In this document: positions 1-64,000 of the stretch, piece by piece
How the letters are laid out: every line of letters starts with the position of its first letter
Position numbering within the stretch: the first letter of the stretch is position 1
Origin: Thioalkalivibrio sulfidiphilus HL-EbGr7
GTDB taxonomy: Bacteria > Pseudomonadota > Gammaproteobacteria > Ectothiorhodospirales > Ectothiorhodospiraceae
DNA: 64,000 nucleotides
NCBI RefSeq assembly: GCF_000021985.1
Contig: NC_011901.1
Location: 496,001 to 560,000, forward strand
Reading direction: 5' to 3'
Made by a program: the position numbers and the translations under genes
The notes under the pieces: model-generated
Told to the model about the DNA's origin: nothing
What the model saw: only the letters and a program-made list of their open reading frames with translations
The model's database searches: none

Positions 1-624
1 TATACCGGCGCCGGCCGGCTCTACGAGGTGGACACGCGCCTGCGCCCGAGCGGCGCCTCGGGCCTGCTGGTGAGCAGCCTCAAGGCCTTCGAGCTCTACC
101 AGGAGACCAAGGCCTGGACCTGGGAGCACCAGGCCCTGGTGCGCGCCCGGCCGGTGGCTGGCGATGCGCACATCGCCGAGGGCTTCGCCGAGATCCGCCG
201 GCGTGTGCTCGGCATCTGCCGCGACAGGGAGAAGTTGCGCCAGGAAGTGCGCGAAATGCGCGAGAAGATGTGGTCCGAACACGCCTCCCGGGACCCGTCC
301 CGGTTCAACCTCAAGCGGGATCCGGGTGGTATCGCCGACATCGAATTTATGGTCCAATACTGGGTTTTGGCGTACGCCTGCGATCACCCGCCGCTGCTGG
401 ATTACCCGGACAACATCCGCATCCTGGAGCGCCTCGTGGTCACCGGCGTGCTGCCGGAAGAGGATGCCCGCTTCCTGACCGACACCTACCGTGAATTCCG
501 CAACCGCATCCACCGGCTGACCCTGCAGGAGTCGGACGCGGTGGTGGACGCGGCCGAGTTCGCCGAGCAGCGCGAGACCGTGCGCGCTCTGTGGCGCCGG
601 GTGATGGAGGAAGGCAAGGCTTGA
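1..624 (+). CDS. glnE: Bifunctional glutamine synthetase adenylyltransferase/deadenylase, C-terminal part
   Basis: The reading frame is open from the first base, so the gene starts outside the window. GlnE adds AMP to and removes it from glutamine synthetase in response to PII, tuning nitrogen assimilation in the cytoplasm. The visible part opens with GAGRLYEVDTRLRPSG, the nucleotidyltransferase signature of the C-terminal adenylylation domain, whose acidic residue in EVD binds metal. The helical tail with LTLQESDAVVD follows and the protein ends in EEGKA. About 207 codons are present of a protein usually near 950 residues. A long palindrome begins a few bases after the stop. Confidence 0.93.
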   Translation, partial: YTGAGRLYEVDTRLRPSGASGLLVSSLKAFELYQETKAWTWEHQALVRARPVAGDAHIAEGFAEIRRRVLGICRDREKLRQEVREMREKMWSEHASRDPSRFNLKRDPGGIADIEFMVQYWVLAYACDHPPLLDYPDNIRILERLVVTGVLPEEDARFLTDTYREFRNRIHRLTLQESDAVVDAAEFAEQRETVRALWRRVMEEGKA

Positions 625-629
625 ACGCA

Positions 630-807
630 ATGGACAGGATTTACAGGATTGTTCTGGATCGACAGGAAAAAGAAAGAACAATTTTTGACAGGATTTACAT
701 GATTAACACGATTAAGGCATTTCAAAAAATCATGTTAATCATGTAAATCCTGTCGATTCCTTTGTTTTCTTACAGTCCTGAAAAATCCTGTTCATCCTGT
801 CCATTCG
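630..807. repeat. Nested palindrome, GACAGGATTT family (glnE-ilvE gap)
   Basis: The outer arms read AATGGACAGGATTTACAGG on the left and the complement of the same words on the right (about 786-807). An inner pair at 687-714 and 725-755 carries GACAGGATTTACATGATTAA and its complement around a loop of about 10 bases. AAGAAAGAACA on the left and TGTTTTCTT on the right also mirror each other. The whole gap between glnE and ilvE is therefore one large imperfect hairpin. No coding potential is seen in it. Confidence 0.85.
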
Positions 808-841
808 ACTTTAAAGACACGAGACAACCGAGGTAACCCCC

Positions 842-1762
842 ATGTCCATGGCCGACCGCGACGGTCTGATCTGGTACGACGGCAAGATGGTGCCCTGGCG
901 CGATGCCACCACCCACGTGCTGACCCACACCCTGCACTATGGCATGGGCGTGTTCGAGGGCGTACGCGCCTACCAGACCGACCGTGGCACCGCCATTTTC
1001 CGCCTGGAGGACCACACCCGGCGCCTGTTCCGCTCCGCGCGCATCCTGGGCATGAAGATCCCCTACAGCCAGGACCAGCTCAACGAGGCCCAGAAGGCCG
1101 CCGTGCGCGAGAACCACCTCAAGAGCGCCTACATGCGGCCCATGTGCTTCTATGGCTCCGAGGGCATGGGCCTGCGCGCCGACAACCTGGAAGTGCACGC
1201 CATCGTTGCCGCCTGGGAATGGGGCGCCTACCTGGGCGCCGAGAACATGGAGCGGGGCATCCGGGTGAAGACCTCTTCGTTCAACCGGCACCACGTGAAC
1301 ATCACCATGTGCAAGGCCAAGGCCAACGGCAACTACATGAACTCCATGCTGGCCCTGCAGGAGGCGCTCTCCTGCGGCTACGATGAGGCTCTGCTGCTGG
1401 ACACCGAGGGTTACGTCTCCGAAGGCAGCGGCGAGAACTTCTTCATGATCCAGGACGGCGTGATCTACACCCCCGAACTGACCTCCGCCCTGGACGGCAT
1501 CACCCGCAAGACCATCTTCGCCCTGGCCGCCGAAGAGGGCCTGGAGATTCGCGAGAAGCGGATCACCCGTGACGAGGTTTATGTTGCCGACGAGGCCTTC
1601 TTCACCGGCACCGCCGCCGAGGTGACCCCCATCCGCGAACTGGACCGCCGTCCCATCGGCAACGGCGGCCGCGGCCCCATCACCGAGAAGCTGCAGACCC
1701 TCTACTTCGACGTGGTCCACGGCCGAACCGGCCGCCACGACCAGTGGCTGACGTTTGTCTAA
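842..1762 (+). CDS. ilvE: Branched-chain amino acid aminotransferase
   Basis: A 306-residue fold-type IV PLP aminotransferase that performs the last step of valine, leucine and isoleucine synthesis (2-oxo acid plus glutamate). Visible signatures are LHYGMGVFEGVRAY near residue 31, the PLP lysine in KANGNYMNS (K160, aligned with E. coli K160 from memory) and YVSEGSGENFF near 191. The length is normal. An ATG at 842 follows GAGGT with suitable spacing; a second ATG lies at residue 3. It lies between two repeat elements, with no partner genes of the pathway nearby. Confidence 0.95.
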   Translation: MSMADRDGLIWYDGKMVPWRDATTHVLTHTLHYGMGVFEGVRAYQTDRGTAIFRLEDHTRRLFRSARILGMKIPYSQDQLNEAQKAAVRENHLKSAYMRPMCFYGSEGMGLRADNLEVHAIVAAWEWGAYLGAENMERGIRVKTSSFNRHHVNITMCKAKANGNYMNSMLALQEALSCGYDEALLLDTEGYVSEGSGENFFMIQDGVIYTPELTSALDGITRKTIFALAAEEGLEIREKRITRDEVYVADEAFFTGTAAEVTPIRELDRRPIGNGGRGPITEKLQTLYFDVVHGRTGRHDQWLTFV

Positions 1763-1777
1763 TGTAAAGAGAAATTT

Positions 1778-1804
1778 GACAGGATTTACATGATTAACGG
1801 GATG
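1778..1804 (+). repeat. Left arm of the palindrome enclosing the GxxExxY gene
   Basis: This copy of the GACAGGATTTACATGATTAA unit lies 15 bases after ilvE. Its inverted partner is at 2188-2214, on the other side of the GxxExxY gene, and the two arms match at about 24 of 27 positions. In other members of the family the two arms are separated only by a short loop. Confidence 0.85.
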
Positions 1805-1811
1805 AATAGGC

Positions 1812-2189
1812 ATGGAAGCCATAGACGATCCACTGACGAGGTTGATCATCGCGTCGGCCTACCAGGTTCACAATGAACTGGGATCCGGCTTTCTGGAAAA
1901 GGTCTATGAGAGGGCGTTGCTTGTCGAGCTGAGTGCTCGTGGGATATCGGCCGAAACGCAGGTGATCACCGATGTTTGGTATAGGGATCACGTGGTCGGG
2001 ACGTATTGCATAGACTTGCTCGTGGAAGAGAAAGTCGTTTGTGAACTCAAGGCTGTCGAAAGCCTGAGCCGCCAGCATCAAGTTCAGCTGGTGAACTATC
2101 TTGCGGCTACACGCATGGATTTGGGACTGCTGATCAATTTCGGGCGAAGTGTTGAGGTGCGTAGAAAGTACAGGCTGCCAAAGCAATAA
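1812..2189 (+). CDS. GxxExxY family protein (PD-(D/E)XK nuclease-like fold)
   Basis: This 125-residue protein carries the family-defining GFLEKVY (residues 26-32). A likely nuclease-type core follows: D68 in CIDLL, then E78-x-K80 in VVCELKA, then Q91 in RQHQVQL, the usual order of a PD-(D/E)XK active site. The family is widespread and has no established function that I know of. The gene sits exactly between inverted arms of an intergenic repeat, and its TAA stop (2187-2189) overlaps the first bases of the right arm. Its codon use is less GC-biased than ilvE. It may be cargo, or the driver, of the repeat element. Identity of the family is firm; the activity is inference. Confidence 0.88.
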   Translation: MEAIDDPLTRLIIASAYQVHNELGSGFLEKVYERALLVELSARGISAETQVITDVWYRDHVVGTYCIDLLVEEKVVCELKAVESLSRQHQVQLVNYLAATRMDLGLLINFGRSVEVRRKYRLPKQ

Positions 2190-2214
2190 TCCTGTTAATC
2201 ATGTAAATCCTGTC
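2188..2214 (-). repeat. Right arm of the palindrome enclosing the GxxExxY gene
   Basis: Inverted copy of the unit at 1778-1804, beginning AATCCTGTTAATCATG on the plus strand. It overlaps the last two bases of the GxxExxY stop codon and lies 27 bases before the next gene. Confidence 0.85.
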
Positions 2215-2240
2215 AGATGTTTTTCTGGAGTTAAATAATA

Positions 2241-2459
2241 ATGCCCAACCCCCACACCGCCGAACACCAGAACCAGTACCAGCCCGCCAATGCCCAGACC
2301 CGCGTTGAGGTGACCCGGGCCGATCTGCCCCTGCACTGCCCCCAGCCCGGCACGGCCCTGTGGGCCTCGCACCCCCGCGTATTCATCCCCATCGAGGATG
2401 CCAAGGACGGGCGCATGATCTGTCCGTACTGCGGCACGGAATACGTGCTCAAGGCCTGA
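2241..2459 (+). CDS. Small zinc-finger protein (CHCC type, NDUFS6-like)
   Basis: A 72-residue protein with H-x3-H early (HTAEHQ), a central LHCPQPGTALWASHPRVFIPIED and a closing CPYCGTEY. The C...H...CxxC ligand set and the spacing match the zf-CHCC domain, which occurs as a stand-alone protein in proteobacteria and as a part of mitochondrial complex I subunit NDUFS6. Its bacterial role is not settled. It is often found beside ilvE and LPS glycosyltransferase genes, as here. The ATG follows CTGGAG closely. Confidence 0.85.
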   Translation: MPNPHTAEHQNQYQPANAQTRVEVTRADLPLHCPQPGTALWASHPRVFIPIEDAKDGRMICPYCGTEYVLKA

Positions 2460-2496
2460 GGATCTCATCATCAGCGGTGATTCTGTCACTCGACCC

Positions 2497-3537
2497 TTGA
2501 CCGTGGTGCAGGTGCTCCCGGCCCTGGATGCCGGGGGGGTGGAGCAGGGCACCGTGGAACTTGCCCGCTACCTGGTGGCCCATGGCCACCGTTCCATCGT
2601 CATTGCCGCCGGTGGCCGCATGGCCGAGCAATTGCGCCGCGAGGGCAGTGAGCACATCGACTGGCCCATCGGCCGAAAACGGTTCAGCACCCTGAAATAC
2701 GTCCCCCGTCTGCGGCGTCTGCTGGAAGAGATCCGCCCGGACATCCTGCATCTTCGTTCGCGCCTGCCGGCCTGGATTGCCTGGCTGGCCTGGCGGCGGA
2801 TGGATCCGGCCACCCGGCCGCACCTGGTCACAACAGTGCATGGCGCGTACACGCCCGGCCGCTACAGCGCGATCATGATGCGTGGTGAACGGGTGATCGC
2901 ACCCTCCGGAATGATCCGGGACTACATCCTGGAGCACTATCCGGATGTCGATCCTCAAAAGATCCGTGTCATTCACCGCGGCGTGAGCCGGGAAAAATAC
3001 CCCTATGGATATCGGCCGGATCAGGCATGGCTCGAGGCCTGGTACAAGCAATACCCGCAAACCCGTGACCGACTGCTGCTCACCCTGCCCGGCCGACTGA
3101 CGCGCATCAAGGGCCAGGAGCACTTCATTGAAATCATCGCGGAGCTCAAGTCGCGAGGGATGCCGGTTCATGGCTTGCTCGTGGGGGAGGCCAGCGAGGC
3201 AAAGAAGTCTTATGAGGCCGAGTTACGCGATATGGTTCGCGCCATGGGGCTTGAGGCAGACATCACCTTCACGGGACACCGCACTGATCTGAAGGAGATC
3301 ATGGCGATCTCTCACGTGGTCCTTTCACTTACTTTGGTGCCGGAGTCTTTTGGCAGGACGACGCTGGAAGCGCTGAGCCTTGGGCGGCCGGTGATTGGCT
3401 ATGGGCATGGGGGTGTGGGAGAGCAACTGAGAGAGATTTATCCTCAGGGGCTCGTGCAAGTCGGTGACAAGGATAATGTCATCTCAATGATCAGTTCCTG
3501 CGCGGTGTGTGCGTCTTTGCCCCAAGGTAGATCATGA
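2497..3537 (+). CDS. GT4 glycosyltransferase, LPS/surface glycan assembly (C-terminus frameshifted)
   Basis: A GT-B fold retaining glycosyltransferase. The N-terminal domain begins with VVQVLPALDAGGVEQGTVELARYL. The donor-binding domain holds LPGRLTRIKGQEHFIE and ESFGRTTLEALSLGRPVIGY, where the first E of E-x7-E is a family hallmark. It probably adds a sugar to LPS core or another surface glycan at the cytoplasmic side of the inner membrane. The start is uncertain: TTG at 2497 or GTG at 2503, with no in-frame ATG. After about residue 335 the sequence loses family character (CAVCASLPQGRS) while a family-like tail continues in the +1 frame to 3628, so an indel near 3490-3520 is likely. Confidence 0.85.
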   Translation: MTVVQVLPALDAGGVEQGTVELARYLVAHGHRSIVIAAGGRMAEQLRREGSEHIDWPIGRKRFSTLKYVPRLRRLLEEIRPDILHLRSRLPAWIAWLAWRRMDPATRPHLVTTVHGAYTPGRYSAIMMRGERVIAPSGMIRDYILEHYPDVDPQKIRVIHRGVSREKYPYGYRPDQAWLEAWYKQYPQTRDRLLLTLPGRLTRIKGQEHFIEIIAELKSRGMPVHGLLVGEASEAKKSYEAELRDMVRAMGLEADITFTGHRTDLKEIMAISHVVLSLTLVPESFGRTTLEALSLGRPVIGYGHGGVGEQLREIYPQGLVQVGDKDNVISMISSCAVCASLPQGRS

Positions 3538-3628
3538 CTACACGCTGCAGCGGATGTGTCAGAAGACCATTGACACGTATTACGAGTTGGCCTGTGCTGG
3601 TGACCAGATCAAGGTAGAACTCTCCTGA
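3491..3628 (+). pseudogene. Out-of-frame C-terminal tail of the GT4 glycosyltransferase
   Basis: In the +1 frame relative to the upstream gene, the segment after the TGA at 3488 reads ...PKVDHDYTLQRMCQKTIDTYYELA... to a TGA at 3626. This looks like the final helix of GT4 proteins (LQRM...T...YYEL). Joining the frames would give a protein of about 377 residues, normal for the family. It is either a real frameshift mutation or a single-base sequence error. Confidence 0.7.
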
Positions 3629-3705
3629 GTGTTTGATGGCGATGCAATTGATTGACGTATGATCATGCAGCTTAAACGTGGTCGGAACGTAAAAGACTGT
3701 AGTGC

Positions 3706-4452
3706 TCATTCCACCACGATGGTTCGCAAGCCCCAGCGCATGCCTACTTTCCAATTTTCCAGGTCATCAACGCCTAGCTGGGTCTCAATTGCCTTGACCG
3801 TGCCCCAAAGATTATCGCTGCGCAGATCGAAAAGAAGTCGGCAGAAGGTTCCCATACACTCGAGGTCATCAAATATCCAGTGAAAGGGTACGTATTCGCT
3901 TGATAGACAGGCCCAGCCGTTCGAAGCGAGGTCTTCTTCGGTTGACTTGTCCAGAAATATGCCGTGATGCCCGGTGCTGTTATTCGCGTTGACATATCCA
4001 TCGAGAAAAATGGCCTGAGGTGAATGGGCTTCCACGTCAGATATCACGAAGCGCCCCCCAGGTCGAACGACTCTGCGCACATCCGCGAACAGTGCAGACT
4101 TGTCCTGAAGGTGATGTAGACCTGCAAGGCTGATGGCGACATCCATGGAGTCATCAGCCCAAGGCAATGGCAGAAGATCAGCGCCTTGTATCTCTGCCCC
4201 ATGGTTGATCATGTTGCCGGTGAAGCCAATGCTGGGCTCGTGGCCATGCCAGCTGCAATCACTCGGGAGAAAGTCTGATAGGTATCCGCCGCCCGCGGGG
4301 ATGTCAGCGACGCGTTTCCCGGGCAACAGGGCCGCTCTTTCAATCACCTGGATAAATTCCTGAGAGCGCGCCATGGGTTGCAGCTGCATCGCCATGTCAT
4401 AAGGCTGACCGCGATGATTAAAAACTTCAGAATAGTTCATAGTATCACCCAT
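3706..4452 (-). CDS. Class I SAM-dependent methyltransferase
   Basis: A 248-residue Rossmann-fold methyltransferase. Motif I is VADIPAGGGY (about 48-57) and the later strand motif is LPLPWADDSMDVAISLAGLHHL, followed by RVVRPGGRFVISDVE, typical of the Methyltransf_11/UbiE type. The substrate is unknown. It is the last gene of a minus-strand run of surface-polysaccharide genes, so a sugar or lipid-linked intermediate is plausible. Start options are ATG at 4452 or 4440 (MNYSEVF). Base composition is more AT-rich than the flanking core genes. Confidence 0.85.
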   Translation of the reverse strand: MGDTMNYSEVFNHRGQPYDMAMQLQPMARSQEFIQVIERAALLPGKRVADIPAGGGYLSDFLPSDCSWHGHEPSIGFTGNMINHGAEIQGADLLPLPWADDSMDVAISLAGLHHLQDKSALFADVRRVVRPGGRFVISDVEAHSPQAIFLDGYVNANNSTGHHGIFLDKSTEEDLASNGWACLSSEYVPFHWIFDDLECMGTFCRLLFDLRSDNLWGTVKAIETQLGVDDLENWKVGMRWGLRTIVVE

Positions 4453-4497
4453 TTTAGAGGGCTATGGGAGACGGCAACAAATGAGAAATATTTTTGA

Positions 4498-5460
4498 CTA
4501 ATTGTTTTTATATGATGACTTTTTGAGTAGTCCTTTAGTCAGATCTTTAAGGCGCTTTATAGCGTTATTGTACCGTGAATAAACGTAAGGTAATCCGGTG
4601 TAGAAATATGCAATTGACTGGATTGGATATTTGAATCCTGTTTCTTTAGCATAGTTATCAATTTCTTTGAGAAGCGGAAAGTCTCGAAGCATTACCTCTG
4701 AAAAAAACTTAGCACGTTTTCTTTTCCACATGTCCATATCAAAGATCGAACGGTAACGATCGATTTTCCCGCTAATCTCGAGTGTAGCTAGTGTTCTCAG
4801 GCATTTGCGGCATTGAGAGCAGTTTATGGGGCCCGTTATGCCGCGAGGCCTGATGCATACATCAAGGCTTGTTTGGGGTTCCTGAAGTTCTGTAACGATC
4901 AGGGTCTTTTGTACCCTGGTGTGTTCGCTGCCGACCGAGATGATTTCTTGAGATTCTGTTGATAGAAGGGGAAGTGTCATTGGGTCGCAATAAGCAATGT
5001 CATCGTTAGGCCTGATATGTATGTCCTCGTAAGAAAGGGCCGACGCATACATATAACGCCCGATGCCTTTCTGGAAAAGCAATGCAGCCGATGTGTTTCT
5101 TAAGGTGTGTGAGTGCTGGAAGCCAATGCGCTTGTTGAGGTAGGGTTTTGAGTAAAAATCATCCAGATTGCTGGAGACCCTGATGAGGGGTAATCCAATT
5201 CTTTCTGCAACAGAAAGCAAGCGTGCGTAGCGCTCATTAAACAGAAGATCACCGCCCTTTCCGTGTGACCCTACGTTGTTGAAAAAAAGGTGTGTGATCT
5301 TGTGGCTGATAGGTACTTTTCTGAAGTAATAGTCTGCGAGAACACAGTAAGAATCGACGCCGGCGGAGAAGCCTGTCGCAACTCCCGTCGCTTTGGATAA
5401 TGTGTCAGGAGTGGTATTGCTGGCGGAGATGGAAATCTTGTGAAGTGTTGGTCTGACGAG
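4498..5460 (-). pseudogene. PP-loop ATPase-like protein, C-terminal part (split by IS element)
   Basis: This is codons 88-407 plus stop of a gene whose first 87 codons lie at 8841-9101. The frame is open back to the IS edge, although the track-style start would be a TTG at 5220. It contains GFSAGVDS (119-124 in the rejoined protein), a variant of the SGGxDS pyrophosphate loop of ATP-PPases. A Cys cluster follows at about 289-307 (C-x11-C-x2-C-x2-C), likely a zinc site. Such proteins activate a carbonyl or carboxyl by adenylation before amide or thio transfer, but the substrate here is unknown. The region is strikingly AT-rich, which suggests transfer. A shortened product from an internal start would lack the PP-loop. 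Confidence 0.82.
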
Positions 5461-5468
5461 TTTTAAAA
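5461..5468. repeat. 8-bp target site duplication, left copy
   Basis: TTTTAAAA immediately outside the left end of the IS element. The same eight bases are at 8841-8848 outside the right end. Eight bases is the usual ISL3 duplication length. The sequence is itself palindromic. Confidence 0.92.
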
Positions 5469-5492
5469 GGGTAAGCGGATTAAATGGTTGAT
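5469..5492 (+). repeat. Left terminal inverted repeat of the IS
   Basis: 24 bases beginning GGGTAAGCGG. Compared with the right end in inverse orientation it differs at positions 6, 7 and 14 only. Confidence 0.93.
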
Positions 5493-5561
5493 CTTACCTT
5501 TGCATGAGAGTGAGACAGACCGGCATCTCATCGGATTATCTGGTTGATGCTTCACCTACTG

Positions 5562-5963
5562 CTAGTGCATGTTTCCTTCGCTAATTCCAGCAAGAACCCC
5601 ACACGCCTCAACTTCCCGGTCATCGTTGCAACTCGCTCTCAGTGAAACGAGTTGTTTCTCAAGCGCTTGCAGAGCGGTTATCTGCGACCGCACATGAGAG
5701 ATGTGATCATCGAGCAAGGCGTTGACGGCGGTACAAGGCTGATGAGGGTCGTCCTGATAGCTCTGTAGTTCGTGAATCTCAGCCAGTGACAGGCCCAGGA
5801 TTCTGCAGCGACGGATGAAGGCCAGCCCCTCACCATGCTTCTCGGTATAGACACGGTAACCGTTGTCCTGCCGATCAGGCGGCGGCAACAAGCCCTGCTG
5901 TTCATAGAAGCGGATCGTCTGTGTTTCGACCCCTACCAACTGCGCCAACTGACCAATGCGCAT
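5562..5963 (-). CDS. MerR-family Pb/Cd-responsive regulator (IS cargo)
   Basis: A 133-residue regulator: winged-helix MRIGQLAQLVGVETQTIRFYEQQGLLP, dimerisation helix, then metal ligands C77, C112 and C121 (numbered from this start). The three-cysteine layout is that of PbrR/CadR-type lead or cadmium sensors. The ATG at 5963 is preferred over an upstream TTG (5978) because GGGGAGGAGG precedes it. It is transcribed divergently from the efflux gene, with one overlapping operator between them. MerR proteins bend an over-long promoter spacer when metal binds and so induce the efflux gene. The metal is inferred from ligands only. Confidence 0.92.
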   Translation of the reverse strand: MRIGQLAQLVGVETQTIRFYEQQGLLPPPDRQDNGYRVYTEKHGEGLAFIRRCRILGLSLAEIHELQSYQDDPHQPCTAVNALLDDHISHVRSQITALQALEKQLVSLRASCNDDREVEACGVLAGISEGNMH

Positions 5964-5990
5964 CAGCCTCCTCCCCAACGGATTCTTTAC

Positions 5991-6026
5991 TCTATTGACC
6001 TTATAGTAGCTTTATAGTTCTAAATG
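5991..6026 (+). promoter_or_regulatory. MerR-type operator/promoter of the efflux gene
   Basis: TTGACC (5995-6000) is followed by TTATAGTAGCTTTATAG dyad sequence and a TAAAT -10-like hexamer near 6020-6026, giving a spacer of 19-20 bases. That is longer than the sigma-70 optimum and characteristic of MerR control. It resembles the pbr operator as I remember it. Confidence 0.75.
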
Positions 6027-6058
6027 GTACCACAACATTGTTCAAGTGGAGTCGTATC

Positions 6059-6955
6059 ATGAGCAAATCCTGTGGTGGCGCCTGTGGCGGTGATGCAACG
6101 TCCGCAGCGGATACCGATATACAGGCCTCCTCCGAGGCGCCAGGGAGATGGGTCAGTGTTTATGCCGTGCCGAAGATGGACTGTCCATCAGAAGAACGAA
6201 TGATTCGCCTAGCCCTGAACGGCTTTGAGGAGATTCGGGCGCTGTCCTTCGACTTGTCGAACCGCCGGCTGAAGGTCGTGCATGACGGCGAGGTCGAGCC
6301 CGTCACCTCGAAACTGAAGACCTTGGGGCTAGGCGCCTCGCTTCAGGAAACCGTCGCTGTAAATCCGGAGACCATCAAGGCCGCCGAGTTTTCGGCAGCT
6401 TCTGCTAAGCAAGAATCCGGGACCCTGCGCTGGTTGCTCGGCATCAATGCACTTCTGTTCGTGGTGGAAATGACTGCCGGTCTGATGGCTCAGTCAACTG
6501 GCCTCATTGCAGAGTCCCTGGACAATTTTGCTGATGCGGCAGTGTACGGACTCGCTCTTTATGCGGTTGGGCATAGCGTGAAAAGGCAGGTCCGTGTTGC
6601 GCACGTTGCTGGTGTGGTCCAACTGGTTTTGGCTGTTGGCGTACTCGTAGAGGTCGTGAGGCGCTTTGTATTCGGTAGTGAGCCTGAATCGCTGGTGATG
6701 ATAGCCATCGCATTCGTCGCATTGATTGCCAATACCGCCTGTCTGCTGATGGTATCCAAACATCGAGGGGGCGGAGCTCATATGAAGGCTAGCTGGATAT
6801 TTTCGGCCAACGACGTGGTGATCAACCTGGGGGTCATCACCGCCGGCGCCCTGGTCGCGTGGACCGGGTCCAATTATCCGGATCTGATTATCGGCACCAT
6901 CGCGGGGGTCATTGTACTTAACGGTGCCAGACGCATTCTGGCGTTGAAGGGTTAA
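6059..6955 (+). CDS. Cation efflux protein (CDF-like) with N-terminal metal-binding domain
   Basis: A 298-residue inner-membrane protein. It starts with a Cys/Gly-rich head (SCGGACGGD), then an HMA-like domain with MDCPSE (40-45). About five or six membrane segments follow from residue 122, including AESLDNFADAA (D155, D159), the CDF metal-site helix, and FSANDVVINLG. It probably exports divalent metal such as Zn, Cd or Pb. ATG at 6059 has GGAG 8 bases upstream; the TTG at 6038 lacks this. It is followed after 3 bases by lspA, so the two are probably co-transcribed. Confidence 0.88.
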   Translation: MSKSCGGACGGDATSAADTDIQASSEAPGRWVSVYAVPKMDCPSEERMIRLALNGFEEIRALSFDLSNRRLKVVHDGEVEPVTSKLKTLGLGASLQETVAVNPETIKAAEFSAASAKQESGTLRWLLGINALLFVVEMTAGLMAQSTGLIAESLDNFADAAVYGLALYAVGHSVKRQVRVAHVAGVVQLVLAVGVLVEVVRRFVFGSEPESLVMIAIAFVALIANTACLLMVSKHRGGGAHMKASWIFSANDVVINLGVITAGALVAWTGSNYPDLIIGTIAGVIVLNGARRILALKG

Positions 6956-6958
6956 ATA

Positions 6959-7471
6959 ATGCTCATTATTGGCAAAAAGCTCTCGCCGTATGCCCTATTG
7001 TCCATATCGGGCCTGCTGGCAGCGTCTGATCAGGCTGTAAAGTGGCTGGTGCAGCAATCAATGGCCTATGGCGAGTATGTTTCGGTGACCCCGTTCTTTA
7101 ACTGGGTGCACCTATGGAACACCGGTGCCGCATTCAGTCTTTTTGCGAATGGTGGAGGCTGGCAGCGCTACTTTTTTATCGGAATCGCGGTAGTGGTCTC
7201 GATTTTTCTGATCAAGCTGATCCTTGAAAATCGTCATAAAGGAGAAGCCATCGCTTACAGTCTTATCCTCGGTGGCGCCATGGGCAACCTGATTGACCGG
7301 GTCTTTCGCGGCTATGTTGTGGATTCCTTTGATTTCTATTGGCGAGACTGGCATTGGCCGGCCTTCAACCTGGCTGATATTGCAATTGTCCTCGGTGCCT
7401 TACTTTTCGTTTCCAGCAGCTTGTTGGGTAAAAAAGCAAACACCAATGCCGAGCCGGATGGATCTGACTGA
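6959..7471 (+). CDS. lspA: Lipoprotein signal peptidase, accessory copy (IS cargo)
   Basis: A 170-residue, four-helix inner-membrane aspartyl protease that cleaves prolipoprotein signal peptides. The catalytic aspartates are D125 in SFDFYW and D140 in FNLADIAI. Conserved NTGAAFS and GNLIDR are present. LspA paralogs are a known part of ISPpu12-like and Pb-resistance modules, where they may process a lipoprotein. None is encoded in this element, so its value here is unclear. The housekeeping lspA should lie elsewhere. Confidence 0.94.
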   Translation: MLIIGKKLSPYALLSISGLLAASDQAVKWLVQQSMAYGEYVSVTPFFNWVHLWNTGAAFSLFANGGGWQRYFFIGIAVVVSIFLIKLILENRHKGEAIAYSLILGGAMGNLIDRVFRGYVVDSFDFYWRDWHWPAFNLADIAIVLGALLFVSSSLLGKKANTNAEPDGSD

Positions 7472-7492
7472 CACCTACGCCTATACAACACC

Positions 7493-8782
7493 ATGACCGA
7501 ACTTCCCGACAACATCCTTCACCTGCCGCAATACCAAGTACTGGGCTGCAAATCAACCGACGACGAAATGCACTTCCAGGTGGACGTGCCCGATCCCATC
7601 GCCTGCGAGGAATGCGGCGTGCAGGGTGAGTTCGTACGGTTCGGCAAGCGTGACGTTCCCTATCGTGATCTGCCCATCCACGGCAAGCGGGTCACTCTCT
7701 GGGTGGTCCGCCGCCGATACACCTGCCGGGCCTGCAAGACAACATTCAGGCCCCAGCTACCGGAGATGGGGGACGGATTCCGTATGACACTGCGGCTGCA
7801 TGAGTACGTGGAGAAGGAATCCTTCAACCACCCCTACACCTTTGTGGCGGCACAGACCGGCCTGGACGAGAAGACGGTGCGCGACATCTTCAACGCCCGC
7901 GCCGAGTTCCTGGGGCGCTGGCACCGCTTCGAGACGCCCCGCATCCTGGGCATTGACGAGCTATACCTGAACAAGCGCTACCGCTGCATTCTGACCAACA
8001 TTGAGGAGCGAACCCTGCTCGACCTTCTGGCCACCCGCCGCCAGGACGTGGTGACCAACTACCTGATGAAGCTGAAAGACCGGCAGAAGGTCGAGATCGT
8101 CAGCATGGACATGTGGAACCCCTACCGGGCAGCGGTCAAGGCTGTGCTGCCCCAGGCCCGTATCGTGGTCGATAAGTTCCATGTGGTGCGCATGGCCAAC
8201 GATGCCCTAGAGAGAGTGCGCAAGGGCCTCAGAAAGGAGCTGAAACCGTCCCAGAGCCGGACTCTCAAGGGAGACCGGAAAATCCTGCTGAAACGCGCTC
8301 ACGAAGTCTCAGACCGGGAGCGCCTCATCATGGAGACCTGGACAGGCGCGTTCCCGCAACTGCTGGCCGCCTACGAGCACAAGGAGCGCTTCTACGGCAT
8401 CTGGGACGCCACCACACGGCTCCAGGCAGAAGCCGCCCTGGACGAGTGGATAGCCACCATCCCGAAGGGCCAAAAGGAAGTCTGGAGCGATCTGGTCAGG
8501 GCAGTGGGAAACTGGCGCGAAGAGACCATGACCTACTTCGAGACGGACATGCCCGTCACCAACGCTTACACGGAGTCCATCAACCGACTGGCCAAGGACA
8601 AGAACCGTGAAGGGCGCGGTTACTCCTTCGAGGTGATGCGGGCACGAATGCTCTACACCACGAAGCACAAGAAGAAGGCACCGACTGCGAAGGTCTCTCC
8701 TTTCTACAAGAAAACCATCGGTTACGGACTGCCGGACTTCGCAGAGGAACTCAACTACGGAGTCGATCTATCAACCATCTGA
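7493..8782 (+). CDS. tnpA: ISL3-family transposase
   Basis: A 429-residue DDE transposase, normal family length. The N-terminal zinc ribbon has C38-x2-C41 and C78-x2-C81, then a helix-turn-helix. The catalytic domain contains ILGIDELYLN, VSMDMWNPYR and VDKFHVVRMANDAL, and later TNAYTESINRLAKDKNREGRGYSF with the final acidic residue. No frameshift is visible, so the element may be active. The gene ends 58 bases from the right end of the IS. Confidence 0.95.
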   Translation: MTELPDNILHLPQYQVLGCKSTDDEMHFQVDVPDPIACEECGVQGEFVRFGKRDVPYRDLPIHGKRVTLWVVRRRYTCRACKTTFRPQLPEMGDGFRMTLRLHEYVEKESFNHPYTFVAAQTGLDEKTVRDIFNARAEFLGRWHRFETPRILGIDELYLNKRYRCILTNIEERTLLDLLATRRQDVVTNYLMKLKDRQKVEIVSMDMWNPYRAAVKAVLPQARIVVDKFHVVRMANDALERVRKGLRKELKPSQSRTLKGDRKILLKRAHEVSDRERLIMETWTGAFPQLLAAYEHKERFYGIWDATTRLQAEAALDEWIATIPKGQKEVWSDLVRAVGNWREETMTYFETDMPVTNAYTESINRLAKDKNREGRGYSFEVMRARMLYTTKHKKKAPTAKVSPFYKKTIGYGLPDFAEELNYGVDLSTI

Positions 8783-8788
8783 GGGTGG

Positions 8789-8840
8789 TATCAGATTGAT
8801 GGGGTAAAGGTGCCCCATCAACCATTAAATCCGTATACCC
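8789..8840. repeat. IS right end: subterminal hairpin and right terminal inverted repeat
   Basis: The terminal repeat occupies 8817-8840. Just inside it, GATGGGG-TAAAGGT-GCCCCATC (8799-8820) forms a perfect 7-base stem that overlaps the repeat. It could block outside transcripts from entering the element or help transposase binding. That role is inference. Confidence 0.8.
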
Positions 8841-9101
8841 TTTTAAAAGTGCCTGGAGTGGGCCTGATGCGTTCAACAGCAGGCGTTCAGAAACGTGTCC
8901 ATCAAGATGGATATCCTCGCCGAGTTCCATGGCCGGCATCAGCAGAGCAATGAGACAGGCGTCCAGAGAGTCGGTCAGGAATGCACTGTAAGCCCTGTCC
9001 AGAGTGTAACGAAGGATGTGTTTTCCCCGGGATGATTCGATGTCAGCCTCGAAAACTGCCTGATCAATCTGATTGAAGATTCTCGGACTTCCTATTTTCA
9101 C
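8841..9101 (-). pseudogene. PP-loop ATPase-like protein, N-terminal part (split by IS element)
   Basis: GTG at 9101 opens 87 codons that end with ...NASGPLQALLK at the target duplication. The continuation across the IS on this strand (GYTDLMVDG..., stop at 8751) is IS sequence read by chance. Joined to 5460 and below it gives ...LQALLKLVRPTLHKISIS... without gap or overlap, as expected for an 8-base duplication. It lies downstream of the pyruvyl transferase gene in the same minus-strand run. It was probably functional in surface-glycan synthesis before the insertion. Confidence 0.88.
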
Positions 9102-9201
9102 GTCTGCTCTCCGGCCTTTTGTGCACTATCCCGCTCCGCATGTTTTGCAGTGAGTGTAATGCTTAATCAGACGTTCCTTAGATAATTATAATGCGTCTGG
9201 C

Positions 9202-10122
9202 TTATGTGTTATGAAAAACAAGTTCAGATACATCGGAATAAAATGAAATGTTGGCTGCTCGGCAAGATTGCAGGGCCTCACTATATGCGGTGGCTCGCCT
9301 GATTGCACCTTTCCAGCCGTCAATGGTGGTAAGTGCGGGCGGGTGTTTGAAGCCGTAAAATTTTGATGAAAATGGTATCGCAACGCATTTTCTATTGAGC
9401 AAGGCGGCCCAGTACGCACCGTGGTAACTGTTTGTGATGATTGTATCGCCGGACGCCAGGAATCTTATGACTCTCTCAATGTCTGAACCGGCATTGCTCA
9501 TTCTAGGGAATGGGCCGATATTCAGCGGTATTCTTTTATGCTCGAACACAACAATGTCATGAATGACTGGATAGTCATGTCTGAATGACGGATGCATACA
9601 ACTTGCGCACGGCACCCAGCGCAGGCCTTCGACGACATCGCGAATGCCGAGTAAATTGAATCGCGTGGCATACTCAGGGAGAGGCGCTCCATGTGCAACG
9701 TAACCGGTCCGTTTGTCATCAGTCATGTTATTGCCAAGACCCCAGCCTATGCAGATGACGTCGTTTCTCTCTATGAGGTCCTCCAGTTGTCGAAAGGCTG
9801 GTCCTATCAGGCCGCCGCCACCTATGATCGCGATCCTGTTGAAATCCATCCCTGGTTCATAATCATTAATGTCAATGACGCTATCGTGGTTAGGGAATGT
9901 GAAGTAATGTGCGGGCAATGACCACCAGTCGCCACAGTTCGTGGGATCGGCTCTGAAGATGTGTGAAATGGAACCTGAGCGTGTCTCTGCTGTTTCGATA
10001 TGGACGTCATTATGGCTTTTGAGCAAGCCGAATAGTCTCCTCTCTCTGTTGGAGAAGGCGCGTAATTTCGCGTGGCTTTGCCAACCCCTGCTTTGGATTC
10101 GTTTGTGATATTTGAATGCCAT
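9202..10122 (-). CDS. Polysaccharide pyruvyl transferase family protein
   Basis: A 306-residue protein of the PF04230 type (WcaK/CsaB-like). GGGGLIGPAF lies in the first Rossmann half and DTIITNSYHGAYWAALLNRKCVAIPFSSKFYG near the end is the family signature. These enzymes transfer pyruvate from phosphoenolpyruvate onto sugars as a ketal and so add negative charge. The acceptor is unknown. It is moderately AT-rich and lies between a DxD glycosyltransferase and the broken PP-loop gene, consistent with a surface-polysaccharide operon on the minus strand. Confidence 0.85.
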   Translation of the reverse strand: MAFKYHKRIQSRGWQSHAKLRAFSNRERRLFGLLKSHNDVHIETAETRSGSISHIFRADPTNCGDWWSLPAHYFTFPNHDSVIDINDYEPGMDFNRIAIIGGGGLIGPAFRQLEDLIERNDVICIGWGLGNNMTDDKRTGYVAHGAPLPEYATRFNLLGIRDVVEGLRWVPCASCMHPSFRHDYPVIHDIVVFEHKRIPLNIGPFPRMSNAGSDIERVIRFLASGDTIITNSYHGAYWAALLNRKCVAIPFSSKFYGFKHPPALTTIDGWKGAIRRATAYSEALQSCRAANISFYSDVSELVFHNT

Positions 10123-10173
10123 GTCTATTACCGGTTCGTAACGCTGCTCGTGTGCGCGTAGTCGCAGCCATAT

Positions 10174-10893
10174 TTATTGCCAGTGAGCCTTTACGAATGG
10201 TGCGCGCTTCCAATAACCGTATGACTTTTCCATGACGTCTTCGGGATCAGGCTTCCCGTGAAAGACGACAATGGATGCGTCTGGCGTAGGGCGCACAGTC
10301 ATGTATCTTGCACCGATTTCTCCGAGTTTTCCCAGGCCAACCTTTTCAAGCCATGGAAGTGCCTTGGAGTTTAGCGATTTCTTATACGAGATGATCTTGT
10401 CTGATGGCCACTCTGTTGCGTCCGGCTTGCATTCGTATATCCATTCCTGATCGCCGTTGAGCCGTCCCATGATGGATTCTCTGTTACGCTCAAACTCTTC
10501 CCAGATCTGGGGGTGGGCACCGAACTCGAAGCGCATCACGGAGCTATTCCACATCTTTCTTCTTGACCAGTTTCTGCAAATGCAGAAGTCTCCCGGGTGT
10601 GTTGCCAGAAAGTCGATGTTATCAACGATTACGAGATCGAGATCAAGATAAAGCGCCGTGCCGCGTAGTCCGTGAAAATCACGTCTGAATAACAAGAGTT
10701 TGTTCCAGAATCCCTTCAGGCCAACGTCAACGTGGGGTAGGGGCGTGATATGTTCGCTCAGTCCCGACGGGTTGTCAGTCAAGCAGTAAAACCTGAACGG
10801 CAGCGTCGTGTTTCTGCTGACCATGTTGTAGATCTTGTTGACATAGTCCGCGGAATACTTATCGCCCCATTTGAGTGTGATGAAATTCAGCAT
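10174..10893 (-). CDS. DxD glycosyltransferase, paralog 1
   Basis: 239 residues, GT-A-like. It starts MLNFITLKWGDKYSADYVNKIY and has LYLDLDLVIVDNID, where D-x-D would bind the nucleotide-sugar metal. A closing VVFHGKPDPEDV motif follows. It is clearly related to the genes at 12012-12746 and 14206-15015, which share KWG..Y...YVN.....V.RN, C.TD.P.G and PGxPxP near the end. The donor and acceptor are unknown. It is the most divergent and AT-rich of the three. It lies 73 bases after the ELM1-like gene. Confidence 0.8.
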   Translation of the reverse strand: MLNFITLKWGDKYSADYVNKIYNMVSRNTTLPFRFYCLTDNPSGLSEHITPLPHVDVGLKGFWNKLLLFRRDFHGLRGTALYLDLDLVIVDNIDFLATHPGDFCICRNWSRRKMWNSSVMRFEFGAHPQIWEEFERNRESIMGRLNGDQEWIYECKPDATEWPSDKIISYKKSLNSKALPWLEKVGLGKLGEIGARYMTVRPTPDASIVVFHGKPDPEDVMEKSYGYWKRAPFVKAHWQ

Positions 10894-10966
10894 CTGCTTG
10901 CTCGTGATTGGGTCCGAGGCTCTTCGCCGCTCAAGCGCATCGATGATTCGAGAGGGGTGGGTGCTT

Positions 10967-12019
10967 TCAAATCAGTTTCGAAAGCTCGGTATCTATGTCT
11001 TCCATCAGGCCCTTGTCCGCTCCTTCGCGAAATTTCTTAATGCGTCCTTCAGGGTTGATTGTCGGGAGCTGATGTATTTCTATCGCAAGCAACCTGCCTA
11101 AATTGATGTTGCGTCTTAGATATTCCCGGTAAAACGATGCGCTTTTGTGTTCGAGTCGTACATCCCGTGGGTAGATTGCCCAGGCTGGTTTACCGGACAT
11201 CATGGCCTCGGTGAGCATGGTCAGACTGTCCTGCGTGCTGAAAACCACCTCTGATGCGCCAAGAAAGGCCGAAACCACTTTCCGTGGCTCGATCCCCCAA
11301 TACGCTGCGTCTTGAACGTGTCGAGGCTGCAAGTTCCCGGAGAGGATCCGCTCAGCTGCGGGATCGGTTCTGCGAGAGGTCGTCACCAGCCACTTGATCC
11401 CGTATTTCTCTGCGAGGGAATTCATCCCTTGCGCCAGTTCGAGCCAGTCCTTGTCACTGTAGTGATGACTGCGGCTGCTCCCGCCGATGAGCATGCACCA
11501 AAGCCTTTGTCCGCGTATGCCTCGTTCGCTCAGGTATTGTAGGCCGGCTTCTTCTATTTTCTGCGGTGTGATTCGTGTCGGGATGATGTCCAGGAGCAGG
11601 CTGTCCGGGCAGCGGGGCAGGTGTTCCAGCACAAACAAACGTGTGAATTGCCGGCAGTTTATGCCCGGAGGGGTCCCGATGAAGAGTGTCTTCGCATGGG
11701 TCAGCCGTCCCAGCATGATGTTCAGGAACGCCGTCTTGCCGCCACTGGAAACAATCAGGTCGGGACGCTTTTCCGGAATGCCTTCCGGGATTGTGTAGAT
11801 CTTTTCAATGAATGCAGGCGTGAGCTTGCCTTTGAAGACGTTGAGCGCTGTGGCGAGGAGGGGGCGCAGAACACCCCTCAGATTCAGCTTTGCGTCAATC
11901 CAGTCGAAGGTAACCTCATGAGTAAGAGACAGACGATCGGCAATGGCGGCCGACTGGTTGTAATGACCGGGGTTGCCGTCGCTCAGGATCCAGAGGTGGA
12001 GTGGGGGGCGTTCACTCAC
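10967..12019 (-). CDS. ELM1-like putative glycosyltransferase, copy A
   Basis: 350 residues of the PF06258 family (mitochondrial fission ELM1-like, GT-B fold). LWILSDGNPGHYNQSAAIAD at the start, DLIVSSGGKTAF, then MLIGGSSRSHHYSD and WLVTTSRRTDP are the usual blocks, with STQDSLTMLTEAMMSGKPAW near the end. Bacterial members sit in LPS/cell-envelope loci and may transfer sugars to lipid A-core. The N-terminus overlaps the 3' end of the paralog-2 glycosyltransferase by 8 bases, which implies translational coupling. Confidence 0.82.
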   Translation of the reverse strand: MSERPPLHLWILSDGNPGHYNQSAAIADRLSLTHEVTFDWIDAKLNLRGVLRPLLATALNVFKGKLTPAFIEKIYTIPEGIPEKRPDLIVSSGGKTAFLNIMLGRLTHAKTLFIGTPPGINCRQFTRLFVLEHLPRCPDSLLLDIIPTRITPQKIEEAGLQYLSERGIRGQRLWCMLIGGSSRSHHYSDKDWLELAQGMNSLAEKYGIKWLVTTSRRTDPAAERILSGNLQPRHVQDAAYWGIEPRKVVSAFLGASEVVFSTQDSLTMLTEAMMSGKPAWAIYPRDVRLEHKSASFYREYLRRNINLGRLLAIEIHQLPTINPEGRIKKFREGADKGLMEDIDTELSKLI

Positions 12020-12746
12020 GCCAGTAGTCTCGAATCCAGGTTGCAGGCCGGATGTGCTTGTAAATCCGCTTGTACCATTTCGCCGGCCAGTGGCCCGCGA
12101 GTGCTTCGTGGGGGTTGGGTACCCCGGGGAAGGCGATCACCCGGCAGCCGGGCGGGACGACGGGTGTCTTCCACCAGCGTGCGGGAAAACCGGGCACGCA
12201 CTGAACCTTGAACAGGGTGCACCAGGGGTCCGGCCAGAATCCGATGGATTTGGCTGTCCGGGAGATGTAGGTCTGTGAGTTCCGGTAGCTTGAAAGTACG
12301 CCCTCTGTGTTGCCGACGAGTTCGTCGTACAGATAGTCATGGGCGCCGACCCGGAAGCGGTAGACCGATGTGTTGCCGATGCCCTGGCCCGGTTGGGTCC
12401 AGTTTTGCATGACGATGAACGAGGCGTCTTTGTCGTACTCGAAGAACGGCTCCAGGGAATCAGTGACGACCACGTCGAGATCCAGGTAAAGCCAGTCACC
12501 GGGCAGATCAAAGATCGTCGATTTCCACAGGGTCAGTTTGCGCCACCCCCGGTTGTTGTAGGGGGCGGGTATCGGGATTTCAGGGCATGGCCTGGTTTCG
12601 ATCTCTTGCCGCAGGCCGGTCGGGTCGTCCGTGAGACAGACGAAGCGAAAATCCCCGGACAGATTTCTGCGCACCATGCCATACAGCTTATTGGCGTAGT
12701 CGGCGCCATACAGGCTGCCCCATTTCATGCAGACGATTTGTTTCAT
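12012..12746 (-). CDS. DxD glycosyltransferase, paralog 2
   Basis: 244 residues. MKQIVCMKWGSLYGADYANKLYG, FVCLTDDPTGLRQEI, LYLDLDVVVTDSLEPFF with the D-x-D, VMQNWTQPGQGIGNTSVYRF, and PGVPNPHEAL near the end. Same family as the genes at 10174 and 14206. Probably a cytoplasmic or membrane-associated transferase working on LPS or capsule. It heads the minus-strand run paralog 2 - ELM1-like A - paralog 1 - pyruvyl transferase - PP-loop - methyltransferase. Confidence 0.82.
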   Translation of the reverse strand: MKQIVCMKWGSLYGADYANKLYGMVRRNLSGDFRFVCLTDDPTGLRQEIETRPCPEIPIPAPYNNRGWRKLTLWKSTIFDLPGDWLYLDLDVVVTDSLEPFFEYDKDASFIVMQNWTQPGQGIGNTSVYRFRVGAHDYLYDELVGNTEGVLSSYRNSQTYISRTAKSIGFWPDPWCTLFKVQCVPGFPARWWKTPVVPPGCRVIAFPGVPNPHEALAGHWPAKWYKRIYKHIRPATWIRDYWRE

Positions 12747-13194
12747 TGTCCCTGATTCTTGCTGGTCTTATGCATTTTTATCAATGACTTGGGTGGGTGG
12801 CCGCTGTGTTTTCCAGGAATGGTTGCCTCGGGAACGTGGCAATCTCCCTGAGGGCATGGCAAGGATCTGCTGCCTCCTGATTTCCGAAGGGCATTGTGCC
12901 ATTGCTTGTCGGGATTTTCTGCTGTGCTGTGTTTGGGATTGTCGGGGATAGGGAACTGGCCATCTTTGGCGGAGCGAGTCACCGCCGGCGACATGGGCCG
13001 GGCAGCGTGGCTGAGGGCTGCGTTGACGGTCATGGGGTCGCATGTTACAAGCATCGATCCCATAGGCGGGCTCCAACCCGGTGTGTCCGCTGACGCCGGC
13101 CAGGAAAGTGCCGGATACCAGAGGCACCTCAGATTCATTGGGAAGCTCGGCATCAACTTCCCCGGCAAGTTAGTTCTTTTTGAGACGGTGTTCA
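12747..13194. other. 448-bp gap with no recognisable gene
   Basis: Several overlapping open frames exist on both strands (the longest about 140 codons on the minus strand), but none has a convincing start, ribosome site or family motif, and they look like GC-driven openness. The gap separates divergent transcription units and should contain the promoters for paralog 2 (minus) and ELM1-like B (plus). A decayed gene cannot be excluded. Confidence 0.5.
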
Positions 13195-14202
13195 GTGATC
13201 AAGCGTGAACAGGCAGTGACCCCGGATGCGCATTGCTGGACTCTGACAACCGGTGAGGCGGGGATGACCAGCCAGGCGGTGGGTTTGGCCGAGGCGGTGG
13301 GCCTGCCATTCGATCAGAAGACCATTGGATTGAAGCTGCCATGGCGTTGGCTGCCCGGACACCTGTGCCCCGGCGCCCTGCGATTCGGTCTGACCCGTCA
13401 AAGTTCTCCACTTGTGCCGCCATGGCCGGACTTGCTCATCGTCTGCGGGCGACGCAGTCAGGCAGTGGCGATTGCCATTCGCCGTCTGAGTGGCGGCAAG
13501 ACCCTGACGGTCTATGTTCAGGACCCCAAGATCCCTGCGCGTTACTTCGATCTGGTCGTTCCTCCGCGTCACGATGGGCTCGAGGGGCCGAATGTCATGC
13601 CCACCCGGGGTGCCCTGCACCGGATTACCCATGAAAAACTGGCCGAGGCCGCTGCGCGTCAGACTGGTCGGTTTGCGCACTTGTCACGTCCGCTGGTGAC
13701 GGTGTTGCTGGGTGGCTCAAGCCGCAGCAGTCGGTTGACCCCCGAAATCAGTGCCGCGTTGGGAAGGGAGTTGGCCAGACTGGTCAGAGAACAAGATGTC
13801 GGGCTTGCCATCACCGCCTCCCGCAGAACGGGGCCGGAGAATCTTGGGGCATTTCGCGCCGCATTGGGTGATGTGCCGCATTTTCTCTGGGATGGGGAGG
13901 GGGAGAACCCCTATCTGGCTATGCTTGGCCTTGCCGACTACATCGTGGTGACCGGGGACTCGGTGTCCATGGTCTCCGAGGCCGCCAGCACCGGAAAGCC
14001 CGTGTATGTTGTTGACCTGGAGGGTTACAGCAACCGGCTGAAGGTGTTCCACCAGGAGTTGCGCAGGGAAGGGATCACTCGACCGTTTCCTGGGCCGCTG
14101 GAACGCTGGGTGTACGAGCCGGTCAATGATACGGCGCGTGTGGCTGGGCGTATCCGCCAGATGCTCGCTGCGCGCGGTCTTGCAGGGATCGATCAAGCTT
14201 GA
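13195..14202 (+). CDS. ELM1-like putative glycosyltransferase, copy B
   Basis: 335 residues of the same family as the gene at 10967: CWTLTTGEAGMTSQAVGLAEA, DLLIVCGRRSQAVA, VTVLLGGSSRSSRLT, LAITASRRTGPEN and VVTGDSVSMVSEAASTGKPVYV. It is a diverged paralog, not a recent duplicate. GTG at 13195 is preferred; a TTG at 13180 would add five residues. It stands alone on the plus strand and converges with the paralog-3 glycosyltransferase with 3 bases between them. Confidence 0.84.
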   Translation: MIKREQAVTPDAHCWTLTTGEAGMTSQAVGLAEAVGLPFDQKTIGLKLPWRWLPGHLCPGALRFGLTRQSSPLVPPWPDLLIVCGRRSQAVAIAIRRLSGGKTLTVYVQDPKIPARYFDLVVPPRHDGLEGPNVMPTRGALHRITHEKLAEAAARQTGRFAHLSRPLVTVLLGGSSRSSRLTPEISAALGRELARLVREQDVGLAITASRRTGPENLGAFRAALGDVPHFLWDGEGENPYLAMLGLADYIVVTGDSVSMVSEAASTGKPVYVVDLEGYSNRLKVFHQELRREGITRPFPGPLERWVYEPVNDTARVAGRIRQMLAARGLAGIDQA

Positions 14203-14205
14203 TGG

Positions 14206-15015
14206 TCACTCACGCCAGTGCTCCGAGATCCAGGGGGCGGGCCTGACGTAGCGTTTGAGATAGTTGAACCAGCCTTTTTCCCCCGCGCGCCGTTTCTTCA
14301 GCGCTTCCTTGAGATGGGCCAACGGGGCCAGGTGTGGTTCTTCGCCGGCCCATCGACCCAGGAGGGCATCCGCGGGATCAGGCTTGCCCGGGAAGATGAC
14401 AATGCGCGCGTCTTTCGGGAGTCTCGGCGGGCGCAGGTAGCGCAGGGGCCACGGACCCAGGCAGTCCAGGCGGAAATGCCGGACCCAGCCATAGGGCCAG
14501 AACTTGATGCCGCCCTGCACGCAGCGCGTGACGTAGCGCTGCTCGAACTGGTAGCGCGCTGCGATGCCTTCGGGATCTTTCCTGAAATTTTCCAGCAGTT
14601 CATGGTGTTTGCCAATTGGAAACCGGAACACGGATGTCTGTCCCAGTTTTTCCAAAGGCTTGATCCAGTTTCGCGCGAGTATCACGTCGTCGGGATCGCC
14701 GAAGGAAAAGAAGCCGTCCAGGTTCCCTGTGATGACCACGTCGAGGTCAACAAACAGCCCCATTCCTTCGAGGCCGTAAAGATCCTTGTTCCAGAGGCGT
14801 ACCTTGGACCACTTGCCGGGTGCATTGGTGGGTACCGGGCAGCCGAGGTCGGGTAAGGGGTGGCAGCGGACCTCTTCACGAATGCCGCGTGGATCATCGG
14901 TGAAGCAGACGACCTGGAAGGGCGGCGTGATGTTGCGTGCCACCATGGCATGAATGCGGTTGACGTACTCGGGTCCGTAGCGGGTGCCCCATTTGATGCA
15001 TAGCACGGTCTTCAT
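14206..15015 (-). CDS. DxD glycosyltransferase, paralog 3
   Basis: 269 residues: MKTVLCIKWGTRYGPEYVNRIH, VVCFTDDPRGIREEV, LFVDLDVVITGNLDGFF (D-x-D), ARNWIKPLEKLGQTSVFRF, and VIFPGKPDPADALLG. Third member of the local paralog set, and slightly longer at the C-terminus. Its start overlaps the stop of lpxL by four bases (ATGA), so lipid A acylation and this sugar transfer are translationally coupled. A lipid A-core or outer-core sugar is therefore a fair guess. Confidence 0.83.
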   Translation of the reverse strand: MKTVLCIKWGTRYGPEYVNRIHAMVARNITPPFQVVCFTDDPRGIREEVRCHPLPDLGCPVPTNAPGKWSKVRLWNKDLYGLEGMGLFVDLDVVITGNLDGFFSFGDPDDVILARNWIKPLEKLGQTSVFRFPIGKHHELLENFRKDPEGIAARYQFEQRYVTRCVQGGIKFWPYGWVRHFRLDCLGPWPLRYLRPPRLPKDARIVIFPGKPDPADALLGRWAGEEPHLAPLAHLKEALKKRRAGEKGWFNYLKRYVRPAPWISEHWRE

Positions 15016-15983
15016 TTTTCTGATGTCTCGGTTTTTCGCCGGTGGGAGGGCGGGGCCAAGTAGGGATCTGGCATGCCTTTGCGCTTCTTGAAGCGCCGAT
15101 GGGCCCAGAAGTACTGGTCCGGGGCCTTGCGCACGGCGGCCTCGATGACCCGGTTGATTTGCGTCGTATCGGCCAGGACGTCATCGGTGGGGAAGTTCTC
15201 CAGCGGCGGCTCGATCACGAGGCGGTAAGTCCCGTCCGGCTCACGAAAACCAAAAAATGGGACCACGGGGGCTCCGCTCACCCGGGCAATGCGATGCGTA
15301 CCGGTGTGCGTTGAGGCGGGCTCACCGAAGAATGGGGCGATCACGCTGTTTCTGCCGCCCTTGCCCTGGTCCGGGGCGTACCAGACCGCCTGGTTTTGCT
15401 TGAGTGCGCGCAACAGTCCTTTCACGTCGTTGCGCTGAATGGCCTGCAGGCAGTGCCGGTTGCGATTGCTTGCGAACAGTTTCTCGATGACCGGGTTCTC
15501 GTGGGGGCGGTACATCGCGGCAAACCGGTGATGCTGGGTCAAAAGGCGGCCGGCCAGCTCCAGGGTGGTGAAGTGGGCACTGAGCAGCAGCACGCCCTTG
15601 CCCCTGGCGAGGGCCTGTTCGAGGTGCTCCAGACCCTCGAGGCGTACCAGCTTGCGCAGACGCGCATCGCTGGCCCACCAGGAGAGGGTGGTCTCGAACA
15701 GGGCGAACCCCACGGCGCGGAAGTGTTCGCGTACCAGACGCGCCCTTTCGGACTCGCTCCAGTCCGGGAAGCACAGGTCCACGTTGACCCGGGCGATGTG
15801 ACGCCGACGCCTGCCGAAGGCGTGGAACAGGTCGCCAATGCGATAGCCCATCCAGCGTTGCAGTCCCATGGGGAGTTTCGACAGGACCCACAGGAGTCCG
15901 ACCGCCAGCCAGTAAGGCCAGTAGCGGGGGCGAAGCGGGGATTCATGTCGTCGGTTGCGGGCCATGGGAATTCGGTGGGGCAA
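15012..15983 (-). CDS. lpxL: Lipid A biosynthesis lauroyl/myristoyl acyltransferase (LpxL/LpxM family)
   Basis: 323 residues. One membrane anchor (WPYWLAVGLLWVLSKLPM, about 23-40) precedes the acyltransferase domain with LSAHFTTLELAGR, whose H-x4-E is the catalytic pair of the family. It adds a secondary acyl chain to Kdo2-lipid IVA at the inner membrane. LpxL versus LpxM cannot be decided from sequence alone. The waaA gene, which makes its Kdo-bearing substrate, starts 80 bases away on the opposite strand. Confidence 0.9.
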   Translation of the reverse strand: MPHRIPMARNRRHESPLRPRYWPYWLAVGLLWVLSKLPMGLQRWMGYRIGDLFHAFGRRRRHIARVNVDLCFPDWSESERARLVREHFRAVGFALFETTLSWWASDARLRKLVRLEGLEHLEQALARGKGVLLLSAHFTTLELAGRLLTQHHRFAAMYRPHENPVIEKLFASNRNRHCLQAIQRNDVKGLLRALKQNQAVWYAPDQGKGGRNSVIAPFFGEPASTHTGTHRIARVSGAPVVPFFGFREPDGTYRLVIEPPLENFPTDDVLADTTQINRVIEAAVRKAPDQYFWAHRRFKKRKGMPDPYLAPPSHRRKTETSEK

Positions 15984-16063
15984 AGCGTTGAATCTTAACA
16001 GCCCGGGCGCCGTGCTAACATCCGGGCCGTGTCGATCGAGTCTGTCCGGATAGCGCGATAGCC

Positions 16064-17311
16064 ATGTGGCGTGCCCTCTATTCCCTGCTGCTGTACCTGC
16101 TGTGGCCCCTGGTGGCCATGCGGTTGCTGTGGCGCGCCCGGCGCAATCCGGAATACCGGCGGCGTTGGGGGGAGCGCTTTGCCGTGGGGCCGCGCCTGGA
16201 TGCTGCGCCCCGCCTCTGGGTTCATGCGGTCTCCGTGGGGGAGGTGGTGGCTGCGGTGCCGCTGGTGCGCGCGCTAATGGCCCGTTTCCCGGATCACCGC
16301 ATCCTGGTCACCACCACCACGCCCACCGGCTCTGCCGAGTTGCGCCGCCGCCTGGGTGAGACGGTGGAGCACCGTTACCTGCCCCTGGATCTGCCCCATC
16401 TGATGCGCGGCCTGGTGCGTGCCGTCCGGCCGCGCCTGCTCGTGGTCATGGAGACGGAACTCTGGCCCAACCTGTTCGCCGCCTGCCGCCGGCAGGGGGT
16501 GCCGGTGATGCTGGTCAACGGGCGGCTCTCGGCGCGTTCTTTCCAGGGCTACCGGCGCATCCGGCCCCTGGTGGCCGAGGCCTTGGGGGCGGTGACCGCG
16601 CTGGCGGCCCGGTCGGAGGAGGATGCCGAGCGGTTCATCGGGCTGGGCGCCAGGCCCGAGCGGGTGCGGGTGACCGGCAATCTGAAATACGACCTGGAAC
16701 TGCCGGCAGGCGGGGAGGGGATCAAGCCCCTGACGCGACCCGCGTGGATCGCGGCCAGTACCCACGAGGGCGAGGATGCGCGTCTGCTCGCGGTCCACGG
16801 GCGGATACTCGAACGTGTGCCGGACGCCTTGCTGATCCTGGTGCCCCGGCATCCGGAGCGTTTCGAGGCGGTGGCCGAGCTGTGTCGGGCGGTGGGCATG
16901 CCGGCTGCCCGGCGTTCACGGGGTGAGCGGCCGGGTCCCGCCACCCGGGTGTGGCTGGGCGACACCATGGGTGAATTGCCCGAACTGTTTCCCCTCGCCC
17001 GGGTGGCCTTCATGGGCGGCAGCCTGGTGCCGACCGGCGGGCACAACCCCCTGGAGGCGGCGGCCCATGGACTTCCGGTGCTGACCGGCCCCCACGTGTT
17101 CAACTTCCGCGAGGTGTTCGACGCCCTGGTGCAGGCGGGTGGGGCAGAGGTGGTGGGTGACGAGGCCTCCCTGGCCGAGCGCCTCATCGCGCTGCTCAAC
17201 GATGAGGCCGAGCGTTCGCGCCGGGGCGAGGCGGCGGCGCGGGTGGTGCAGGAAAACCGGGGCGCGGTGGCGCGTGTGGTGGACTGGGTGGGGCAAGTGG
17301 CGAGTGGCTAG
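16064..17311 (+). CDS. waaA: 3-deoxy-D-manno-octulosonic acid (Kdo) transferase
   Basis: 415 residues. N-terminal membrane anchor (LYSLLLYLLWPLVAMRLLW), then a GT-B fold with HAVSVGEVVAAVPLVRAL, TTTTPTGSAEL, METELWPNL, and MGGSLVPTGGHNPLEAAAHGLPV in the donor domain. It transfers Kdo from CMP-Kdo to lipid IVA. Length and motifs are normal. The last codons (WVGQVASG, TAG) already read into a repeat arm of the CAAGTGGC type. It is divergent from lpxL. Confidence 0.95.
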   Translation: MWRALYSLLLYLLWPLVAMRLLWRARRNPEYRRRWGERFAVGPRLDAAPRLWVHAVSVGEVVAAVPLVRALMARFPDHRILVTTTTPTGSAELRRRLGETVEHRYLPLDLPHLMRGLVRAVRPRLLVVMETELWPNLFAACRRQGVPVMLVNGRLSARSFQGYRRIRPLVAEALGAVTALAARSEEDAERFIGLGARPERVRVTGNLKYDLELPAGGEGIKPLTRPAWIAASTHEGEDARLLAVHGRILERVPDALLILVPRHPERFEAVAELCRAVGMPAARRSRGERPGPATRVWLGDTMGELPELFPLARVAFMGGSLVPTGGHNPLEAAAHGLPVLTGPHVFNFREVFDALVQAGGAEVVGDEASLAERLIALLNDEAERSRRGEAAARVVQENRGAVARVVDWVGQVASG

Positions 17312-17526
17312 TCTCAAGTGGCAAGGAAGAGCCAAGGCTTGCCGCAGAGACGCGGAGGCGCAGAGAAATCAAGGGAATTGACAGGATTTACATGATGAAC
17401 ATGATTTCAAATACCGGTTTACGTGCGCTCTGATTTAATCCTGTCAATCATGTGAATCCTGTCAGATGGATTTTCCTCTGTACCTTCGCGTCTCTGCGGC
17501 AAGCCTTTCACAGCCTGGGCCACTTG
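17312..17526. repeat. Composite nested palindrome, three word families
   Basis: Concentric arms in mirrored order. The outer pair is CAAGTGGCGAGTGGC / CCACTTGCTACTTG. The middle pair is GGCTTGCCGCAGAGACGCGG (from about 17336) with its complement ending GGCAAGCC near 17507. The inner pair is GACAGGATTTACATGATGAA (from 17380) with its complement at 17437-17463. The central loop is about 30 bases. The outer arms run into the stop codons of both waaA and the isochorismatase-like gene. Confidence 0.85.
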
Positions 17527-18090
17527 CTACTTGATCAAGGCCGACAGGGCCTTGAACTGGGAATGCCTTGCATCCCGCAGCCATTCGAAGATCACCGACT
17601 CGTGGTTGGTCACCACGGCGCCGGCCTGGCGCAGGCGGTGCAGGGCGTTGGCCTTGTGGGCCGGGTCACGGGAGCAGACGGCGTCTTCCACCACGAAGGG
17701 GGTGAAGCCGGCGCCGAGCAGGTCCAGGGCGGTCTGCAACACGCACACGTGGGTCTCCATGCCGCAGACCACCACCTGGGGGCGGCGGGCCGATTTCAAC
17801 GCGTCCAGCAGGCCGGAATCCCCGCAGCAGGAGAAGGAGGTCTTGTCCAGCACCCGAGCGCTGGCCGGCAACTGCGCGGCCAGGGGCGCCACGGTAGGAC
17901 CGAGTCCCTTGGGGTACTGCTCGGAGACCAGCACCGGGATCTCCAGCTGGCCGGCGGCCTGGGCCAGGCGCCCGGCGGCGCGCACCACGCCCTCCCGGGC
18001 CGTGGCATCCATGGCGCCGGCCAGGCGCTCCTGGACGTCGACGATCAGCAACTGCCCGTGGGCGGCGTGACAGAGTCCTAGGGCCTGCAC
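17527..18090 (-). CDS. Isochorismatase-family cysteine hydrolase
   Basis: 187 residues with LLIVDVQERLAGAM (catalytic D), a lysine region near KTSFSCCG, and VVCGMETHVCVLQTALDLL, where the second cysteine is the nucleophile and the cis-peptide precedes it. Substrate unknown; relatives hydrolyse amides such as nicotinamide or ureidoacrylate-type compounds. The GTG start lies 4 bases after the tolC stop, so it is the last gene of the pcm-like - rhodanese - tolC run. Its TAG stop lies in a repeat arm. Confidence 0.85.
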   Translation of the reverse strand: MQALGLCHAAHGQLLIVDVQERLAGAMDATAREGVVRAAGRLAQAAGQLEIPVLVSEQYPKGLGPTVAPLAAQLPASARVLDKTSFSCCGDSGLLDALKSARRPQVVVCGMETHVCVLQTALDLLGAGFTPFVVEDAVCSRDPAHKANALHRLRQAGAVVTNHESVIFEWLRDARHSQFKALSALIK

Positions 18091-18094
18091 GGGA

Positions 18095-19417
18095 TCACTC
18101 CAGCCAGGCGTTGATGGCCTGAATGTCCTGCTCGTCCAGGGTGCCGGCGGCCTGCTTCAGGCGCAGGGTGTTGACCACGAATTCATAGCGGGCCTGGGCG
18201 TAGTCCCGCTGGGCGCGAAACACCTCGCGCAGGGCCAGCAGCACGTCCACGGCGGTGCGGGTGCCCACCTCGAAGCCCGCCTCAGCGGCCTCGGCGGCGG
18301 CCTGGGTGGAGGCCAGGGCCTGGTTCAGGGCCTGCACCCGGGAGATCCCGGCGACTACGGACAGGTAGGCACTGCGGGTCTGCTGCACGGTCAGGCGCTG
18401 GGTCAGTTCCAGCTGTTCACGGGCGCTGTCGAAGCGTTCCCGGGACTCGCGGGTGAGCGAGGAGGTGCGCCCGCCACTGTAGATGGGCACGCGCAGCTGC
18501 AGGGCGATCTGGGCGTCGGTGCGGTCCAGGAGCTGGGAGTTGGCCGTCGGGGCGCCGCTGTTGTCGATGTCCGCGTAGCTGGCCTGCAGGCCCACGGTGG
18601 GGTAGTGGCCGGCGCGTTGGCGCTTGATCTCCTCGGCGGCGGCCTCGGTGGCGAAGCGCCGGGCGGTCAGGCCCAGGTTGCGGTCGATGGCGCTCTCCAC
18701 CCAGCGGCTCATGTCGGCGGGTTCCGGCGTGGTCAGGGGCAGGCGGTCGCTCAGACTGGCCAGGGCCTCGTAGTACTGGCCGGTGACCACTGCCAGCTGT
18801 TCCCGGGCGATGTCCAGCTGGTTGCGGGCGGCGATCTCCTGGGCCACGGCGATGTCGAACTGGGCCTGGGATTCCTTCACGTCGGTGATCGCGATCAGCC
18901 CCACCTCGAAACGCCGCTCCGCCTGTTCCAGCTGCCGGCCGATGGCCTCCTTCTCGGCCTCGGCGAAGGACAGGGTGTCCTGGGCAGTGAGCACGCCGAA
19001 GTAGGACTCGGCCACGCGCAGGATCAGGGCCTGGCGGGCGGCGTCGCGGAACGCTGTGGCCTGGGCGATGCCCAGGTCCGCCTGGCGCAGGGCCACGTAG
19101 TTGCGGTGGTCGTAGACGCTCTGGTTCAGGGTGATGTCGAAGCGGGTGGTGTCGTAGCTGAAACTGGAGCCGGGGGACGGTTCACTGCGGGTGTGCGCCT
19201 GGGTGGCACCGGCATCGATCTGGGGCAGCAGCACGGAGCGGGCCTGGGGGCGGGCCTCCAGAGCGGCCCGGTAGTCGGCCTCTGCGGCGCGCAGTTCGGC
19301 ATCGTGCTGCAGGGCCGTCTGGTAGATGGTCCAGAGGTCCGCCGCCTGGCTGGTGGGCAGCAGGAGCACGGCGCCCAGGGTCAGGGACAGGAGGATGCGA
19401 TGCAGTCGGGTGGTCAT
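18095..19417 (-). CDS. tolC: TolC-family outer membrane channel
   Basis: 440 residues: signal peptide MTTRLHRILLSLTLGAVLLLPTSQA, then two OEP repeats typical of TolC (first starting near DLWTIYQTALQHDAELRAA, second near MSRWVESAIDRNLGLTARRFA), with long coiled-coil helices and AYLSVVAGISRVQALNQAL. It forms the trimeric outer-membrane exit duct for type I secretion and drug efflux. The ATG at 19417 is chosen over 19429 because GGAG lies just upstream. Neighbouring pcm-like and waaA genes are a conserved setting. Confidence 0.93.
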   Translation of the reverse strand: MTTRLHRILLSLTLGAVLLLPTSQAADLWTIYQTALQHDAELRAAEADYRAALEARPQARSVLLPQIDAGATQAHTRSEPSPGSSFSYDTTRFDITLNQSVYDHRNYVALRQADLGIAQATAFRDAARQALILRVAESYFGVLTAQDTLSFAEAEKEAIGRQLEQAERRFEVGLIAITDVKESQAQFDIAVAQEIAARNQLDIAREQLAVVTGQYYEALASLSDRLPLTTPEPADMSRWVESAIDRNLGLTARRFATEAAAEEIKRQRAGHYPTVGLQASYADIDNSGAPTANSQLLDRTDAQIALQLRVPIYSGGRTSSLTRESRERFDSAREQLELTQRLTVQQTRSAYLSVVAGISRVQALNQALASTQAAAEAAEAGFEVGTRTAVDVLLALREVFRAQRDYAQARYEFVVNTLRLKQAAGTLDEQDIQAINAWLE

Positions 19418-19525
19418 GGGTCTCTCCATGGTGCGGATGCATGCCCCGCATGGGATTTGATTATTAGATATTTCTAATATTCTAGCCGCGATGGTCTTCC
19501 ATGAGAAGGACGCGGTGTCGATGGA

Positions 19526-19849
19526 TCAGTATAGGGGAAGATGCGGATCCACTTCCCGGGACCAGGCGTCGATCCCGCCCACCAGGTTAGTGACCCGGGA
19601 AAAGCCGTGGTGTTCCAGGAACAGCCCCGCGTGGTGGCTGCGCACCCCGTGGTGGCAGATCACCACGATCTCCTGCTGCGGGTCTGCCTCGGCCAGCCAG
19701 GCGGGGATGCGGGACAGGGGCACCAGGGTGGAGCCCTGGAGGTGGGCGATGTCGTATTCCCAAGGCTCGCGCACGTCCAGCAGCAGGGGCGCGGGCCGTC
19801 CGCGGTCCTCGAGCCAGGCCTGCAGACCCCGGGGCGTGAGCTGCTGCAT
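19526..19849 (-). CDS. Rhodanese-like sulfurtransferase domain protein
   Basis: 107 residues, a single rhodanese domain. LLLDVREPWEYDIAHLQGSTLVPLSRI precedes the active loop ICHHGVRSHH, whose cysteine would carry the persulfide. A possible cytoplasmic sulfur carrier. It lies between the pcm-like gene and tolC on the same strand; the gap to tolC is about 110 bases. Confidence 0.9.
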   Translation of the reverse strand: MQQLTPRGLQAWLEDRGRPAPLLLDVREPWEYDIAHLQGSTLVPLSRIPAWLAEADPQQEIVVICHHGVRSHHAGLFLEHHGFSRVTNLVGGIDAWSREVDPHLPLY

Positions 19850-19867
19850 GGTCGCCGCAGGCCGTCC

Positions 19868-20530
19868 TCAGAACACGAAGCGGGGCTTGGGCTCGGTGCC
19901 CGCCAGGGGCTTGAGACAGGTCTCGAACAGCATCTCCCGGGTGAACTCATTCTCGCCCAGGCGGGTGATGAGCATGGCCTCCATCACCGGGGCCTGACCC
20001 ACCACCACGAACAGCCGCCCGCCCACGTTGAGCTGGCGCTCGAAGCAGTCCCGGTACTCGGGCAGGGAAGCGGTCACGGCGATCACGTCGTAGCGCTCCC
20101 GCTGCACGGTCCAGCCATGGGCGGCGTCTCCCTGGCGCAGGGCGGCATTGGTGATGCCCTGCTGTTCCAGGCGCTTCATGGCGGCGTACTTGAAGTCATC
20201 GTGGATGTCCACGCTGTCCACCTGGGCGCCCAGTTTGGCCAGGCAGCAGGTTACATAGCCGGAGCCGGTGCCGATCTCCAGGCACACGTCCGTGGGCCGC
20301 ACGTTCAGGGCCTGCAGCATGCGGGCCTCCACCTTGGGGGCCATCATGGACTCGCCGTGGCCCAGGGGGATCTCGATGTCCGCGTAGGCCAGACCCTGGT
20401 GCTGCTCGGTCACGAACAGTTCCCGGGGGGTCTGCTCGATCACGTCGAGCACCCTCTGATCCAGCACATCCCAGGGGCGGATCTGCTGCTCGACCATGTT
20501 GAAGCGGGCCTGTTCGAAGTTCATGACCAT
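19868..20530 (-). CDS. Protein-L-isoaspartate O-methyltransferase-like protein
   Basis: 220 residues. NMVEQQIRPWDVLDQRVLDVIEQTPRELFV and LEIGTGSGYVTCCLAKLG (SAM motif I) are typical of the Pcm-like group found next to tolC in gammaproteobacteria. It would use SAM in the cytoplasm. Whether it repairs isoaspartate is unproven for this clade. ATG at 20530 has AGGA upstream. The frame stays open far upstream, but that extension has no family match. Confidence 0.87.
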   Translation of the reverse strand: MVMNFEQARFNMVEQQIRPWDVLDQRVLDVIEQTPRELFVTEQHQGLAYADIEIPLGHGESMMAPKVEARMLQALNVRPTDVCLEIGTGSGYVTCCLAKLGAQVDSVDIHDDFKYAAMKRLEQQGITNAALRQGDAAHGWTVQRERYDVIAVTASLPEYRDCFERQLNVGGRLFVVVGQAPVMEAMLITRLGENEFTREMLFETCLKPLAGTEPKPRFVF

Positions 20531-20666
20531 GACATCCTGCTTGGGGTTGAAAGGACGGTAAGCGGCCAAAGGGTACGTACAAGGCCCCGGCCGGGCAAGT
20601 CCCGCTTGCCCTGATGGGGGAATCGGTGTGCTATAGGGGCAGCGCACACAGCCGGGACCCATCCGC

Positions 20667-22154
20667 ATGTTTGAAGCCGCCGAACTGGGCCGCAAGGTCT
20701 CCAAATCCGAGTACAAGGACGCCCTGCCGGCGCTGCGCGCCGGGCTCACGGAGGCCCAGCAGCGCCTGCGCGACAGCGGGGTCTCGGTGCTGGTGATCGT
20801 GGAAGGGGTCGAGGGCGTGGGCCGGGGCGAGGTGGTCAACCGGCTCAACGGCTGGCTGGACACCCGCGGCACCGAGACCCACGCCTTCTGGGACGTCTCC
20901 AGTGAGGAGCAATCCCACCCGCGCTACTGGCGCTACTGGCGCAGCCTGCCCGCCCGGGGAAAGATCGGCCTGTTCTTCGGCGCCTGGTATTCCGAGCCGC
21001 TGATGCGCGGCACCACCGGTGAGTGGGACGGGGCCCGGGTGGAGGCGGCCGCCACCCGCATCCGGGACCTGGAACGCATGCTGGCCCTGGAGGACACCCT
21101 GATCCTCAAGTTCTGGTTCCATCTGGACAAGGACACCCAGAAACAGCGCCTCAAGGCACGCAAGCAGGACCCGGACAGCCGCTGGTCCCGCCGGCGCAAC
21201 GGCGACAAGCTGCTGGATTACAAGGCCTTTGTCGGTATCGGCGAGACGGTCATCCAGGCCACGGACACGGCGCTCGCCCCCTGGTACCTGATCGAGGCCA
21301 CCGACCCCCGCTACCGGGACCTGACCGTGGCCCGCACCCTGCTCAAGGCCATCACGGAACGGCTGGATGCCGAGGGCCCCGTGCACCGGGAGGAGATGCT
21401 GTCCCACGCCCCGAGCCTCCCCGAGGCGGAGGAAGCGCGACTCACGGTGCTGGACCAGGTGGACCTGGGCCAGTCCCTGGACAAGTCCCGGTACAAGAAG
21501 CGTCTGGAGGAGGCCCAGCGGCGCCTGCGCGCCCTGACCTGGAAGGCCCGTGACGCCGGCCGGGCCAGCGTGCTGGTGTTCGAGGGCTGGGACGCGGCGG
21601 GCAAGGGCGGCACCATCCGGCGGCTGACAGCGGGCATCGATGCCCGGCTGCACCGGGTCATCCCCGTGGGGGCGCCCACGGATGAGGAGCTGGCCCATCA
21701 TTATCTGTGGCGCTTCTGGCGCCAGGTGCCGGGGAGCGGGCGCATCACCGTGTTTGATCGTTCCTGGTACGGGCGGGTGCTGGTGGAGCGGGTGGAGGGC
21801 CTGGCCCGGGCGGAGCAGTGGCGCCGGGCCTTCCACGAGATCAACGACTTCGAGCAGCAGCTCTGCGAGCACGGCATCCTGGTGCACAAGTTCTGGCTGC
21901 ACATCAGCGAGGCAGAGCAACTGGCCCGCTTCCGCGCCCGGGAGGAGACCGCCTACAAGCAGCACAAGCTCACCGACGAGGACTGGCGCAACCGGGAGAA
22001 GCGCCCGGAGTACGAGGCGGCCATCAACGAGATGGTATTCCGCACCAGCACCGAGCACGCCCCCTGGACCCTGGTCCCGTCCGAGGACAAGCGCTTCGCC
22101 CGGGTGGCCGTCATCGAAACGGTCTGCGAGCGCCTGGAAGCTGTGCTGGATTAG
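20667..22154 (+). CDS. pap: Polyphosphate:AMP phosphotransferase (two PPK2 domains)
   Basis: 495 residues with tandem PPK2 domains. The N-domain (about 10-235) has VLVIVEGVEGVGRGEVVNRL, a degenerate P-loop. The C-domain (about 265-490) has FEGWDAAGKGGTIRRL, FDRSWYGRVLVERV and KHKLTDEDWRNREK, all canonical. The enzyme makes ADP from AMP with polyphosphate as donor. This architecture is class II PPK2, where the C-terminal half is the catalytic one. No ppk or ppx is nearby. A repeat arm begins right after the stop. Confidence 0.92.
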   Translation: MFEAAELGRKVSKSEYKDALPALRAGLTEAQQRLRDSGVSVLVIVEGVEGVGRGEVVNRLNGWLDTRGTETHAFWDVSSEEQSHPRYWRYWRSLPARGKIGLFFGAWYSEPLMRGTTGEWDGARVEAAATRIRDLERMLALEDTLILKFWFHLDKDTQKQRLKARKQDPDSRWSRRRNGDKLLDYKAFVGIGETVIQATDTALAPWYLIEATDPRYRDLTVARTLLKAITERLDAEGPVHREEMLSHAPSLPEAEEARLTVLDQVDLGQSLDKSRYKKRLEEAQRRLRALTWKARDAGRASVLVFEGWDAAGKGGTIRRLTAGIDARLHRVIPVGAPTDEELAHHYLWRFWRQVPGSGRITVFDRSWYGRVLVERVEGLARAEQWRRAFHEINDFEQQLCEHGILVHKFWLHISEAEQLARFRAREETAYKQHKLTDEDWRNREKRPEYEAAINEMVFRTSTEHAPWTLVPSEDKRFARVAVIETVCERLEAVLD

Positions 22155-22360
22155 TAAGGCTGCCGCAGAGGCGCGGAGGCGCAGAAAAGTCAAAGGATCG
22201 GACAGGATTTACATGATTAACAGGATTGAATCAGAAACCACAAAATCCATGTTTTAAATCTTGTTAATCATGTAAATCCTGTCGAGTCAGTTCTTCTCCG
22301 CGCCTCTGCGGCAAGCCTTTGATTTTTCTTGCCACTAGCCACTTGCTACTTGCCACTATT
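22155..22360. repeat. Composite nested palindrome, two to three word families
   Basis: The middle pair is GGCTGCCGCAGAGGCGCGGA (from 22158) with its complement ending GGCAAGCC near 22317. The inner pair is GACAGGATTTACATGATTAA (from 22200) with its complement at 22257-22283. On the right side only, CTTGCCACTAGCCACTTGCT (22329-) adds the outer family seen on both sides at 17312-17526. The pap stop codon occupies the place of the missing left outer arm. Confidence 0.85.
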
Positions 22361-22402
22361 CCAGCAAACCCGACCGGGCTGCTATAGTTTCAGATCAAGA
22401 CG

Positions 22403-24438
<2,036 letters not shown>

Positions 24439-24800
24439 GTCCCGACCTTTGTCGGGCCTTGGCGGGGAGCACTCTCAGTAGCACAGCGGCTCTTGCTGTC
24501 CGACAGCCCGCCCCGTGAGCCAGCCGCCGATTCTCCTCGAGTATCATCACTGCTGCACCCCGGTCGATGTATCGGTGCGTGCCTGGGCGACGGGGTCAGG
24601 GATGTGCTGTTCATCAAGGAAAATGATGTTTTTTGGATGGATGTTTTTGTTCGCTGGCTGCAATATGGTGGCGGAAGCATGCCTCATCTGCTTGACAAGG
24701 GAGCCATGACGACCTACCCCACATAAGGAAGAGGCATACCCCGGGATGGGGCATGTCTCCGCCCCTGTGGCCATTGCATGACTGGAAATGAGGAGTTCAT
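24439..24800. other. 362-bp gap after thiC, no gene seen
   Basis: CCCGAC-CTTT-GTCGGG (24442-24457) just after thiC could be a weak terminator, although no T-run follows. The rest has no supported frame; a 77-codon frame from 24493 has no motif or ribosome site. The promoter of the GGDEF-EAL gene is probably near 24700-24790. Confidence 0.5.
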
Positions 24801-26858
24801 TTGGCCAGGAAGCGCGAAAGCCAGCGAATCACACTGATCGGCGGCGTGCTACTGGCTGCATTGACCCTGGTTTCTGGTTTCGCCGTCTATGCTGTGATGC
24901 AGAGGCAGCTTGAAGCTGTTCTGGTCAACAGCCTGCAATCCTCCCTGCACAGCGACCGCCGCCTGTTCGAAACGGAGATCCGCGGGAGCGTGGTCAATGC
25001 GTTAACGGTCTCCACCCGACCCTTTGTGATCCAGAACCTCGCCCGCCTGCGCGAGGCGCCGGAAGATGCGTCGGCCGCGCACAGCCTGCAGCGGCTGGTG
25101 CGCAGGCTCGTCAAATCCCAGCAGCAGACCGCTGAGGCGAACGCACGACTGAGAGATCTCGAGGAGCGCTGGCGGTTTGCACTGGACAGTGCCGGTGCGG
25201 GTGTCTGGGACCTGGATCTTTCCGCAGGCAAGATCCTCCTGTCCGTGCGCTGCAAGCACATGCTGGGCTACGAGGAGCATGAGATCGGCGCGAGTGCGGA
25301 GGAATGGCAGGCGCTGGTGCACCGGGACGATGCGCCGGCCCTCATAGCCGCCTGCCAGCGGCTGGTCGATGGCGAGGTGCAGAGTTTCACCCATGAACAC
25401 CGCAAGCGCTGCAAGGATGGCAGCTGGAAGTGGGTGCAGGCCCGGGGCATGGTGGCCGCCCGGGATGAGAACGGCGCGCCTACGCGCCTGATCGGCACGT
25501 ATATCGACATCAGCGAGCGCAAGCGCGCCGAGGAGATCATCCAGCAGCAGGCCAACTTTGATCCCTTGACGAAACTCCCCAATCGCCGTCTGTTCCTGGA
25601 TCGGCTCGATCAGCAGATCGCAAAATGCCAGCGAACGGGCGCTGCCCTTGCGCTGCTGCTCATCGATCTCGATGAATTCAAGGAGGTCAACGATACCCTG
25701 GGCCACGACGTCGGTGATGTGCTCCTGCAGGAAGCAGCCCGGCGCATCAGCGGCTGCATCCGTGATACGGATACGGTCGCCCGCCTGGGCGGAGACGAGT
25801 TCACGGTGATCCTGTCCGATCTGACCGGCAAGGCCCACGTGGAGGAGATCGCGCAGAAGCTCATCTCCCGGGTGGCCGAGCCGTACTACCTCCGCGAAGG
25901 GGTGGCTCACATCTCCGCCAGCATCGGCATCACCCTGTACCCGGGCGACGCCGAGGACATGGGCGAGCTGATGAAGCATGCCGACCAGGCCATGTACTCG
26001 GCCAAGAGGCTGGGCAGAAACCGCTTCTGCTATTTCACCCATGCCTTGCAGGAGGCGGCGCAGAAGCGGCTCAGGCTGTCCAGGGAACTCAGGCAGGCGG
26101 TGAACCAGGGGCAGTTCGAGGCCCATTTCCAGCCCATCGTGGAACTTGCCTCGGGGCGGATCCAGAAGGCAGAGGCATTGCTCCGCTGGCACCATCCCGA
26201 GCGGGGTCTGGTTGGTCCGGCGGAATTCATTCCCCTGGCGGAGGATACCGGGCTCATCGAAGGGGTGGGTGACTGGGTGTTCAGGGAGGCGGTGCGGCGT
26301 GCCAGGGTGTGGCGCGATCGCTTCGGCACGGATATCCAAGTCAGCGTGAACATGTCCCCGTTGCAGTTCCGGAGCGAGGGCGCGGAGCGGGTCGAGTCCT
26401 GGCTGTACCACCTTGAGGAAATGGGTGTCAGGGGTGAGCAAATCGTCATCGAGATCACCGAAAACCTCCTGCTCCATGCCCATGACGAAGTCACCAGGCA
26501 GCTGTTCCGGTTTCGCGACGCGGGCATCCAGATCGCCATCGATGACTTCGGCACGGGCTATTGCACGCTCTCCTACCTCAAGCAGTTCCCCATCGACTAC
26601 CTGAAGATCGATCGCAGTTTCGTGCGCAACCTGGAAAACGATCCGAACGACGTGGCCCTGTCCAAGGCCATCATCGTCATGGCGCACGAACTGGGCCTGA
26701 AGGTGATCGCGGAGGGCGTGGAAACCGAAGGGCAGCGCAGGCTGCTGTCTGATGCCGGCTGCGACTTCGCCCAGGGTTATCTGTTTGCCAGGGCCTTGCC
26801 GGCGGAAGACTTCGAGGATCTGCTCAACGACACGGGGCGGATGTTCTCGATCGGTTAA
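24801..26858 (+). CDS. Membrane-bound PAS-GGDEF-EAL cyclic-di-GMP protein
   Basis: 685 residues. One N-terminal membrane helix (ITLIGGVLLAALTLVSGFAVYAV) then a helical linker, a PAS domain with PAC motif (about 115-245), GGDEF (RLGGDEFTV near 330) and EAL (KAEALLRWHHPERG near 455) domains. Both signature motifs are intact, as are ENLLLH, DDFGTGYCTLSYLK and KIDRSFV of an active EAL, so it may both make and degrade c-di-GMP. TTG start with AGGAG 5 bases upstream. It stands alone, with a MITE-like element right behind it. Confidence 0.92.
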   Translation: MARKRESQRITLIGGVLLAALTLVSGFAVYAVMQRQLEAVLVNSLQSSLHSDRRLFETEIRGSVVNALTVSTRPFVIQNLARLREAPEDASAAHSLQRLVRRLVKSQQQTAEANARLRDLEERWRFALDSAGAGVWDLDLSAGKILLSVRCKHMLGYEEHEIGASAEEWQALVHRDDAPALIAACQRLVDGEVQSFTHEHRKRCKDGSWKWVQARGMVAARDENGAPTRLIGTYIDISERKRAEEIIQQQANFDPLTKLPNRRLFLDRLDQQIAKCQRTGAALALLLIDLDEFKEVNDTLGHDVGDVLLQEAARRISGCIRDTDTVARLGGDEFTVILSDLTGKAHVEEIAQKLISRVAEPYYLREGVAHISASIGITLYPGDAEDMGELMKHADQAMYSAKRLGRNRFCYFTHALQEAAQKRLRLSRELRQAVNQGQFEAHFQPIVELASGRIQKAEALLRWHHPERGLVGPAEFIPLAEDTGLIEGVGDWVFREAVRRARVWRDRFGTDIQVSVNMSPLQFRSEGAERVESWLYHLEEMGVRGEQIVIEITENLLLHAHDEVTRQLFRFRDAGIQIAIDDFGTGYCTLSYLKQFPIDYLKIDRSFVRNLENDPNDVALSKAIIVMAHELGLKVIAEGVETEGQRRLLSDAGCDFAQGYLFARALPAEDFEDLLNDTGRMFSIG

Positions 26859-26874
26859 CCTGAGTGTGTCGCTA

Positions 26875-27136
26875 GTGTCCTGAGTCAGAGATTCGTTACA
26901 TTTCAGCGGGTCTGTACGGGATGCACGGCAAGGCGCACGAGCGAAGGACGGGCAGGCCCATTCGAGCGAGAGCAACGCGGCCGAGCGCCCGTACAGGCCC
27001 GCCCGCAGGGAGCCCCGCACAAGACCCAATGCGGCGTTGCGGTCCTTGCCAAGGGCTTGCCATTGCCTGCGGCCCGCGCCTTGCCTTGGGTCTTGTGCGG
27101 GGCTCTGAAATGCAACGAATCTCTGACTCAGGACAC
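26875..27136. mobile_element. MITE-like element with terminal inverted repeats and TA flanks
   Basis: 262 bases. The ends are inverted repeats of about 32 bases beginning GTGTCCTGAGTCAGAGATTC, with one or two mismatches, and TA flanks both sides (26873-26874, 27137-27138). A second inverted pair, GCCCCGCACAAGACCCA near 27012 and its complement near 27087, is nested inside. No transposase is encoded. TA duplication plus such ends suggests mobilisation by an IS630/Tc1-type transposase. A solo end of the same repeat is at 43441. Confidence 0.8.
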
Positions 27137-27173
27137 TAGGTTAAGCTGGGCGGCACATGCACACTCGGGAGTC

Positions 27174-28685
27174 ATGATGACCCAGCCCAGGATCGCCGCC
27201 CGCACGCCCATCGCCGTCGAACTCAAGGCCGGCAAGAAGTACTTCTGGTGCAGCTGCGGGCGATCGAAGAACCAGCCGTTTTGCGATGGTTCCCACGAGG
27301 GTACCGACTTCAAGCCCATGGCCTTCACACCCGACGAGGATGGCGAGGCCCATCTGTGCCGCTGCAAGCAGACCGGAAACCCGCCTTACTGCGACGGCAG
27401 CCACGCGGGACTCGATGAGGAACAGGCATCGACGGGCGACGACGGGGAGCCGAACAATGGTGCCTCGGTCAAGGCGACCCGCGAGGAACCCACCCTCGAA
27501 CGCATCCATGATCTCGCCCGGCATGGTCTGGAGAAGACCGGCCCCCACGGCGAGACCGTGGCCATGGGCGTGCCCCGGGCAGACCTGCCCCACTGGGACG
27601 ATATCCAGATCCTCACCGCGCAGCTGGCCACCCGGCCCCTGCCGGAGGAGGCCGAGGTGGGCACCGAACTCATCATCGGGCCGCGGGCGGAACGCCCCCT
27701 GAAGCTCGACATTCCGTTGTTCGTCTCCGACATGAGCTTCGGTTCCCTGTCCCGGGAGGCCAAGCTGGCCCTGGCGAAAGGCGCGCAGCGCGCGGGCACG
27801 GGGATCTGCTCCGGGGAGGGCGGCATGATGCCCGAGGAACGGGAGGCCAATCCCCGTTACCTCTACGAACTGGCCTCGGCCAGGTTCGGGTACGACGAAT
27901 CCCTGCTCGCGAAGATCGGCGCCCTGCACTTCAAGGGCGGTCAGGCGGCCAAGACCGGCACCGGCGGCCACCTGCCGGGCCGCAAGGTCACCGAGGAGAT
28001 CGCGAAGGTGCGCGGCCTGAAGCCCGGCAAGTCCGCCATTTCTCCGCCTACCTTCACCGACCTGGTCATGCCGGATGACTTCCGGCGTTTCGCCGACCGG
28101 GTGCGGGAGGTCTGCGGCGGCATCCCCGTGGGCTTCAAGCTCTCCGCCAACCACATCGAGGCGGACATCGACTTTGCCCTGAAGGCGAGCGCCGACTACC
28201 TCATCCTCGACGGCCGTGGCGGGGCCACCGGCGCGGCCCCGCGGCTGTTCCGGGATCACATCTCCGTGCCCACCATCCCCGCCCTGGTGCGCGCCCGGCG
28301 GCACCTGGATGAACGCGGCGCCGGTGACGTCACGCTCATCATCACCGGCGGCCTGCGCCTGCCCGAGGATTTCATCAAGGCCCTGGCCCTGGGGGCCGAC
28401 GGCATCGCCATCGCCAACAGTGCCATCCAGGCGGTGGGCTGCGTGGCGGCGCGCATGTGCCACACCAACCAGTGCCCGTCGGGCATCGCCACCCAGGACC
28501 CGGACCTGCGCAAGCGGCTCGACGTGGACGCAGGGGCGGCACGCCTGGCGCGTTTCCTGGAGAGCTCGGTGGCACTGATGCAGGTCATGGCCCGTGCCTG
28601 CGGCCACGATCATCTCGGGCAGTTCAGCCGGGACGACCTCACCGCCTGGAAGCGGGACATGCGCGAGCTGACGGGTTTGAAGTGA
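27174..28685 (+). CDS. Fusion of two CDGSH iron-sulfur domains with a glutamate-synthase-like FMN domain
   Basis: 503 residues. Two mitoNEET-like cluster motifs come first: WCSCGRSKNQPFCDGSH (about 24-40) and CRCKQTGNPPYCDGSH (about 62-77), each C-x-C-x8-9-C-D-G-S-H. From about residue 160 it is a GltB-type synthase domain with SDMSFGSLSREAKLALAKGA, GTGICSGEGGM, KTGTGGHLPGRKV, LDGRGGATGAAP and a C-terminal cysteine group (GCVAARMCHTNQCPSGIATQDP). No amidotransferase domain is present, so it is not a classical glutamate synthase. An FMN/Fe-S oxidoreductase is likely. Starts at ATG 27174 or 27177, 36 bases after the MITE. Confidence 0.85.
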   Translation: MMTQPRIAARTPIAVELKAGKKYFWCSCGRSKNQPFCDGSHEGTDFKPMAFTPDEDGEAHLCRCKQTGNPPYCDGSHAGLDEEQASTGDDGEPNNGASVKATREEPTLERIHDLARHGLEKTGPHGETVAMGVPRADLPHWDDIQILTAQLATRPLPEEAEVGTELIIGPRAERPLKLDIPLFVSDMSFGSLSREAKLALAKGAQRAGTGICSGEGGMMPEEREANPRYLYELASARFGYDESLLAKIGALHFKGGQAAKTGTGGHLPGRKVTEEIAKVRGLKPGKSAISPPTFTDLVMPDDFRRFADRVREVCGGIPVGFKLSANHIEADIDFALKASADYLILDGRGGATGAAPRLFRDHISVPTIPALVRARRHLDERGAGDVTLIITGGLRLPEDFIKALALGADGIAIANSAIQAVGCVAARMCHTNQCPSGIATQDPDLRKRLDVDAGAARLARFLESSVALMQVMARACGHDHLGQFSRDDLTAWKRDMRELTGLK

Positions 28686-28687
28686 AA

Positions 28688-28708
28688 GACCGCCCCTGTG
28701 GGGCGGTC
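28688..28708. terminator. Hairpin after the CDGSH fusion gene
   Basis: GACCGCCCC-TGT-GGGGCGGTC, a perfect 9-base stem starting 2 bases after the stop. No T-run follows, so it may act as a transcript-end stabiliser. Confidence 0.55.
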
Positions 28709-28781
28709 AGAGACAAGATACAAGAGGCAAGACAAAAGCCGGTTTTCCTACTTGTCTCTTGCCTCTTGGATCTTGTCTCTC
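28709..28781. repeat. Palindrome, GACAAGATACAAGAGGCAAG family
   Basis: Left arm AGAGACAAGATACAAGAGGC and right arm GCCTCTTGGATCTTGTCTCT pair almost fully around a loop of about 20 bases. The same word set is found at 51461-51538. Confidence 0.85.
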
Positions 28782-28909
28782 ATCACCGAAATGGCCGAAG
28801 CGGTGATAGTCAAAGGCTATCAACAAAATCCAAAGATTCAACTTCAGTAATAATTCTCATTTGGCTAATCTCATCATCAAGGCAACATGTTTGATGAGGA
28901 GATGCCGCC

Positions 28910-29131
28910 ATGATCAAGACCGCAAGCTTTGCCATCGTGCACTTCAGCGTCGCCTTCGCCGTCGCCTTCGCACTCACGGGCAGCGTGGTGATCGGCGGCC
29001 TGGTGGCCCTGGTGGAACCCCTGGTGAACACCGTGGCCTACCACTTCCACGAGAAGGTCTGGGAGCGCATCCGCGCCCGCCGCGCGGCCAGGGCGTCTGC
29101 CGCCCCCCGGGGACCTGCGATCGCTGCCTGA
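28910..29131 (+). CDS. DUF2061-type small membrane protein
   Basis: 73 residues. KTASFAIVHFSVAFAVAFALTGSVVIGGLVALVEPLVNTVAYHFHEKVWERI is the DUF2061 layout: two short membrane helices with a conserved H in the first and EP...N..AYY/H.HEK.W at the end of the second. Function unknown; probably inner membrane. ATG preceded by GAGGAGATG. The last 20 residues are Ala/Arg rich and not part of the family. Confidence 0.85.
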   Translation: MIKTASFAIVHFSVAFAVAFALTGSVVIGGLVALVEPLVNTVAYHFHEKVWERIRARRAARASAAPRGPAIAA

Positions 29132-29231
29132 AAAAGCCGGACCGCGAAGGCCGTGAAGCAATCCTCGGTGAAAAGTCTTCGCGCCGTCCGGCTCTGGGTT
29201 GCCCATGACAGAAGTGACAGGAGCCATCCCG

Positions 29232-29702
29232 ATGAGCATCACGTACCGTACGGCCTGCAAGGCCGACCTGCCCGCCATCAATGGCGTCATTGAACGCGCC
29301 GTCATGACCTGGCGGCTGCCTGAGCGGGTCAAGCGCCTGTCCCTGCCCCTGTACCGCTACAGCGAAACGGACCTGGGGCACCTGGAAGTGTGGGTGGTGG
29401 AGGCGGATTCGGGCATCGCGGGACTGGCGTCCTGGGAGCCTGCGGAGGCGGCGGATCTGCCCGAGGGCAAGTCGGGTCTGCTGCTCCATGGCCTGTATGT
29501 GGACCCGGACCGGCAGCACCGGGGCATCGGCAGCCAATTGTTGAGCGCCAGCCAGGCGCGTGCCCGCGAACTGGGCTTGGATGGTGTGCTGATCAAGGCC
29601 CAGGCGGACGCCGAGCCGTTCTTCCAGCGGCGGGGCCTGGAGCGCCTGCCGGTGCGCGATGAGTCCCGGGACTACGCCCTGCGTTACTGGCATCGGGCAT
29701 GA
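29232..29702 (+). CDS. GNAT-family N-acetyltransferase
   Basis: 156 residues from ATG 29232, preceded by AGGAG; an upstream in-frame ATG at 29205 would add nine. Acetyl-CoA loop LYVDPDRQHRGIGSQLLSAS (Q/R-x-x-G-x-G/A), with LLLHGLYV strand before it and FFQRRGLERL after. The acceptor is unknown. A GACAGGATTT-family palindrome follows. Confidence 0.86.
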   Translation: MSITYRTACKADLPAINGVIERAVMTWRLPERVKRLSLPLYRYSETDLGHLEVWVVEADSGIAGLASWEPAEAADLPEGKSGLLLHGLYVDPDRQHRGIGSQLLSASQARARELGLDGVLIKAQADAEPFFQRRGLERLPVRDESRDYALRYWHRA

Positions 29703-29716
29703 GTCAAAACAGCATT

Positions 29717-29799
29717 GGACAAGATTAACATGATTTACAGGATTGGGTCATGAAAGACGAGTCCTTGTCTCAAATCCTGTAAATCATGTTAATCCTGTC
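29717..29799. repeat. Palindrome, GACAGGATTT family with inverted core
   Basis: Left arm GGACAAGATTAACATGATTT and right arm AAATCATGTTAATCCTGTC, loop about 30 bases. The central words are in the opposite order (TTAACATGATTTAC) to those in the copies at 687, 1778, 17380 and 22200 (TTTACATGATTAAC). Confidence 0.83.
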
Positions 29800-29851
29800 G
29801 ATTTACCCGGTCCCAGGTCTTGATCTGCTGGGTATGCTGGTCTTTTTCACG

Positions 29852-29886
29852 GACAAAACAAAAGAACCCCGCACAAGGCGGGGTTC
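29852..29886 (-). terminator. Rho-independent terminator of the cold-shock gene
   Basis: On the minus strand GAACCCCGCCTTGTGCGGGGTTC followed by TTTTGTTTTG. It lies 27 bases after the cold-shock stop. The second cold-shock gene has a terminator with the same GAACCCCGCC stem. Confidence 0.92.
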
Positions 29887-29913
29887 CAGGTATCTGCTTT
29901 CGGCAGACTGATC

Positions 29914-30117
29914 TTAGACCGGCTTGACGTTCGCAGCGGCCAGACCCTTGGGACCGTTGGTCACCTCGAAGGAGACCATCTGGCCCTCGGCCAGGGTGCG
30001 GAAACCGCTGGCTTCGATCGCGGAGAAGTGCACGAACACATCCTTGCCGCCATCTTCGGGGGTAATGAAGCCGAAGCCCTTGCTTTCGTTAAACCACTTC
30101 ACAGTGCCTTTAGACAT
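29914..30117 (-). CDS. csp: Cold-shock domain protein
   Basis: 67 residues, single OB-fold cold-shock domain: [21 protein letters not shown] (RNP1) and [15 protein letters not shown] (RNP2), then [26 protein letters not shown] chaperone that melts secondary structure in mRNA. The true start is ATG 30117; the longer open frame upstream is 5' leader. The leader of about 160 bases is typical of cold-induced csp mRNAs. Confidence 0.96.
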
Positions 30118-30342
30118 AACTCTATAAACCTCAAATAACAGGAAACAAACGGTGATGCAGTGGATTCCTGGAGAACAACCGGCGGGAGTGACTGCGGTAA
30201 CGAAACGACAGGGGACTTCCGACTCTGACTGCAAGAACAGACTGCGAGACTCACTATACGCGGCCGTTCGGGGAATCACCAGCGATATTTTGTCAGGGGT
30301 AAGGGGAAAGGCGTGAGGGGGCTGTGACGCCTCACCCTTGCT

Positions 30343-30696
30343 TCACCTCTGACGCTTCCCGGCTGTACACAGATTGCCGCGGGTGGACTGCCAAACCGTG
30401 CCGCCGGCGTCCAGTCTTTCCAGGGTACAGATCACCGGGATGCGCCGTTCCTGCATGCCGCGCCCGGAGAGGTGCATGCGCAGGCGTTCGCCCGGTTGTA
30501 ACTCGGTCACCCGTTCATGGGCGAAGCGGACCTCCCGTCCGTCGTCCATGACCAGGAAGGCCTCGGTGGCGCGGCCATCGGCGAACTCCCAGTCGATGGG
30601 ATGGGTCGAGACGAGTACGCCTTCCACGACGTCGGCCGCAGCGGCCTGCTGGATGCACAGCTGCGCCAGAAGCACTCCCGCCAGCAAAATTCTCAC
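30343..30696 (-). CDS. Hypothetical secreted or periplasmic protein
   Basis: 117 residues. Signal peptide RILLAGVLLAQLCIQQAAAA with cleavage near residue 21, then a small beta-rich domain (VEGVLVSTHPIDWEF..., MDDGREVRFAHERVTELQPGERLRMHL, VICTLERLDAGG). No family recognised. GTG start with GGAGGAGG upstream; it overlaps the MFS stop by four bases (GTGA), so it is translated with that gene. Possibly an envelope partner of the transporter. Confidence 0.72.
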   Translation of the reverse strand: MRILLAGVLLAQLCIQQAAAADVVEGVLVSTHPIDWEFADGRATEAFLVMDDGREVRFAHERVTELQPGERLRMHLSGRGMQERRIPVICTLERLDAGGTVWQSTRGNLCTAGKRQR

Positions 30697-32036
30697 CGCT
30701 GCACCTCCTCCAGGCGCCAGGCGCTGGCCGCACCCAGCAGCGACATCAGGCCCAGCAGGGCCAGGGTGGCGGCCACCCCCGCCAGGTCCGCCACCACGCC
30801 GAACAGCCCACCCACCAGCAGCAGGGCCCCCACCAGGGTGTTGCTCACCGCCACATAGGCGGCGCGGTTGTCCTGGGTGGCCATGTCCACCAGGTAGGTC
30901 TTGCGTCCCAGGCGCACCCCCGAGTGGGCGATGCCGATGACCAGGAACAGGGCGGCGAACAGGAATTCGCTCTTCGCCCAGGCGCCTTCGATGCCGGACA
31001 GGCCGAAGGTCAGCAGCCCCAGGGCTCCGGCCACCACGCCGGAGGCTACCAGGACCAGGCGGCTGGAACGGTCCGAGAGCCGTCCCCACACGGGCGCGCT
31101 CAGGCCGCCGGCCAGCCCCGTGGCGATGATCATGAGCCCGAGGCTCCCCAGGCTGCCGCCGGTCTGCTGCTGGGCCAGGATCACGTAGAAGGGCATGGCC
31201 AGCGCGGTACTCATGAGCAGGGCACGGGTGATCACGAAGTGGCGGAACAGGGGGTCGGTCTTCATCAGCCCGAGGGAGCGCAGCGCCTCGCTGACCGCAT
31301 TGCCGCCGCCCTCGGTGGCGCCGGGTTCCTCCTTGACTGCGGCGAAGATGCCGCCGGCGGCAAACCACATCAGGCCCGCCGCGATCAGGAGCAGGGTGAA
31401 GAAGCCGACGCTGTCGGCGCTCTCCGCGCGCAGGCTGACCCAGCCGCCCACGCCCAGGGTGACGAAACCGGCCAGGGCCGCCGCGTAGCCCATCACGGTA
31501 CCGCGCCGGGTCTTGGCGATGGTCTTGCCGAGCACGTCCTTGGAGGCCACGGAACTCACCCCCCGGGACAGGGCGAACAGGGCCAGCAGGCCGAGCAGCG
31601 CCCAGCCCGCGGCCGCGCCGGTCAGGGTCAGGGCCACCAGCGCCATGCCCAGTGCCGCGAGCCCCTGGCCGATGCAGCCGCCCACCCAGAACCACTTGCG
31701 GATGGCCGCGCGCCGGATGTGACTGGCCACGAACAGCTGGGGCAGCAGGGAACCGGATTCGCGCACCGGCACCAGGAAACCGGCCAGGAAACCGGGCGCA
31801 CCCAGGGCGGCCATGAGCCAGGCCAGCACCAGCCTGGCACTGGCCAGTTCGTCGCCGATCTTGCTGGCGGTGTTGGAGAGGATGGTGAGGAAGAAGTTGC
31901 GCGGCATCTCCCGGCAGGCGGCCTCGGGGATGTCCTTGCAGACCCGGGCGTCCTCATCGCTGGCGATCAGGTCGAAGAGGGCGGCTGCCGGGCGCGGCAG
32001 CCTGGAGGCGGGTTCCGCCACCTCAGTGTCCGCCAC
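30693..32036 (-). CDS. MFS transporter
   Basis: 447 residues with about 11-12 membrane helices. The loop between helices 2 and 3 and central APVWGRLSDRSSRLVL (the G-x-x-x-D-R-x-G-R/K signature copy in the second half) support the major facilitator superfamily. Substrate unknown. A conserved-looking N-terminal tail (ACREMPRNFFLTILSNTASKIGDEL) precedes the first helix. The GTG start overlaps the metA stop by 14 bases. Confidence 0.85.
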   Translation of the reverse strand: MADTEVAEPASRLPRPAAALFDLIASDEDARVCKDIPEAACREMPRNFFLTILSNTASKIGDELASARLVLAWLMAALGAPGFLAGFLVPVRESGSLLPQLFVASHIRRAAIRKWFWVGGCIGQGLAALGMALVALTLTGAAAGWALLGLLALFALSRGVSSVASKDVLGKTIAKTRRGTVMGYAAALAGFVTLGVGGWVSLRAESADSVGFFTLLLIAAGLMWFAAGGIFAAVKEEPGATEGGGNAVSEALRSLGLMKTDPLFRHFVITRALLMSTALAMPFYVILAQQQTGGSLGSLGLMIIATGLAGGLSAPVWGRLSDRSSRLVLVASGVVAGALGLLTFGLSGIEGAWAKSEFLFAALFLVIGIAHSGVRLGRKTYLVDMATQDNRAAYVAVSNTLVGALLLVGGLFGVVADLAGVAATLALLGLMSLLGAASAWRLEEVQR

Positions 32037-33102
32037 GCAGGGAGCGCAGCGGGTCGGAGGGATCCACGTTGTCCTTGAAGGGACGGCGGCGGTCGATGTG
32101 GGTGAGCTGGTAGACCATGCCCACCCAGTTGTTGATCACTGCCTCGGCGCTGTCGTGCCAGGTGTTGTCCAGGTGTGAGGTGATCAGGGCCTCGGGCAGA
32201 TCCGGCACCGGCGCGCGCCGGGCCAGCGCCGCCTCCACGCGCTCCCGATGTTCCTCCAGGATGGCCTGGGAGCGGGGCGAGAAGTAGTTCTCCGGCACCG
32301 GCGGGTAGGTGTCCAGGGCGCCGGCGGCGAAGCGCTTCACCTCGCGCTTGTACTCCTTGAGCAGAGAGATGATGTCGTACTCCGGGTGACCCTGGAAGAA
32401 CACGATGCGAAAGCCGTCCTCGCTCACCGCCAGGTGCGGACCGGCCTGGTCGCTTTCCACCAGCACCTTGAGGCCCTCGGCCTCGAACTGGGCGCGGTTG
32501 ATCTCGTTGAAGCGGGAGTGGGGCACATCGAAACGGGTGTTCACGCCGGCCACCAGCGGGTGACTGCGATCCAGCACGCGATGGTCGTAGACCCCCCATC
32601 GCTTGAAGCCCAGGGGCTGGCGGCGCTGGCCGTGGCGGAACTGCATCACCGCGTGGGTGGCCAGGCAGGAGCACAGGGTGGAGGTGACATTCTCGGCGGC
32701 CCAGTCGATCACCTCGATGAGCGGCTCCCAGAAGGGCTCCATGGACAGGTCCGGCTGGGTGACGTTGGCGCCGGTGATGATCAGGGCGTCCAGGCCCTCG
32801 CGCTTGATCTGCTCGAAGCTCTCGTAATAACGCTCCACATGGGCACGCCCCTCCGCGCCCCGGGGCAGGGCGTCCAGGGTGAAGGGGTGCATGTAGAACT
32901 GGGCGATCTGGTTGCTCTGTCCCACCAGGCGGAAGAACTGGCGCTCGGTGGCGGCGATGGCCGCGTCGGGCATCATGTTGAGCAGCCCGATGTGCAGTTC
33001 GCGGATCTCCTGCTGCAGGGCGGTGTTGCCGGACAGTACCGTCTCCCCTTCCTCGGCGAGGCGGGTGAAGGTGGGCAGGTCGGTGTGGGCGACGAGGGGC
33101 AC
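32023..33102 (-). CDS. metA: Homoserine O-succinyltransferase (MetA family)
   Basis: 359 residues. First committed step of methionine synthesis from homoserine. The nucleophilic cysteine lies in STLCSCLATHA, at the place of the usual CWGAQA, and the His-Glu pair is in FFQGHPEYD. HIGLLNMMPDAAIAATERQFFRL is the conserved start of MetA proteins. Acyl donor (succinyl versus acetyl) cannot be read with certainty; relatives with this altered active-site loop are annotated as succinyltransferases. Followed in overlap by the MFS gene. Confidence 0.9.
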   Translation of the reverse strand: MPLVAHTDLPTFTRLAEEGETVLSGNTALQQEIRELHIGLLNMMPDAAIAATERQFFRLVGQSNQIAQFYMHPFTLDALPRGAEGRAHVERYYESFEQIKREGLDALIITGANVTQPDLSMEPFWEPLIEVIDWAAENVTSTLCSCLATHAVMQFRHGQRRQPLGFKRWGVYDHRVLDRSHPLVAGVNTRFDVPHSRFNEINRAQFEAEGLKVLVESDQAGPHLAVSEDGFRIVFFQGHPEYDIISLLKEYKREVKRFAAGALDTYPPVPENYFSPRSQAILEEHRERVEAALARRAPVPDLPEALITSHLDNTWHDSAEAVINNWVGMVYQLTHIDRRRPFKDNVDPSDPLRSLRGGH

Positions 33103-33106
33103 TGTT

Positions 33107-33189
33107 TAAGTGGGAAGTATGAATGGGGAAGTTGGAAGTGGGGTCGATTCTAATCGTTTCGTTCCGACTTCCCAATTCCCAATTCGTAC
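33107..33189. repeat. Palindrome, GGGAAGT family
   Basis: AAGTGGGAAGTATGAATGGGG ... complement CCCAATTCCCAATTCGTACTT, with GAAGTTGGAAGT / ACTTCCC words inside. It fills the gap between the P-loop ATPase gene and metA. Same words at 55386-55468. Confidence 0.8.
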
Positions 33190-34029
33190 TTATCTCTCCA
33201 GGGCCGTTTCGATCAGCGCCAGGAAGTCCTGCTCCGATTTCACCCGCCCGAGTTCTTCCGTGGTGATGGTGTAGCCGTAGTCCCGGGCGATGGCCTCGTA
33301 GCGGGGGATGCGGGAGCGGAACAGGCGCGGGAACATCCAGCGTACGAAGTCGTCCGGGTCGATCTGGGCCACGTACTCGATGTCGTGGGCCTGCTTGTAC
33401 TCGCGCAGCTGTTCGTCCAGGAAGGCCTCCCGGTAGTAGAGGGGCTTGGGCGCGGATTCGGCGCGGCGGATGAGCTCTTCCTCGTCCTGGCGGGTGGCCT
33501 GGATGTAGATCAGCAGGGTGTGCTCGGCCAGCAGTTCCAGGGTCTCGGGATCGTCCAGCTCGCACACGCTGCCGCCGGCGTCGTTCACGAAATGCTCGTA
33601 GCCGTAGATGCTGCGCGCCTTCCCGATGAACTCGGGCACGTCGCGCATGGCGGCGATCTCGGCGGTGTGGTGCAGCGCCTGGCGGCGCTTGAACTCGGTG
33701 AGCGGCAGGCCGCCCCGCTCCGGGTCGCCCAGCTTGCCCAGGAAGCTCGACACCGGCTGCAGGTTGTCCACAGTGATGTTGTTCAGGATGTAGATGGAGT
33801 CCGAGCGCAGCAGCTCGCGCAGGAAGGGCACCTGCATGGCCTGGTGCTTGATGTTGTCCAGGATCGGCTCGTCCAGGTAGCGGGTGCCGATGCGGTAGTC
33901 ACCGGAGTAATGGAACCAGTGGCGCTGGCGCAGGATGTGCGCCAGGCGGGTCTTGCCCACGCCGGACATGCCCAGCAGGGTGATGCTCTTGTGCGGCCAG
34001 TCGCGGAATTCCTGGCGGGTGAGTCTCAC
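33190..34029 (-). CDS. P-loop ATPase of unknown role next to metA
   Basis: 279 residues. Walker A is GMSGVGKT (about 19-26) after KSITLL. LLIYIQATRQDEEELIRRAE and IARDYGYTITTEELGRVKSEQDFLALIETALE are strong features but I recognise no named family; it resembles nucleotide-kinase-like P-loop proteins. It lies upstream of metA on the same strand, separated only by a palindrome, so a link with methionine or sulfur metabolism is possible, unproven. Confidence 0.72.
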   Translation of the reverse strand: MRLTRQEFRDWPHKSITLLGMSGVGKTRLAHILRQRHWFHYSGDYRIGTRYLDEPILDNIKHQAMQVPFLRELLRSDSIYILNNITVDNLQPVSSFLGKLGDPERGGLPLTEFKRRQALHHTAEIAAMRDVPEFIGKARSIYGYEHFVNDAGGSVCELDDPETLELLAEHTLLIYIQATRQDEEELIRRAESAPKPLYYREAFLDEQLREYKQAHDIEYVAQIDPDDFVRWMFPRLFRSRIPRYEAIARDYGYTITTEELGRVKSEQDFLALIETALER

Positions 34030-34078
34030 GGAAGGCTCCGGGGAATAATCTGTTGGCGAGGAGGGGTATTGTAGCGGG

Positions 34079-34166
34079 ATTCAAAATTCAAAATTCAATA
34101 TTCAAAGGTGGTCGGGCCCTGCGGCATGAACGATCTCCTTTGAATTTTGAATTTTGAATTTTGAAT
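34079..34166. repeat. Palindrome, TTCAAAATTCAAA family
   Basis: Left arm: tandem ATTCAAA units (34079-34108); right arm: tandem TTTGAAT units (34139-34166); loop about 30 bases with GCGGCATGAACG. Further copies at 46938, 54847 and 56284. Confidence 0.88.
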
Positions 34167-34168
34167 CG

Positions 34169-35542
34169 TCATTCCCCCAGGCTTCTGACCAGGATGTCCT
34201 CGTAGTTGCGGATGCGTCGCACGTATTCCACCGGCTCGTTGCCCCGGGCGTAGCCGAAGCGCAGGTTGCGGTGGTACTGGGGCTGGGCGAGCAGGGGCAG
34301 CACCTCGCGGAATTCCACCCAGCGGTCCGGGTCGCGGCCCAGGTCCCGGGCCAGGCCCCGGGCATCGAAGACGTGGCCCATGCCGATGTTGTAGGCGGCC
34401 AGGGCGATCCAGGTGCGGTCCGGTTCCTGGATGGACTCCGGCAGGCGGCGGCGCAGGTCGGCCAGGTAGCGGGCACCGCCGTGGATGCTCTGCACCGGGT
34501 CCAGGCGGTTGTCGACGCCCAGGTCCGAGGCGGTACGCAGGGTGAGCATCATCATGCCGCGCACGCCGGTGGGGCTGCGCGCCGAGGGGTTCCAGTGGGA
34601 TTCCTGGTAGGCCTGGGCGGCCAGCAGGGTCCAGCTCAGCTCGTGGGCCTCGGCGGCGGCCTCGAAATGGGGGCGGTAGCGGGGCAGCAGGCTGCGGATG
34701 CGCCGCTGGTAGCGGGCCAGGTCCACGTAGTCGAAGATCTCCACGTGACCGTAGTAGCGGCCATTGAGCACCGTCAGCAGGCCTTCGTCCTCCATGCCCA
34801 CGAACCAGCGCTCGATGGCACGGGCGAGCCCCCGTGACTCGGGCGGCAGCATCCAGGCCAGCGGTTCCTCCTCGGTCAGGGGCATGATCACCAGCAGTTC
34901 CGGGTAGTAGCGACGGTTGATGGCCACGATGTTGGAGTCGGCCACCGCGCAGTCCACTTCCCGGTTCCAGACCTTCTCCAGGATCTGTTCGGTGGCCAGG
35001 TCGGCGCGTTCCTCCCAGGTGAGTTCGGGGAACTGCTCGCGCAGTTCCTCCAGGCGTTCCACGTAGCTGCTGCTGGCGGTGACCATCAGGCTGACGCCGC
35101 TCAGGCCTTCCAGGTCCGCGGGCGCCGGGCCGCCGCGACGGCAGACCAACTGCTGCTGGACCTGCATGTAGGCGGGGCCGAACAGGAACTGTTCCTGGCG
35201 GCGGCTGGTGCGGGTCAGCCCGGCTGCGGCCAGATCGCCCTCGCCGGCGGCCAGGGCGCGCACGATCTCGTCGATGCTGTCCTTGATCACGAAGCGGGGC
35301 GTGACGCCCAGCTGGGCGGCGAAGCCGCTGATCAGGTCGTACTCGAAACCGGCTGGCTCGCCGTCCCGGTCGAAGTAGTAGGTGGTGGGGGCGTTGCGGG
35401 TGAGCACCACCAGTTCGCCCCGCTGTTCGATGGCGGCCAGTTCCGGGGAGGTGTGGGGCGCCCGTTCGCAGCCGCTGAGCCCCGCCACGGCGAGGACCAG
35501 GGCCAGGCATGCGCTCGGCAGGGTTGTGCTGTGTCTGGTCAA
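34169..35542 (-). CDS. mltF: Membrane-bound lytic murein transglycosylase F
   Basis: 457 residues. Signal/lipobox LALVLAVAGLSGC (lipid Cys near 25), then a periplasmic solute-binding-like domain (GELVVLTRNAPTTYYFDRDGEPAGFEYDLISGF) and a C-terminal lysozyme-like SLT domain (AQAYQESHWNPSARSPTGVRGMMMLT, catalytic E in QESHW). Cuts peptidoglycan glycan strands to anhydromuropeptides at the outer membrane. TTG at 35542 is preferred because it gives a clean lipoprotein signal and follows GGGGAAG; the frame is open to 35686. Confidence 0.92.
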   Translation of the reverse strand: MTRHSTTLPSACLALVLAVAGLSGCERAPHTSPELAAIEQRGELVVLTRNAPTTYYFDRDGEPAGFEYDLISGFAAQLGVTPRFVIKDSIDEIVRALAAGEGDLAAAGLTRTSRRQEQFLFGPAYMQVQQQLVCRRGGPAPADLEGLSGVSLMVTASSSYVERLEELREQFPELTWEERADLATEQILEKVWNREVDCAVADSNIVAINRRYYPELLVIMPLTEEEPLAWMLPPESRGLARAIERWFVGMEDEGLLTVLNGRYYGHVEIFDYVDLARYQRRIRSLLPRYRPHFEAAAEAHELSWTLLAAQAYQESHWNPSARSPTGVRGMMMLTLRTASDLGVDNRLDPVQSIHGGARYLADLRRRLPESIQEPDRTWIALAAYNIGMGHVFDARGLARDLGRDPDRWVEFREVLPLLAQPQYHRNLRFGYARGNEPVEYVRRIRNYEDILVRSLGE

Positions 35543-35704
35543 GGGTCTTCCCCGGATCTTGTTGTTCTTGTTGGTCAGCCTGACCTGCTCGGGACTCCCT
35601 GCCCGATGGCCTGAAGGATGCGCAGCTATGCTTCGCCCCCAGAATATTGAGTAAGATTGTCGGAAAATCGTTCCCTCATCCCCCACCAGCCGACAAGAGG
35701 CCCC

Positions 35705-36937
35705 ATGTCGCCAGACGAGCTGTCACGGAACCTGCCGGTGCGCATGCACTGGTTCGGTCTGTGGTTTCGCCCCGTGGCCGTGGAGCGCGACTATCGCCTG
35801 GAGACCGTGGGGCTGCAGCGCGTCCAGGCGCGCCTGGCCCTGGTGACGGGCGTGCTGCTGTATCTCCTGCACGGCTTGGTGGACGTGTGGTTCCACGGTG
35901 ACCACCAGCCGTTTTTCTGGGTGGTCCGCGCCCTGGTCACGGCGGCGGGCCTCACCGCCCTGGTCTACACCTTTCTGCCGTCCTTCACCCGCCTGTCGCA
36001 GCGGGTCCTGACCCTGGTGTCCCTGGCGCCGAGCCTGGGCATCCTGTTCATGCTGGCCTTCCTGTCCGGGACCACCTTCATGGAGTACCTGGCGGGCCTG
36101 ATGCTGGTGATGATCTGGATCTTCCTGTTCATCGGCCTGTCCTTCGTGCGCGCCCTGCTGATCAACCTGCTGGTGCTGGTCCTGTTCAACGGGCTGTTCC
36201 TGGCGGGCATCCAGCCCCTGGGCGAGATCCTGGTGCGCTACAACTTCTACCTGGTCTCGACCCTGCTGATCTGCGGATTTTCCGCCTACGCCCTGGAGCG
36301 CCAGCGGCGCCAGCTCTACCTGCGCCGCCAGGAACTGGAATCGGAGCGCAACCGCCACCGTGACCGCGCTTTGCACGACCACCTGACCAACCTGCCCAAC
36401 CGCTACCAGATGGAACAGCGCCTGGAGCAGGCCATGGCCCGGGCGCGCCGCCATGGCCGCCTGGGGGCCGGGTTGTTCATCGATCTGGACCGCTTCAAGC
36501 CGGTCAACGACAGCTACGGCCACGAGGCCGGCGACCGGGTGTTGCGCCAGGTGGCGCAGCGCCTGCAGGCCTGCGTGCGCGAGAGCGATTCCGTGGCGCG
36601 CATGGGCGGGGACGAGTTCTTCGTGCTGCTGGAGGACCTGGAGACCAGCGAGCGCATCCACGAGGTGGCGCTGCGCATCATCGAGGCCCTGTCCCAACCG
36701 TTTCCCATCGACGAGCAGGACCCCCAGAGTCCGCTCGTCACCGTGGGGGCCAGCATCGGCATCTGCGAGTTCCCGGACATGACCGCCTCGCCGCCGGAGG
36801 TGATCGACCACGCCGACCGGGCCATGTACGAGGTCAAGCGCTCCGGGCGCAACGGCTACTGTTTCCACCGGGCCACGGGGCCGGGCGAGGTGATCCACCC
36901 CCGGGGGGCGCAGACTGCGCAGCTCCCCGTGGCGTAG
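35705..36937 (+). CDS. Membrane diguanylate cyclase (GGDEF)
   Basis: 410 residues. About six membrane helices in residues 40-205 (e.g. ALVTGVLLYLLHGLVDVWF, YLAGLMLVMIWIFLFIGLSFV, LLINLLVLVLFNGLFLAGI), a short coiled stretch rich in Arg, then GGDEF with RMGGDEFFVLLEDLE (near 299-304). Cyclase motif intact; an inhibitory RxxD five residues before it is replaced (RESDSVAR contains R-x-x-D, slightly closer). ATG 35705 chosen; TTG 35657 would add 16 non-conserved residues. Divergent from mltF. Confidence 0.9.
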   Translation: MSPDELSRNLPVRMHWFGLWFRPVAVERDYRLETVGLQRVQARLALVTGVLLYLLHGLVDVWFHGDHQPFFWVVRALVTAAGLTALVYTFLPSFTRLSQRVLTLVSLAPSLGILFMLAFLSGTTFMEYLAGLMLVMIWIFLFIGLSFVRALLINLLVLVLFNGLFLAGIQPLGEILVRYNFYLVSTLLICGFSAYALERQRRQLYLRRQELESERNRHRDRALHDHLTNLPNRYQMEQRLEQAMARARRHGRLGAGLFIDLDRFKPVNDSYGHEAGDRVLRQVAQRLQACVRESDSVARMGGDEFFVLLEDLETSERIHEVALRIIEALSQPFPIDEQDPQSPLVTVGASIGICEFPDMTASPPEVIDHADRAMYEVKRSGRNGYCFHRATGPGEVIHPRGAQTAQLPVA

Positions 36938-36973
36938 AATACGGGGCCCATTCCTACCGGCCTTGCTTCCCTT

Positions 36974-38869
36974 ATGCCCCTGCTGACCCTGCGCGACGTC
37001 ACCCTGAGTTACGGCGCCGCCCCCCTGCTGGACCATGTGAATCTGAGTATCGAACCCGGCGAACGACTGTGCCTGGTGGGCCGCAACGGGGCCGGCAAGT
37101 CCACGCTCATGAAGGTGGTGCTGGGGCAGGTGCTGCCCGATGGCGGCGAGGTGGTGCGCAGCGGTGAACTGCGCGTGGCCATGCTGGAGCAGGCGGTGCC
37201 CGCCGCAACCAACGGCAGCGTGTTTGACGTGGTGGCCGATGGCCTTGGGGAGATGGGCGAGCAGGTGCGCCGCTACCACCGCGCCGTGCACGCACTCACC
37301 GAGCGCCCCGAAGACCCTGCCGCCATGGCAGAGCTGGAGCGGGCCCAGCAGAGGCTCGAGGCCGGCGACGGCTGGATCCTGGAGCAGCGGGTGGAGACGG
37401 TGGTCTCGCGCCTGGGCCTGCCCGCCGATGCGGATTTCAAGGCCCTGTCCGGCGGCCTCAAGCGCCGGGTGCTGCTGGGCCGTGCCCTGGTCACCGATCC
37501 GGACCTGCTGTTGCTGGACGAGCCCACCAACCACCTGGACATCGAATCCATCGCCTGGCTGGAGGAATTCCTGCTGGGCTTCGGTGGCAGCCTGCTGTTC
37601 ATCACCCACGACCGGGCCTTCCTGCGCCGGCTCGCCACCCGCATCATCGAACTGGACCGGGGCAAGCTCACCGACTGGCCCGGCGACTACGACACCTACC
37701 TGCGCCGCAAGGCCGAGGCCCTGGAGGCGGAAGAGCGCGCCAGCGCCCTGTTCGACAAGAAGCTCGCCCAGGAGGAGGCCTGGATCCGCCAGGGCATCAA
37801 GGCCCGTCGCACCCGCAACGAGGGCCGGGTGCGTGCCCTCAAGGCGCTGCGCGCGGAACGGGCCGAGCGCCGCGTTCGCCAGGGGGCGGCGCGGCTGGAG
37901 ATCCAGTCCGCCGAGCGCTCCGGGCGCCTGGTCATCGAGGCGGAGAATATTTCTTTTGATTACGACGGCAGGCCCGTGATCCGGGATTTCTCCACCCTGA
38001 TCCTGCGCGGCGACAAGGTGGGCATCGTCGGTCCCAACGGCGCCGGCAAGACCACCCTGTTGCGCCTGCTGCTGGGCAAGCTCGAGCCCCAGTCCGGCCA
38101 TGTGCGCCTGGGCACGAACCTGGAGATCGCCTACTTCGACCAGCACCGGGCGGCCCTGGACGAGGAGGCCAGCGTGGCCGACAACGTGGGCGAGGGCCGG
38201 GACCGCCTGGACATCGACGGCGAGTCGCGCCACGTACTCTCCTACCTGCAGGACTTCCTGTTCGAGCCGGCCCGCTCACGCCAGCCGGTCAAGGCCCTGT
38301 CCGGCGGCGAGCGCAACCGCCTGCTGCTGGCAAAACTCTTCACCCGCCCGGCCAACCTGCTGGTGATGGACGAACCCACCAACGACCTGGACGCCGAGAC
38401 CCTGGAACTGCTGGAAGACCGCCTGGTGAATTTCGCCGGCACGGTGCTGGTGGTCAGCCACGACCGCGCCTTCCTGGACAACGTGGCCACCAGCATCATC
38501 GCCTTCGAGGGCGACGGCCGGGTGAACGAATACGTGGGTGGTTACGAGGACTGGCTGCGTCAGCGTGCCGCGTCCCGGGACGCGGCGCTGGCCGCCCCGG
38601 CCGCGCCAGCGAGGCAGAAACCCCAGCCGGAGTCCGCGCCGGCGGCGAAACAGAAAAAATTGAGCTACAAGGACCAGCGCGAGCTGGAGTCCCTGCCCGG
38701 GCGCATCGAGGCCCTGGAGACGGAGCAGGCGACGCTGACCGGGACCCTGGGTGATCCGTCCTTCTACCAGCAGGGGCCGGAGAAGATCGCCCAAGTGCAG
38801 GCGCGGCTCGCGGCGATCGAGACGGAGCTGGCCCAGTGCTACGCGCGCTGGGAGGCCCTGGAGGGCTGA
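36974..38869 (+). CDS. uup: ABC-F family ATPase, Uup type
   Basis: 631 residues. Two ABC domains with Walker A GRNGAGKSTLM and GPNGAGKTTLL, signatures LSGGLKRRVLLGRALV and LSGGERNRLLLAKLF, and Walker B LLLDEPTNHLDIES and LVMDEPTNDLDAET, joined by a linker helix. A C-terminal coiled coil (from about residue 555, KLSYKDQRELESLPGRIEALE) marks Uup. No membrane domain. Acts on ribosomes or branched DNA in the cytoplasm. A repeat begins right behind the stop. Confidence 0.93.
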   Translation: MPLLTLRDVTLSYGAAPLLDHVNLSIEPGERLCLVGRNGAGKSTLMKVVLGQVLPDGGEVVRSGELRVAMLEQAVPAATNGSVFDVVADGLGEMGEQVRRYHRAVHALTERPEDPAAMAELERAQQRLEAGDGWILEQRVETVVSRLGLPADADFKALSGGLKRRVLLGRALVTDPDLLLLDEPTNHLDIESIAWLEEFLLGFGGSLLFITHDRAFLRRLATRIIELDRGKLTDWPGDYDTYLRRKAEALEAEERASALFDKKLAQEEAWIRQGIKARRTRNEGRVRALKALRAERAERRVRQGAARLEIQSAERSGRLVIEAENISFDYDGRPVIRDFSTLILRGDKVGIVGPNGAGKTTLLRLLLGKLEPQSGHVRLGTNLEIAYFDQHRAALDEEASVADNVGEGRDRLDIDGESRHVLSYLQDFLFEPARSRQPVKALSGGERNRLLLAKLFTRPANLLVMDEPTNDLDAETLELLEDRLVNFAGTVLVVSHDRAFLDNVATSIIAFEGDGRVNEYVGGYEDWLRQRAASRDAALAAPAAPARQKPQPESAPAAKQKKLSYKDQRELESLPGRIEALETEQATLTGTLGDPSFYQQGPEKIAQVQARLAAIETELAQCYARWEALEG

Positions 38870-38875
38870 AGGGGT

Positions 38876-39052
38876 CCGCGAATGAACGCCAATCAACGCG
38901 AATGCCAATCAAAAGCTGGAACGCAAAGGACGCAAAGGTCTCGCAAAGGACGCAATGGAAATTCTTCCTGAAAAGGCCTTGTGACCTTCACGCATCCCTT
39001 CGCGGTTCGATTTTTCGCTCTTCATTCGCGTTCATTCGCGTTCATTTGCGGA
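38876..39052. repeat. Palindrome, GCGAATGAACGC / CGCAAAGGACGCAAAGG families
   Basis: Outer arms GTCCGCGAATGAACGCC... (38874-38904) and CATTCGCGTTCATTTGCGGAC (39026-39050). An inner set of CGCAAAGGACGCAAAG words (38930-38955) is only weakly mirrored by CTTCACGCATCCCTTCGCGG. The right arm codes the last residues and stop of the following minus-strand gene. Confidence 0.78.
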
Positions 39053-39506
39053 CCCCGGGTTTTTCAGAGCGGCCCGCCAGTTCGTGGGCCGGATCGGCGG
39101 GATCGATGAGCGCTGGCCGGCCCCAGCGCATGCGCAGCCAGTTGAGCGCCGGGATCACCGGACCCAGGCGCACCAGGCGGCGCTCCAGCCGGTACTTGCC
39201 GGGGAAGTTGAGCAGCATCAGTCCCACCAGCAGGGTGAGCAGACCCTGGCCCGGCGTGAACAGCATGACCACGCCCAGGGCCACCAGCACCAGACCCGAA
39301 AGGTTCTTGAACAGCACCAGGGTCCAGCCGATCAGCGGGTGGGTGCCGTGGCGGTAGAGGGGGTCGCGGCGGGTGTGGGTGAAATAGTCCGGCGGCAGGC
39401 GCAGCACCATGATGCCTGCCACCGCCAGGGGCAGCACGATGCCGGCGAAGATGAGTCCCGCTGCCAGGGTCAGCGTGGAGAGGTTGGCGAGTATCCAGTC
39501 CATCAT
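39042..39506 (-). CDS. PGPGW-like small membrane protein
   Basis: 154 residues. Three membrane helices: LSTLTLAAGLIFAGIVLPLAVAGIMVL, LIGWTLVLFKNLSGLVLVALGVVML, and FTPGQGLLTLLVGLMLLNFPGKY, which corresponds to the FLPGPGW signature region of this family. Function unknown; inner membrane. The C-terminal GVRK and TGA come from the repeat arm. Confidence 0.82.
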   Translation of the reverse strand: MMDWILANLSTLTLAAGLIFAGIVLPLAVAGIMVLRLPPDYFTHTRRDPLYRHGTHPLIGWTLVLFKNLSGLVLVALGVVMLFTPGQGLLTLLVGLMLLNFPGKYRLERRLVRLGPVIPALNWLRMRWGRPALIDPADPAHELAGRSEKPGVRK

Positions 39507-39652
39507 CTGTTTATTGGACAGAGTTCACCGATCCGGTTCCGCGCGTCTTGTCCGGGCATGGTCATCTATCCGCGCGTTCAGGCCCTGCGAGCAGGTTATC
39601 CGCAGGAGACGGTTTTCTGGATGCCGTTTTTATTTTTCACCCGGCACGATGT

Positions 39653-40264
39653 TTACTTTTCCCGCCCCCCGAGTCCGGCCGTCTGATCCGCCCGGATGAG
39701 TCTCTCTCCGCACAGTCTGCAGCGATAGTCCCGTTTGCCCCGGTGCACCTGCTGGTGTTGCCTCGGACCCAGCGCATGGCTTCGGCAGGCGCACCGGTAG
39801 AGGTGGTGATTGAGGATCCGCGCGAGCAGTTCCGGGGAGGTCTCGTGGGTCACGCGGGGCTCGAAACCCAGGTATTTCATCACGGCACGCCATTCCGGAC
39901 CGTGGGGTCTCTTGCCGCGGCCATGGCAGCGATAGACCACCGAGTGAGCCACTTCATGGGCGACGGTATCGGGCATGTGCTGCCCGGGGTCTGCGGCGAA
40001 CAGGCGCTCGTTGAAGTGCAGGCTCTCCTGTCCCTGGCGCAGACGCCATTGCCCGGCCGCCCTGCCGCGCAACCTGAAACTCACAGGAACGGCGTGCGCG
40101 CTGCAGCCGAATCGACGCGCGGCAATTTCATAGAACTCAGTCACCCGTTGCACGATCTCATCGCGATCGCCGGGCGAGAGGCGCAGAGGCGCATTTGCAT
40201 CTGCGGAGATCTGTTTATTGTTTGCCGCCATGCTGTTGATCATGAGGATTCTATGTTTATTCAT
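39653..40264 (-). CDS. SprT-family zinc metallopeptidase-like protein
   Basis: 203 residues. HEVAH (103-107) is the zinc-binding H-E-x-x-H, with the third ligand expected in HGPEWRAVMKYLG. A zinc ribbon CACRSH...RCRLCGERL closes the protein. This is the SprT/Spartan fold; bacterial SprT is little studied. Start may also be ATG 40243. The protein ends with Gly/Arg residues. Confidence 0.88.
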   Translation of the reverse strand: MNKHRILMINSMAANNKQISADANAPLRLSPGDRDEIVQRVTEFYEIAARRFGCSAHAVPVSFRLRGRAAGQWRLRQGQESLHFNERLFAADPGQHMPDTVAHEVAHSVVYRCHGRGKRPHGPEWRAVMKYLGFEPRVTHETSPELLARILNHHLYRCACRSHALGPRQHQQVHRGKRDYRCRLCGERLIRADQTAGLGGREK

Positions 40265-40399
40265 AAAGCGTGATCTTGGTCGTGTAGTGGTAATCCATTA
40301 TTGAGAATTTGGATTCTAGATTGATGTATCACGCGATGTTGTTATAAACTTCCGGCGTCGTTCTACTTTATATTCTACTTTTCATTGAGGTTTTTATAC

Positions 40400-40819
40400 A
40401 TGGCGAAGCGCAAGCCCCTGGAGGAGCTCTCCTCCGAAGAACTCTATCAGATTGCCCGTGAACGCGAGGAACAGGAGCGGATGCAGGAGGAGGAGTCCCG
40501 GCGCGAACAGGTGCAGGCCCTGCGCGAGGAGCGGCGTGCCCTGGTGGCCCGTCATCGCTCCGAGCTCGCGGCCCTGGATCGTCAGATCCGTGCCCTGGGT
40601 GGACGTGCCGCTGGCGGCCGGGGCGGGCGCAGCGGTGGCAACCTGAGCCAGGTGGTCCTGAACGCCGTGGCCGAGGCCGGGCAGATCAGCACCTCCGATC
40701 TGCGTGCCCAGCTGGAGGCCGCCGGCGCCAATGTGAAGAACCTCAGCCAGACCCTGGCCTATCTCAAGCGCACCGGCCGTCTCAAGACCAAGGGTCGCGG
40801 CGTCTACGCCGTCGCCTGA
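40400..40819 (+). CDS. Small putative DNA-binding protein with charged coiled coil
   Basis: 139 residues. The N-terminal half is a highly charged helix (ELYQIAREREEQERMQEEESRREQVQALREERRALVARHRSELAALDRQI), followed by a Gly/Arg linker (GGRAAGGRGGRSGG). A winged-helix-like end follows (LSQVVLNAVAEAGQISTSDLRAQLEAAGANVKNLSQTLAYLKRTGRLKTKGRGVYAV). No named family recognised. The layout resembles nucleoid-associated proteins with an oligomerising helix and a DNA-binding tail. ATG 40400 lies 8 bases after TGAGGTT. Confidence 0.72.
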   Translation: MAKRKPLEELSSEELYQIAREREEQERMQEEESRREQVQALREERRALVARHRSELAALDRQIRALGGRAAGGRGGRSGGNLSQVVLNAVAEAGQISTSDLRAQLEAAGANVKNLSQTLAYLKRTGRLKTKGRGVYAVA

Positions 40820-40828
40820 GTTCCAGGT

Positions 40829-41095
40829 TCAGGACTGATCCAGGGCGGCCCGGATCTCCCGGGCCGCCGCTGGCGACAGCAGCACCGCATTGACCGTCCC
40901 GGCGTAGAGTCTTCCCGCAGACTTCAGCGTCAGGATCTGTTCCTGATCCTCCCCGGCCTTCAGCACCCTGAAATCCCTCTCCTCCTGCCAGCCGGCGCTC
41001 AGGCGCTTGAAGGCGCGAAAGGCGCTGCCCTTGTCCCGGGCACAGGCCTGATCCAGTTCCCTGAAGGTGATCCAGTCGCGATCGCTGCCGCTCAT
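40829..41095 (-). CDS. Hypothetical protein coupled to the universal stress protein
   Basis: 88 residues: MSGSDRDWITFRELDQACARDKGSAFRAFK...LSPAAAREIRAALDQS. No family recognised. FRELDQACARDKGSAFRAFKRL could form a helix-turn-helix. The ATG overlaps the uspA stop (ATGA), so it is translationally coupled to it. Converges with the gene at 40400. Confidence 0.7.
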   Translation of the reverse strand: MSGSDRDWITFRELDQACARDKGSAFRAFKRLSAGWQEERDFRVLKAGEDQEQILTLKSAGRLYAGTVNAVLLSPAAAREIRAALDQS

Positions 41096-41547
41096 GGCTG
41101 CGGCTGTTTCTCGAGACGCACGGCGAGCACGTCGCAGGGCGCGTGGTTGAGCACGGCCCGGGTGGTCGAGCCCAGCAGCCGCTCCAGGCCGCGCCGGGCG
41201 TGGGCACCCATGACGATCAGGTCGACGTCGCGTTCCTCCGCCAGGCGCGGGATCTCCAAATGCGCCATCCCGGCGAGCACCTCCCTGGGGGTCTCTTCCA
41301 GGCCGGCCTCGCGCATGAGGCCGTCCAGCCGTTCCCGGGCCACCTTGAGCAGGGCGGGCAGGTCCAGTTCGATCCCGGGCAATCCGCCCAGGCCGTAGTC
41401 CAGGTCCATGGGCGCGTGGTGCTCCACCACGTGTATCGCCTCCAGGCGGGCGCCGCAGGCCTGGGCCAGCCTCGCGGCGCGGGAGAGGGTCTGTCCACAG
41501 TGGGGATCGAGGTCCAGGCAGACCAGGATGCGCTGATAGGCGGCCAT
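41092..41547 (-). CDS. uspA: Universal stress protein
   Basis: 151 residues, single Usp domain. QRILVCLDLDPHCGQTLSRAA at the start and the ATP-binding GAHARRGLERLLGSTTRAVL (G-x2-R-G-x4-x-G-S) near the end. Cytoplasmic stress protein, ATP-binding type. ATG 41547 matches the family start; the open frame reaches 41577. Confidence 0.9.
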   Translation of the reverse strand: MAAYQRILVCLDLDPHCGQTLSRAARLAQACGARLEAIHVVEHHAPMDLDYGLGGLPGIELDLPALLKVARERLDGLMREAGLEETPREVLAGMAHLEIPRLAEERDVDLIVMGAHARRGLERLLGSTTRAVLNHAPCDVLAVRLEKQPQP

Positions 41548-41675
41548 GGGCGGGCTCCGGTGGGGATGCCATGACAAGTGTAATCCGTGTCCGGGGTCGC
41601 GGGGCCGCTGGTCGATCCCGGGTCGATTTTCCTGCTTGTGGATCCGGAATTTTTATCCTATTCTCATGTCGTTAC

Positions 41676-41707
41676 GAAAAACTCCTCTCTGGCGTGTGAG
41701 TTTTTTC
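41676..41707. terminator. Possible hairpin with T-run
   Basis: GAAAAACTC (41676-41684) and GAGTTTTTTC (41698-41707) pair around a 13-base loop. The flank is AT-rich. It stands between the divergent uspA and the small frame at 41718, so it would not end a recognised transcript; a regulatory or chance hairpin is possible. Confidence 0.4.
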
Positions 41708-41717
41708 TTATAACTAA

Positions 41718-41918
41718 ATGAATAAAAATAGATATATGTTGGGGGATGGGGGCGAATCCAGTGGGGTGGGGGAGCGCCGCAGGCGTGACCGGCGCTGTCT
41801 GGATCTGGAACCCAGTTTCCCCTGCGTGGACTTCGAGGGCCGCCTGGTCCTGGAGGACCGACGCCGCAGCCCGGACCGCCGTCTGAGCATCCAGGTGGAG
41901 TGGTTGCCCGCCGAGTGA
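41718..41918 (+). CDS. Possible small Arg-rich protein
   Basis: 66 residues: GVGERRRRDRRCLDLE...FEGRLVLEDRRRSPDRRLSIQVEWLPAE. The duplicated RRR-x-DRR blocks resemble small proteins with DRR repeats seen in related bacteria, but no family is certain. The region upstream is AT-rich and lacks a clear ribosome site. May instead be non-coding leader of the next gene. Confidence 0.4.
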   Translation: MNKNRYMLGDGGESSGVGERRRRDRRCLDLEPSFPCVDFEGRLVLEDRRRSPDRRLSIQVEWLPAE

Positions 41919-42052
41919 ACCTGCCGGTTCGCTGATTCCCCGTCCATCGGCCGTCCGGTCGCTCCCGTCGTCTGTCACGGGAAAAAGGCAGAAGTCCGTC
42001 ACATTTGTGCATAAGCTCAGGCTCAGGACAGTGATCTTTCCGGGCCGCCCCG

Positions 42053-43195
42053 ATGCACGCACGACAGCTTCCACAGGGAAATACCACCACCGACGACGCC
42101 TCTCTGGTGGAGCAGGCGGGTGGACGCCGTACCCTGCTGGTGGTGGACGATCAGGAGGTCAATCGCCTCATCCTGGCCCGTCACCTGGAGTTGCTCGGCC
42201 ACCGGGTGCTGCAGGCGGACAGTGGCCCGCAGGCCCTGCAGATCCTGCGGGAGCAGTCGGTGGACGGTGTGGTGCTGGACGTGGTGATGCGCGGCATGGA
42301 CGGCTACGAGGTCTGCCGGCGTATCAAGGCCGATCCGGAGACCTGGTTCATCCCGGTGGTCATGGTCACGGTGCTCAACAACCAGGCGGACCGGGTGCGC
42401 GCCATGGAGGCGGGCGCCGACGAATTCCTGTCCAAGCCGGTCTACCCGGAAGAACTCAGTGCCCGCATCCGTTCCCTGATGCGCTGGCGCGATGCGCGCA
42501 AGGCCCTGGAGCAGGCTCGCCGCGAACAGATGCGCGGGCTGTTCAGCCGTTTCCTGTGTCCCGAACTGGTGGATGACCTGCTGGCCGCGCCGGAAGACGA
42601 GGCCCGCAGCCTGCTCAAGCGCAGTGAGCGGCGCGACGCGGCGGTGATGTTCGCCGACCTGCGCGGTTTCACCGGGCTCTCCGAGCGCCTCTCCGCCGAG
42701 CAGGTGGTGACCCTGCTCAACAGTTTCTTCTCCGTGATGACCCAGGTGACTCACGCCCACCGGGGTACCGTGTTCGGCATGGGGGGCGACAGCCTGCTGG
42801 TGGGTTTCGGTGTGCCGTTGCCCCAGGAGGATGCCGGTGTGCGCGCCTTCGACTGTGCCCGGGAGATGCAGAGGGCCTTCCGGGGGCTGAGCCGCAGCTG
42901 GCGCGAAGACTGGGGCGTGGACGCCGGGCTCGGCATCGGCATCAACCGTGGCGAGGTGGTGTGTGGCAACGTGGGTTCCGAGTCCTACCTGAGTTACACG
43001 GTGGTGGGCGATGCGGTGAACGTGGCCGCGCGCCTGCAGGCCCAGGCCAGGGCGGGCGAGGTGCTGCTCTCCGGCAGCCTGCACGAGACCCTGGACAAGG
43101 AGTGTGCGCGCGCCTGTGAAAGCCTGCCCAATCCGCTGTTCCTCAAGGGGCGCAGCCGTCCCCTGCCGGTGTTGCGCTGGCGGGTGGATTGCTAG
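42053..43195 (+). CDS. Response regulator with class III adenylate/guanylate cyclase output
   Basis: 380 residues. REC domain first (phosphoacceptor D76 in VVLDVVM, K128 in LSKPV), a helical linker, then a class III cyclase domain with metal-binding D202 (MFADLRGFT) and D246 (MGGDSLLVGF) and YTVVGDAVNVAARLQ. Phosphorylation should switch cyclic nucleotide synthesis. No histidine kinase is next to it. It ends with a vicinal Cys tail (VDC). Confidence 0.9.
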   Translation: MHARQLPQGNTTTDDASLVEQAGGRRTLLVVDDQEVNRLILARHLELLGHRVLQADSGPQALQILREQSVDGVVLDVVMRGMDGYEVCRRIKADPETWFIPVVMVTVLNNQADRVRAMEAGADEFLSKPVYPEELSARIRSLMRWRDARKALEQARREQMRGLFSRFLCPELVDDLLAAPEDEARSLLKRSERRDAAVMFADLRGFTGLSERLSAEQVVTLLNSFFSVMTQVTHAHRGTVFGMGGDSLLVGFGVPLPQEDAGVRAFDCAREMQRAFRGLSRSWREDWGVDAGLGIGINRGEVVCGNVGSESYLSYTVVGDAVNVAARLQAQARAGEVLLSGSLHETLDKECARACESLPNPLFLKGRSRPLPVLRWRVDC

Positions 43196-43319
43196 CTGGC
43201 GCTTGAACCATCCTCCGGCAGATGCAAAGCAAGACAGACAGCGGCGAAAAAACGCAGTCTGCAGGCGAGTGCATGAATCATCTGAACTACTTTCCAGCGC
43301 TGGCGCCGTCACGCTAACT

Positions 43320-43375
43320 CATAGGGCGGCCCGTGGCCGCCCTATGGCGACTCACAGTTCCGTGAGTGACACATT
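43320..43375. other. Two small hairpins in the gap before the second cold-shock gene
   Basis: ATAGGGCGGCC-CGT-GGCCGCCCTAT (43321-43345) is a perfect stem, and GACTCACAGTTCCGTGAGTG (43350-43369) a second. No T-run follows. The 317-bp gap (43196-43512) otherwise holds the solo repeat end at 43441 and the csp promoter. Confidence 0.6.
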
Positions 43376-43440
43376 TTGTCCTTCTGGCGCCCTCGGCGCT
43401 TCCTCGCTAGACTGAGCCCCGCGCGCGTCGGGTGAGCCTA

Positions 43441-43461
43441 GTGTCCTGAGTCAGAGATTCG
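43441..43461 (+). repeat. Solo terminal repeat of the MITE-like element
   Basis: GTGTCCTGAGTCAGAGATTC-G, identical to the end of the element at 26875 and also preceded by TA. No inverted partner follows before the cold-shock gene. It is either a remnant or a shared regulatory word. Confidence 0.8.
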
Positions 43462-43512
43462 CGAACCCGGCCGTGCGATGACGTTTATCTCTATCGACCG
43501 AGGTTATTTTTT

Positions 43513-43716
43513 ATGTCTACCGGTATTGTTAAGTGGTTCAACGAATCCAAGGGATTCGGTTTCATCGCCCCGGAAGAGGGCGGCGCCGATGTCTTCGTGC
43601 ATTACTCCGCCATCCAGGCCGAGGGCTTCAAGACCCTGGCCGAAGGCCAGCGCGTGAGCTTCCAGGTGCAGCAGGGTCCGAAGGGCCTGCAGGCCGTGAA
43701 TGTCACGCCGGCATAA
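43513..43716 (+). CDS. csp: Cold-shock domain protein, second copy
   Basis: 67 residues: [21 protein letters not shown] and [40 protein letters not shown]. About three-quarters identical to the protein at 29914. ATG with CGAGGTT upstream. Its leader from the likely promoter is short compared with the other copy, so the two may be regulated differently. Confidence 0.95.
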
Positions 43717-43740
43717 GGGACTGAATCAGAACCGGACCCG

Positions 43741-43777
43741 AAATAAAGAACCCCGCCAGTGGCGGGGTTCTTTATTT
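43741..43777. terminator. Bidirectional rho-independent terminator, csp / slyD
   Basis: AAATAAAGAACCCCGCC-AGT-GGCGGGGTTCTTTATTT, a perfect stem with T-tract on either strand, between the convergent cold-shock and slyD genes. Confidence 0.93.
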
Positions 43778-43818
43778 GCGCGATCAATTGACCCGCGCGG
43801 GGCATTACGCCGGGCGGC

Positions 43819-44307
43819 TCAGTGGTGATGGCCACCGGGTCCGTGCACGTGGCCGTGCTCGATCTCCTCGGCAGAGGCGTCGCGCACCTCGCGCACGGTG
43901 ACGTCGAAGTTGAGCGTCATGCCGGCCAGGGGGTGGTTGGCGTCGATGGTGACCGCGTCGCCGTCGATGGCGGTGATGGTGACCACGTGCATGCCGGTGC
44001 CGTCGGGGTTGCCGGCGTGGAACTGCATGCCGGTCTGCAACTCGTCGACGCCCTGGAACTGGCTGCGGTCCAGGGTGTGAGTCAGGCTGTCGTCACGCTC
44101 GCCGTAGGCCTCGGCGGGCGGGATGCTGACCTTCAGGCTGTCGCCGGTGGAACGGCCTTCCAGCGCTTTTTCCAGGCCGGGGATGATGTTGTTGGCGCCG
44201 TGGAGATAGGCGAACTGGCTGGCGTCGTCGGAGCGGTCGATGACCTGGCCCTGTTCGTCGGTGAGCACGTAGTCAAGCACGACCACCTTGTCTTTGGAAA
44301 TCTGCAT
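43819..44307 (-). CDS. slyD: FKBP-type peptidyl-prolyl isomerase, SlyD type
   Basis: 162 residues. FKBP halves flank an inserted chaperone domain (AYGERDDSLTHTLDRSQFQGVDELQTGMQFHAG...). VLDYVLTDEQGQVIDRSD and ANNIIPGLEKALEGRSTGDSLKVSIPPAEAYG are canonical. The C-terminus is His-rich (HGHVHGPGGHHH) and may bind nickel. Cytoplasmic folding helper. Confidence 0.93.
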   Translation of the reverse strand: MQISKDKVVVLDYVLTDEQGQVIDRSDDASQFAYLHGANNIIPGLEKALEGRSTGDSLKVSIPPAEAYGERDDSLTHTLDRSQFQGVDELQTGMQFHAGNPDGTGMHVVTITAIDGDAVTIDANHPLAGMTLNFDVTVREVRDASAEEIEHGHVHGPGGHHH

Positions 44308-44386
44308 TGGGAGAAACCCCGGAGAGCAATGAGTTAGCAGGACAGTTTAACCCGCAGGCCCCTTGCAGGTCACGAAGGGGCGCTGA

Positions 44387-45550
44387 TCACGAACCGTCCC
44401 GGTCCAGGGCCATGCGCTCGTCCCGCACCTGAAGCCGCAGTCGGCCCAGGTACCAGTCAAGGATCACCCGACCGGCGATGCGCGCACGCCAGCCCTGCAG
44501 CAGGGCGCAGTCCGGCTCCTCCCGGAACAGGGCCTCCAGGTCCTTGCGGGTGGCGATGGCGGCGGGGCTGATGTCGTTGATCCGGGCCTGATGGCGAAGC
44601 AGGCCCATGGCCACGTCGACGAGTTCCTCGTGCTCGGGGCCGATGCCCCGGGATGGACCCGGCCGGGCGGGCCAGGCGGAGGCGGGCAGGCTGCGGGCCT
44701 CCCGGACCAGGGCCAGGAGGGTCTCGCCGTGGCGCTGCAGGGTCTTGTCCTCCAGGCCGCGCACCTTCGCCAGGCTGGCGAGGTCCGTGGGCGAGCGCTG
44801 GGACAGTTCCGTGAGCACGTCATCCGACAGGATCCAGCGCTTGGGCAGGTCCTTCTCCATGGCCTGGCGTTCCCGCCAGGCGGCCAGGGCCTGCAGGACG
44901 GCCAGCTGCGCCCCCTTGAGGTATTTCTGTCCCTTGATCCGGCGCCAGGCGTTGTCCGGGTCCGGCAGGTAGCGGCTTTCCTCGGAGATGGCCGCGAAGT
45001 CCTCGCTGAGCCAGTCCAGGCGGCCCTTCTCCTCGAGATCCTTCAGGATCATGGGATAGACCCGGGCCAGGTGGCGCACGTCGTCGGCGGCGTAGCGCAG
45101 CTGGGCGGTCTCCAGCGGACGCTGGCTCCAGTCGGTGCGGGTGTGGCCCTTGTCCAGTTCCAGGTCCAGGTAGATCTGCACCATGCGGGCGTAGCCGATC
45201 TGGTCGCCGTGGCCCAGCAGGCTCACGGCCACCTGGGTGTCGAACACCGGCGTGGGCACCCGTCCGGTGGACTGGAGCAGGATCTCCATGTCCTGGTGGG
45301 CGGCATGTACCACCTTGGTCACGGCCGGGTCGTGCAGCAGGGCCGCGAGCGGACCCAGGTCCGGCAGGGCGATGGGGTCGATGCAGGCCAGGGCGTCGGG
45401 GGTGGCCACCTGCACCAGGCACAGGCGCGGGTAGTAGGTCTTCTCGCGCACGAACTCCGTGTCCAGGGCGATCCACTGGGCGCCGGCGATCTCGCCGCAG
45501 AAGGCCGCCAGGCCCTCGGCGGTGTCGATGAAGCGGATCTCGTCGGTCAC
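44387..45550 (-). CDS. rnd: Ribonuclease D
   Basis: 387 residues. DEDD exonuclease domain first (ALDTEF with D30 and E32; DTQVAVSLLG; YAADDVRHL), then HRDC domains (AVLQALAAWRERQAMEKDLPKRWILSDDVL). Trims 3' ends of tRNAs and other RNAs. Start is GTG 45550 or GTG 45577, the latter overlapping the stop of the upstream DUF1244 gene; the longer frame to 45697 is the shadow of that gene. Confidence 0.92.
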   Translation of the reverse strand: MTDEIRFIDTAEGLAAFCGEIAGAQWIALDTEFVREKTYYPRLCLVQVATPDALACIDPIALPDLGPLAALLHDPAVTKVVHAAHQDMEILLQSTGRVPTPVFDTQVAVSLLGHGDQIGYARMVQIYLDLELDKGHTRTDWSQRPLETAQLRYAADDVRHLARVYPMILKDLEEKGRLDWLSEDFAAISEESRYLPDPDNAWRRIKGQKYLKGAQLAVLQALAAWRERQAMEKDLPKRWILSDDVLTELSQRSPTDLASLAKVRGLEDKTLQRHGETLLALVREARSLPASAWPARPGPSRGIGPEHEELVDVAMGLLRHQARINDISPAAIATRKDLEALFREEPDCALLQGWRARIAGRVILDWYLGRLRLQVRDERMALDRDGS

Positions 45551-45566
45551 CCTCAGTGATCCCGAT

Positions 45567-45866
45567 TCAATGGTCACGGGGCCGGGCCTGCTCGAAGGCT
45601 GCCTGCTGCTCGGCGCTGGCCTCCTGCTGGTAGCGCACCTTCCATTCCGAGTAGGGCATGCCGTAGACGATCTCCCGGGCGGCCTCGTAGTCCACATTCT
45701 CGCCCCGCTCCTGGGCCGCGGCGCTGTACCACTTGGACAGGCAGTTGCGGCAGAAGCCGGCCAGGTTCATGAGATCGATGTTCTGCACGTCCTTACGGCT
45801 GTCCAGGTGTTCCAGCAGGCGCCTGAAGGCGGCCGCCTCGATCTCGGTGCGGGTCTTGTCGTCCAT
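45567..45866 (-). CDS. DUF1244 family protein
   Basis: 99 residues: RRLLEHLDSRKDVQNIDLMNLAGFCRNCLSKWYSAAAQERG...YGMPYSEWKVRYQQEAS. The NLAGFCRNCLSKWY block with C-x2-C is the DUF1244 signature. Function unknown. It lies directly upstream of rnd on the same strand, with at most a small gap or overlap. Confidence 0.9.
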   Translation of the reverse strand: MDDKTRTEIEAAAFRRLLEHLDSRKDVQNIDLMNLAGFCRNCLSKWYSAAAQERGENVDYEAAREIVYGMPYSEWKVRYQQEASAEQQAAFEQARPRDH

Positions 45867-45969
45867 CCAAATCTCCTCGGGAATGCGGTGTCTGGAACCC
45901 GGAAGGCCGGGCCATGGTCGCAGCCATTATACTCAACGGCCATTGTCCGGCTGCTACCGAGGATGCCCC

Positions 45970-46938
45970 ATGCCCCGCCGACGCCCGTGGACCTGGTTCG
46001 CGATGCTCCTGATCGTCTTGTTCATCCCGGTTTCCCAGGCTATTGCCCTGGCTCAGGCCGAGCCGCAGGCCCTGCGCCATGGCGACCATCCCCTGGTGGG
46101 GCAGATCTGGTCCGGCGTGGTGCAGTCCGAGCGCCAGGAGGCCCTGGCACGCATGGCCCGGGCCGACGTGGTGCTGCTGGGCGAATCCCACGGCAACGCG
46201 GATCACCATGCCCGGCAGCTGGAAGTCCTGGAGGCACTGCTGGCGCTGGGGCGGCGTCCCGCGCTGGCCTTCGAGATCTTCGATCTGGAGGATCAGGAGA
46301 TCATCGACCGGCAGCGCCTGGCCGGTGTCGCGGATGCCGATGACCTGGCCGAGGCGGTGAACATGTCGGGACGCGGCTGGACCTGGGCGGAGTACCGGCC
46401 CCTGGTGCAGTTCGCCCTGGACCAGGCGCTGCCCATCGTGGCCACCAACCTGTCCCGGCGCGGCGCCATGGCCGTGGCCATGGAAGGATTGCAATCCCTG
46501 CCCGGTGAGGATCGCGCCAGGCTGGGCCTGGACAGGCCGCTGCCCGAGGACGCGATGCAGCGGCTTGAGCAGCGCATCGTCGATGCCCATTGCGGACACC
46601 TGCCGGCGGCGCGGGCCGGCGGCATGATCAATGCCCAGCGCGCCCGGGACGCCTACATGGCCGACCGGATCGCGGCCCAGGAGGGGCCCGTGGTGCTGAT
46701 CACCGGCGCGGCCCATGCCCGGCTCGATTACGGCGTACCCTGGTACCTGGCACAGCAGGCGCCGGAGCGCCAGGTGCTGAGCCTGATATTCGTGGAGGTG
46801 GACCCCGAGCGGCATGCCGCCGTTGACTATCTCAACGCCGGTGGCTCGCCCTATCACCTGCTCTGGTTCACCCGGCGCAGCTCGCCCGACGACCCCTGCG
46901 AGGCCTTCCGCAAGCAGCTGGAGGGGATGAGGGGGTGA
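45970..46938 (+). CDS. ChaN-like (heme-binding uptake/Tiki superfamily) secreted protein
   Basis: 322 residues. N-terminal signal WFAMLLIVLFIPVSQAIALA, then VVLLGESHGNADHHARQLEVLEAL (GESH..xxH), ALAFEIFDLEDQEII and ITGAAHARLDYGVPWYL, the conserved EE/H set of the ChaN/TIKI/erythromycin-esterase-like fold. Might bind heme or act as a metalloprotease-like hydrolase; unproven. ATG 45970 chosen because the signal peptide starts there. No lipobox cysteine is seen. Confidence 0.82.
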   Translation: MPRRRPWTWFAMLLIVLFIPVSQAIALAQAEPQALRHGDHPLVGQIWSGVVQSERQEALARMARADVVLLGESHGNADHHARQLEVLEALLALGRRPALAFEIFDLEDQEIIDRQRLAGVADADDLAEAVNMSGRGWTWAEYRPLVQFALDQALPIVATNLSRRGAMAVAMEGLQSLPGEDRARLGLDRPLPEDAMQRLEQRIVDAHCGHLPAARAGGMINAQRARDAYMADRIAAQEGPVVLITGAAHARLDYGVPWYLAQQAPERQVLSLIFVEVDPERHAAVDYLNAGGSPYHLLWFTRRSSPDDPCEAFRKQLEGMRG

Positions 46939-47020
46939 TTCAAATTCAAAATTCAAGATTCAAAATTCAAAGGGGCGGTACCCGAGTTCCTTTGAATTTT
47001 GAATCTTGAATTTTGAATTG
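46938..47020. repeat. Palindrome, TTCAAAATTCAAA family
   Basis: Left arm of tandem TTCAAATT/CAAGATTC units, right arm TTTGAATTTTGAATCTTGAA and on, loop about 20 bases (GGGGCGGTACCCGAG). The GATTC variant inside the left arm is matched by GAATC in the right arm, so the arms co-vary. It starts at the stop of the ChaN-like gene. Confidence 0.9.
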
Positions 47021-47028
47021 CCCTCAAA

Positions 47029-47520
47029 TCAGCTCAAAGCCAGACACCAACGCCGCCGCACGTCGCGCAGCAGCACGAACAGCCAGGGCCACAGGATCAT
47101 GCTGCTTACCAGGGGCGCCCAGTACAGCCAGGTGCCCGGTGCGCGGCCGGTCATGCCCAGGATCCAGAGCACCAGCAGCAGGTGCAGGGCCAGCAGGCCG
47201 CCCACGGTCAGTGCCTGCTGCCAGAGGGGGAACACCCGCACCCGCTGATGCATGCGGATGCTCAGGTAGGCGATCAGGGCGAAGCCCAGGGCATGCTGGC
47301 CCAGCAGGGCACCGGTGGCGGCATCCAGCAGCAGGCCCAGGAACCAGCCCAGGCCGACGCCGATGCGCCGGGGCAGGGCCATGCTCCAGTAGATCAGGGT
47401 CATGGCCAGCCACTGGGGACGCCAGGGGGCGGCCCAGTCGGGCAGGGGCACGACGGTGAGCGCCAGCGCCACGATGAAGGTCAGCGGGATGGCCCAGACC
47501 CAGCCGCGGGGATTGCTCAT
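47029..47520 (-). CDS. mreD: Rod shape-determining protein MreD
   Basis: 163 residues, about five membrane helices, LIYWSMALPRRIGVGLGWFLGLLLDAATGALLGQHALGFAL is the conserved MreD core. Inner-membrane part of the elongasome. Its start overlaps the mreC stop by four bases (ATGA), so the three mre genes are one unit. Confidence 0.93.
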   Translation of the reverse strand: MSNPRGWVWAIPLTFIVALALTVVPLPDWAAPWRPQWLAMTLIYWSMALPRRIGVGLGWFLGLLLDAATGALLGQHALGFALIAYLSIRMHQRVRVFPLWQQALTVGGLLALHLLLVLWILGMTGRAPGTWLYWAPLVSSMILWPWLFVLLRDVRRRWCLALS

Positions 47521-48416
47521 GGGCGATCCTCCGGGGCTGATTCCGCGGCGGGCGCCTCTGCCCCGATCTCAGCGGGGCGCTCCGTGGCGTTGCCGTTGAC
47601 CGGGCGCAGCAGCAGTACCTCCCGTGAGCGGTCCAGGCGGGCCAGCGGGCGGGCCTCCACCCGTGCGAAGGACTCGCCGGGGATGCGTTCGACCCGGGTG
47701 ACCTGGGCCACCGGGTAGTCCGCCGGGAAGCGCCCGCCCAGGCCCGAGGTGCTGATGATGTCGCCGGGCTCGAGATCCTCGGCGGGCGGGATGTAGCGCA
47801 GTTCCAGCAGCTGGGGGTTGCCGGTGCCCACGGCCAGGGTGCGCAGCCCGGTGCGGTTGACCAGCACCGGCAGGGCGTGGCTCGGGTCCGAGATCAGCAG
47901 CACGATGCTGTGCAGGGGGTGGCTCTCCAGCACCTGCCCCACCACTCCCTGGGCGTTGATCAGGGGCTGGCCCGGGTAGGCGCCGTGCACCCGCCCGCGG
48001 TTGATCACCAGCTGCTGGCGGAAGGGGTCCAGGTCCACGGCCATGATCTCGGCCGCCATCAGCGGGTCGCGCAGCCGTACGGAGGTGTCCAGCAGCTCGC
48101 GCAGCCGGGCGTTTTCCTCCTCCAGGGCCTCGAAGCGCAGCATCAGTGCGTTGAGGTGCAGCTGTTCCTCCCGCAGGCGGCGGTTGTCCTCCACCAGGGT
48201 CTGGTGACTGCGCAGCTGTTCCAGCACCCAGGCCCCCGCCTGCACCGGCAGGTTCACGCCGGCCTGCACCGGATAGACCAGCATGGCGACGGCGGAGCGG
48301 AACTCCTGGAGGTGCTGATGACGGTGGTCGGCCCACATCAGGCCGATGGAAAACAGGGCGAGCAGCGCGAGACGCACCGCCGGGGAGGGGCCCAGGTTGA
48401 ACAGCGGTTTCTTGAT
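47517..48416 (-). CDS. mreC: Rod shape-determining protein MreC
   Basis: About 299 residues if it starts at the ATC at 48416 (reads IKKPLFNLGPSPAVRLALLALFSIGLMWAD...), which sits 7 bases after a GGGGAG ribosome site. The first ordinary start codon is GTG 48377, which would remove 13 residues of the usual N-terminal segment before the membrane helix. One membrane helix, a coiled coil (LVEDNRRLREEQLHLNALMLRFEALEEENARLRELL), then the periplasmic beta domains (INRGRVHGAYPGQPLINAQGVVGQV). Organises peptidoglycan synthases in the periplasm. Confidence 0.9.
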   Translation of the reverse strand: MKKPLFNLGPSPAVRLALLALFSIGLMWADHRHQHLQEFRSAVAMLVYPVQAGVNLPVQAGAWVLEQLRSHQTLVEDNRRLREEQLHLNALMLRFEALEEENARLRELLDTSVRLRDPLMAAEIMAVDLDPFRQQLVINRGRVHGAYPGQPLINAQGVVGQVLESHPLHSIVLLISDPSHALPVLVNRTGLRTLAVGTGNPQLLELRYIPPAEDLEPGDIISTSGLGGRFPADYPVAQVTRVERIPGESFARVEARPLARLDRSREVLLLRPVNGNATERPAEIGAEAPAAESAPEDRP

Positions 48417-48459
48417 GGCTGATCTCCCCGGTCAGGAGGTGTGGGGTTGACGAGCGGCG

Positions 48460-49924
<1,465 letters not shown>

Positions 49925-49995
49925 CCTGAGGGCGGACAGGCGGCGGGGGCGATGAGCGCCCCCGCGCACCCCATTCCCTTGCCCTGGTTCCCATC

Positions 49996-51450
49996 ATGCA
50001 CGAGAAAACCATCGCAGAACTCTCCGCCGCCCTGACCAAGGGCGAGTGCTCGAGCGTCGAACTCACCGAACACTTCCTCAAGCGCATCGAGGCGCTGGAC
50101 GGTGGTCTGAACAGCTTTGTCACCGTCACCGCCGAGCAGGCGCTGGCCCAGGCGAAGGCGGCCGACGACCGCCGCGCCAGGGGAGAGGCGGGTCCGCTCA
50201 CCGGCGTGCCCATGGCCCAGAAGGACATCTTCTGCACCGACGGCGTGCGCACCACCTGCGGCTCGAAGATGCTGGACAACTTCATCGCCCCCTACGACGC
50301 CACGGTGGTGGAGCGCTTCAAGGCCGAGGGCTGCCCCATGCTGGGCAAGACCAACATGGACGAGTTCGCCATGGGCTCCTCCAACGAGACCAGTTTCCAC
50401 GGCCCGGTGAAGAATCCCTGGGACACGGCGCGGGTGCCCGGGGGTTCCTCCGGCGGTTCCGCCGCCGCCGTGGCCGCGCGGCTCACGCCGTCCGCCACCG
50501 GCACCGACACCGGCGGCTCCATCCGTCAGCCCGCGGCCCTGTGTGGCATCACCGGGCTCAAGCCCACCTACGGCCGCGTCTCCCGCTGGGGCATGATCGC
50601 GTTTGCCTCGAGCCTCGACCAGGGCGGCCCCATGGCCGCCACCGCCGAGGATTGCGCGCTGCTCGCCAACGTCATGAGCGGTTTCGATCCCAGGGATTCC
50701 ACCAGCATCGAGCGTCCCGCCGAGGACTTCACCGCGCGCCTGAACGAGCCGCTCAAGGGCCTGCGCATCGGTTTGCCCCGTGAGTTCTTCGGCGAGGGCC
50801 TGGATGCCGGTGTGGCCAAGGCTGTGGATGAAGCCATCGAGCAGTACAAGCAGCTCGGCGCCGAGGTAAAGGAAGTTGGCCTGCCCAACTCGGGTCTCTC
50901 CGTACCCGCCTACTACGTGGTGGCCCCGGCGGAGTGCTCCTCCAATCTGGCCCGTTTCGACGGCGTGCGTTACGGCTACCGCTGCGAGAACCCGAAAGAC
51001 CTGATGGACCTCTACACCCGCTCCCGGGGTGAGGGCTTCGGTGCCGAGGTCAAGCGCCGCATCATGGTGGGCACCTACGCGCTCTCTGCCGGCTACTTCG
51101 ACGCCTACTACCTCAAAGCTCAGAAGATCCGACGCCTGATCGCCGACGACTTCGCCAGGGCCTTCGAGGAAGTGGACGTGATCCTCGGACCCACCTCGCC
51201 GAGCACCGCGTTCCGGCTTGGCGAGAAGACCGACGACCCGGTCACCATGTACCTCTCGGACATCTACACCATCGCCGTGAACCTGGCCGGACTGCCCGGC
51301 ATGTCCATCCCCGCAGGCTTCAGCGATGGCCTGCCCGTGGGCCTGCAATTGATCGGCAACTATTTCGACGAGGCGCGCCTGCTGGGGGTGGCCCATCAGT
51401 ATCAATCAGTCACGGACTGGCATCGAAGAATCCCGAAGGGATTCGAGTAA
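49996..51450 (+). CDS. gatA: Asp/Glu-tRNA amidotransferase subunit A
   Basis: 484 residues of the amidase signature family. The catalytic Lys is in VPMAQKDIF, the cis-Ser in [14 protein letters not shown] and the nucleophile Ser in [17 protein letters not shown]. It releases ammonia from glutamine or asparagine for GatB. Second gene of gatCAB; a palindrome lies before gatB. Confidence 0.97.
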
Positions 51451-51460
51451 TGACAACCAA

Positions 51461-51538
51461 AGAGACAAGATACAAGATGCAAGAGGCAAGAAACGGCCTG
51501 TCTTTCACTTGTATCTTGTCTCTAGCCACTTGTATCTA
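51461..51538. repeat. Palindrome, GACAAGATACAAGAGGCAAG family (gatA-gatB gap)
   Basis: AAAGAGACAAGATACAAGAT ... CACTTGTATCTTGTCTCTAG pair around GAGGCAAGAAACGGCCTGTC. On the right, AGCCACTTGTATCTAGG adds a second, unpaired tandem word. It interrupts the gatCAB operon. Confidence 0.85.
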
Positions 51539-51548
51539 GGGCTTTCAT

Positions 51549-52982
51549 ATGGAATGGGAAACAGTCATCGGGCTCGAGGTTCACGCCCAGCTCGCCACCA
51601 AGAGCAAGATCTTCTCCGGCGCGTCCACCGCCTACGGCGCGGCGCCCAACAGCCAGGCCTGCGCCATCGACCTGGGCCTGCCCGGCGTGCTGCCGGTGCT
51701 CAACCGCGAGGCGGTGCGCATGGCGGTGAAGTTCGGTCTGGCCATCGGCGCGGAGATCTCGCCGCGCTCGGTGTTCGCGCGCAAGAACTACTTCTATCCC
51801 GATCTCCCCAAGGGTTACCAGATCTCCCAGTACGAACTCCCCGTGGTGGGTCTCGGCAAGCTCGAGATCGAGCTGGAGGACGGCGAGACCAAGGTGATCG
51901 GCATCACCCGGGCGCACCTGGAAGAGGACGCGGGCAAGAGCCTGCACGAGGACTTCCACGGCATGAGCGGCATTGATCTCAACCGCGCCGGCACGCCGCT
52001 GCTGGAGATCGTCTCCGAGCCGGACATGCGCTCCGCCAAGGAGGCGGTGGCCTATCTGAAGAAGCTGCACGCCCTGGTGCGCTACCTGGAGATCTGCGAC
52101 GGCAACATGCAGGAAGGCTCCTTCCGCTGTGATGCCAACGTCTCCGTGCGCCGCAAGGGCACCGAGAAATTCGGCACCCGCGCCGAGATCAAGAACATCA
52201 ACTCCTTCCGCTTCGTGGAGCGCGCCATCAACTACGAGGTGGAGCGCCAGATCGACATCCTGGAGGGTGGTGGCGCCGTGGTGCAGGAGACGCGTCTCTA
52301 TGATCCCGACAAGGGCGAGACCCGCTCCATGCGCTCCAAGGAAGAGGCCAACGACTACCGCTACTTCCCTGACCCGGACCTGCTGCCCCTGGAGATCGAC
52401 GCCAGCTTCATCGAGGGTGTGCGCGGTACCCTGCCGGAACTGCCCGACGAGAAGAAGCACCGCTTCATGACCCACTACGGCCTGTCCGCCTACGACGCCG
52501 GCGTGCTCACCGCGAGTCGCGAGATGGGCGACTACTACGAAGCCGTGGTCAAGGCCTGCGGTGGCCACGCGAAGCTGGCCGCCAACTGGGTGATGGGTGA
52601 ACTCTCCGCCGCGCTCAACAAGGACAACAGGGAGATCACCGAGAGTCCGGTGTCCGCAGCGGCCCTGGGTCAGATGCTCGAGCGCATCGAGGACAACACC
52701 ATCTCCGGCAAGATCGCGAAAGATGTCTTCGAGGCCATGTGGAACGGCGAGGGCAGCGCCGACGCGGTGATCGAGAAGAAGGGTCTCAAGCAGATCACCG
52801 ACACCGGCGCCATCGAGGCCATCATCGACAAGGTCATGGCCGACAACCCCGGCCAGCTGGAACAGTACCGCTCCGGCAAGGACAAGCTGTTCGGCTTCTT
52901 CGTCGGTCAGGTGATGAAGGCAACGGGCGGCAAGGCGAACCCGGGGCAAGTGAACGATCTGTTGAAGAAGAAGCTTCAGTAG
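51549..52982 (+). CDS. gatB: Asp/Glu-tRNA amidotransferase subunit B
   Basis: 477 residues. [22 protein letters not shown] opens the kinase/transamidase domain, [14 protein letters not shown] and [15 protein letters not shown] are hallmarks, and the C-terminal YqeY-like tail binds tRNA. It phosphorylates the misacylated Glu/Asp-tRNA and transfers ammonia. Ends with KKKLQ. Confidence 0.97.
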
Positions 52983-52986
52983 AACA

Positions 52987-53075
52987 GTCTCAAGTCGCAA
53001 GTCTCAAGTGGCAAGGAACGTCAAAGGCACTGCCCCGGTTTTCCTTGTCACTTGAGACTTGCCACTAGCCACTGC
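52987..53075. repeat. Palindrome, CAAGTGGCAAG / GTCTCAAGT family (gatB-hslO gap)
   Basis: AGTCTCAAGTCGCAAGTCTC... (52987-53015) against CCTTGTCACTTGAGACTTGC (53043-53062) and CCACTAGCCACT. The loop holds TCAAAGGCACTGCCCCGG. The right end touches the hslO start. Confidence 0.83.
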
Positions 53076-53076
53076 C

Positions 53077-53943
53077 ATGACAGATACCCTCAACCGCTTC
53101 ATCCTTGAGACCACCAACGTGCGTGGCGAGTGGGTGCACCTGGACGCCACCTGGCAGGCGCTGCTGGAGCGCTACGCGTATCCGCCGGTGGTGCGCGATC
53201 TGCTGGGCCAGGCCCTGGCGGCGGTGGCCCTGCTGTCCGCCACCATCAAGTTCGACGGCTCTCTGATCCTGCAGGTGACCGGCAGCGGGCCGGTGAATCT
53301 CCTGGTGGTGCAGGCCAGCGGACATGGCACGGTGCGCGGTCTGGCGCGCTGGCAGTCGGAGGTCCCGGCGGGAGACCTGGCCGCGCAGTTCGGCGACGGG
53401 CGCATGGTCATGACCATCGATCCGGGTCAGGGCCGGGAGCGTTACCAGGGCATCGTGCCCCTGGAGGGGGCCAGCCTTTCCGCCGCGCTGGAGGGCTACT
53501 TCACCCGTTCGGAACAGTTGCCCACCCGCCTGTGGCTGGCCGCCGATGGCCAGCGCGCGGCGGGCCTGCTGCTGCAGGCCCTGCCGGGCGAAGACCGGGA
53601 CCCCGACGCCTTCCATCGTGCCGTCACCCTGGCCGACACCCTCAAGGACCAGGAGCTGCTGGAACTGCCGGTGCAGACCCTGCTGCATCGTCTCTACCAC
53701 GAGGAGGACGTGCGCCTGCTGGACGGCAGTCCGGTAAGTTTCCGTTGCGGGTGCTCACGGGAACGGGTGGGTGAGATGCTGCGCAACCTGGGCCGGCCCG
53801 AGGTGGACAGCATCCTGGAAGACGAAGGCCGTGTGGAAGTGAACTGCGAGTTCTGCAACGCCGGCTACCGCTTCGACGCGGTGGACGTGGAACAACTGTT
53901 CACCGAGGGCGAGCCGCCGCCGGGGAGTCGTACGCGACACTAA
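53077..53943 (+). CDS. hslO: Hsp33 redox-regulated chaperone
   Basis: 288 residues. The C-terminal redox zinc centre is intact: FRCGCS (C-x-C) and EFCNAGY in VNCEFCNAG (C-x2-C). VRGEWVHLDATWQALLERYAYPPVVRDLLGQALAAVALL is the typical start. Holds unfolding proteins under oxidative stress. ATG 53077 chosen; ATG/other starts at 53059 lie inside the repeat. Confidence 0.96.
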   Translation: MTDTLNRFILETTNVRGEWVHLDATWQALLERYAYPPVVRDLLGQALAAVALLSATIKFDGSLILQVTGSGPVNLLVVQASGHGTVRGLARWQSEVPAGDLAAQFGDGRMVMTIDPGQGRERYQGIVPLEGASLSAALEGYFTRSEQLPTRLWLAADGQRAAGLLLQALPGEDRDPDAFHRAVTLADTLKDQELLELPVQTLLHRLYHEEDVRLLDGSPVSFRCGCSRERVGEMLRNLGRPEVDSILEDEGRVEVNCEFCNAGYRFDAVDVEQLFTEGEPPPGSRTRH

Positions 53944-53954
53944 ATGGTGGTGAT

Positions 53955-54075
53955 TGAACGCAGAGAGCGCAGAGGCGCAGAGAACGCAGAGGTCATGGAA
54001 AAAAACGGGCGTTCGCCCGTTTTTTGTTTGAAGTGCTTCTTTGCGATCTCCGCGTCTTTGCGTCCTCTGCGTTAA
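53955..54075. repeat. Palindrome, CGCAGAGGCGCAGAG family, with terminator in its centre
   Basis: GAACGCAGAGAGCGCAGAGG... (53955-53993) and GCGATCTCCGCGTCTTTGCG...CTCTGCGTT (54043-54073) pair imperfectly. At the centre AAAAACGGGCG-TTCG-CCCGTTTTTT (about 53999-54025) is a complete terminator. Lies between convergent hslO and moeB. Confidence 0.85.
53999..54026. terminator. Bidirectional rho-independent terminator, hslO / moeB
   Basis: Perfect stem AAAAACGGGCG / CGCCCGTTTTT with a tight TT loop region and a T-tract on both strands, inside the palindrome described at 53955. Confidence 0.93.
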
Positions 54076-54083
54076 TTGCCGGG

Positions 54084-54821
54084 CTAGCCGCACACCGGAC
54101 ACGACGGATCCTTGCGCAGTTTCATGCTGCGCCATTCCATGGTCATGGCGTCCATGACCAGCAGGCGGCCGCGCAGGGTGGGCAGGCCGATGATGTGTTT
54201 GAGGGCCTCGGTGGCCTGCAGCGAGCCCATGACGCCGGGCAGGCTGGCGAGCACGCCGGTCTGGCTGCAGCGTTCGGCCAGTTCCTCACCGTCCTTGTAC
54301 AGGCAACGATAGCAGGGGCTGTCCGGCTCGGCGGGGTCGAACACCGTCAGCTGGCCCTCGAAGCGGATCACCGCCGCGGAGATCAGCGGTTTGCGGTGCC
54401 GCACGCAGGCGGCGTTGACGGCGAAGCGGGTGGTGAAGTTGTCGGTGCAGTCCAGCACGATGCTGGCATCGCGCACCGCCACGTCCAGGGCTTCGCCCTC
54501 CATGGCCGCCTGCACGGTGTTCACCTTCACCTCCGGGTTCACAGCGGCCAGCTTCTCGGCGGCGGAGACCACCTTGGGGCGGCCGATGTCGGCGGTGCGG
54601 TGGATGATCTGGCGCTGCAGGTTGGACAGTTCCACGATGTCCGCGTCGGCGATGGTCAGGGTGCCGACGCCGGCGGCGGCCAGGTACAAAGCCACCGGTG
54701 CCCCCAGACCGCCCGCGCCGATGATCAGCGCGTGGGCGTCCATGATCCGCTGCTGCCCGGCCACCTCCACCTGGGGCAGCATGATCTGCCGGCTGTAGCG
54801 CAAAAGCTGGTCGTCGTTCAT
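54084..54821 (-). CDS. moeB: MoeB/ThiF-family adenylyltransferase
   Basis: 245 residues. E1-like: LLRYSRQIMLPQVEVAGQQRI, ALIIGAGGLGAPVALYLAAAGVG (nucleotide binding), DLVxxD-like region DCTDNFTTRFAVN and two C-x2-C zinc pairs (CYRCLY and CPVCG at the end). Adenylates the C-terminal glycine of MoaD or ThiS. MoeB versus ThiF cannot be told apart here. ATG 54821 (MNDDQLL) fits the family. Confidence 0.92.
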   Translation of the reverse strand: MNDDQLLRYSRQIMLPQVEVAGQQRIMDAHALIIGAGGLGAPVALYLAAAGVGTLTIADADIVELSNLQRQIIHRTADIGRPKVVSAAEKLAAVNPEVKVNTVQAAMEGEALDVAVRDASIVLDCTDNFTTRFAVNAACVRHRKPLISAAVIRFEGQLTVFDPAEPDSPCYRCLYKDGEELAERCSQTGVLASLPGVMGSLQATEALKHIIGLPTLRGRLLVMDAMTMEWRSMKLRKDPSCPVCG

Positions 54822-54846
54822 GAACAAAAGATACCAGAAAGGCGAG

Positions 54847-54927
54847 ATTCAAAATTCAAAATTCAAAGGCGAGGCACCCCAGATTCAGTGGGTTCCCCTT
54901 TGAATTTTGAACCTTGAATTTTGAATT
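54847..54927. repeat. Palindrome, TTCAAAATTCAAA family (moeB upstream gap)
   Basis: ATTCAAAATTCAAAATTCAA (54847-54868) and TTTGAATTTTGAACCTTGAA... (54899-54927) with a loop of about 30 bases in which CACCCCAGATTCAGTGGG-TT appears. Occupies the whole gap to the next gene. Confidence 0.88.
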
Positions 54928-54930
54928 GAC

Positions 54931-55341
54931 TTACAGGTACTCCCGCCAGTGCCGCGGCCGGTGGTCGCGGCAGCCGTGCTCGTGCTGGCGGTAGTGATTG
55001 ATGAAGATCTTGCGGGCGCAGTTGCCGAAGCACTGGCTGGGGATGCCCAGGTTGGCGCGGATGGTGTCCTCGGAGTAGTTGTACAGGGCGCGTTTGATCT
55101 TGATCACCAGGCTGTTGTCCAGGTGAAAGCCCATCTCCGTGAGGGCGGATTCCAGTTCCGAGTAGGTGACCTGGCGCAGGTCATAGGTGACCACCAGGCG
55201 GTTGGGGCCCAGCACGCGCACCTCCTGGACCGCGTCGGTGTCGGACAGCAGCAGGCACGCGGCGCGCGCCTGGTCGTTGTCCCGGTGGGGTCCGCGAAAC
55301 GCCAGTTCCCGGTGGCGGATGAATTCTTCGTCCGAGTCCAT
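54931..55341 (-). CDS. Conserved-looking hypothetical protein between prmC and moeB
   Basis: 136 residues: VQEVRVLGPNRLVVTYDLRQVTYSELESALTEMGFHLDNSLVIKIKRALYNYSEDTIRANLGIPSQCFGNCARKIFINHYRQHEHGCRDHRPRHWREYL. The first half reads like a ferredoxin-like HMA fold (beta-alpha-beta-beta with LESALTEMGF). The second half has a Cys/His-rich tail (C...C...H..H.HGC.DHRP.HW) that could bind metal. No known family recalled. In the hemA-prfA-prmC-moeB run. Confidence 0.72.
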   Translation of the reverse strand: MDSDEEFIRHRELAFRGPHRDNDQARAACLLLSDTDAVQEVRVLGPNRLVVTYDLRQVTYSELESALTEMGFHLDNSLVIKIKRALYNYSEDTIRANLGIPSQCFGNCARKIFINHYRQHEHGCRDHRPRHWREYL

Positions 55342-55385
55342 GACCTCGATAGTAGCTGGGAACAGGGATTAATCAAGGTTGAAGG

Positions 55386-55468
55386 TAGGGGAATTGGGAA
55401 GGGTGAATTGGGAAGTGCGAAGTGAAAGGCCTTTATTCCTACTTCCCAATTCACCCTTCCCACTTCCC
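55386..55468. repeat. Palindrome, GGGAAGT family (before the 136-residue gene)
   Basis: GGGGAATTGGGAAGGGTGAA ... TTCCCAATTCACCCTTCCCA; loop about 30 bases around GTGCGAAGTGAAAGGCCTTTA. The right arm codes the last residues (KWEG) and stop of prmC. Confidence 0.87.
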
Positions 55469-56275
55469 TTGGGTGACCCGCTCATTCCCGCCCAGGTCCC
55501 GCCAGGTCTGTACCTCCGAGAAACCCGCAGTGCGCAACAGGGCGCGTACCGCCTCGCCCTGGTCGTAGCCGTGCTCCAGCAGCAGGTGGCCGCCGGGGTG
55601 CAGGTGGGTGGGGGCGGCTTTGATGATCCGGCGCAGGTCGTCCAGGCCGTCGGGGCCCGAGGCCAGGGCCGTGGGGGGCTCGAAACGCAGGTCACCCCGG
55701 GCCAGGTGCGGGTCGGCCTCGGCCACGTAGGGTGGGTTGGAGACCACCAGGTGGAAGCGCTCGCCGGCGAGCGGTGCCCACCATTCGCCCTGGACGAAGC
55801 GCAGGTTGGCAAGGCCGTGGTCCCGGGCATTGGCCTCGGCCACCGCCAGGGCGCCGGGGCTCTTGTCCGTGGCGACCACCCGGCAGGCGGGGCGCTCACT
55901 GGCCAGGGCCAGGGCGATGGCGCCGCTGCCGGTGCCCAGATCCGCCAGGTCCCAGGCGGCGTCCGTCGGGATCAGGCCAAGCGCCGTTTCCACCAGCAGT
56001 TCCGTTTCGGGCCGGGGTATCAGGACCTCGGGACCGACAGCGAGATCCAGGGTCCAGAAGCCGCGCCGGCGGGTGAGGTAGGCCACCGGTTCGCCGGCCT
56101 GGCGCCGGGCCCACAGGGCGCGATAGCGGGCCACCGGTTCCGGGGGGAGGGGGTCGGTGTCGTGACTCATCAGCCAGGCGCGGTCCCGGCCCAGGACATG
56201 GCCGAGGAGGATCTCCGCCTCCCGGCGCGACTCCCCGGCAGGGGCTTCGGAAAGCAGGGCGCGAACCGTGGGCAT
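55451..56275 (-). CDS. prmC: Release factor glutamine methyltransferase
   Basis: 274 residues. N-terminal helical RF-binding domain, LIPRPETELLVETAL, LADLGTGSGAIALALA (SAM) and LVVSNPPYVAE (catalytic NPPY). Methylates the GGQ glutamine of RF1 and RF2, and prfA lies directly upstream. The tail after GGNERVT is encoded by the adjoining repeat. Confidence 0.94.
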   Translation of the reverse strand: MPTVRALLSEAPAGESRREAEILLGHVLGRDRAWLMSHDTDPLPPEPVARYRALWARRQAGEPVAYLTRRRGFWTLDLAVGPEVLIPRPETELLVETALGLIPTDAAWDLADLGTGSGAIALALASERPACRVVATDKSPGALAVAEANARDHGLANLRFVQGEWWAPLAGERFHLVVSNPPYVAEADPHLARGDLRFEPPTALASGPDGLDDLRRIIKAAPTHLHPGGHLLLEHGYDQGEAVRALLRTAGFSEVQTWRDLGGNERVTQGKWEG

Positions 56276-56283
56276 GGAAATTC

Positions 56284-56368
56284 CAGTTCAAAATTCAAGA
56301 TTCAAAATTCAAAGGGATGGCAGGTTTTCCCTTTGAATTTTGAATTTTGAATATTGAATTTTGAATTG
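56284..56368. repeat. Palindrome, TTCAAAATTCAAA family (prfA-prmC gap)
   Basis: CAGTTCAAAATTCAAGATTC... left and CCCTTTGAATTTTGAATTTT... right, loop GGGATGGCAGGTTTTCC. The unit at the left with AAGATTC is opposed by GAATATTG on the right. Occupies the entire gap. Confidence 0.9.
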
Positions 56369-56371
56369 TCC

Positions 56372-57457
56372 TCACTCATCCGCCAGCGCCGCCAGTTTCT
56401 CGGCCTGGTGTTCGTTGATGAGCGGCTCGATCACCGGGTCCAGGTCGCCGGCCATGACCGCGTCCAGCTTGTACAGGGTCAGGTTGATGCGGTGGTCGGT
56501 GATCCGTCCCTGGGGGAAGTTGTAGGTGCGGATGCGCTCGGAGCGGTCGCCGCTGCCCACCAGGCTCTTGCGGGTGGCGCTCTGCTCCGCCTGCTGGCGG
56601 GCCTGTTCCGCCTCGAACAGCTTGGCCGCCAGCAGGCTCATGGCGCGGGCGCGGTTCTTGTGCTGGGAACGTTCGTCCTGGCACTCCACCACGATGCCCG
56701 TGGGCAGGTGGGTGAGGCGGATGGCGGAGTCGGTCTTGTTCACGTGCTGGCCGCCGGCGCCGCTGGCCCGGTAGGTGTCCACGCGCAGGTCCGCCGGGTT
56801 GATCTCCGGGGCCTCCACCTCGTCCGGTTCGGGCATCACCGCCACCGTGGCCGCCGAGGTATGGATACGGCCCTGGGACTCGGTCGCGGGCACCCGCTGC
56901 ACCCGGTGGGCGCCGGACTCGAACTTGAGCCGCGAGTAGGCCCCCGCGCCGATCAGTCGGGCGATGACCTCCTTGTAGCCGCCGTGCTCGCCCTCGCTCT
57001 GGGACAGGATCTCCACCTGCCAACCCTGGTTCTCGGCGTAGCGGCTGTACATGCGGAACAGGTCGCCGGCGAAGATCGCCGCCTCGTCGCCGCCGGTGCC
57101 GGCGCGGATCTCCAGGAACAGGTTGCTGTGGTCGTGGGGGTCCTTGGGGATCAGCAGTTTCTGCAGTTCCAGCTCCAGGGTCTCCAGGCGCTCCGCGGCG
57201 GTGGCTGCCTCGTCCTCGGCCATGGCGCGCAGGTCCGGGTCCGGATCCTTCTGCATCTCCCGGGCGGCGGTGAGGTCCGCCTGTGCACCCTCGTAGCGGC
57301 GGAAGGCCTCCACCACCGGTTCCAGCTGGCTGTATTCCATGGACAGGCGCCGGAAGCGGGCGTTGTCGGAGATGACCTCCGGCTCGGAGAGCAGGCCCGC
57401 GAGTTCCTGGAAGCGTTCGGAGACGCCCTCCAGACGGTGAAGGAGGGAGGGCTTCAC
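56372..57457 (-). CDS. prfA: Peptide chain release factor 1
   Basis: 361 residues. The peptidyl-tRNA hydrolysis motif GGQ is at about 235-237 in [17 protein letters not shown], and the stop-codon recognition P-A/V-T tripeptide region is in [14 protein letters not shown]. Terminates at UAA and UAG. The ATG overlaps the hemA stop by four bases. Confidence 0.97.
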
Positions 57458-58734
57458 GCCTTGTCGTCCGGGGTCCTGGACGGGGCCTCGGGGAGATTGA
57501 ACAGGCTGTGGGCGGCGTCCAGCAGTTCCTGGCGCCCGTCCCGGGCGGCCTGGTTGATGCCGGTGCAGGGGTCGTGCAGCAGCTTGTTGGTGAGGGTGTG
57601 GGCCAGGTACTGCAGGGCCTCCTCCGGGGACTTGCCCTGGGCGGCCATGTGCAGGGCCTTGTCCAGCACTTCCTGCTGGATGTGTTCGGCCTTTTCCCGG
57701 AAGGCGCGGATGGTGCCCACGGCGTCCTGGGCGCGCAGCCAGCCCATGAAGTCCAGCACCTGGGTCTCGATGATCTCCTCGGCCTGGTGGGCCGCCTCGC
57801 GGCGGGATTCCAGGTTCTCCTGGATCACCTCTTCCAGGTCATCCACGGTGTACAGGTACACGTCGTCGAGCCTGCCCACTTCCGGTTCGATGTCCCGGGG
57901 CACGGCGATGTCCACCATGAACATGGGCTTGTGCTTGCGGGCCTTGAGCGCCCGCTCCACGGCGCCCTTGCCCAGGATGGGCAGGGGCGCGGCGGTGGAG
58001 GAGATCACGATGTCCGCCTCCGCCAGGCGCAGGGGGATGTCCGTGAGGGTGATGGCCTCGCCGCCGAACTGCACGGCCAGGCTGCGGGCCCGCTCCAGGG
58101 TGCGGTTGGCCACGATCACCTTGCCGATCTGGTTGCTGGACAGGTGCCGGGCGGCCAGTTCGATGGTCTCGCCGGCACCGATCACCAGGGCGGTCAGCGG
58201 GCGCAGGTCGCCGAAGATCTGCTTGGCTAGGCTCACGGCGGCGAAGGCCACGGACACGGCGCTGGCGCCGATGGCCGTGGAGGTGCGCACGTTCTTGGCC
58301 ACCGAGAAGGCGTGCTGGAACAGCCGCCCCAGGTGCCGGCCCAGGGTGCCGGCATCGCTGGCGCTCTGGTAGGCCAGCTTCATCTGGCCCAGGATCTGGG
58401 GTTCGCCCAGCACCAGGGAATCCAGGCCGCAGGCCACCCGCAGGGTATGGCGCACCGCGTCCGCTTCCTGGTGGTGATAGAGGTAGGGCTGCAGGTCCCG
58501 GGGGTCGAAGTGGTGGTAGTCCCCCAGCCAGTGCACCACCCGCTGGTCGTCCAGGGCCGGGGCCTGGTGGAAATAGATCTCGGTGCGGTTGCAGGTGGAC
58601 AGGATCGCCGCCTCGTCCACGCCCGCCTCGCGCAGGCGCAACAGGGCCTCCCCGACCCGATCCGGGGGGAAGACCACCCGCTCCCGGATACCGACCGGGG
58701 CGGTTTTGTGATTGATGCCGACAGTAAACAGCAT
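57454..58734 (-). CDS. hemA: Glutamyl-tRNA reductase
   Basis: 426 residues. [22 protein letters not shown], active Cys48 in [18 protein letters not shown] motif [15 protein letters not shown]. First step of C5 tetrapyrrole synthesis. ATG 58734 gives the family start; 58773 would add a non-conserved stretch. First gene of hemA-prfA-prmC. Confidence 0.96.
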
Positions 58735-59080
58735 GGCGTGCAGATGGCTGAGCAACGGCAAATTCTGCGCCATGGCGCCGGTGCTGACAAGCGCGCAGGC
58801 CAGTCAAACCGTTGAGCGCCCGCAGGAAATCACGGGTTTCAATGCCCGTCTGCGTGCCGGCAGGGGAACGTCTGGGATCTCGTGGCGACTAAAGCAGGGT
58901 GGCGCGTGGTTGCGGCGCGATGACGTCAGCCGCCCTGAACGCGCACGCCGGGTGCCGGCCGCGGATGATCGCGGGTCGGCAAAGGGTTTATAGTGATCAC
59001 CTGCGGTGCACGGAAGCCGGTTTCCCGACCCGTCTCATAATCTCTTTAAACACGAAAGCCTGCCAGCACGGGATGTCCTG

Positions 59081-60805
59081 ATGCGCAATCTGCTTGTTCT
59101 GCTTCTCCTGACCGCACTGCTGGGTGCCTGCGCCCAGCAGGCACCCCGGCCCAACGGCACCCTGCAGCCCCTGCAGGGTGCGGAATTGCGGGTTCAGGAG
59201 CAGCCCGAGGATGACAACGCCCGCGGCGAACTGCTGTATCTGCTGCTGGTGGGTGAACTGGCGGGCCAGATGGGGGCGCTGGATCTCTCCGTCAGCCATT
59301 ACCTGATGGCTGCGCTCAACAGCCAGGATCCCGCGGTCTCGGAACGGGCCACCCGCATCGCCCTGTTCGCCGATCAGCGCGAGGCCGCGCTGCGGGCCTC
59401 CATGCGCTGGGTGGAGCTGGCGCCGGCGAGCGTCGAGGGCCGTCAGGTGCTGGGGGCCCTGCTGGTCAACGCGGGCCGGGTGCCCGAGGCCGTGGAGCAG
59501 CTGGACTGGGTGATCCAGAACAGTCCCCAGGGCCAGGCTGCGGGCCATACCACCGTGTCCAACCTGCTGTCCCGTTCCCAGAACCAGGCGGCGGCCCTGG
59601 CGGCGATGGGGCAGCTGGCCGAACGCTATCCCGGTGATGCCAGCATGCAGCTGGCCCAGGCGCGGCTGGCGCTGCAGATGCGCCAGCCGGAACAGGCCCT
59701 GGAGGCCGCCGACCGGGCTCTGACCCTGGATCCGGGCCTCTCCGATGCCAAGGTGCTGCGCGCCCGCGCCTACACCCAGATGGGGGACCTGGGCCGGGGT
59801 GTGCAGATCATGCGCGAGGCGGTCGCGTCCGATCCGCAGAACACGGATCTGCGCCTGGCCTATGGCCGTCTGCTGATCCAGGCCGGGGACTACGACGAGG
59901 CCCGCGCCGAATTCGAGCAGCTCATCGCGCGCCGCCCCGGAGACGGTGACCTGCTCTACACCCTGGGCCTGCTCAGTCTCGAGATGGAGCGCTACGAGGA
60001 TGCCCAGTCCTACTTCACGCGCCTGCTGGGCATGGGACACCGGTCCAACGATGCCAACTACTACCTGGGACGCATCGCCGAGACCGAACGCCGCAGCGAC
60101 GACGCCCTGCGCCACTACCGCGGCGTGGGTGACGGTGACCATTTCCGCGACGCCCGGGTGCGTCTGGCCCTGCTCATGGGCCGGGCCGGGCAGGTGGATG
60201 CGGCCCTGGACATGCTGCGCGAGATGCGCCGGGATGCCGACGAGCCCGACTGGCGGGTGCGCCTGTATTTGACCGAGTCCCAGGTGCTGCGCGACGCGCG
60301 GGAATACCAGGCGGCCATGGAGGTCCTGGACCAGGGTCTGCTGGAGCAGCCGGATTCCGGCGAACTGCTCTACGCTCGGGCCCTGGTGGCCGAGAAGCTC
60401 GATCGCCTGGACATCCTGGAGACCGACCTGCGTGCCATCCTGGCCAGGGATCCGGACAATGCCGCCGCCCTCAACGCCCTGGGTTACACCCTGGCGGACC
60501 GCACCGACCGCCTGGACGAGGCCTACGACTACATCCGCCGTGCCCACGCCCAGCATCCGGAGGACGCCGCCATCCTGGACAGCCTGGGCTGGGTGCTCTA
60601 CCGCATGGGACGCCTGGACGAGGCGGAGACCTACCTGCGCCAGGCCTACGACACCATGTACGACCCGGAGATCGCCAGCAACCTGGCCATGCTGCTCTGG
60701 GACCGGGGCCAGCGGGACGAGGCCCGCCGCGTGCTCGAGGACGCCCTGGCCCAGGACCCGGACCATGACCGTCTGCTGCGCGTGAAGGATCGCTTCGAAC
60801 AGTGA
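59081..60805 (+). CDS. TPR-repeat lipoprotein
   Basis: 574 residues. Lipoprotein signal MRNLLVLLLLTALLGAC (Cys17), then about 14 tetratricopeptide-type helical pairs throughout (e.g. QVLGALLVNAGRVPEAVEQLDWVIQ, RLAYGRLLIQAGDYDEARAEFEQLI, LDSLGWVLYRMGRLDEAETYLRQAYD). Probably periplasmic face of the outer membrane; no enzymatic domain. Overlaps lolB by four bases, a conserved arrangement in gammaproteobacteria. Probably an envelope-assembly partner. Confidence 0.88.
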   Translation: MRNLLVLLLLTALLGACAQQAPRPNGTLQPLQGAELRVQEQPEDDNARGELLYLLLVGELAGQMGALDLSVSHYLMAALNSQDPAVSERATRIALFADQREAALRASMRWVELAPASVEGRQVLGALLVNAGRVPEAVEQLDWVIQNSPQGQAAGHTTVSNLLSRSQNQAAALAAMGQLAERYPGDASMQLAQARLALQMRQPEQALEAADRALTLDPGLSDAKVLRARAYTQMGDLGRGVQIMREAVASDPQNTDLRLAYGRLLIQAGDYDEARAEFEQLIARRPGDGDLLYTLGLLSLEMERYEDAQSYFTRLLGMGHRSNDANYYLGRIAETERRSDDALRHYRGVGDGDHFRDARVRLALLMGRAGQVDAALDMLREMRRDADEPDWRVRLYLTESQVLRDAREYQAAMEVLDQGLLEQPDSGELLYARALVAEKLDRLDILETDLRAILARDPDNAAALNALGYTLADRTDRLDEAYDYIRRAHAQHPEDAAILDSLGWVLYRMGRLDEAETYLRQAYDTMYDPEIASNLAMLLWDRGQRDEARRVLEDALAQDPDHDRLLRVKDRFEQ

Positions 60806-61497
60806 ATGCCCTGATTCCCCTCGGCCGGAGCCGGACCGGGGCTTTGTGCAGCGCGGGGTCCCGGCGCGCATGGCCCCGAGGTACATGGTTACGGGCCGCG
60901 CTGCTGCTCACCTTTCTGCTGCTCGCCGGCTGTGCCGTGCGTCCCCCGGTGCTGGAGGAAGCCGCGCCCGAGGCCTGGGACGCGCACCAGGCCGCCGTGC
61001 AGGCCCTGGAGCAGTGGTCCCTGAGCGGGCGCATCGCCCTGGATGCCGACGGTCAGCAGTGGCACGCCAACGTGCGCTGGAAGGAACGCAACGGGGACTA
61101 TGACATCCAGTTTTTCGGCCCCTTCGGAAGGGATGCCGGCCGTCTGCGCGGCGACGAGACGGGCGTGAACCTGCGTACCCCTGACGGCGAGTACTACAAC
61201 GCCCCGGACCCGGACCGGCTGGTGCGCGACGTGCTGGGCTACCGGCTTCCGGTGAGCGGACTGCGCCACTGGGTGCTGGGCCTGCCCGCGCCCGGGTCGG
61301 GCAGCGAGCGCAGTTTCGATGCCCGTGGCCGGCTCAGCCTGCTGGAGCAGTCCGGCTGGCAGGTGCAGTACCAACGCTACCGGGAGTCGGTCTCCCCGAC
61401 CCTGCCGGATCGCCTGGAACTGCATTACGGTCAGGAGATCCGCCTGCGCCTGCTGGTGGACACCTGGGCCCTGGAGCCCGTGAGCGCCGCCCAGTGA
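60802..61497 (+). CDS. lolB: Outer-membrane lipoprotein LolB
   Basis: 231 residues. A long positively charged leader (RRAWPRGTWLRAALLLTFLLLAGC) with lipid Cys44, then the LolB barrel: WSLSGRIALDADGQQWHANVRWKERNGDYDIQFFGPFG and GVNLRTPDGEYYNAPDPDRLVRDVLGYRLPVSGLRHWVLG. Accepts lipoproteins from LolA and places them in the outer membrane. The unusually long N-region before the hydrophobic stretch suggests a start further in, but no internal in-frame ATG is present before it. Confidence 0.92.
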   Translation: MNALIPLGRSRTGALCSAGSRRAWPRGTWLRAALLLTFLLLAGCAVRPPVLEEAAPEAWDAHQAAVQALEQWSLSGRIALDADGQQWHANVRWKERNGDYDIQFFGPFGRDAGRLRGDETGVNLRTPDGEYYNAPDPDRLVRDVLGYRLPVSGLRHWVLGLPAPGSGSERSFDARGRLSLLEQSGWQVQYQRYRESVSPTLPDRLELHYGQEIRLRLLVDTWALEPVSAAQ

Positions 61498-62345
61498 CCC
61501 GCTGGAGCACCAACTGGCCGGCCCCGGCCAAGCTCAACCTGTTCCTGCACATCACCGGCCGACGGGGCGACGGCTATCACCTGCTGCAGACCGTCTTCCA
61601 GCCCCTGTCCGTGGGCGACAGCCTGGATTTCCTGTGCCTGGACGAGGACGCGGTGCGCCTGGAGACCCCGCTGCCGGGTGTCGCGCCGGAGCAGGACCTG
61701 GTGGTGCGCGCCGCGCGGCGGCTCAAGGCCGAGGCGGGCTACCCGGGGGGCGTCGCGGTCCGGGTGCACAAGCGCCTGCCCCTCGGCGGGGGACTGGGCG
61801 GCGGCAGTTCCGATGCGGCCACCACCCTGGTGGCCCTGAACCACCTCTGGGGCCTGGCCCTGTCCTGCGATCGCCTGGCGGCCCTGGGCCTGGAACTGGG
61901 GGCCGACGTGCCGGTGTTCGTGCGCGGCCGCGCGGCCTGGGCCGAGGGCGTGGGGGAGCGCCTGGAACCGGTCAGCCTGCCGGAACCCTGGTTCCTGGTG
62001 ATCCACCCCGGTGTTTCCATCAGCACGGCAGCCCTGTTCGGCGACCCGCAATTGACACGAAACTGCCCGCCAATCACAATACCCGACTTTATTTCCGGCA
62101 AGGGTGGCAACGTTTTCGAGCCGCTGGTCCGGGCGCGGTACCCCCAGGTGGCGCGGGCGCTGGACTGGCTCGCACAGGCCGCGGGCGAGGCCCGTCTGAC
62201 CGGTACCGGTGCCTGCGTGTTCGCCGCCCTGAAGGATCAGGCCGGGGCCGAGGCCCTGCTGGACCGCCTGCCGGAAGGCTGGAAGGGCTTCGTCGCCCGG
62301 GGACTCAACCGATCGCCGCTGCTGGATCGCCTCGCCCAGGGCTGA
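61494..62345 (+). CDS. ispE: 4-diphosphocytidyl-2-C-methyl-D-erythritol kinase
   Basis: 283 residues. GHMP kinase: PAPAKLNLFLHITGRRGDGYHLL, LPLGGGLGGGSSDAATTLVALN (ATP loop), and GTGACVFAALKD near the end. Fourth step of the MEP isoprenoid route. GTG start overlaps the lolB stop by four bases. ispE-tRNA-Gln-prs is a common gammaproteobacterial order. Confidence 0.95.
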   Translation: MTRWSTNWPAPAKLNLFLHITGRRGDGYHLLQTVFQPLSVGDSLDFLCLDEDAVRLETPLPGVAPEQDLVVRAARRLKAEAGYPGGVAVRVHKRLPLGGGLGGGSSDAATTLVALNHLWGLALSCDRLAALGLELGADVPVFVRGRAAWAEGVGERLEPVSLPEPWFLVIHPGVSISTAALFGDPQLTRNCPPITIPDFISGKGGNVFEPLVRARYPQVARALDWLAQAAGEARLTGTGACVFAALKDQAGAEALLDRLPEGWKGFVARGLNRSPLLDRLAQG

Positions 62346-62371
62346 GGCTGACCGCCGCGGCGGAATTTTCT

Positions 62372-62446
62372 TGGGCCGTCGCCAAGCGGTAAGGCACCGG
62401 GTTTTGATCCCGGCATTCGCAGGTTCGAATCCTGCCGGCCCAGCCA
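62372..62446 (+). tRNA. tRNA-Gln (anticodon UUG)
   Basis: Cloverleaf with acceptor TGGGCCG/CGGCCCA, D arm CCAAGCGGTAAGG, anticodon stem CCGGG/CCCGG with loop TTTTGAT (anticodon TTG at 62404-62406), T arm CGCAGGTTCGAATCCTGCC-type and encoded CCA. 75 bases. Begins 26 bases after ispE. Confidence 0.97.
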
Positions 62447-62534
62447 ACTGGAAACACCCCAGGTGCCATTTGATACGGTGCATGGGGAGCAGGTCGGCAG
62501 GATGAGAACCGTAGAGGTTCGACCGAAACGCCGG
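62428..62534 (+). repeat. Direct repeat, copy 1, starting inside tRNA-Gln
   Basis: 107 bases running from the T-arm of tRNA-Gln (AATCCTGCCGGCCCAGCCA) through AACTGGAAACACCCCAGG... to ...CGACCGAAACGCCGG. Copy 2 is at 62600-62706 with one visible mismatch. Confidence 0.92.
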
Positions 62535-62599
62535 GAGCGTTTCGGAACAGTGCCGCAGGGCGCTGGCCCCGAAGGGGCGCCGGGCAGGAGGCCCGGCGT
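62535..62599 (+). other. Spacer between the two tRNA-tail repeats, hairpin-rich
   Basis: Holds GAAACGCC-GG-GAGCGTTTC (across the repeat boundary), GGCGCTGGCCCCGAAGGGGCGCC and CCGGGCAGGAGGCCCGG, three stems in a row. No T-tract. Confidence 0.65.
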
Positions 62600-62706
62600 A
62601 ATCCTGTCGGCCCAGCCAACTGGAAACACCCCAGGTGCCATTTGATACGGTGCATGGGGAGCAGGTCGGCAGGATGAGAACCGTAGAGGTTCGACCGAAA
62701 CGCCGG
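62600..62706 (+). repeat. Direct repeat, copy 2, in front of prs
   Basis: Begins AATCCTGTCGGCCCAGCCA, the 3' end of tRNA-Gln with one change, offset 172 bases from copy 1. It lies within the probable prs leader. Confidence 0.92.
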
Positions 62707-62778
62707 CCCTGATTTACATTTTTGACAACTGTCGATGGCTTAACGCCGGTCATCGCCGCTATGCGCCAAAGGTCTGCC

Positions 62779-63735
62779 GTGGCTGACAGAAGCAAGATGA
62801 TGATCTTCGCGGGCAATGGGACCCCGCAGCTGGCCCAGGATGTGGTGAATCACCTCAACATCCCCCTGGGCAAGGCGGTGGTGGGCCGGTTCAGCGACGG
62901 CGAGATCCAGATTGAGATCCTGGAGAACGTGCGCGGTCGCGACGTATTCATCCTGCAGTCCACCTGCGCGCCCACCAACGACAACCTGATGGAACTGCTC
63001 ATCATGGTGGATGCCCTGCGCCGGGCCTCGGCGGGGCGCATCACCACGGTGATCCCGTACTTCGGCTACGCCCGCCAGGACCGCCGGGTGCGTTCCGCCC
63101 GCGTGCCCATCTCCGCCAAGGTGGTGGCCAACATGCTGGAGGCGGTGGGCACCGACCGGGTGCTGACCGTGGACGTGCACGCCGACCAGGTGCAGGGTTT
63201 CTTCAACCTGCCGGTGGACAACGTCTACGCCTCGCCGATCCTGCTGGGCGACATCTGGCGCCAGAAGCACCCGAACCTGATCGTGGTGTCACCGGACGTG
63301 GGCGGCGTGGTGCGCGCCCGTGCCGTGGCCAAGCGCCTGGACGACGCCGAACTGGCGATCATCGACAAGCGCCGTCCCAAGCCCAACGAGTCCCGGGTGA
63401 TGCACATCATCGGTGACGTGGAAGGCAAGAGCTGCGTGATCATCGACGACCTGGTGGATACCGCCGGCACCCTGTGCGAGGCGGCCCGGGCCCTGAAGGA
63501 ACACGGCGCCGCCAAGGTGATGGCCTACGCCACCCACCCGGTGCTCTCCGGCCCGGCCATCTCCAACATCGAGAAGTCGGAACTGGACGAACTGGTGGTG
63601 ACCGACACCATCCCGCTGCGACCCGAGGCCCAGGCCTGTTCGAAGATCCGCCAGCTGTCGGTGGCCGGGATGCTGGCCGAGACCATCCGCCGCATCAACC
63701 GGGAAGAGTCGGTGAGTTCGCTGTTCGTGGATTGA
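62779..63735 (+). CDS. prs: Ribose-phosphate pyrophosphokinase
   Basis: 318 residues. Makes [46 protein letters not shown], and the PRPP loop [17 protein letters not shown] at 62779 gives the usual [13 protein letters not shown] start and follows AAAGG; frame open to 62722. Confidence 0.96.
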
Positions 63736-63738
63736 ATT

Positions 63739-63809
63739 GTAGGTCGGCCTTCAGGCCGATGGCGGTGCCCATCGAGACATCGTGTTCGTCGGCCTGAAGG
63801 CCGACCTAC
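63739..63809. repeat. Palindrome, GTAGGTCGGCCTTCAGGCC family
   Basis: GTAGGTCGGCCTTCAGGCCG (63739-63758) and CGGCCTGAAGGCCGACCTAC (63790-63809), perfect inverse copies, with a loop GCGGTGCCCATCGAGACATC. The arms are themselves partly palindromic (GGCCTTCAGGCC). Confidence 0.9.
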
Positions 63810-63815
63810 GAAGCC

Positions 63816-63843
63816 CCTGTCCTGGTCGCGGGACAGGTTTTTT
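63816..63843 (+). terminator. Terminator between prs and rplY
   Basis: CCTGTCC (63816-63822) / GGACAGG (63831-63837) stem followed by TTTTTT. Downstream of the long hairpin. Confidence 0.88.
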
Positions 63844-63865
63844 GTTGTTTGACTGGAGAACCATC

Positions 63866-64000
63866 ATGAGTGTGAATTTCGAACTGCAGGCAGAACCGCG
63901 TGCGGACCAGGGCAAGGGTGCGAGCCGCCGCCTGCGCCGCGCCGGCAAGGTGCCTGCCATCCTGTACGGAGAGGGCAAGGATCCCCAGCCCATCACCCTG
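63866..64000 (+). CDS. rplY: 50S ribosomal protein L25 (Ctc form), N-terminal part
   Basis: Cut by the window end after 45 codons: [45 protein letters not shown]. The [20 protein letters not shown] block is the 5S rRNA-binding L25 start. ATG 63866 with GGAGAA upstream. Commonly follows prs. Confidence 0.95.

Follow-up and report, generated by a model that had tools for sequence, protein, structure and literature searches.

How three palindromes come to lie one inside another is the question raised by the DNA that separates waaA from a convergent isochorismatase-family gene in Thioalkalivibrio sulfidiphilus HL-EbGr7. The window analysed here is a 64,000-nucleotide (nt) stretch of this genome (positions 496,001 to 560,000 of NC_011901.1), and the original prediction, made from its letters, placed three nested word families at 17294-17534. 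Two sources of the nesting were offered, a palindrome entering the loop or axis of an earlier one or arms growing outward from the gene ends; axis insertion would make the innermost family the youngest. Our comparisons favor another origin, with a rough probability of 0.55: a layered palindrome whose arm pairs may serve as hinges, so that the inside could be inverted or swapped by exchange through the arms.

The three families are real and their coordinates were right. A search for inverted pairs (24 nt, at least 20 matches) returned 22 for the actual sequence, two nested layers among them, and not even one in 300 dinucleotide shuffles. The layers follow a strictly concentric outer-middle-inner-loop-inner-middle-outer order (Table 1). 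Words of CGCAGAG plus one base, with an 8-nt period, make up the middle layer, or shell, whose 35-nt arms are 89% complementary; the inner layer, core A, consists of GACAGGATT and its variants with a 9-nt period, and its 28-nt arms are 86% complementary. The outer layer of heptads overlaps the stop codons of both flanking genes and is weak in HL-EbGr7 alone (17310-17322 against 17519-17531, 13 nt, 85%; 12 of 14 nt in register). We regard it as real because, in the orthologous gap of a sister strain, G004, 34 of the 36 nt of the outer arms are matched.

Folding of 17270-17560 as DNA gave a z of -8.7 and folding of the waaA-gap region as RNA a z of -13.4, with 0 of 200 shuffles equally good in each case. 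Rfam covariance models returned no match to 16900-18100 up to an E value of 1, and a scan of 17000-18000 for a GC stem followed by a T run, as in an intrinsic terminator, found 0 sites. The left core arm holds a sigma-70-like promoter match (10/12 at 17378-17405; shuffle mean, 0.0), as a match to the consensus only.

Table 1. Nested element at the waaA gap and related palindromes in the window (positions are those of the window).
Feature	Position	Strand	Basis or remark
waaA (KDO transferase), upstream gene	16064..17311	+	Pfam
Outer layer, left heptad arm; initial 18 nt are the end of waaA	17294..17328	+	36-nt arm pair in G004 (34/36)
Middle layer (shell), left arm, CGCAGAG-type words	17334..17368	+	Inverted pair I1
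Inner layer (core A), left arm, GACAGGATT-type words	17379..17406	+	Inverted pair I2
Variable loop, 30 nt	17407..17436		
Inner layer (core A), right arm	17437..17464	-	Inverted pair I2
Middle layer (shell), right arm	17473..17507	-	Inverted pair I1
Outer layer, right heptad arm; overlaps isochorismatase-family stop codon	17520..17533	-	Shorter than in G004
Isochorismatase-family gene, convergent neighbour	17527..18090	-	Pfam
Core A palindrome within core B palindrome, no CGCAGAG shell	633..802		Same in G004
Second copy in the window (shell and core A), heptads on right side only	22156..22357		Same core in G004
Core-A-only palindrome	29718..29800		
Shell-only palindrome, mixed CGCAGAG/CGCAAAG words	53959..54072		

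The element is one copy of a dispersed layered palindrome found just after stop codons. BLAST of the waaA gap against its own genome (3,464,554 bases) gave at least 79 matches at no fewer than 40 loci. These copy numbers are lower bounds, with 40 of the 221 first-look candidates scored, and 40 of 162 in a further scan; the shell-to-core pattern search shows further copies in HL-EbGr7 beyond the 40 BLAST loci. Counted strand by strand, this genome has 34 and 31 occurrences of the core pattern, against 0 for the reversed control. Only 5 of 274 sampled genomes of the class contain it, HL-EbGr7 included, and it is therefore not general in the class.

Each layer also exists on its own. When exact words were used as tokens in the regions fetched around copies in both strains, a rule that undercounts decayed layers, 27 clusters held the core alone, 8 heptads alone, 20 shell words alone and 54 both shell and core (30 in HL-EbGr7 and 24 in G004, one of them enclosed by heptads). 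The layers are thus separate families, as the original prediction held, and their nesting is strict, with the shell outside the core in all 54 clusters that contain both. On one strand, shell followed by core within 30 nt matched 88, 75, 15 and 3 times in HL-EbGr7, G004, G003 and G002 and never in G001, overlapping matches within one array being counted. An unnested arrangement, which would have told against the prediction, was not seen: core followed by shell within 30 nt matched 0 times across these five Thioalkalivibrio genomes. The scans used the pattern GACAGGAT in one run and ACAGGATT in the other, and the reversed control of the GACAGGAT scan gave 0 matches, except 1 in G002.

One-, two- and three-layer forms, which the prediction proposed to seek by aligning the gap in relatives, all exist, among them heptad-only, shell-only and core-only palindromes. 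The waaA gap itself carries other heptad repeats, of the GTGAGGC type, in two congeners: alone in G001 and together with a one-sided CACAGAG array in G002. An additional core family, B, encloses core A at 633-802 of the window and at chromosomal position 1277345 (L035). Shell, B and A occur together once, near 2611019 (L031); all three places show further layers of the same kind. Adjoining the second copy in the window, 22380-22480 resembles a TPP riboswitch upstream of a thiC-like start. By eye, the loop at 53959-54072 holds a hairpin between A and T runs; the terminator scan found none there.

HL-EbGr7 and G004 were compared at 40 orthologous sites, whose classes were given by reading the alignments. 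Nine of the pairs are additions, taken from copies in G004 or from palindromes nearby, and the HL-EbGr7 BLAST loci 57898, 680824, 1277345, 1426431, 3019047, 3440091, 2780312, 1639205 and 2897949 lie outside the pairs. The inside is the same at 15 sites and inverted at 6; the core is unrelated at 9, the shell belongs to another family at 8, half is lost at 1 (2617829, a half palindrome in G004) and 1 is ambiguous (3100271). None of the 40 sites compared is empty in either strain, and empty sites could still exist among copies outside the comparison, such as C17:27309. Fourteen sites were found by synteny and were absent from the element searches of the strain concerned; 13 of these carry a palindrome and 1 is the half.

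The six inverted sites (202556, 3127520, 1095985, 2936837, 3383234 and 1673.4k) have loops that are 0.87 to 1.00 identical when reversed versus 0.51 to 0.72 forward, and loops of different sites reach at most 0.75 (n = 702 pairs). Four flips also carried the shell-core spacers to the opposite sides, which places the exchange in the shell arms. At 2936837 the spacers stayed, and at the core-only site 1673.4k the loop alone turned; in these two flips the exchange was therefore in the core arms. Six flips among 21 conserved cores correspond, in a simple two-state model, to about 0.42 flips per site, at a flank divergence of about 4%.

The waaA gap is one of the nine sites with unrelated cores: its heptads and right CGCAGAG shell arm are conserved, and the core is A in HL-EbGr7 and B in G004. 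In this respect the predicted age order is partly supported, with evidence for a younger inside at this gap. A search for donors of the swapped cores identified none for most of them. Six of the eight sites with different shell families have shell plus core in one strain and, in the other, a palindrome of shell words alone (CGCAAAG or mixed); of the others, the HL-EbGr7 copy at 3401272 combines a CGCAGAG shell and a degenerate core, and 2768.6k is shell-only in both strains. At 2935.9k the HL-EbGr7 site is shell-only and the G004 element is a near copy (core, 0.98) of an element 1 kb away; a site that already has a palindrome can therefore receive a copy from close by in its place. By eye, the last codons of the gene upstream of this site (C14:8554 in G004) differ between the strains and apparently encode the same residues, and the stop codons differ. 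Shell arms also vary between strains by 7 to 8 or 16 nt (for example, at 224349, 2891233, 3273193 and 2620172), about one or two shell words, which suggests slippage.

These two strains display an inside that has been inverted or replaced while the outer layers and flanks stay, in a family whose layers have a fixed order. We propose that each side of the element is a composite unit of shell words, spacer and core words, that two such units face each other around the variable loop, and that at waaA the pair sits within a third, separate heptad palindrome. Each arm pair would act as a hinge. Strand exchange between the inverted arms, by recombination or by hairpin template switching, would invert everything within them, and exchange with another copy through the arms would replace it. 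The inner content would be renewed more often, because exchange through an arm pair would affect everything within that pair, and an inside-younger order could arise with no axis insertion. Nested order would come about because two composite units face each other, and the insertion of palindrome into palindrome would not be needed.

Import of old gap alleles from other strains by homologous recombination in the flanks, with the arms passive, could give the same picture. Where the shell family differs (4 sites), identity in the nearest 20 nt of flank does fall to 0.65; these sites look like whole-gap replacement, which may include import. At flipped and core-swapped sites (12 of the 29 pairs, out of 40, for which flank profiles were made), however, the nearest 20 nt are as alike as elsewhere, at 0.97 and 0.91 compared with 0.95 at unchanged sites, and both classes are therefore internal events. 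A near-identical inside that is inverted also needs an inverting step in some lineage, and the exchange points fall in two different arm pairs. We consider import an unlikely account of the sites as a whole.

The element might also be mobile, of REP type or MITE type, with a transposase acting on it in trans. Its 40 or more dispersed copies, the near copy 1 kb away, a spread across phyla (below) and the presence of five Y1_Tnp genes in the genome all agree with such mobility. Like REPs, BIMEs and REPINs, which are short palindromic intergenic repeats present many times per genome and often as hairpin-forming inverted pairs (PMC3733652; REPINs as defined in PMC3116915), the element occurs in many intergenic palindromic copies paired in inverted orientation. 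Unlike those repeats as characterized in these sources, it is larger, layered and built from 8- and 9-nt words. GTAG or CTAC stands at the ends of 0 of 33 copies, and any of GTAG, CTAC, CGTC or GACG at those of 4 of 33; the GTAG-5 REPs listed for Thioalkalivibrio sp. HL-EbGR7 are a different kind of repeat (PMC3733652). Searches of 3.3-kb loci around the five Y1_Tnp genes, about 1.5 kb to each side, met isolated words only and no RAYT gene flanked by a copy of the element.

With MITEs the element shares non-autonomy, terminal inverted repeats and many copies. It differs from them in that the five Y1_Tnp loci yielded no partner transposase and in having no target duplication in 33 copies, where abutting repeats of 2 to 9 nt numbered 0 and shared 5-mers within 4 nt of the ends numbered 2 against 0.72 expected. 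Also similar are the short dispersed repeats of cyanobacteria (Elhai 2008), reportedly very short and mobile, some of them lying inside other repeats. With the end tags scarce, target duplications absent from the copies examined and none of the 40 sites empty, transposition in trans seems an improbable explanation for the element.

Two other systems resemble the events themselves. Chloroplast small inversions of 5 to 50 bp occur at repeats of 11 to 24 bp, as cited in PMC12928735, and in those hairpins, too, the flanks keep their orientation and the loop enclosed by the short inverted repeats is reversed; an inverted loop with conserved flanks and arms was found between our two strains at 6 of 40 sites. 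In contrast to the chloroplast hairpins as presented there, the element belongs to a dispersed bacterial family, has two nested arm pairs as separate exchange points and undergoes core replacement as well. The small variable segments of PMC2884548 are alternative short sequences at one site across strains of a species and, as here, some of the alternatives at orthologous sites are palindromic units. They differ in that their description includes neither layering nor inversion, a word that appears 0 times in the main text of that paper. Our search of the open-access literature found no description of these words or of layered flipping.

Words in shell-to-core order also occur far from Thioalkalivibrio. 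A scan of species-representative genomes with the exact shell-to-core pattern, which selects that order itself, gave at least 114 stretches, of which 80 were fetched. Among the matches listed, carriers were Thioalkalivibrio, Saprospiraceae, Kiritimatiellae, other Verrucomicrobia, Muproteobacteria, Betaproteobacteria, Chloroflexi, Planctomycetaceae and Armatimonadetes, taxa taken from assembly labels that are in many cases those of metagenome assemblies, where single contigs may be misbinned. A viral contig collection gave 0 matches to the pattern. In Thioalkalivibrio, 20 of the 22 matches listed were two-sided. Of those listed outside the genus, 50 of 66 were one-sided, including 16 of 16 in Kiritimatiellae and 11 of 12 in other Verrucomicrobia; 15 had the core on both sides and 1 had core and shell on both. 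Units in other phyla being mostly one-sided, the nested form seems to reflect two composite units paired in inverted orientation.

Searches for both orders over nine carrier genomes gave 159 shell-to-core versus 27 core-to-shell matches, overlapping matches included, and 19 of the 27 lie in one genome with direct arrays. Direct, non-inverted arrays alternating shell and core words were seen in assemblies labelled Verrucomicrobia and Kiritimatiellaeota (L163, L183, L192 and G297). A Saprospiraceae genome (G300, reached via L201) has a conserved family (14 matches) in which a single CGCAGAG word is separated from ACAGGATT by about 28 nt of spacer.

These distributions bear on the axis insertion of the original prediction, in which palindromes enter the axis or loop of older ones and the layers are independent insertions ordered by age. 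Every family does occur alone, core A lies in the loop of core B in two cases (633-802 and 1277345) and the outer layers at waaA are conserved around differing cores. Random insertion should, however, yield mixed orders, not the strict order of 54 clusters in 54, and should leave target duplications, which 33 copies do not have. In none of the 40 orthologous pairs does an outer palindrome common to both strains carry a clean inner insert in one of them alone, and shell and core keep their fixed order in other phyla where there is no palindrome at all. Axis insertion is thus not supported as the source of the nesting, the order being better explained by a composite unit set as an inverted pair, together with exchanges through the arms that renew whatever they enclose, and we think successive insertion quite unlikely as a general account.

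A further rival is a transcription terminator or other RNA structure kept by selection through compensatory changes. By a crude gene caller, 27 copies are in tandem, 11 in convergent and 2 in divergent gaps, the background of gaps of at least 100 nt being 67, 26 and 16, and 23 of the 27 copies in tandem gaps start no more than 35 nt past the upstream stop codon. This position after stop codons, together with the RNA fold of the waaA gap, agrees with such a role, as does the covariation of shell base 10 between the two arms (24 to 4, Fisher p 0.0003, in 28 of 33 copies after removal of five whose ends were misplaced or irregular). So do the loops, 32 of 36 of which are rich in A on their left side and in T on their right, and a heptad-only palindrome enclosing an intrinsic-terminator-like hairpin at 2890600-2890714 of the HL-EbGr7 genome (L010, 4700-4815).

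Against this role, the terminator scan of the waaA region was empty, as noted above, and loops folded no more stably than matched shuffles (p 0.06 and 0.14); as terminators, loops were not significant by this comparison, and we rejected that candidate. Over the whole core arm, the two sides of one copy resemble each other no more than sides taken from different copies do (0.907 vs 0.904, p 0.32), a result that also led us to reject palindrome correction as the sole keeper of the arms. Covariation is nonetheless present in shell base 10 and in core unit 2, which matches within copies more than between them (p 1e-4), whereas unit 3 does so less (p 0.01; 35 copies for both units and for the whole arm). 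The departures from symmetry are ordered: no copy has T at core position 23 in both of its arms (0 of 39 copies in HL-EbGr7, p 0.002, and 0 of 26 in G004, p 0.045, a few of these copies having poor arms), and the core therefore has polarity, whose direction relative to tandem genes is 8 to 8. RNA structure is doubtful as the explanation for the layered form, and it is not exclusive of exchange through the arms.

That the flips are errors in the draft assembly of G004, with its roughly 70 contigs, is highly implausible, given arms of 27 to 35 nt that are short against reads of usual length, substitutions of their own in 4 of the 6 flipped loops, and core replacements that misorientation could not produce.

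The likely role of the element in the cell would be that of a tolerated hairpin at mRNA 3' ends, which, as we infer, an unnamed agent would have spread as a non-autonomous repeat. Position and fold are weakly suggestive of a role at 3' ends; only 2 of 40 copies lie in divergent gaps, yet such gaps make up a low share of the background as well (16 of 109). More tentatively, and at somewhat less than even odds, the layers may be independent hinges of a word-based class of intergenic elements that spans distant phyla, each arm pair letting its inside rotate or be swapped, with sites cycling through many forms, palindromic throughout, by means other than a known transposase. As part of that same tentative reading, units with a fixed order of shell and then core may have become layered palindromes in Thioalkalivibrio.

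The ways in which short palindromic repeats of bacteria spread and change are poorly understood. At sites of a single kind, the two close strains compared here differ by inversion, by core replacement and by shell replacement, fast in comparison with substitution, and the nested arms reveal which layer each exchange used. If the proposed mechanism is true, these elements would serve as natural recorders of exchanges that pass through short inverted arms, and the word order common to several phyla would become a concrete question of mobility or convergence.
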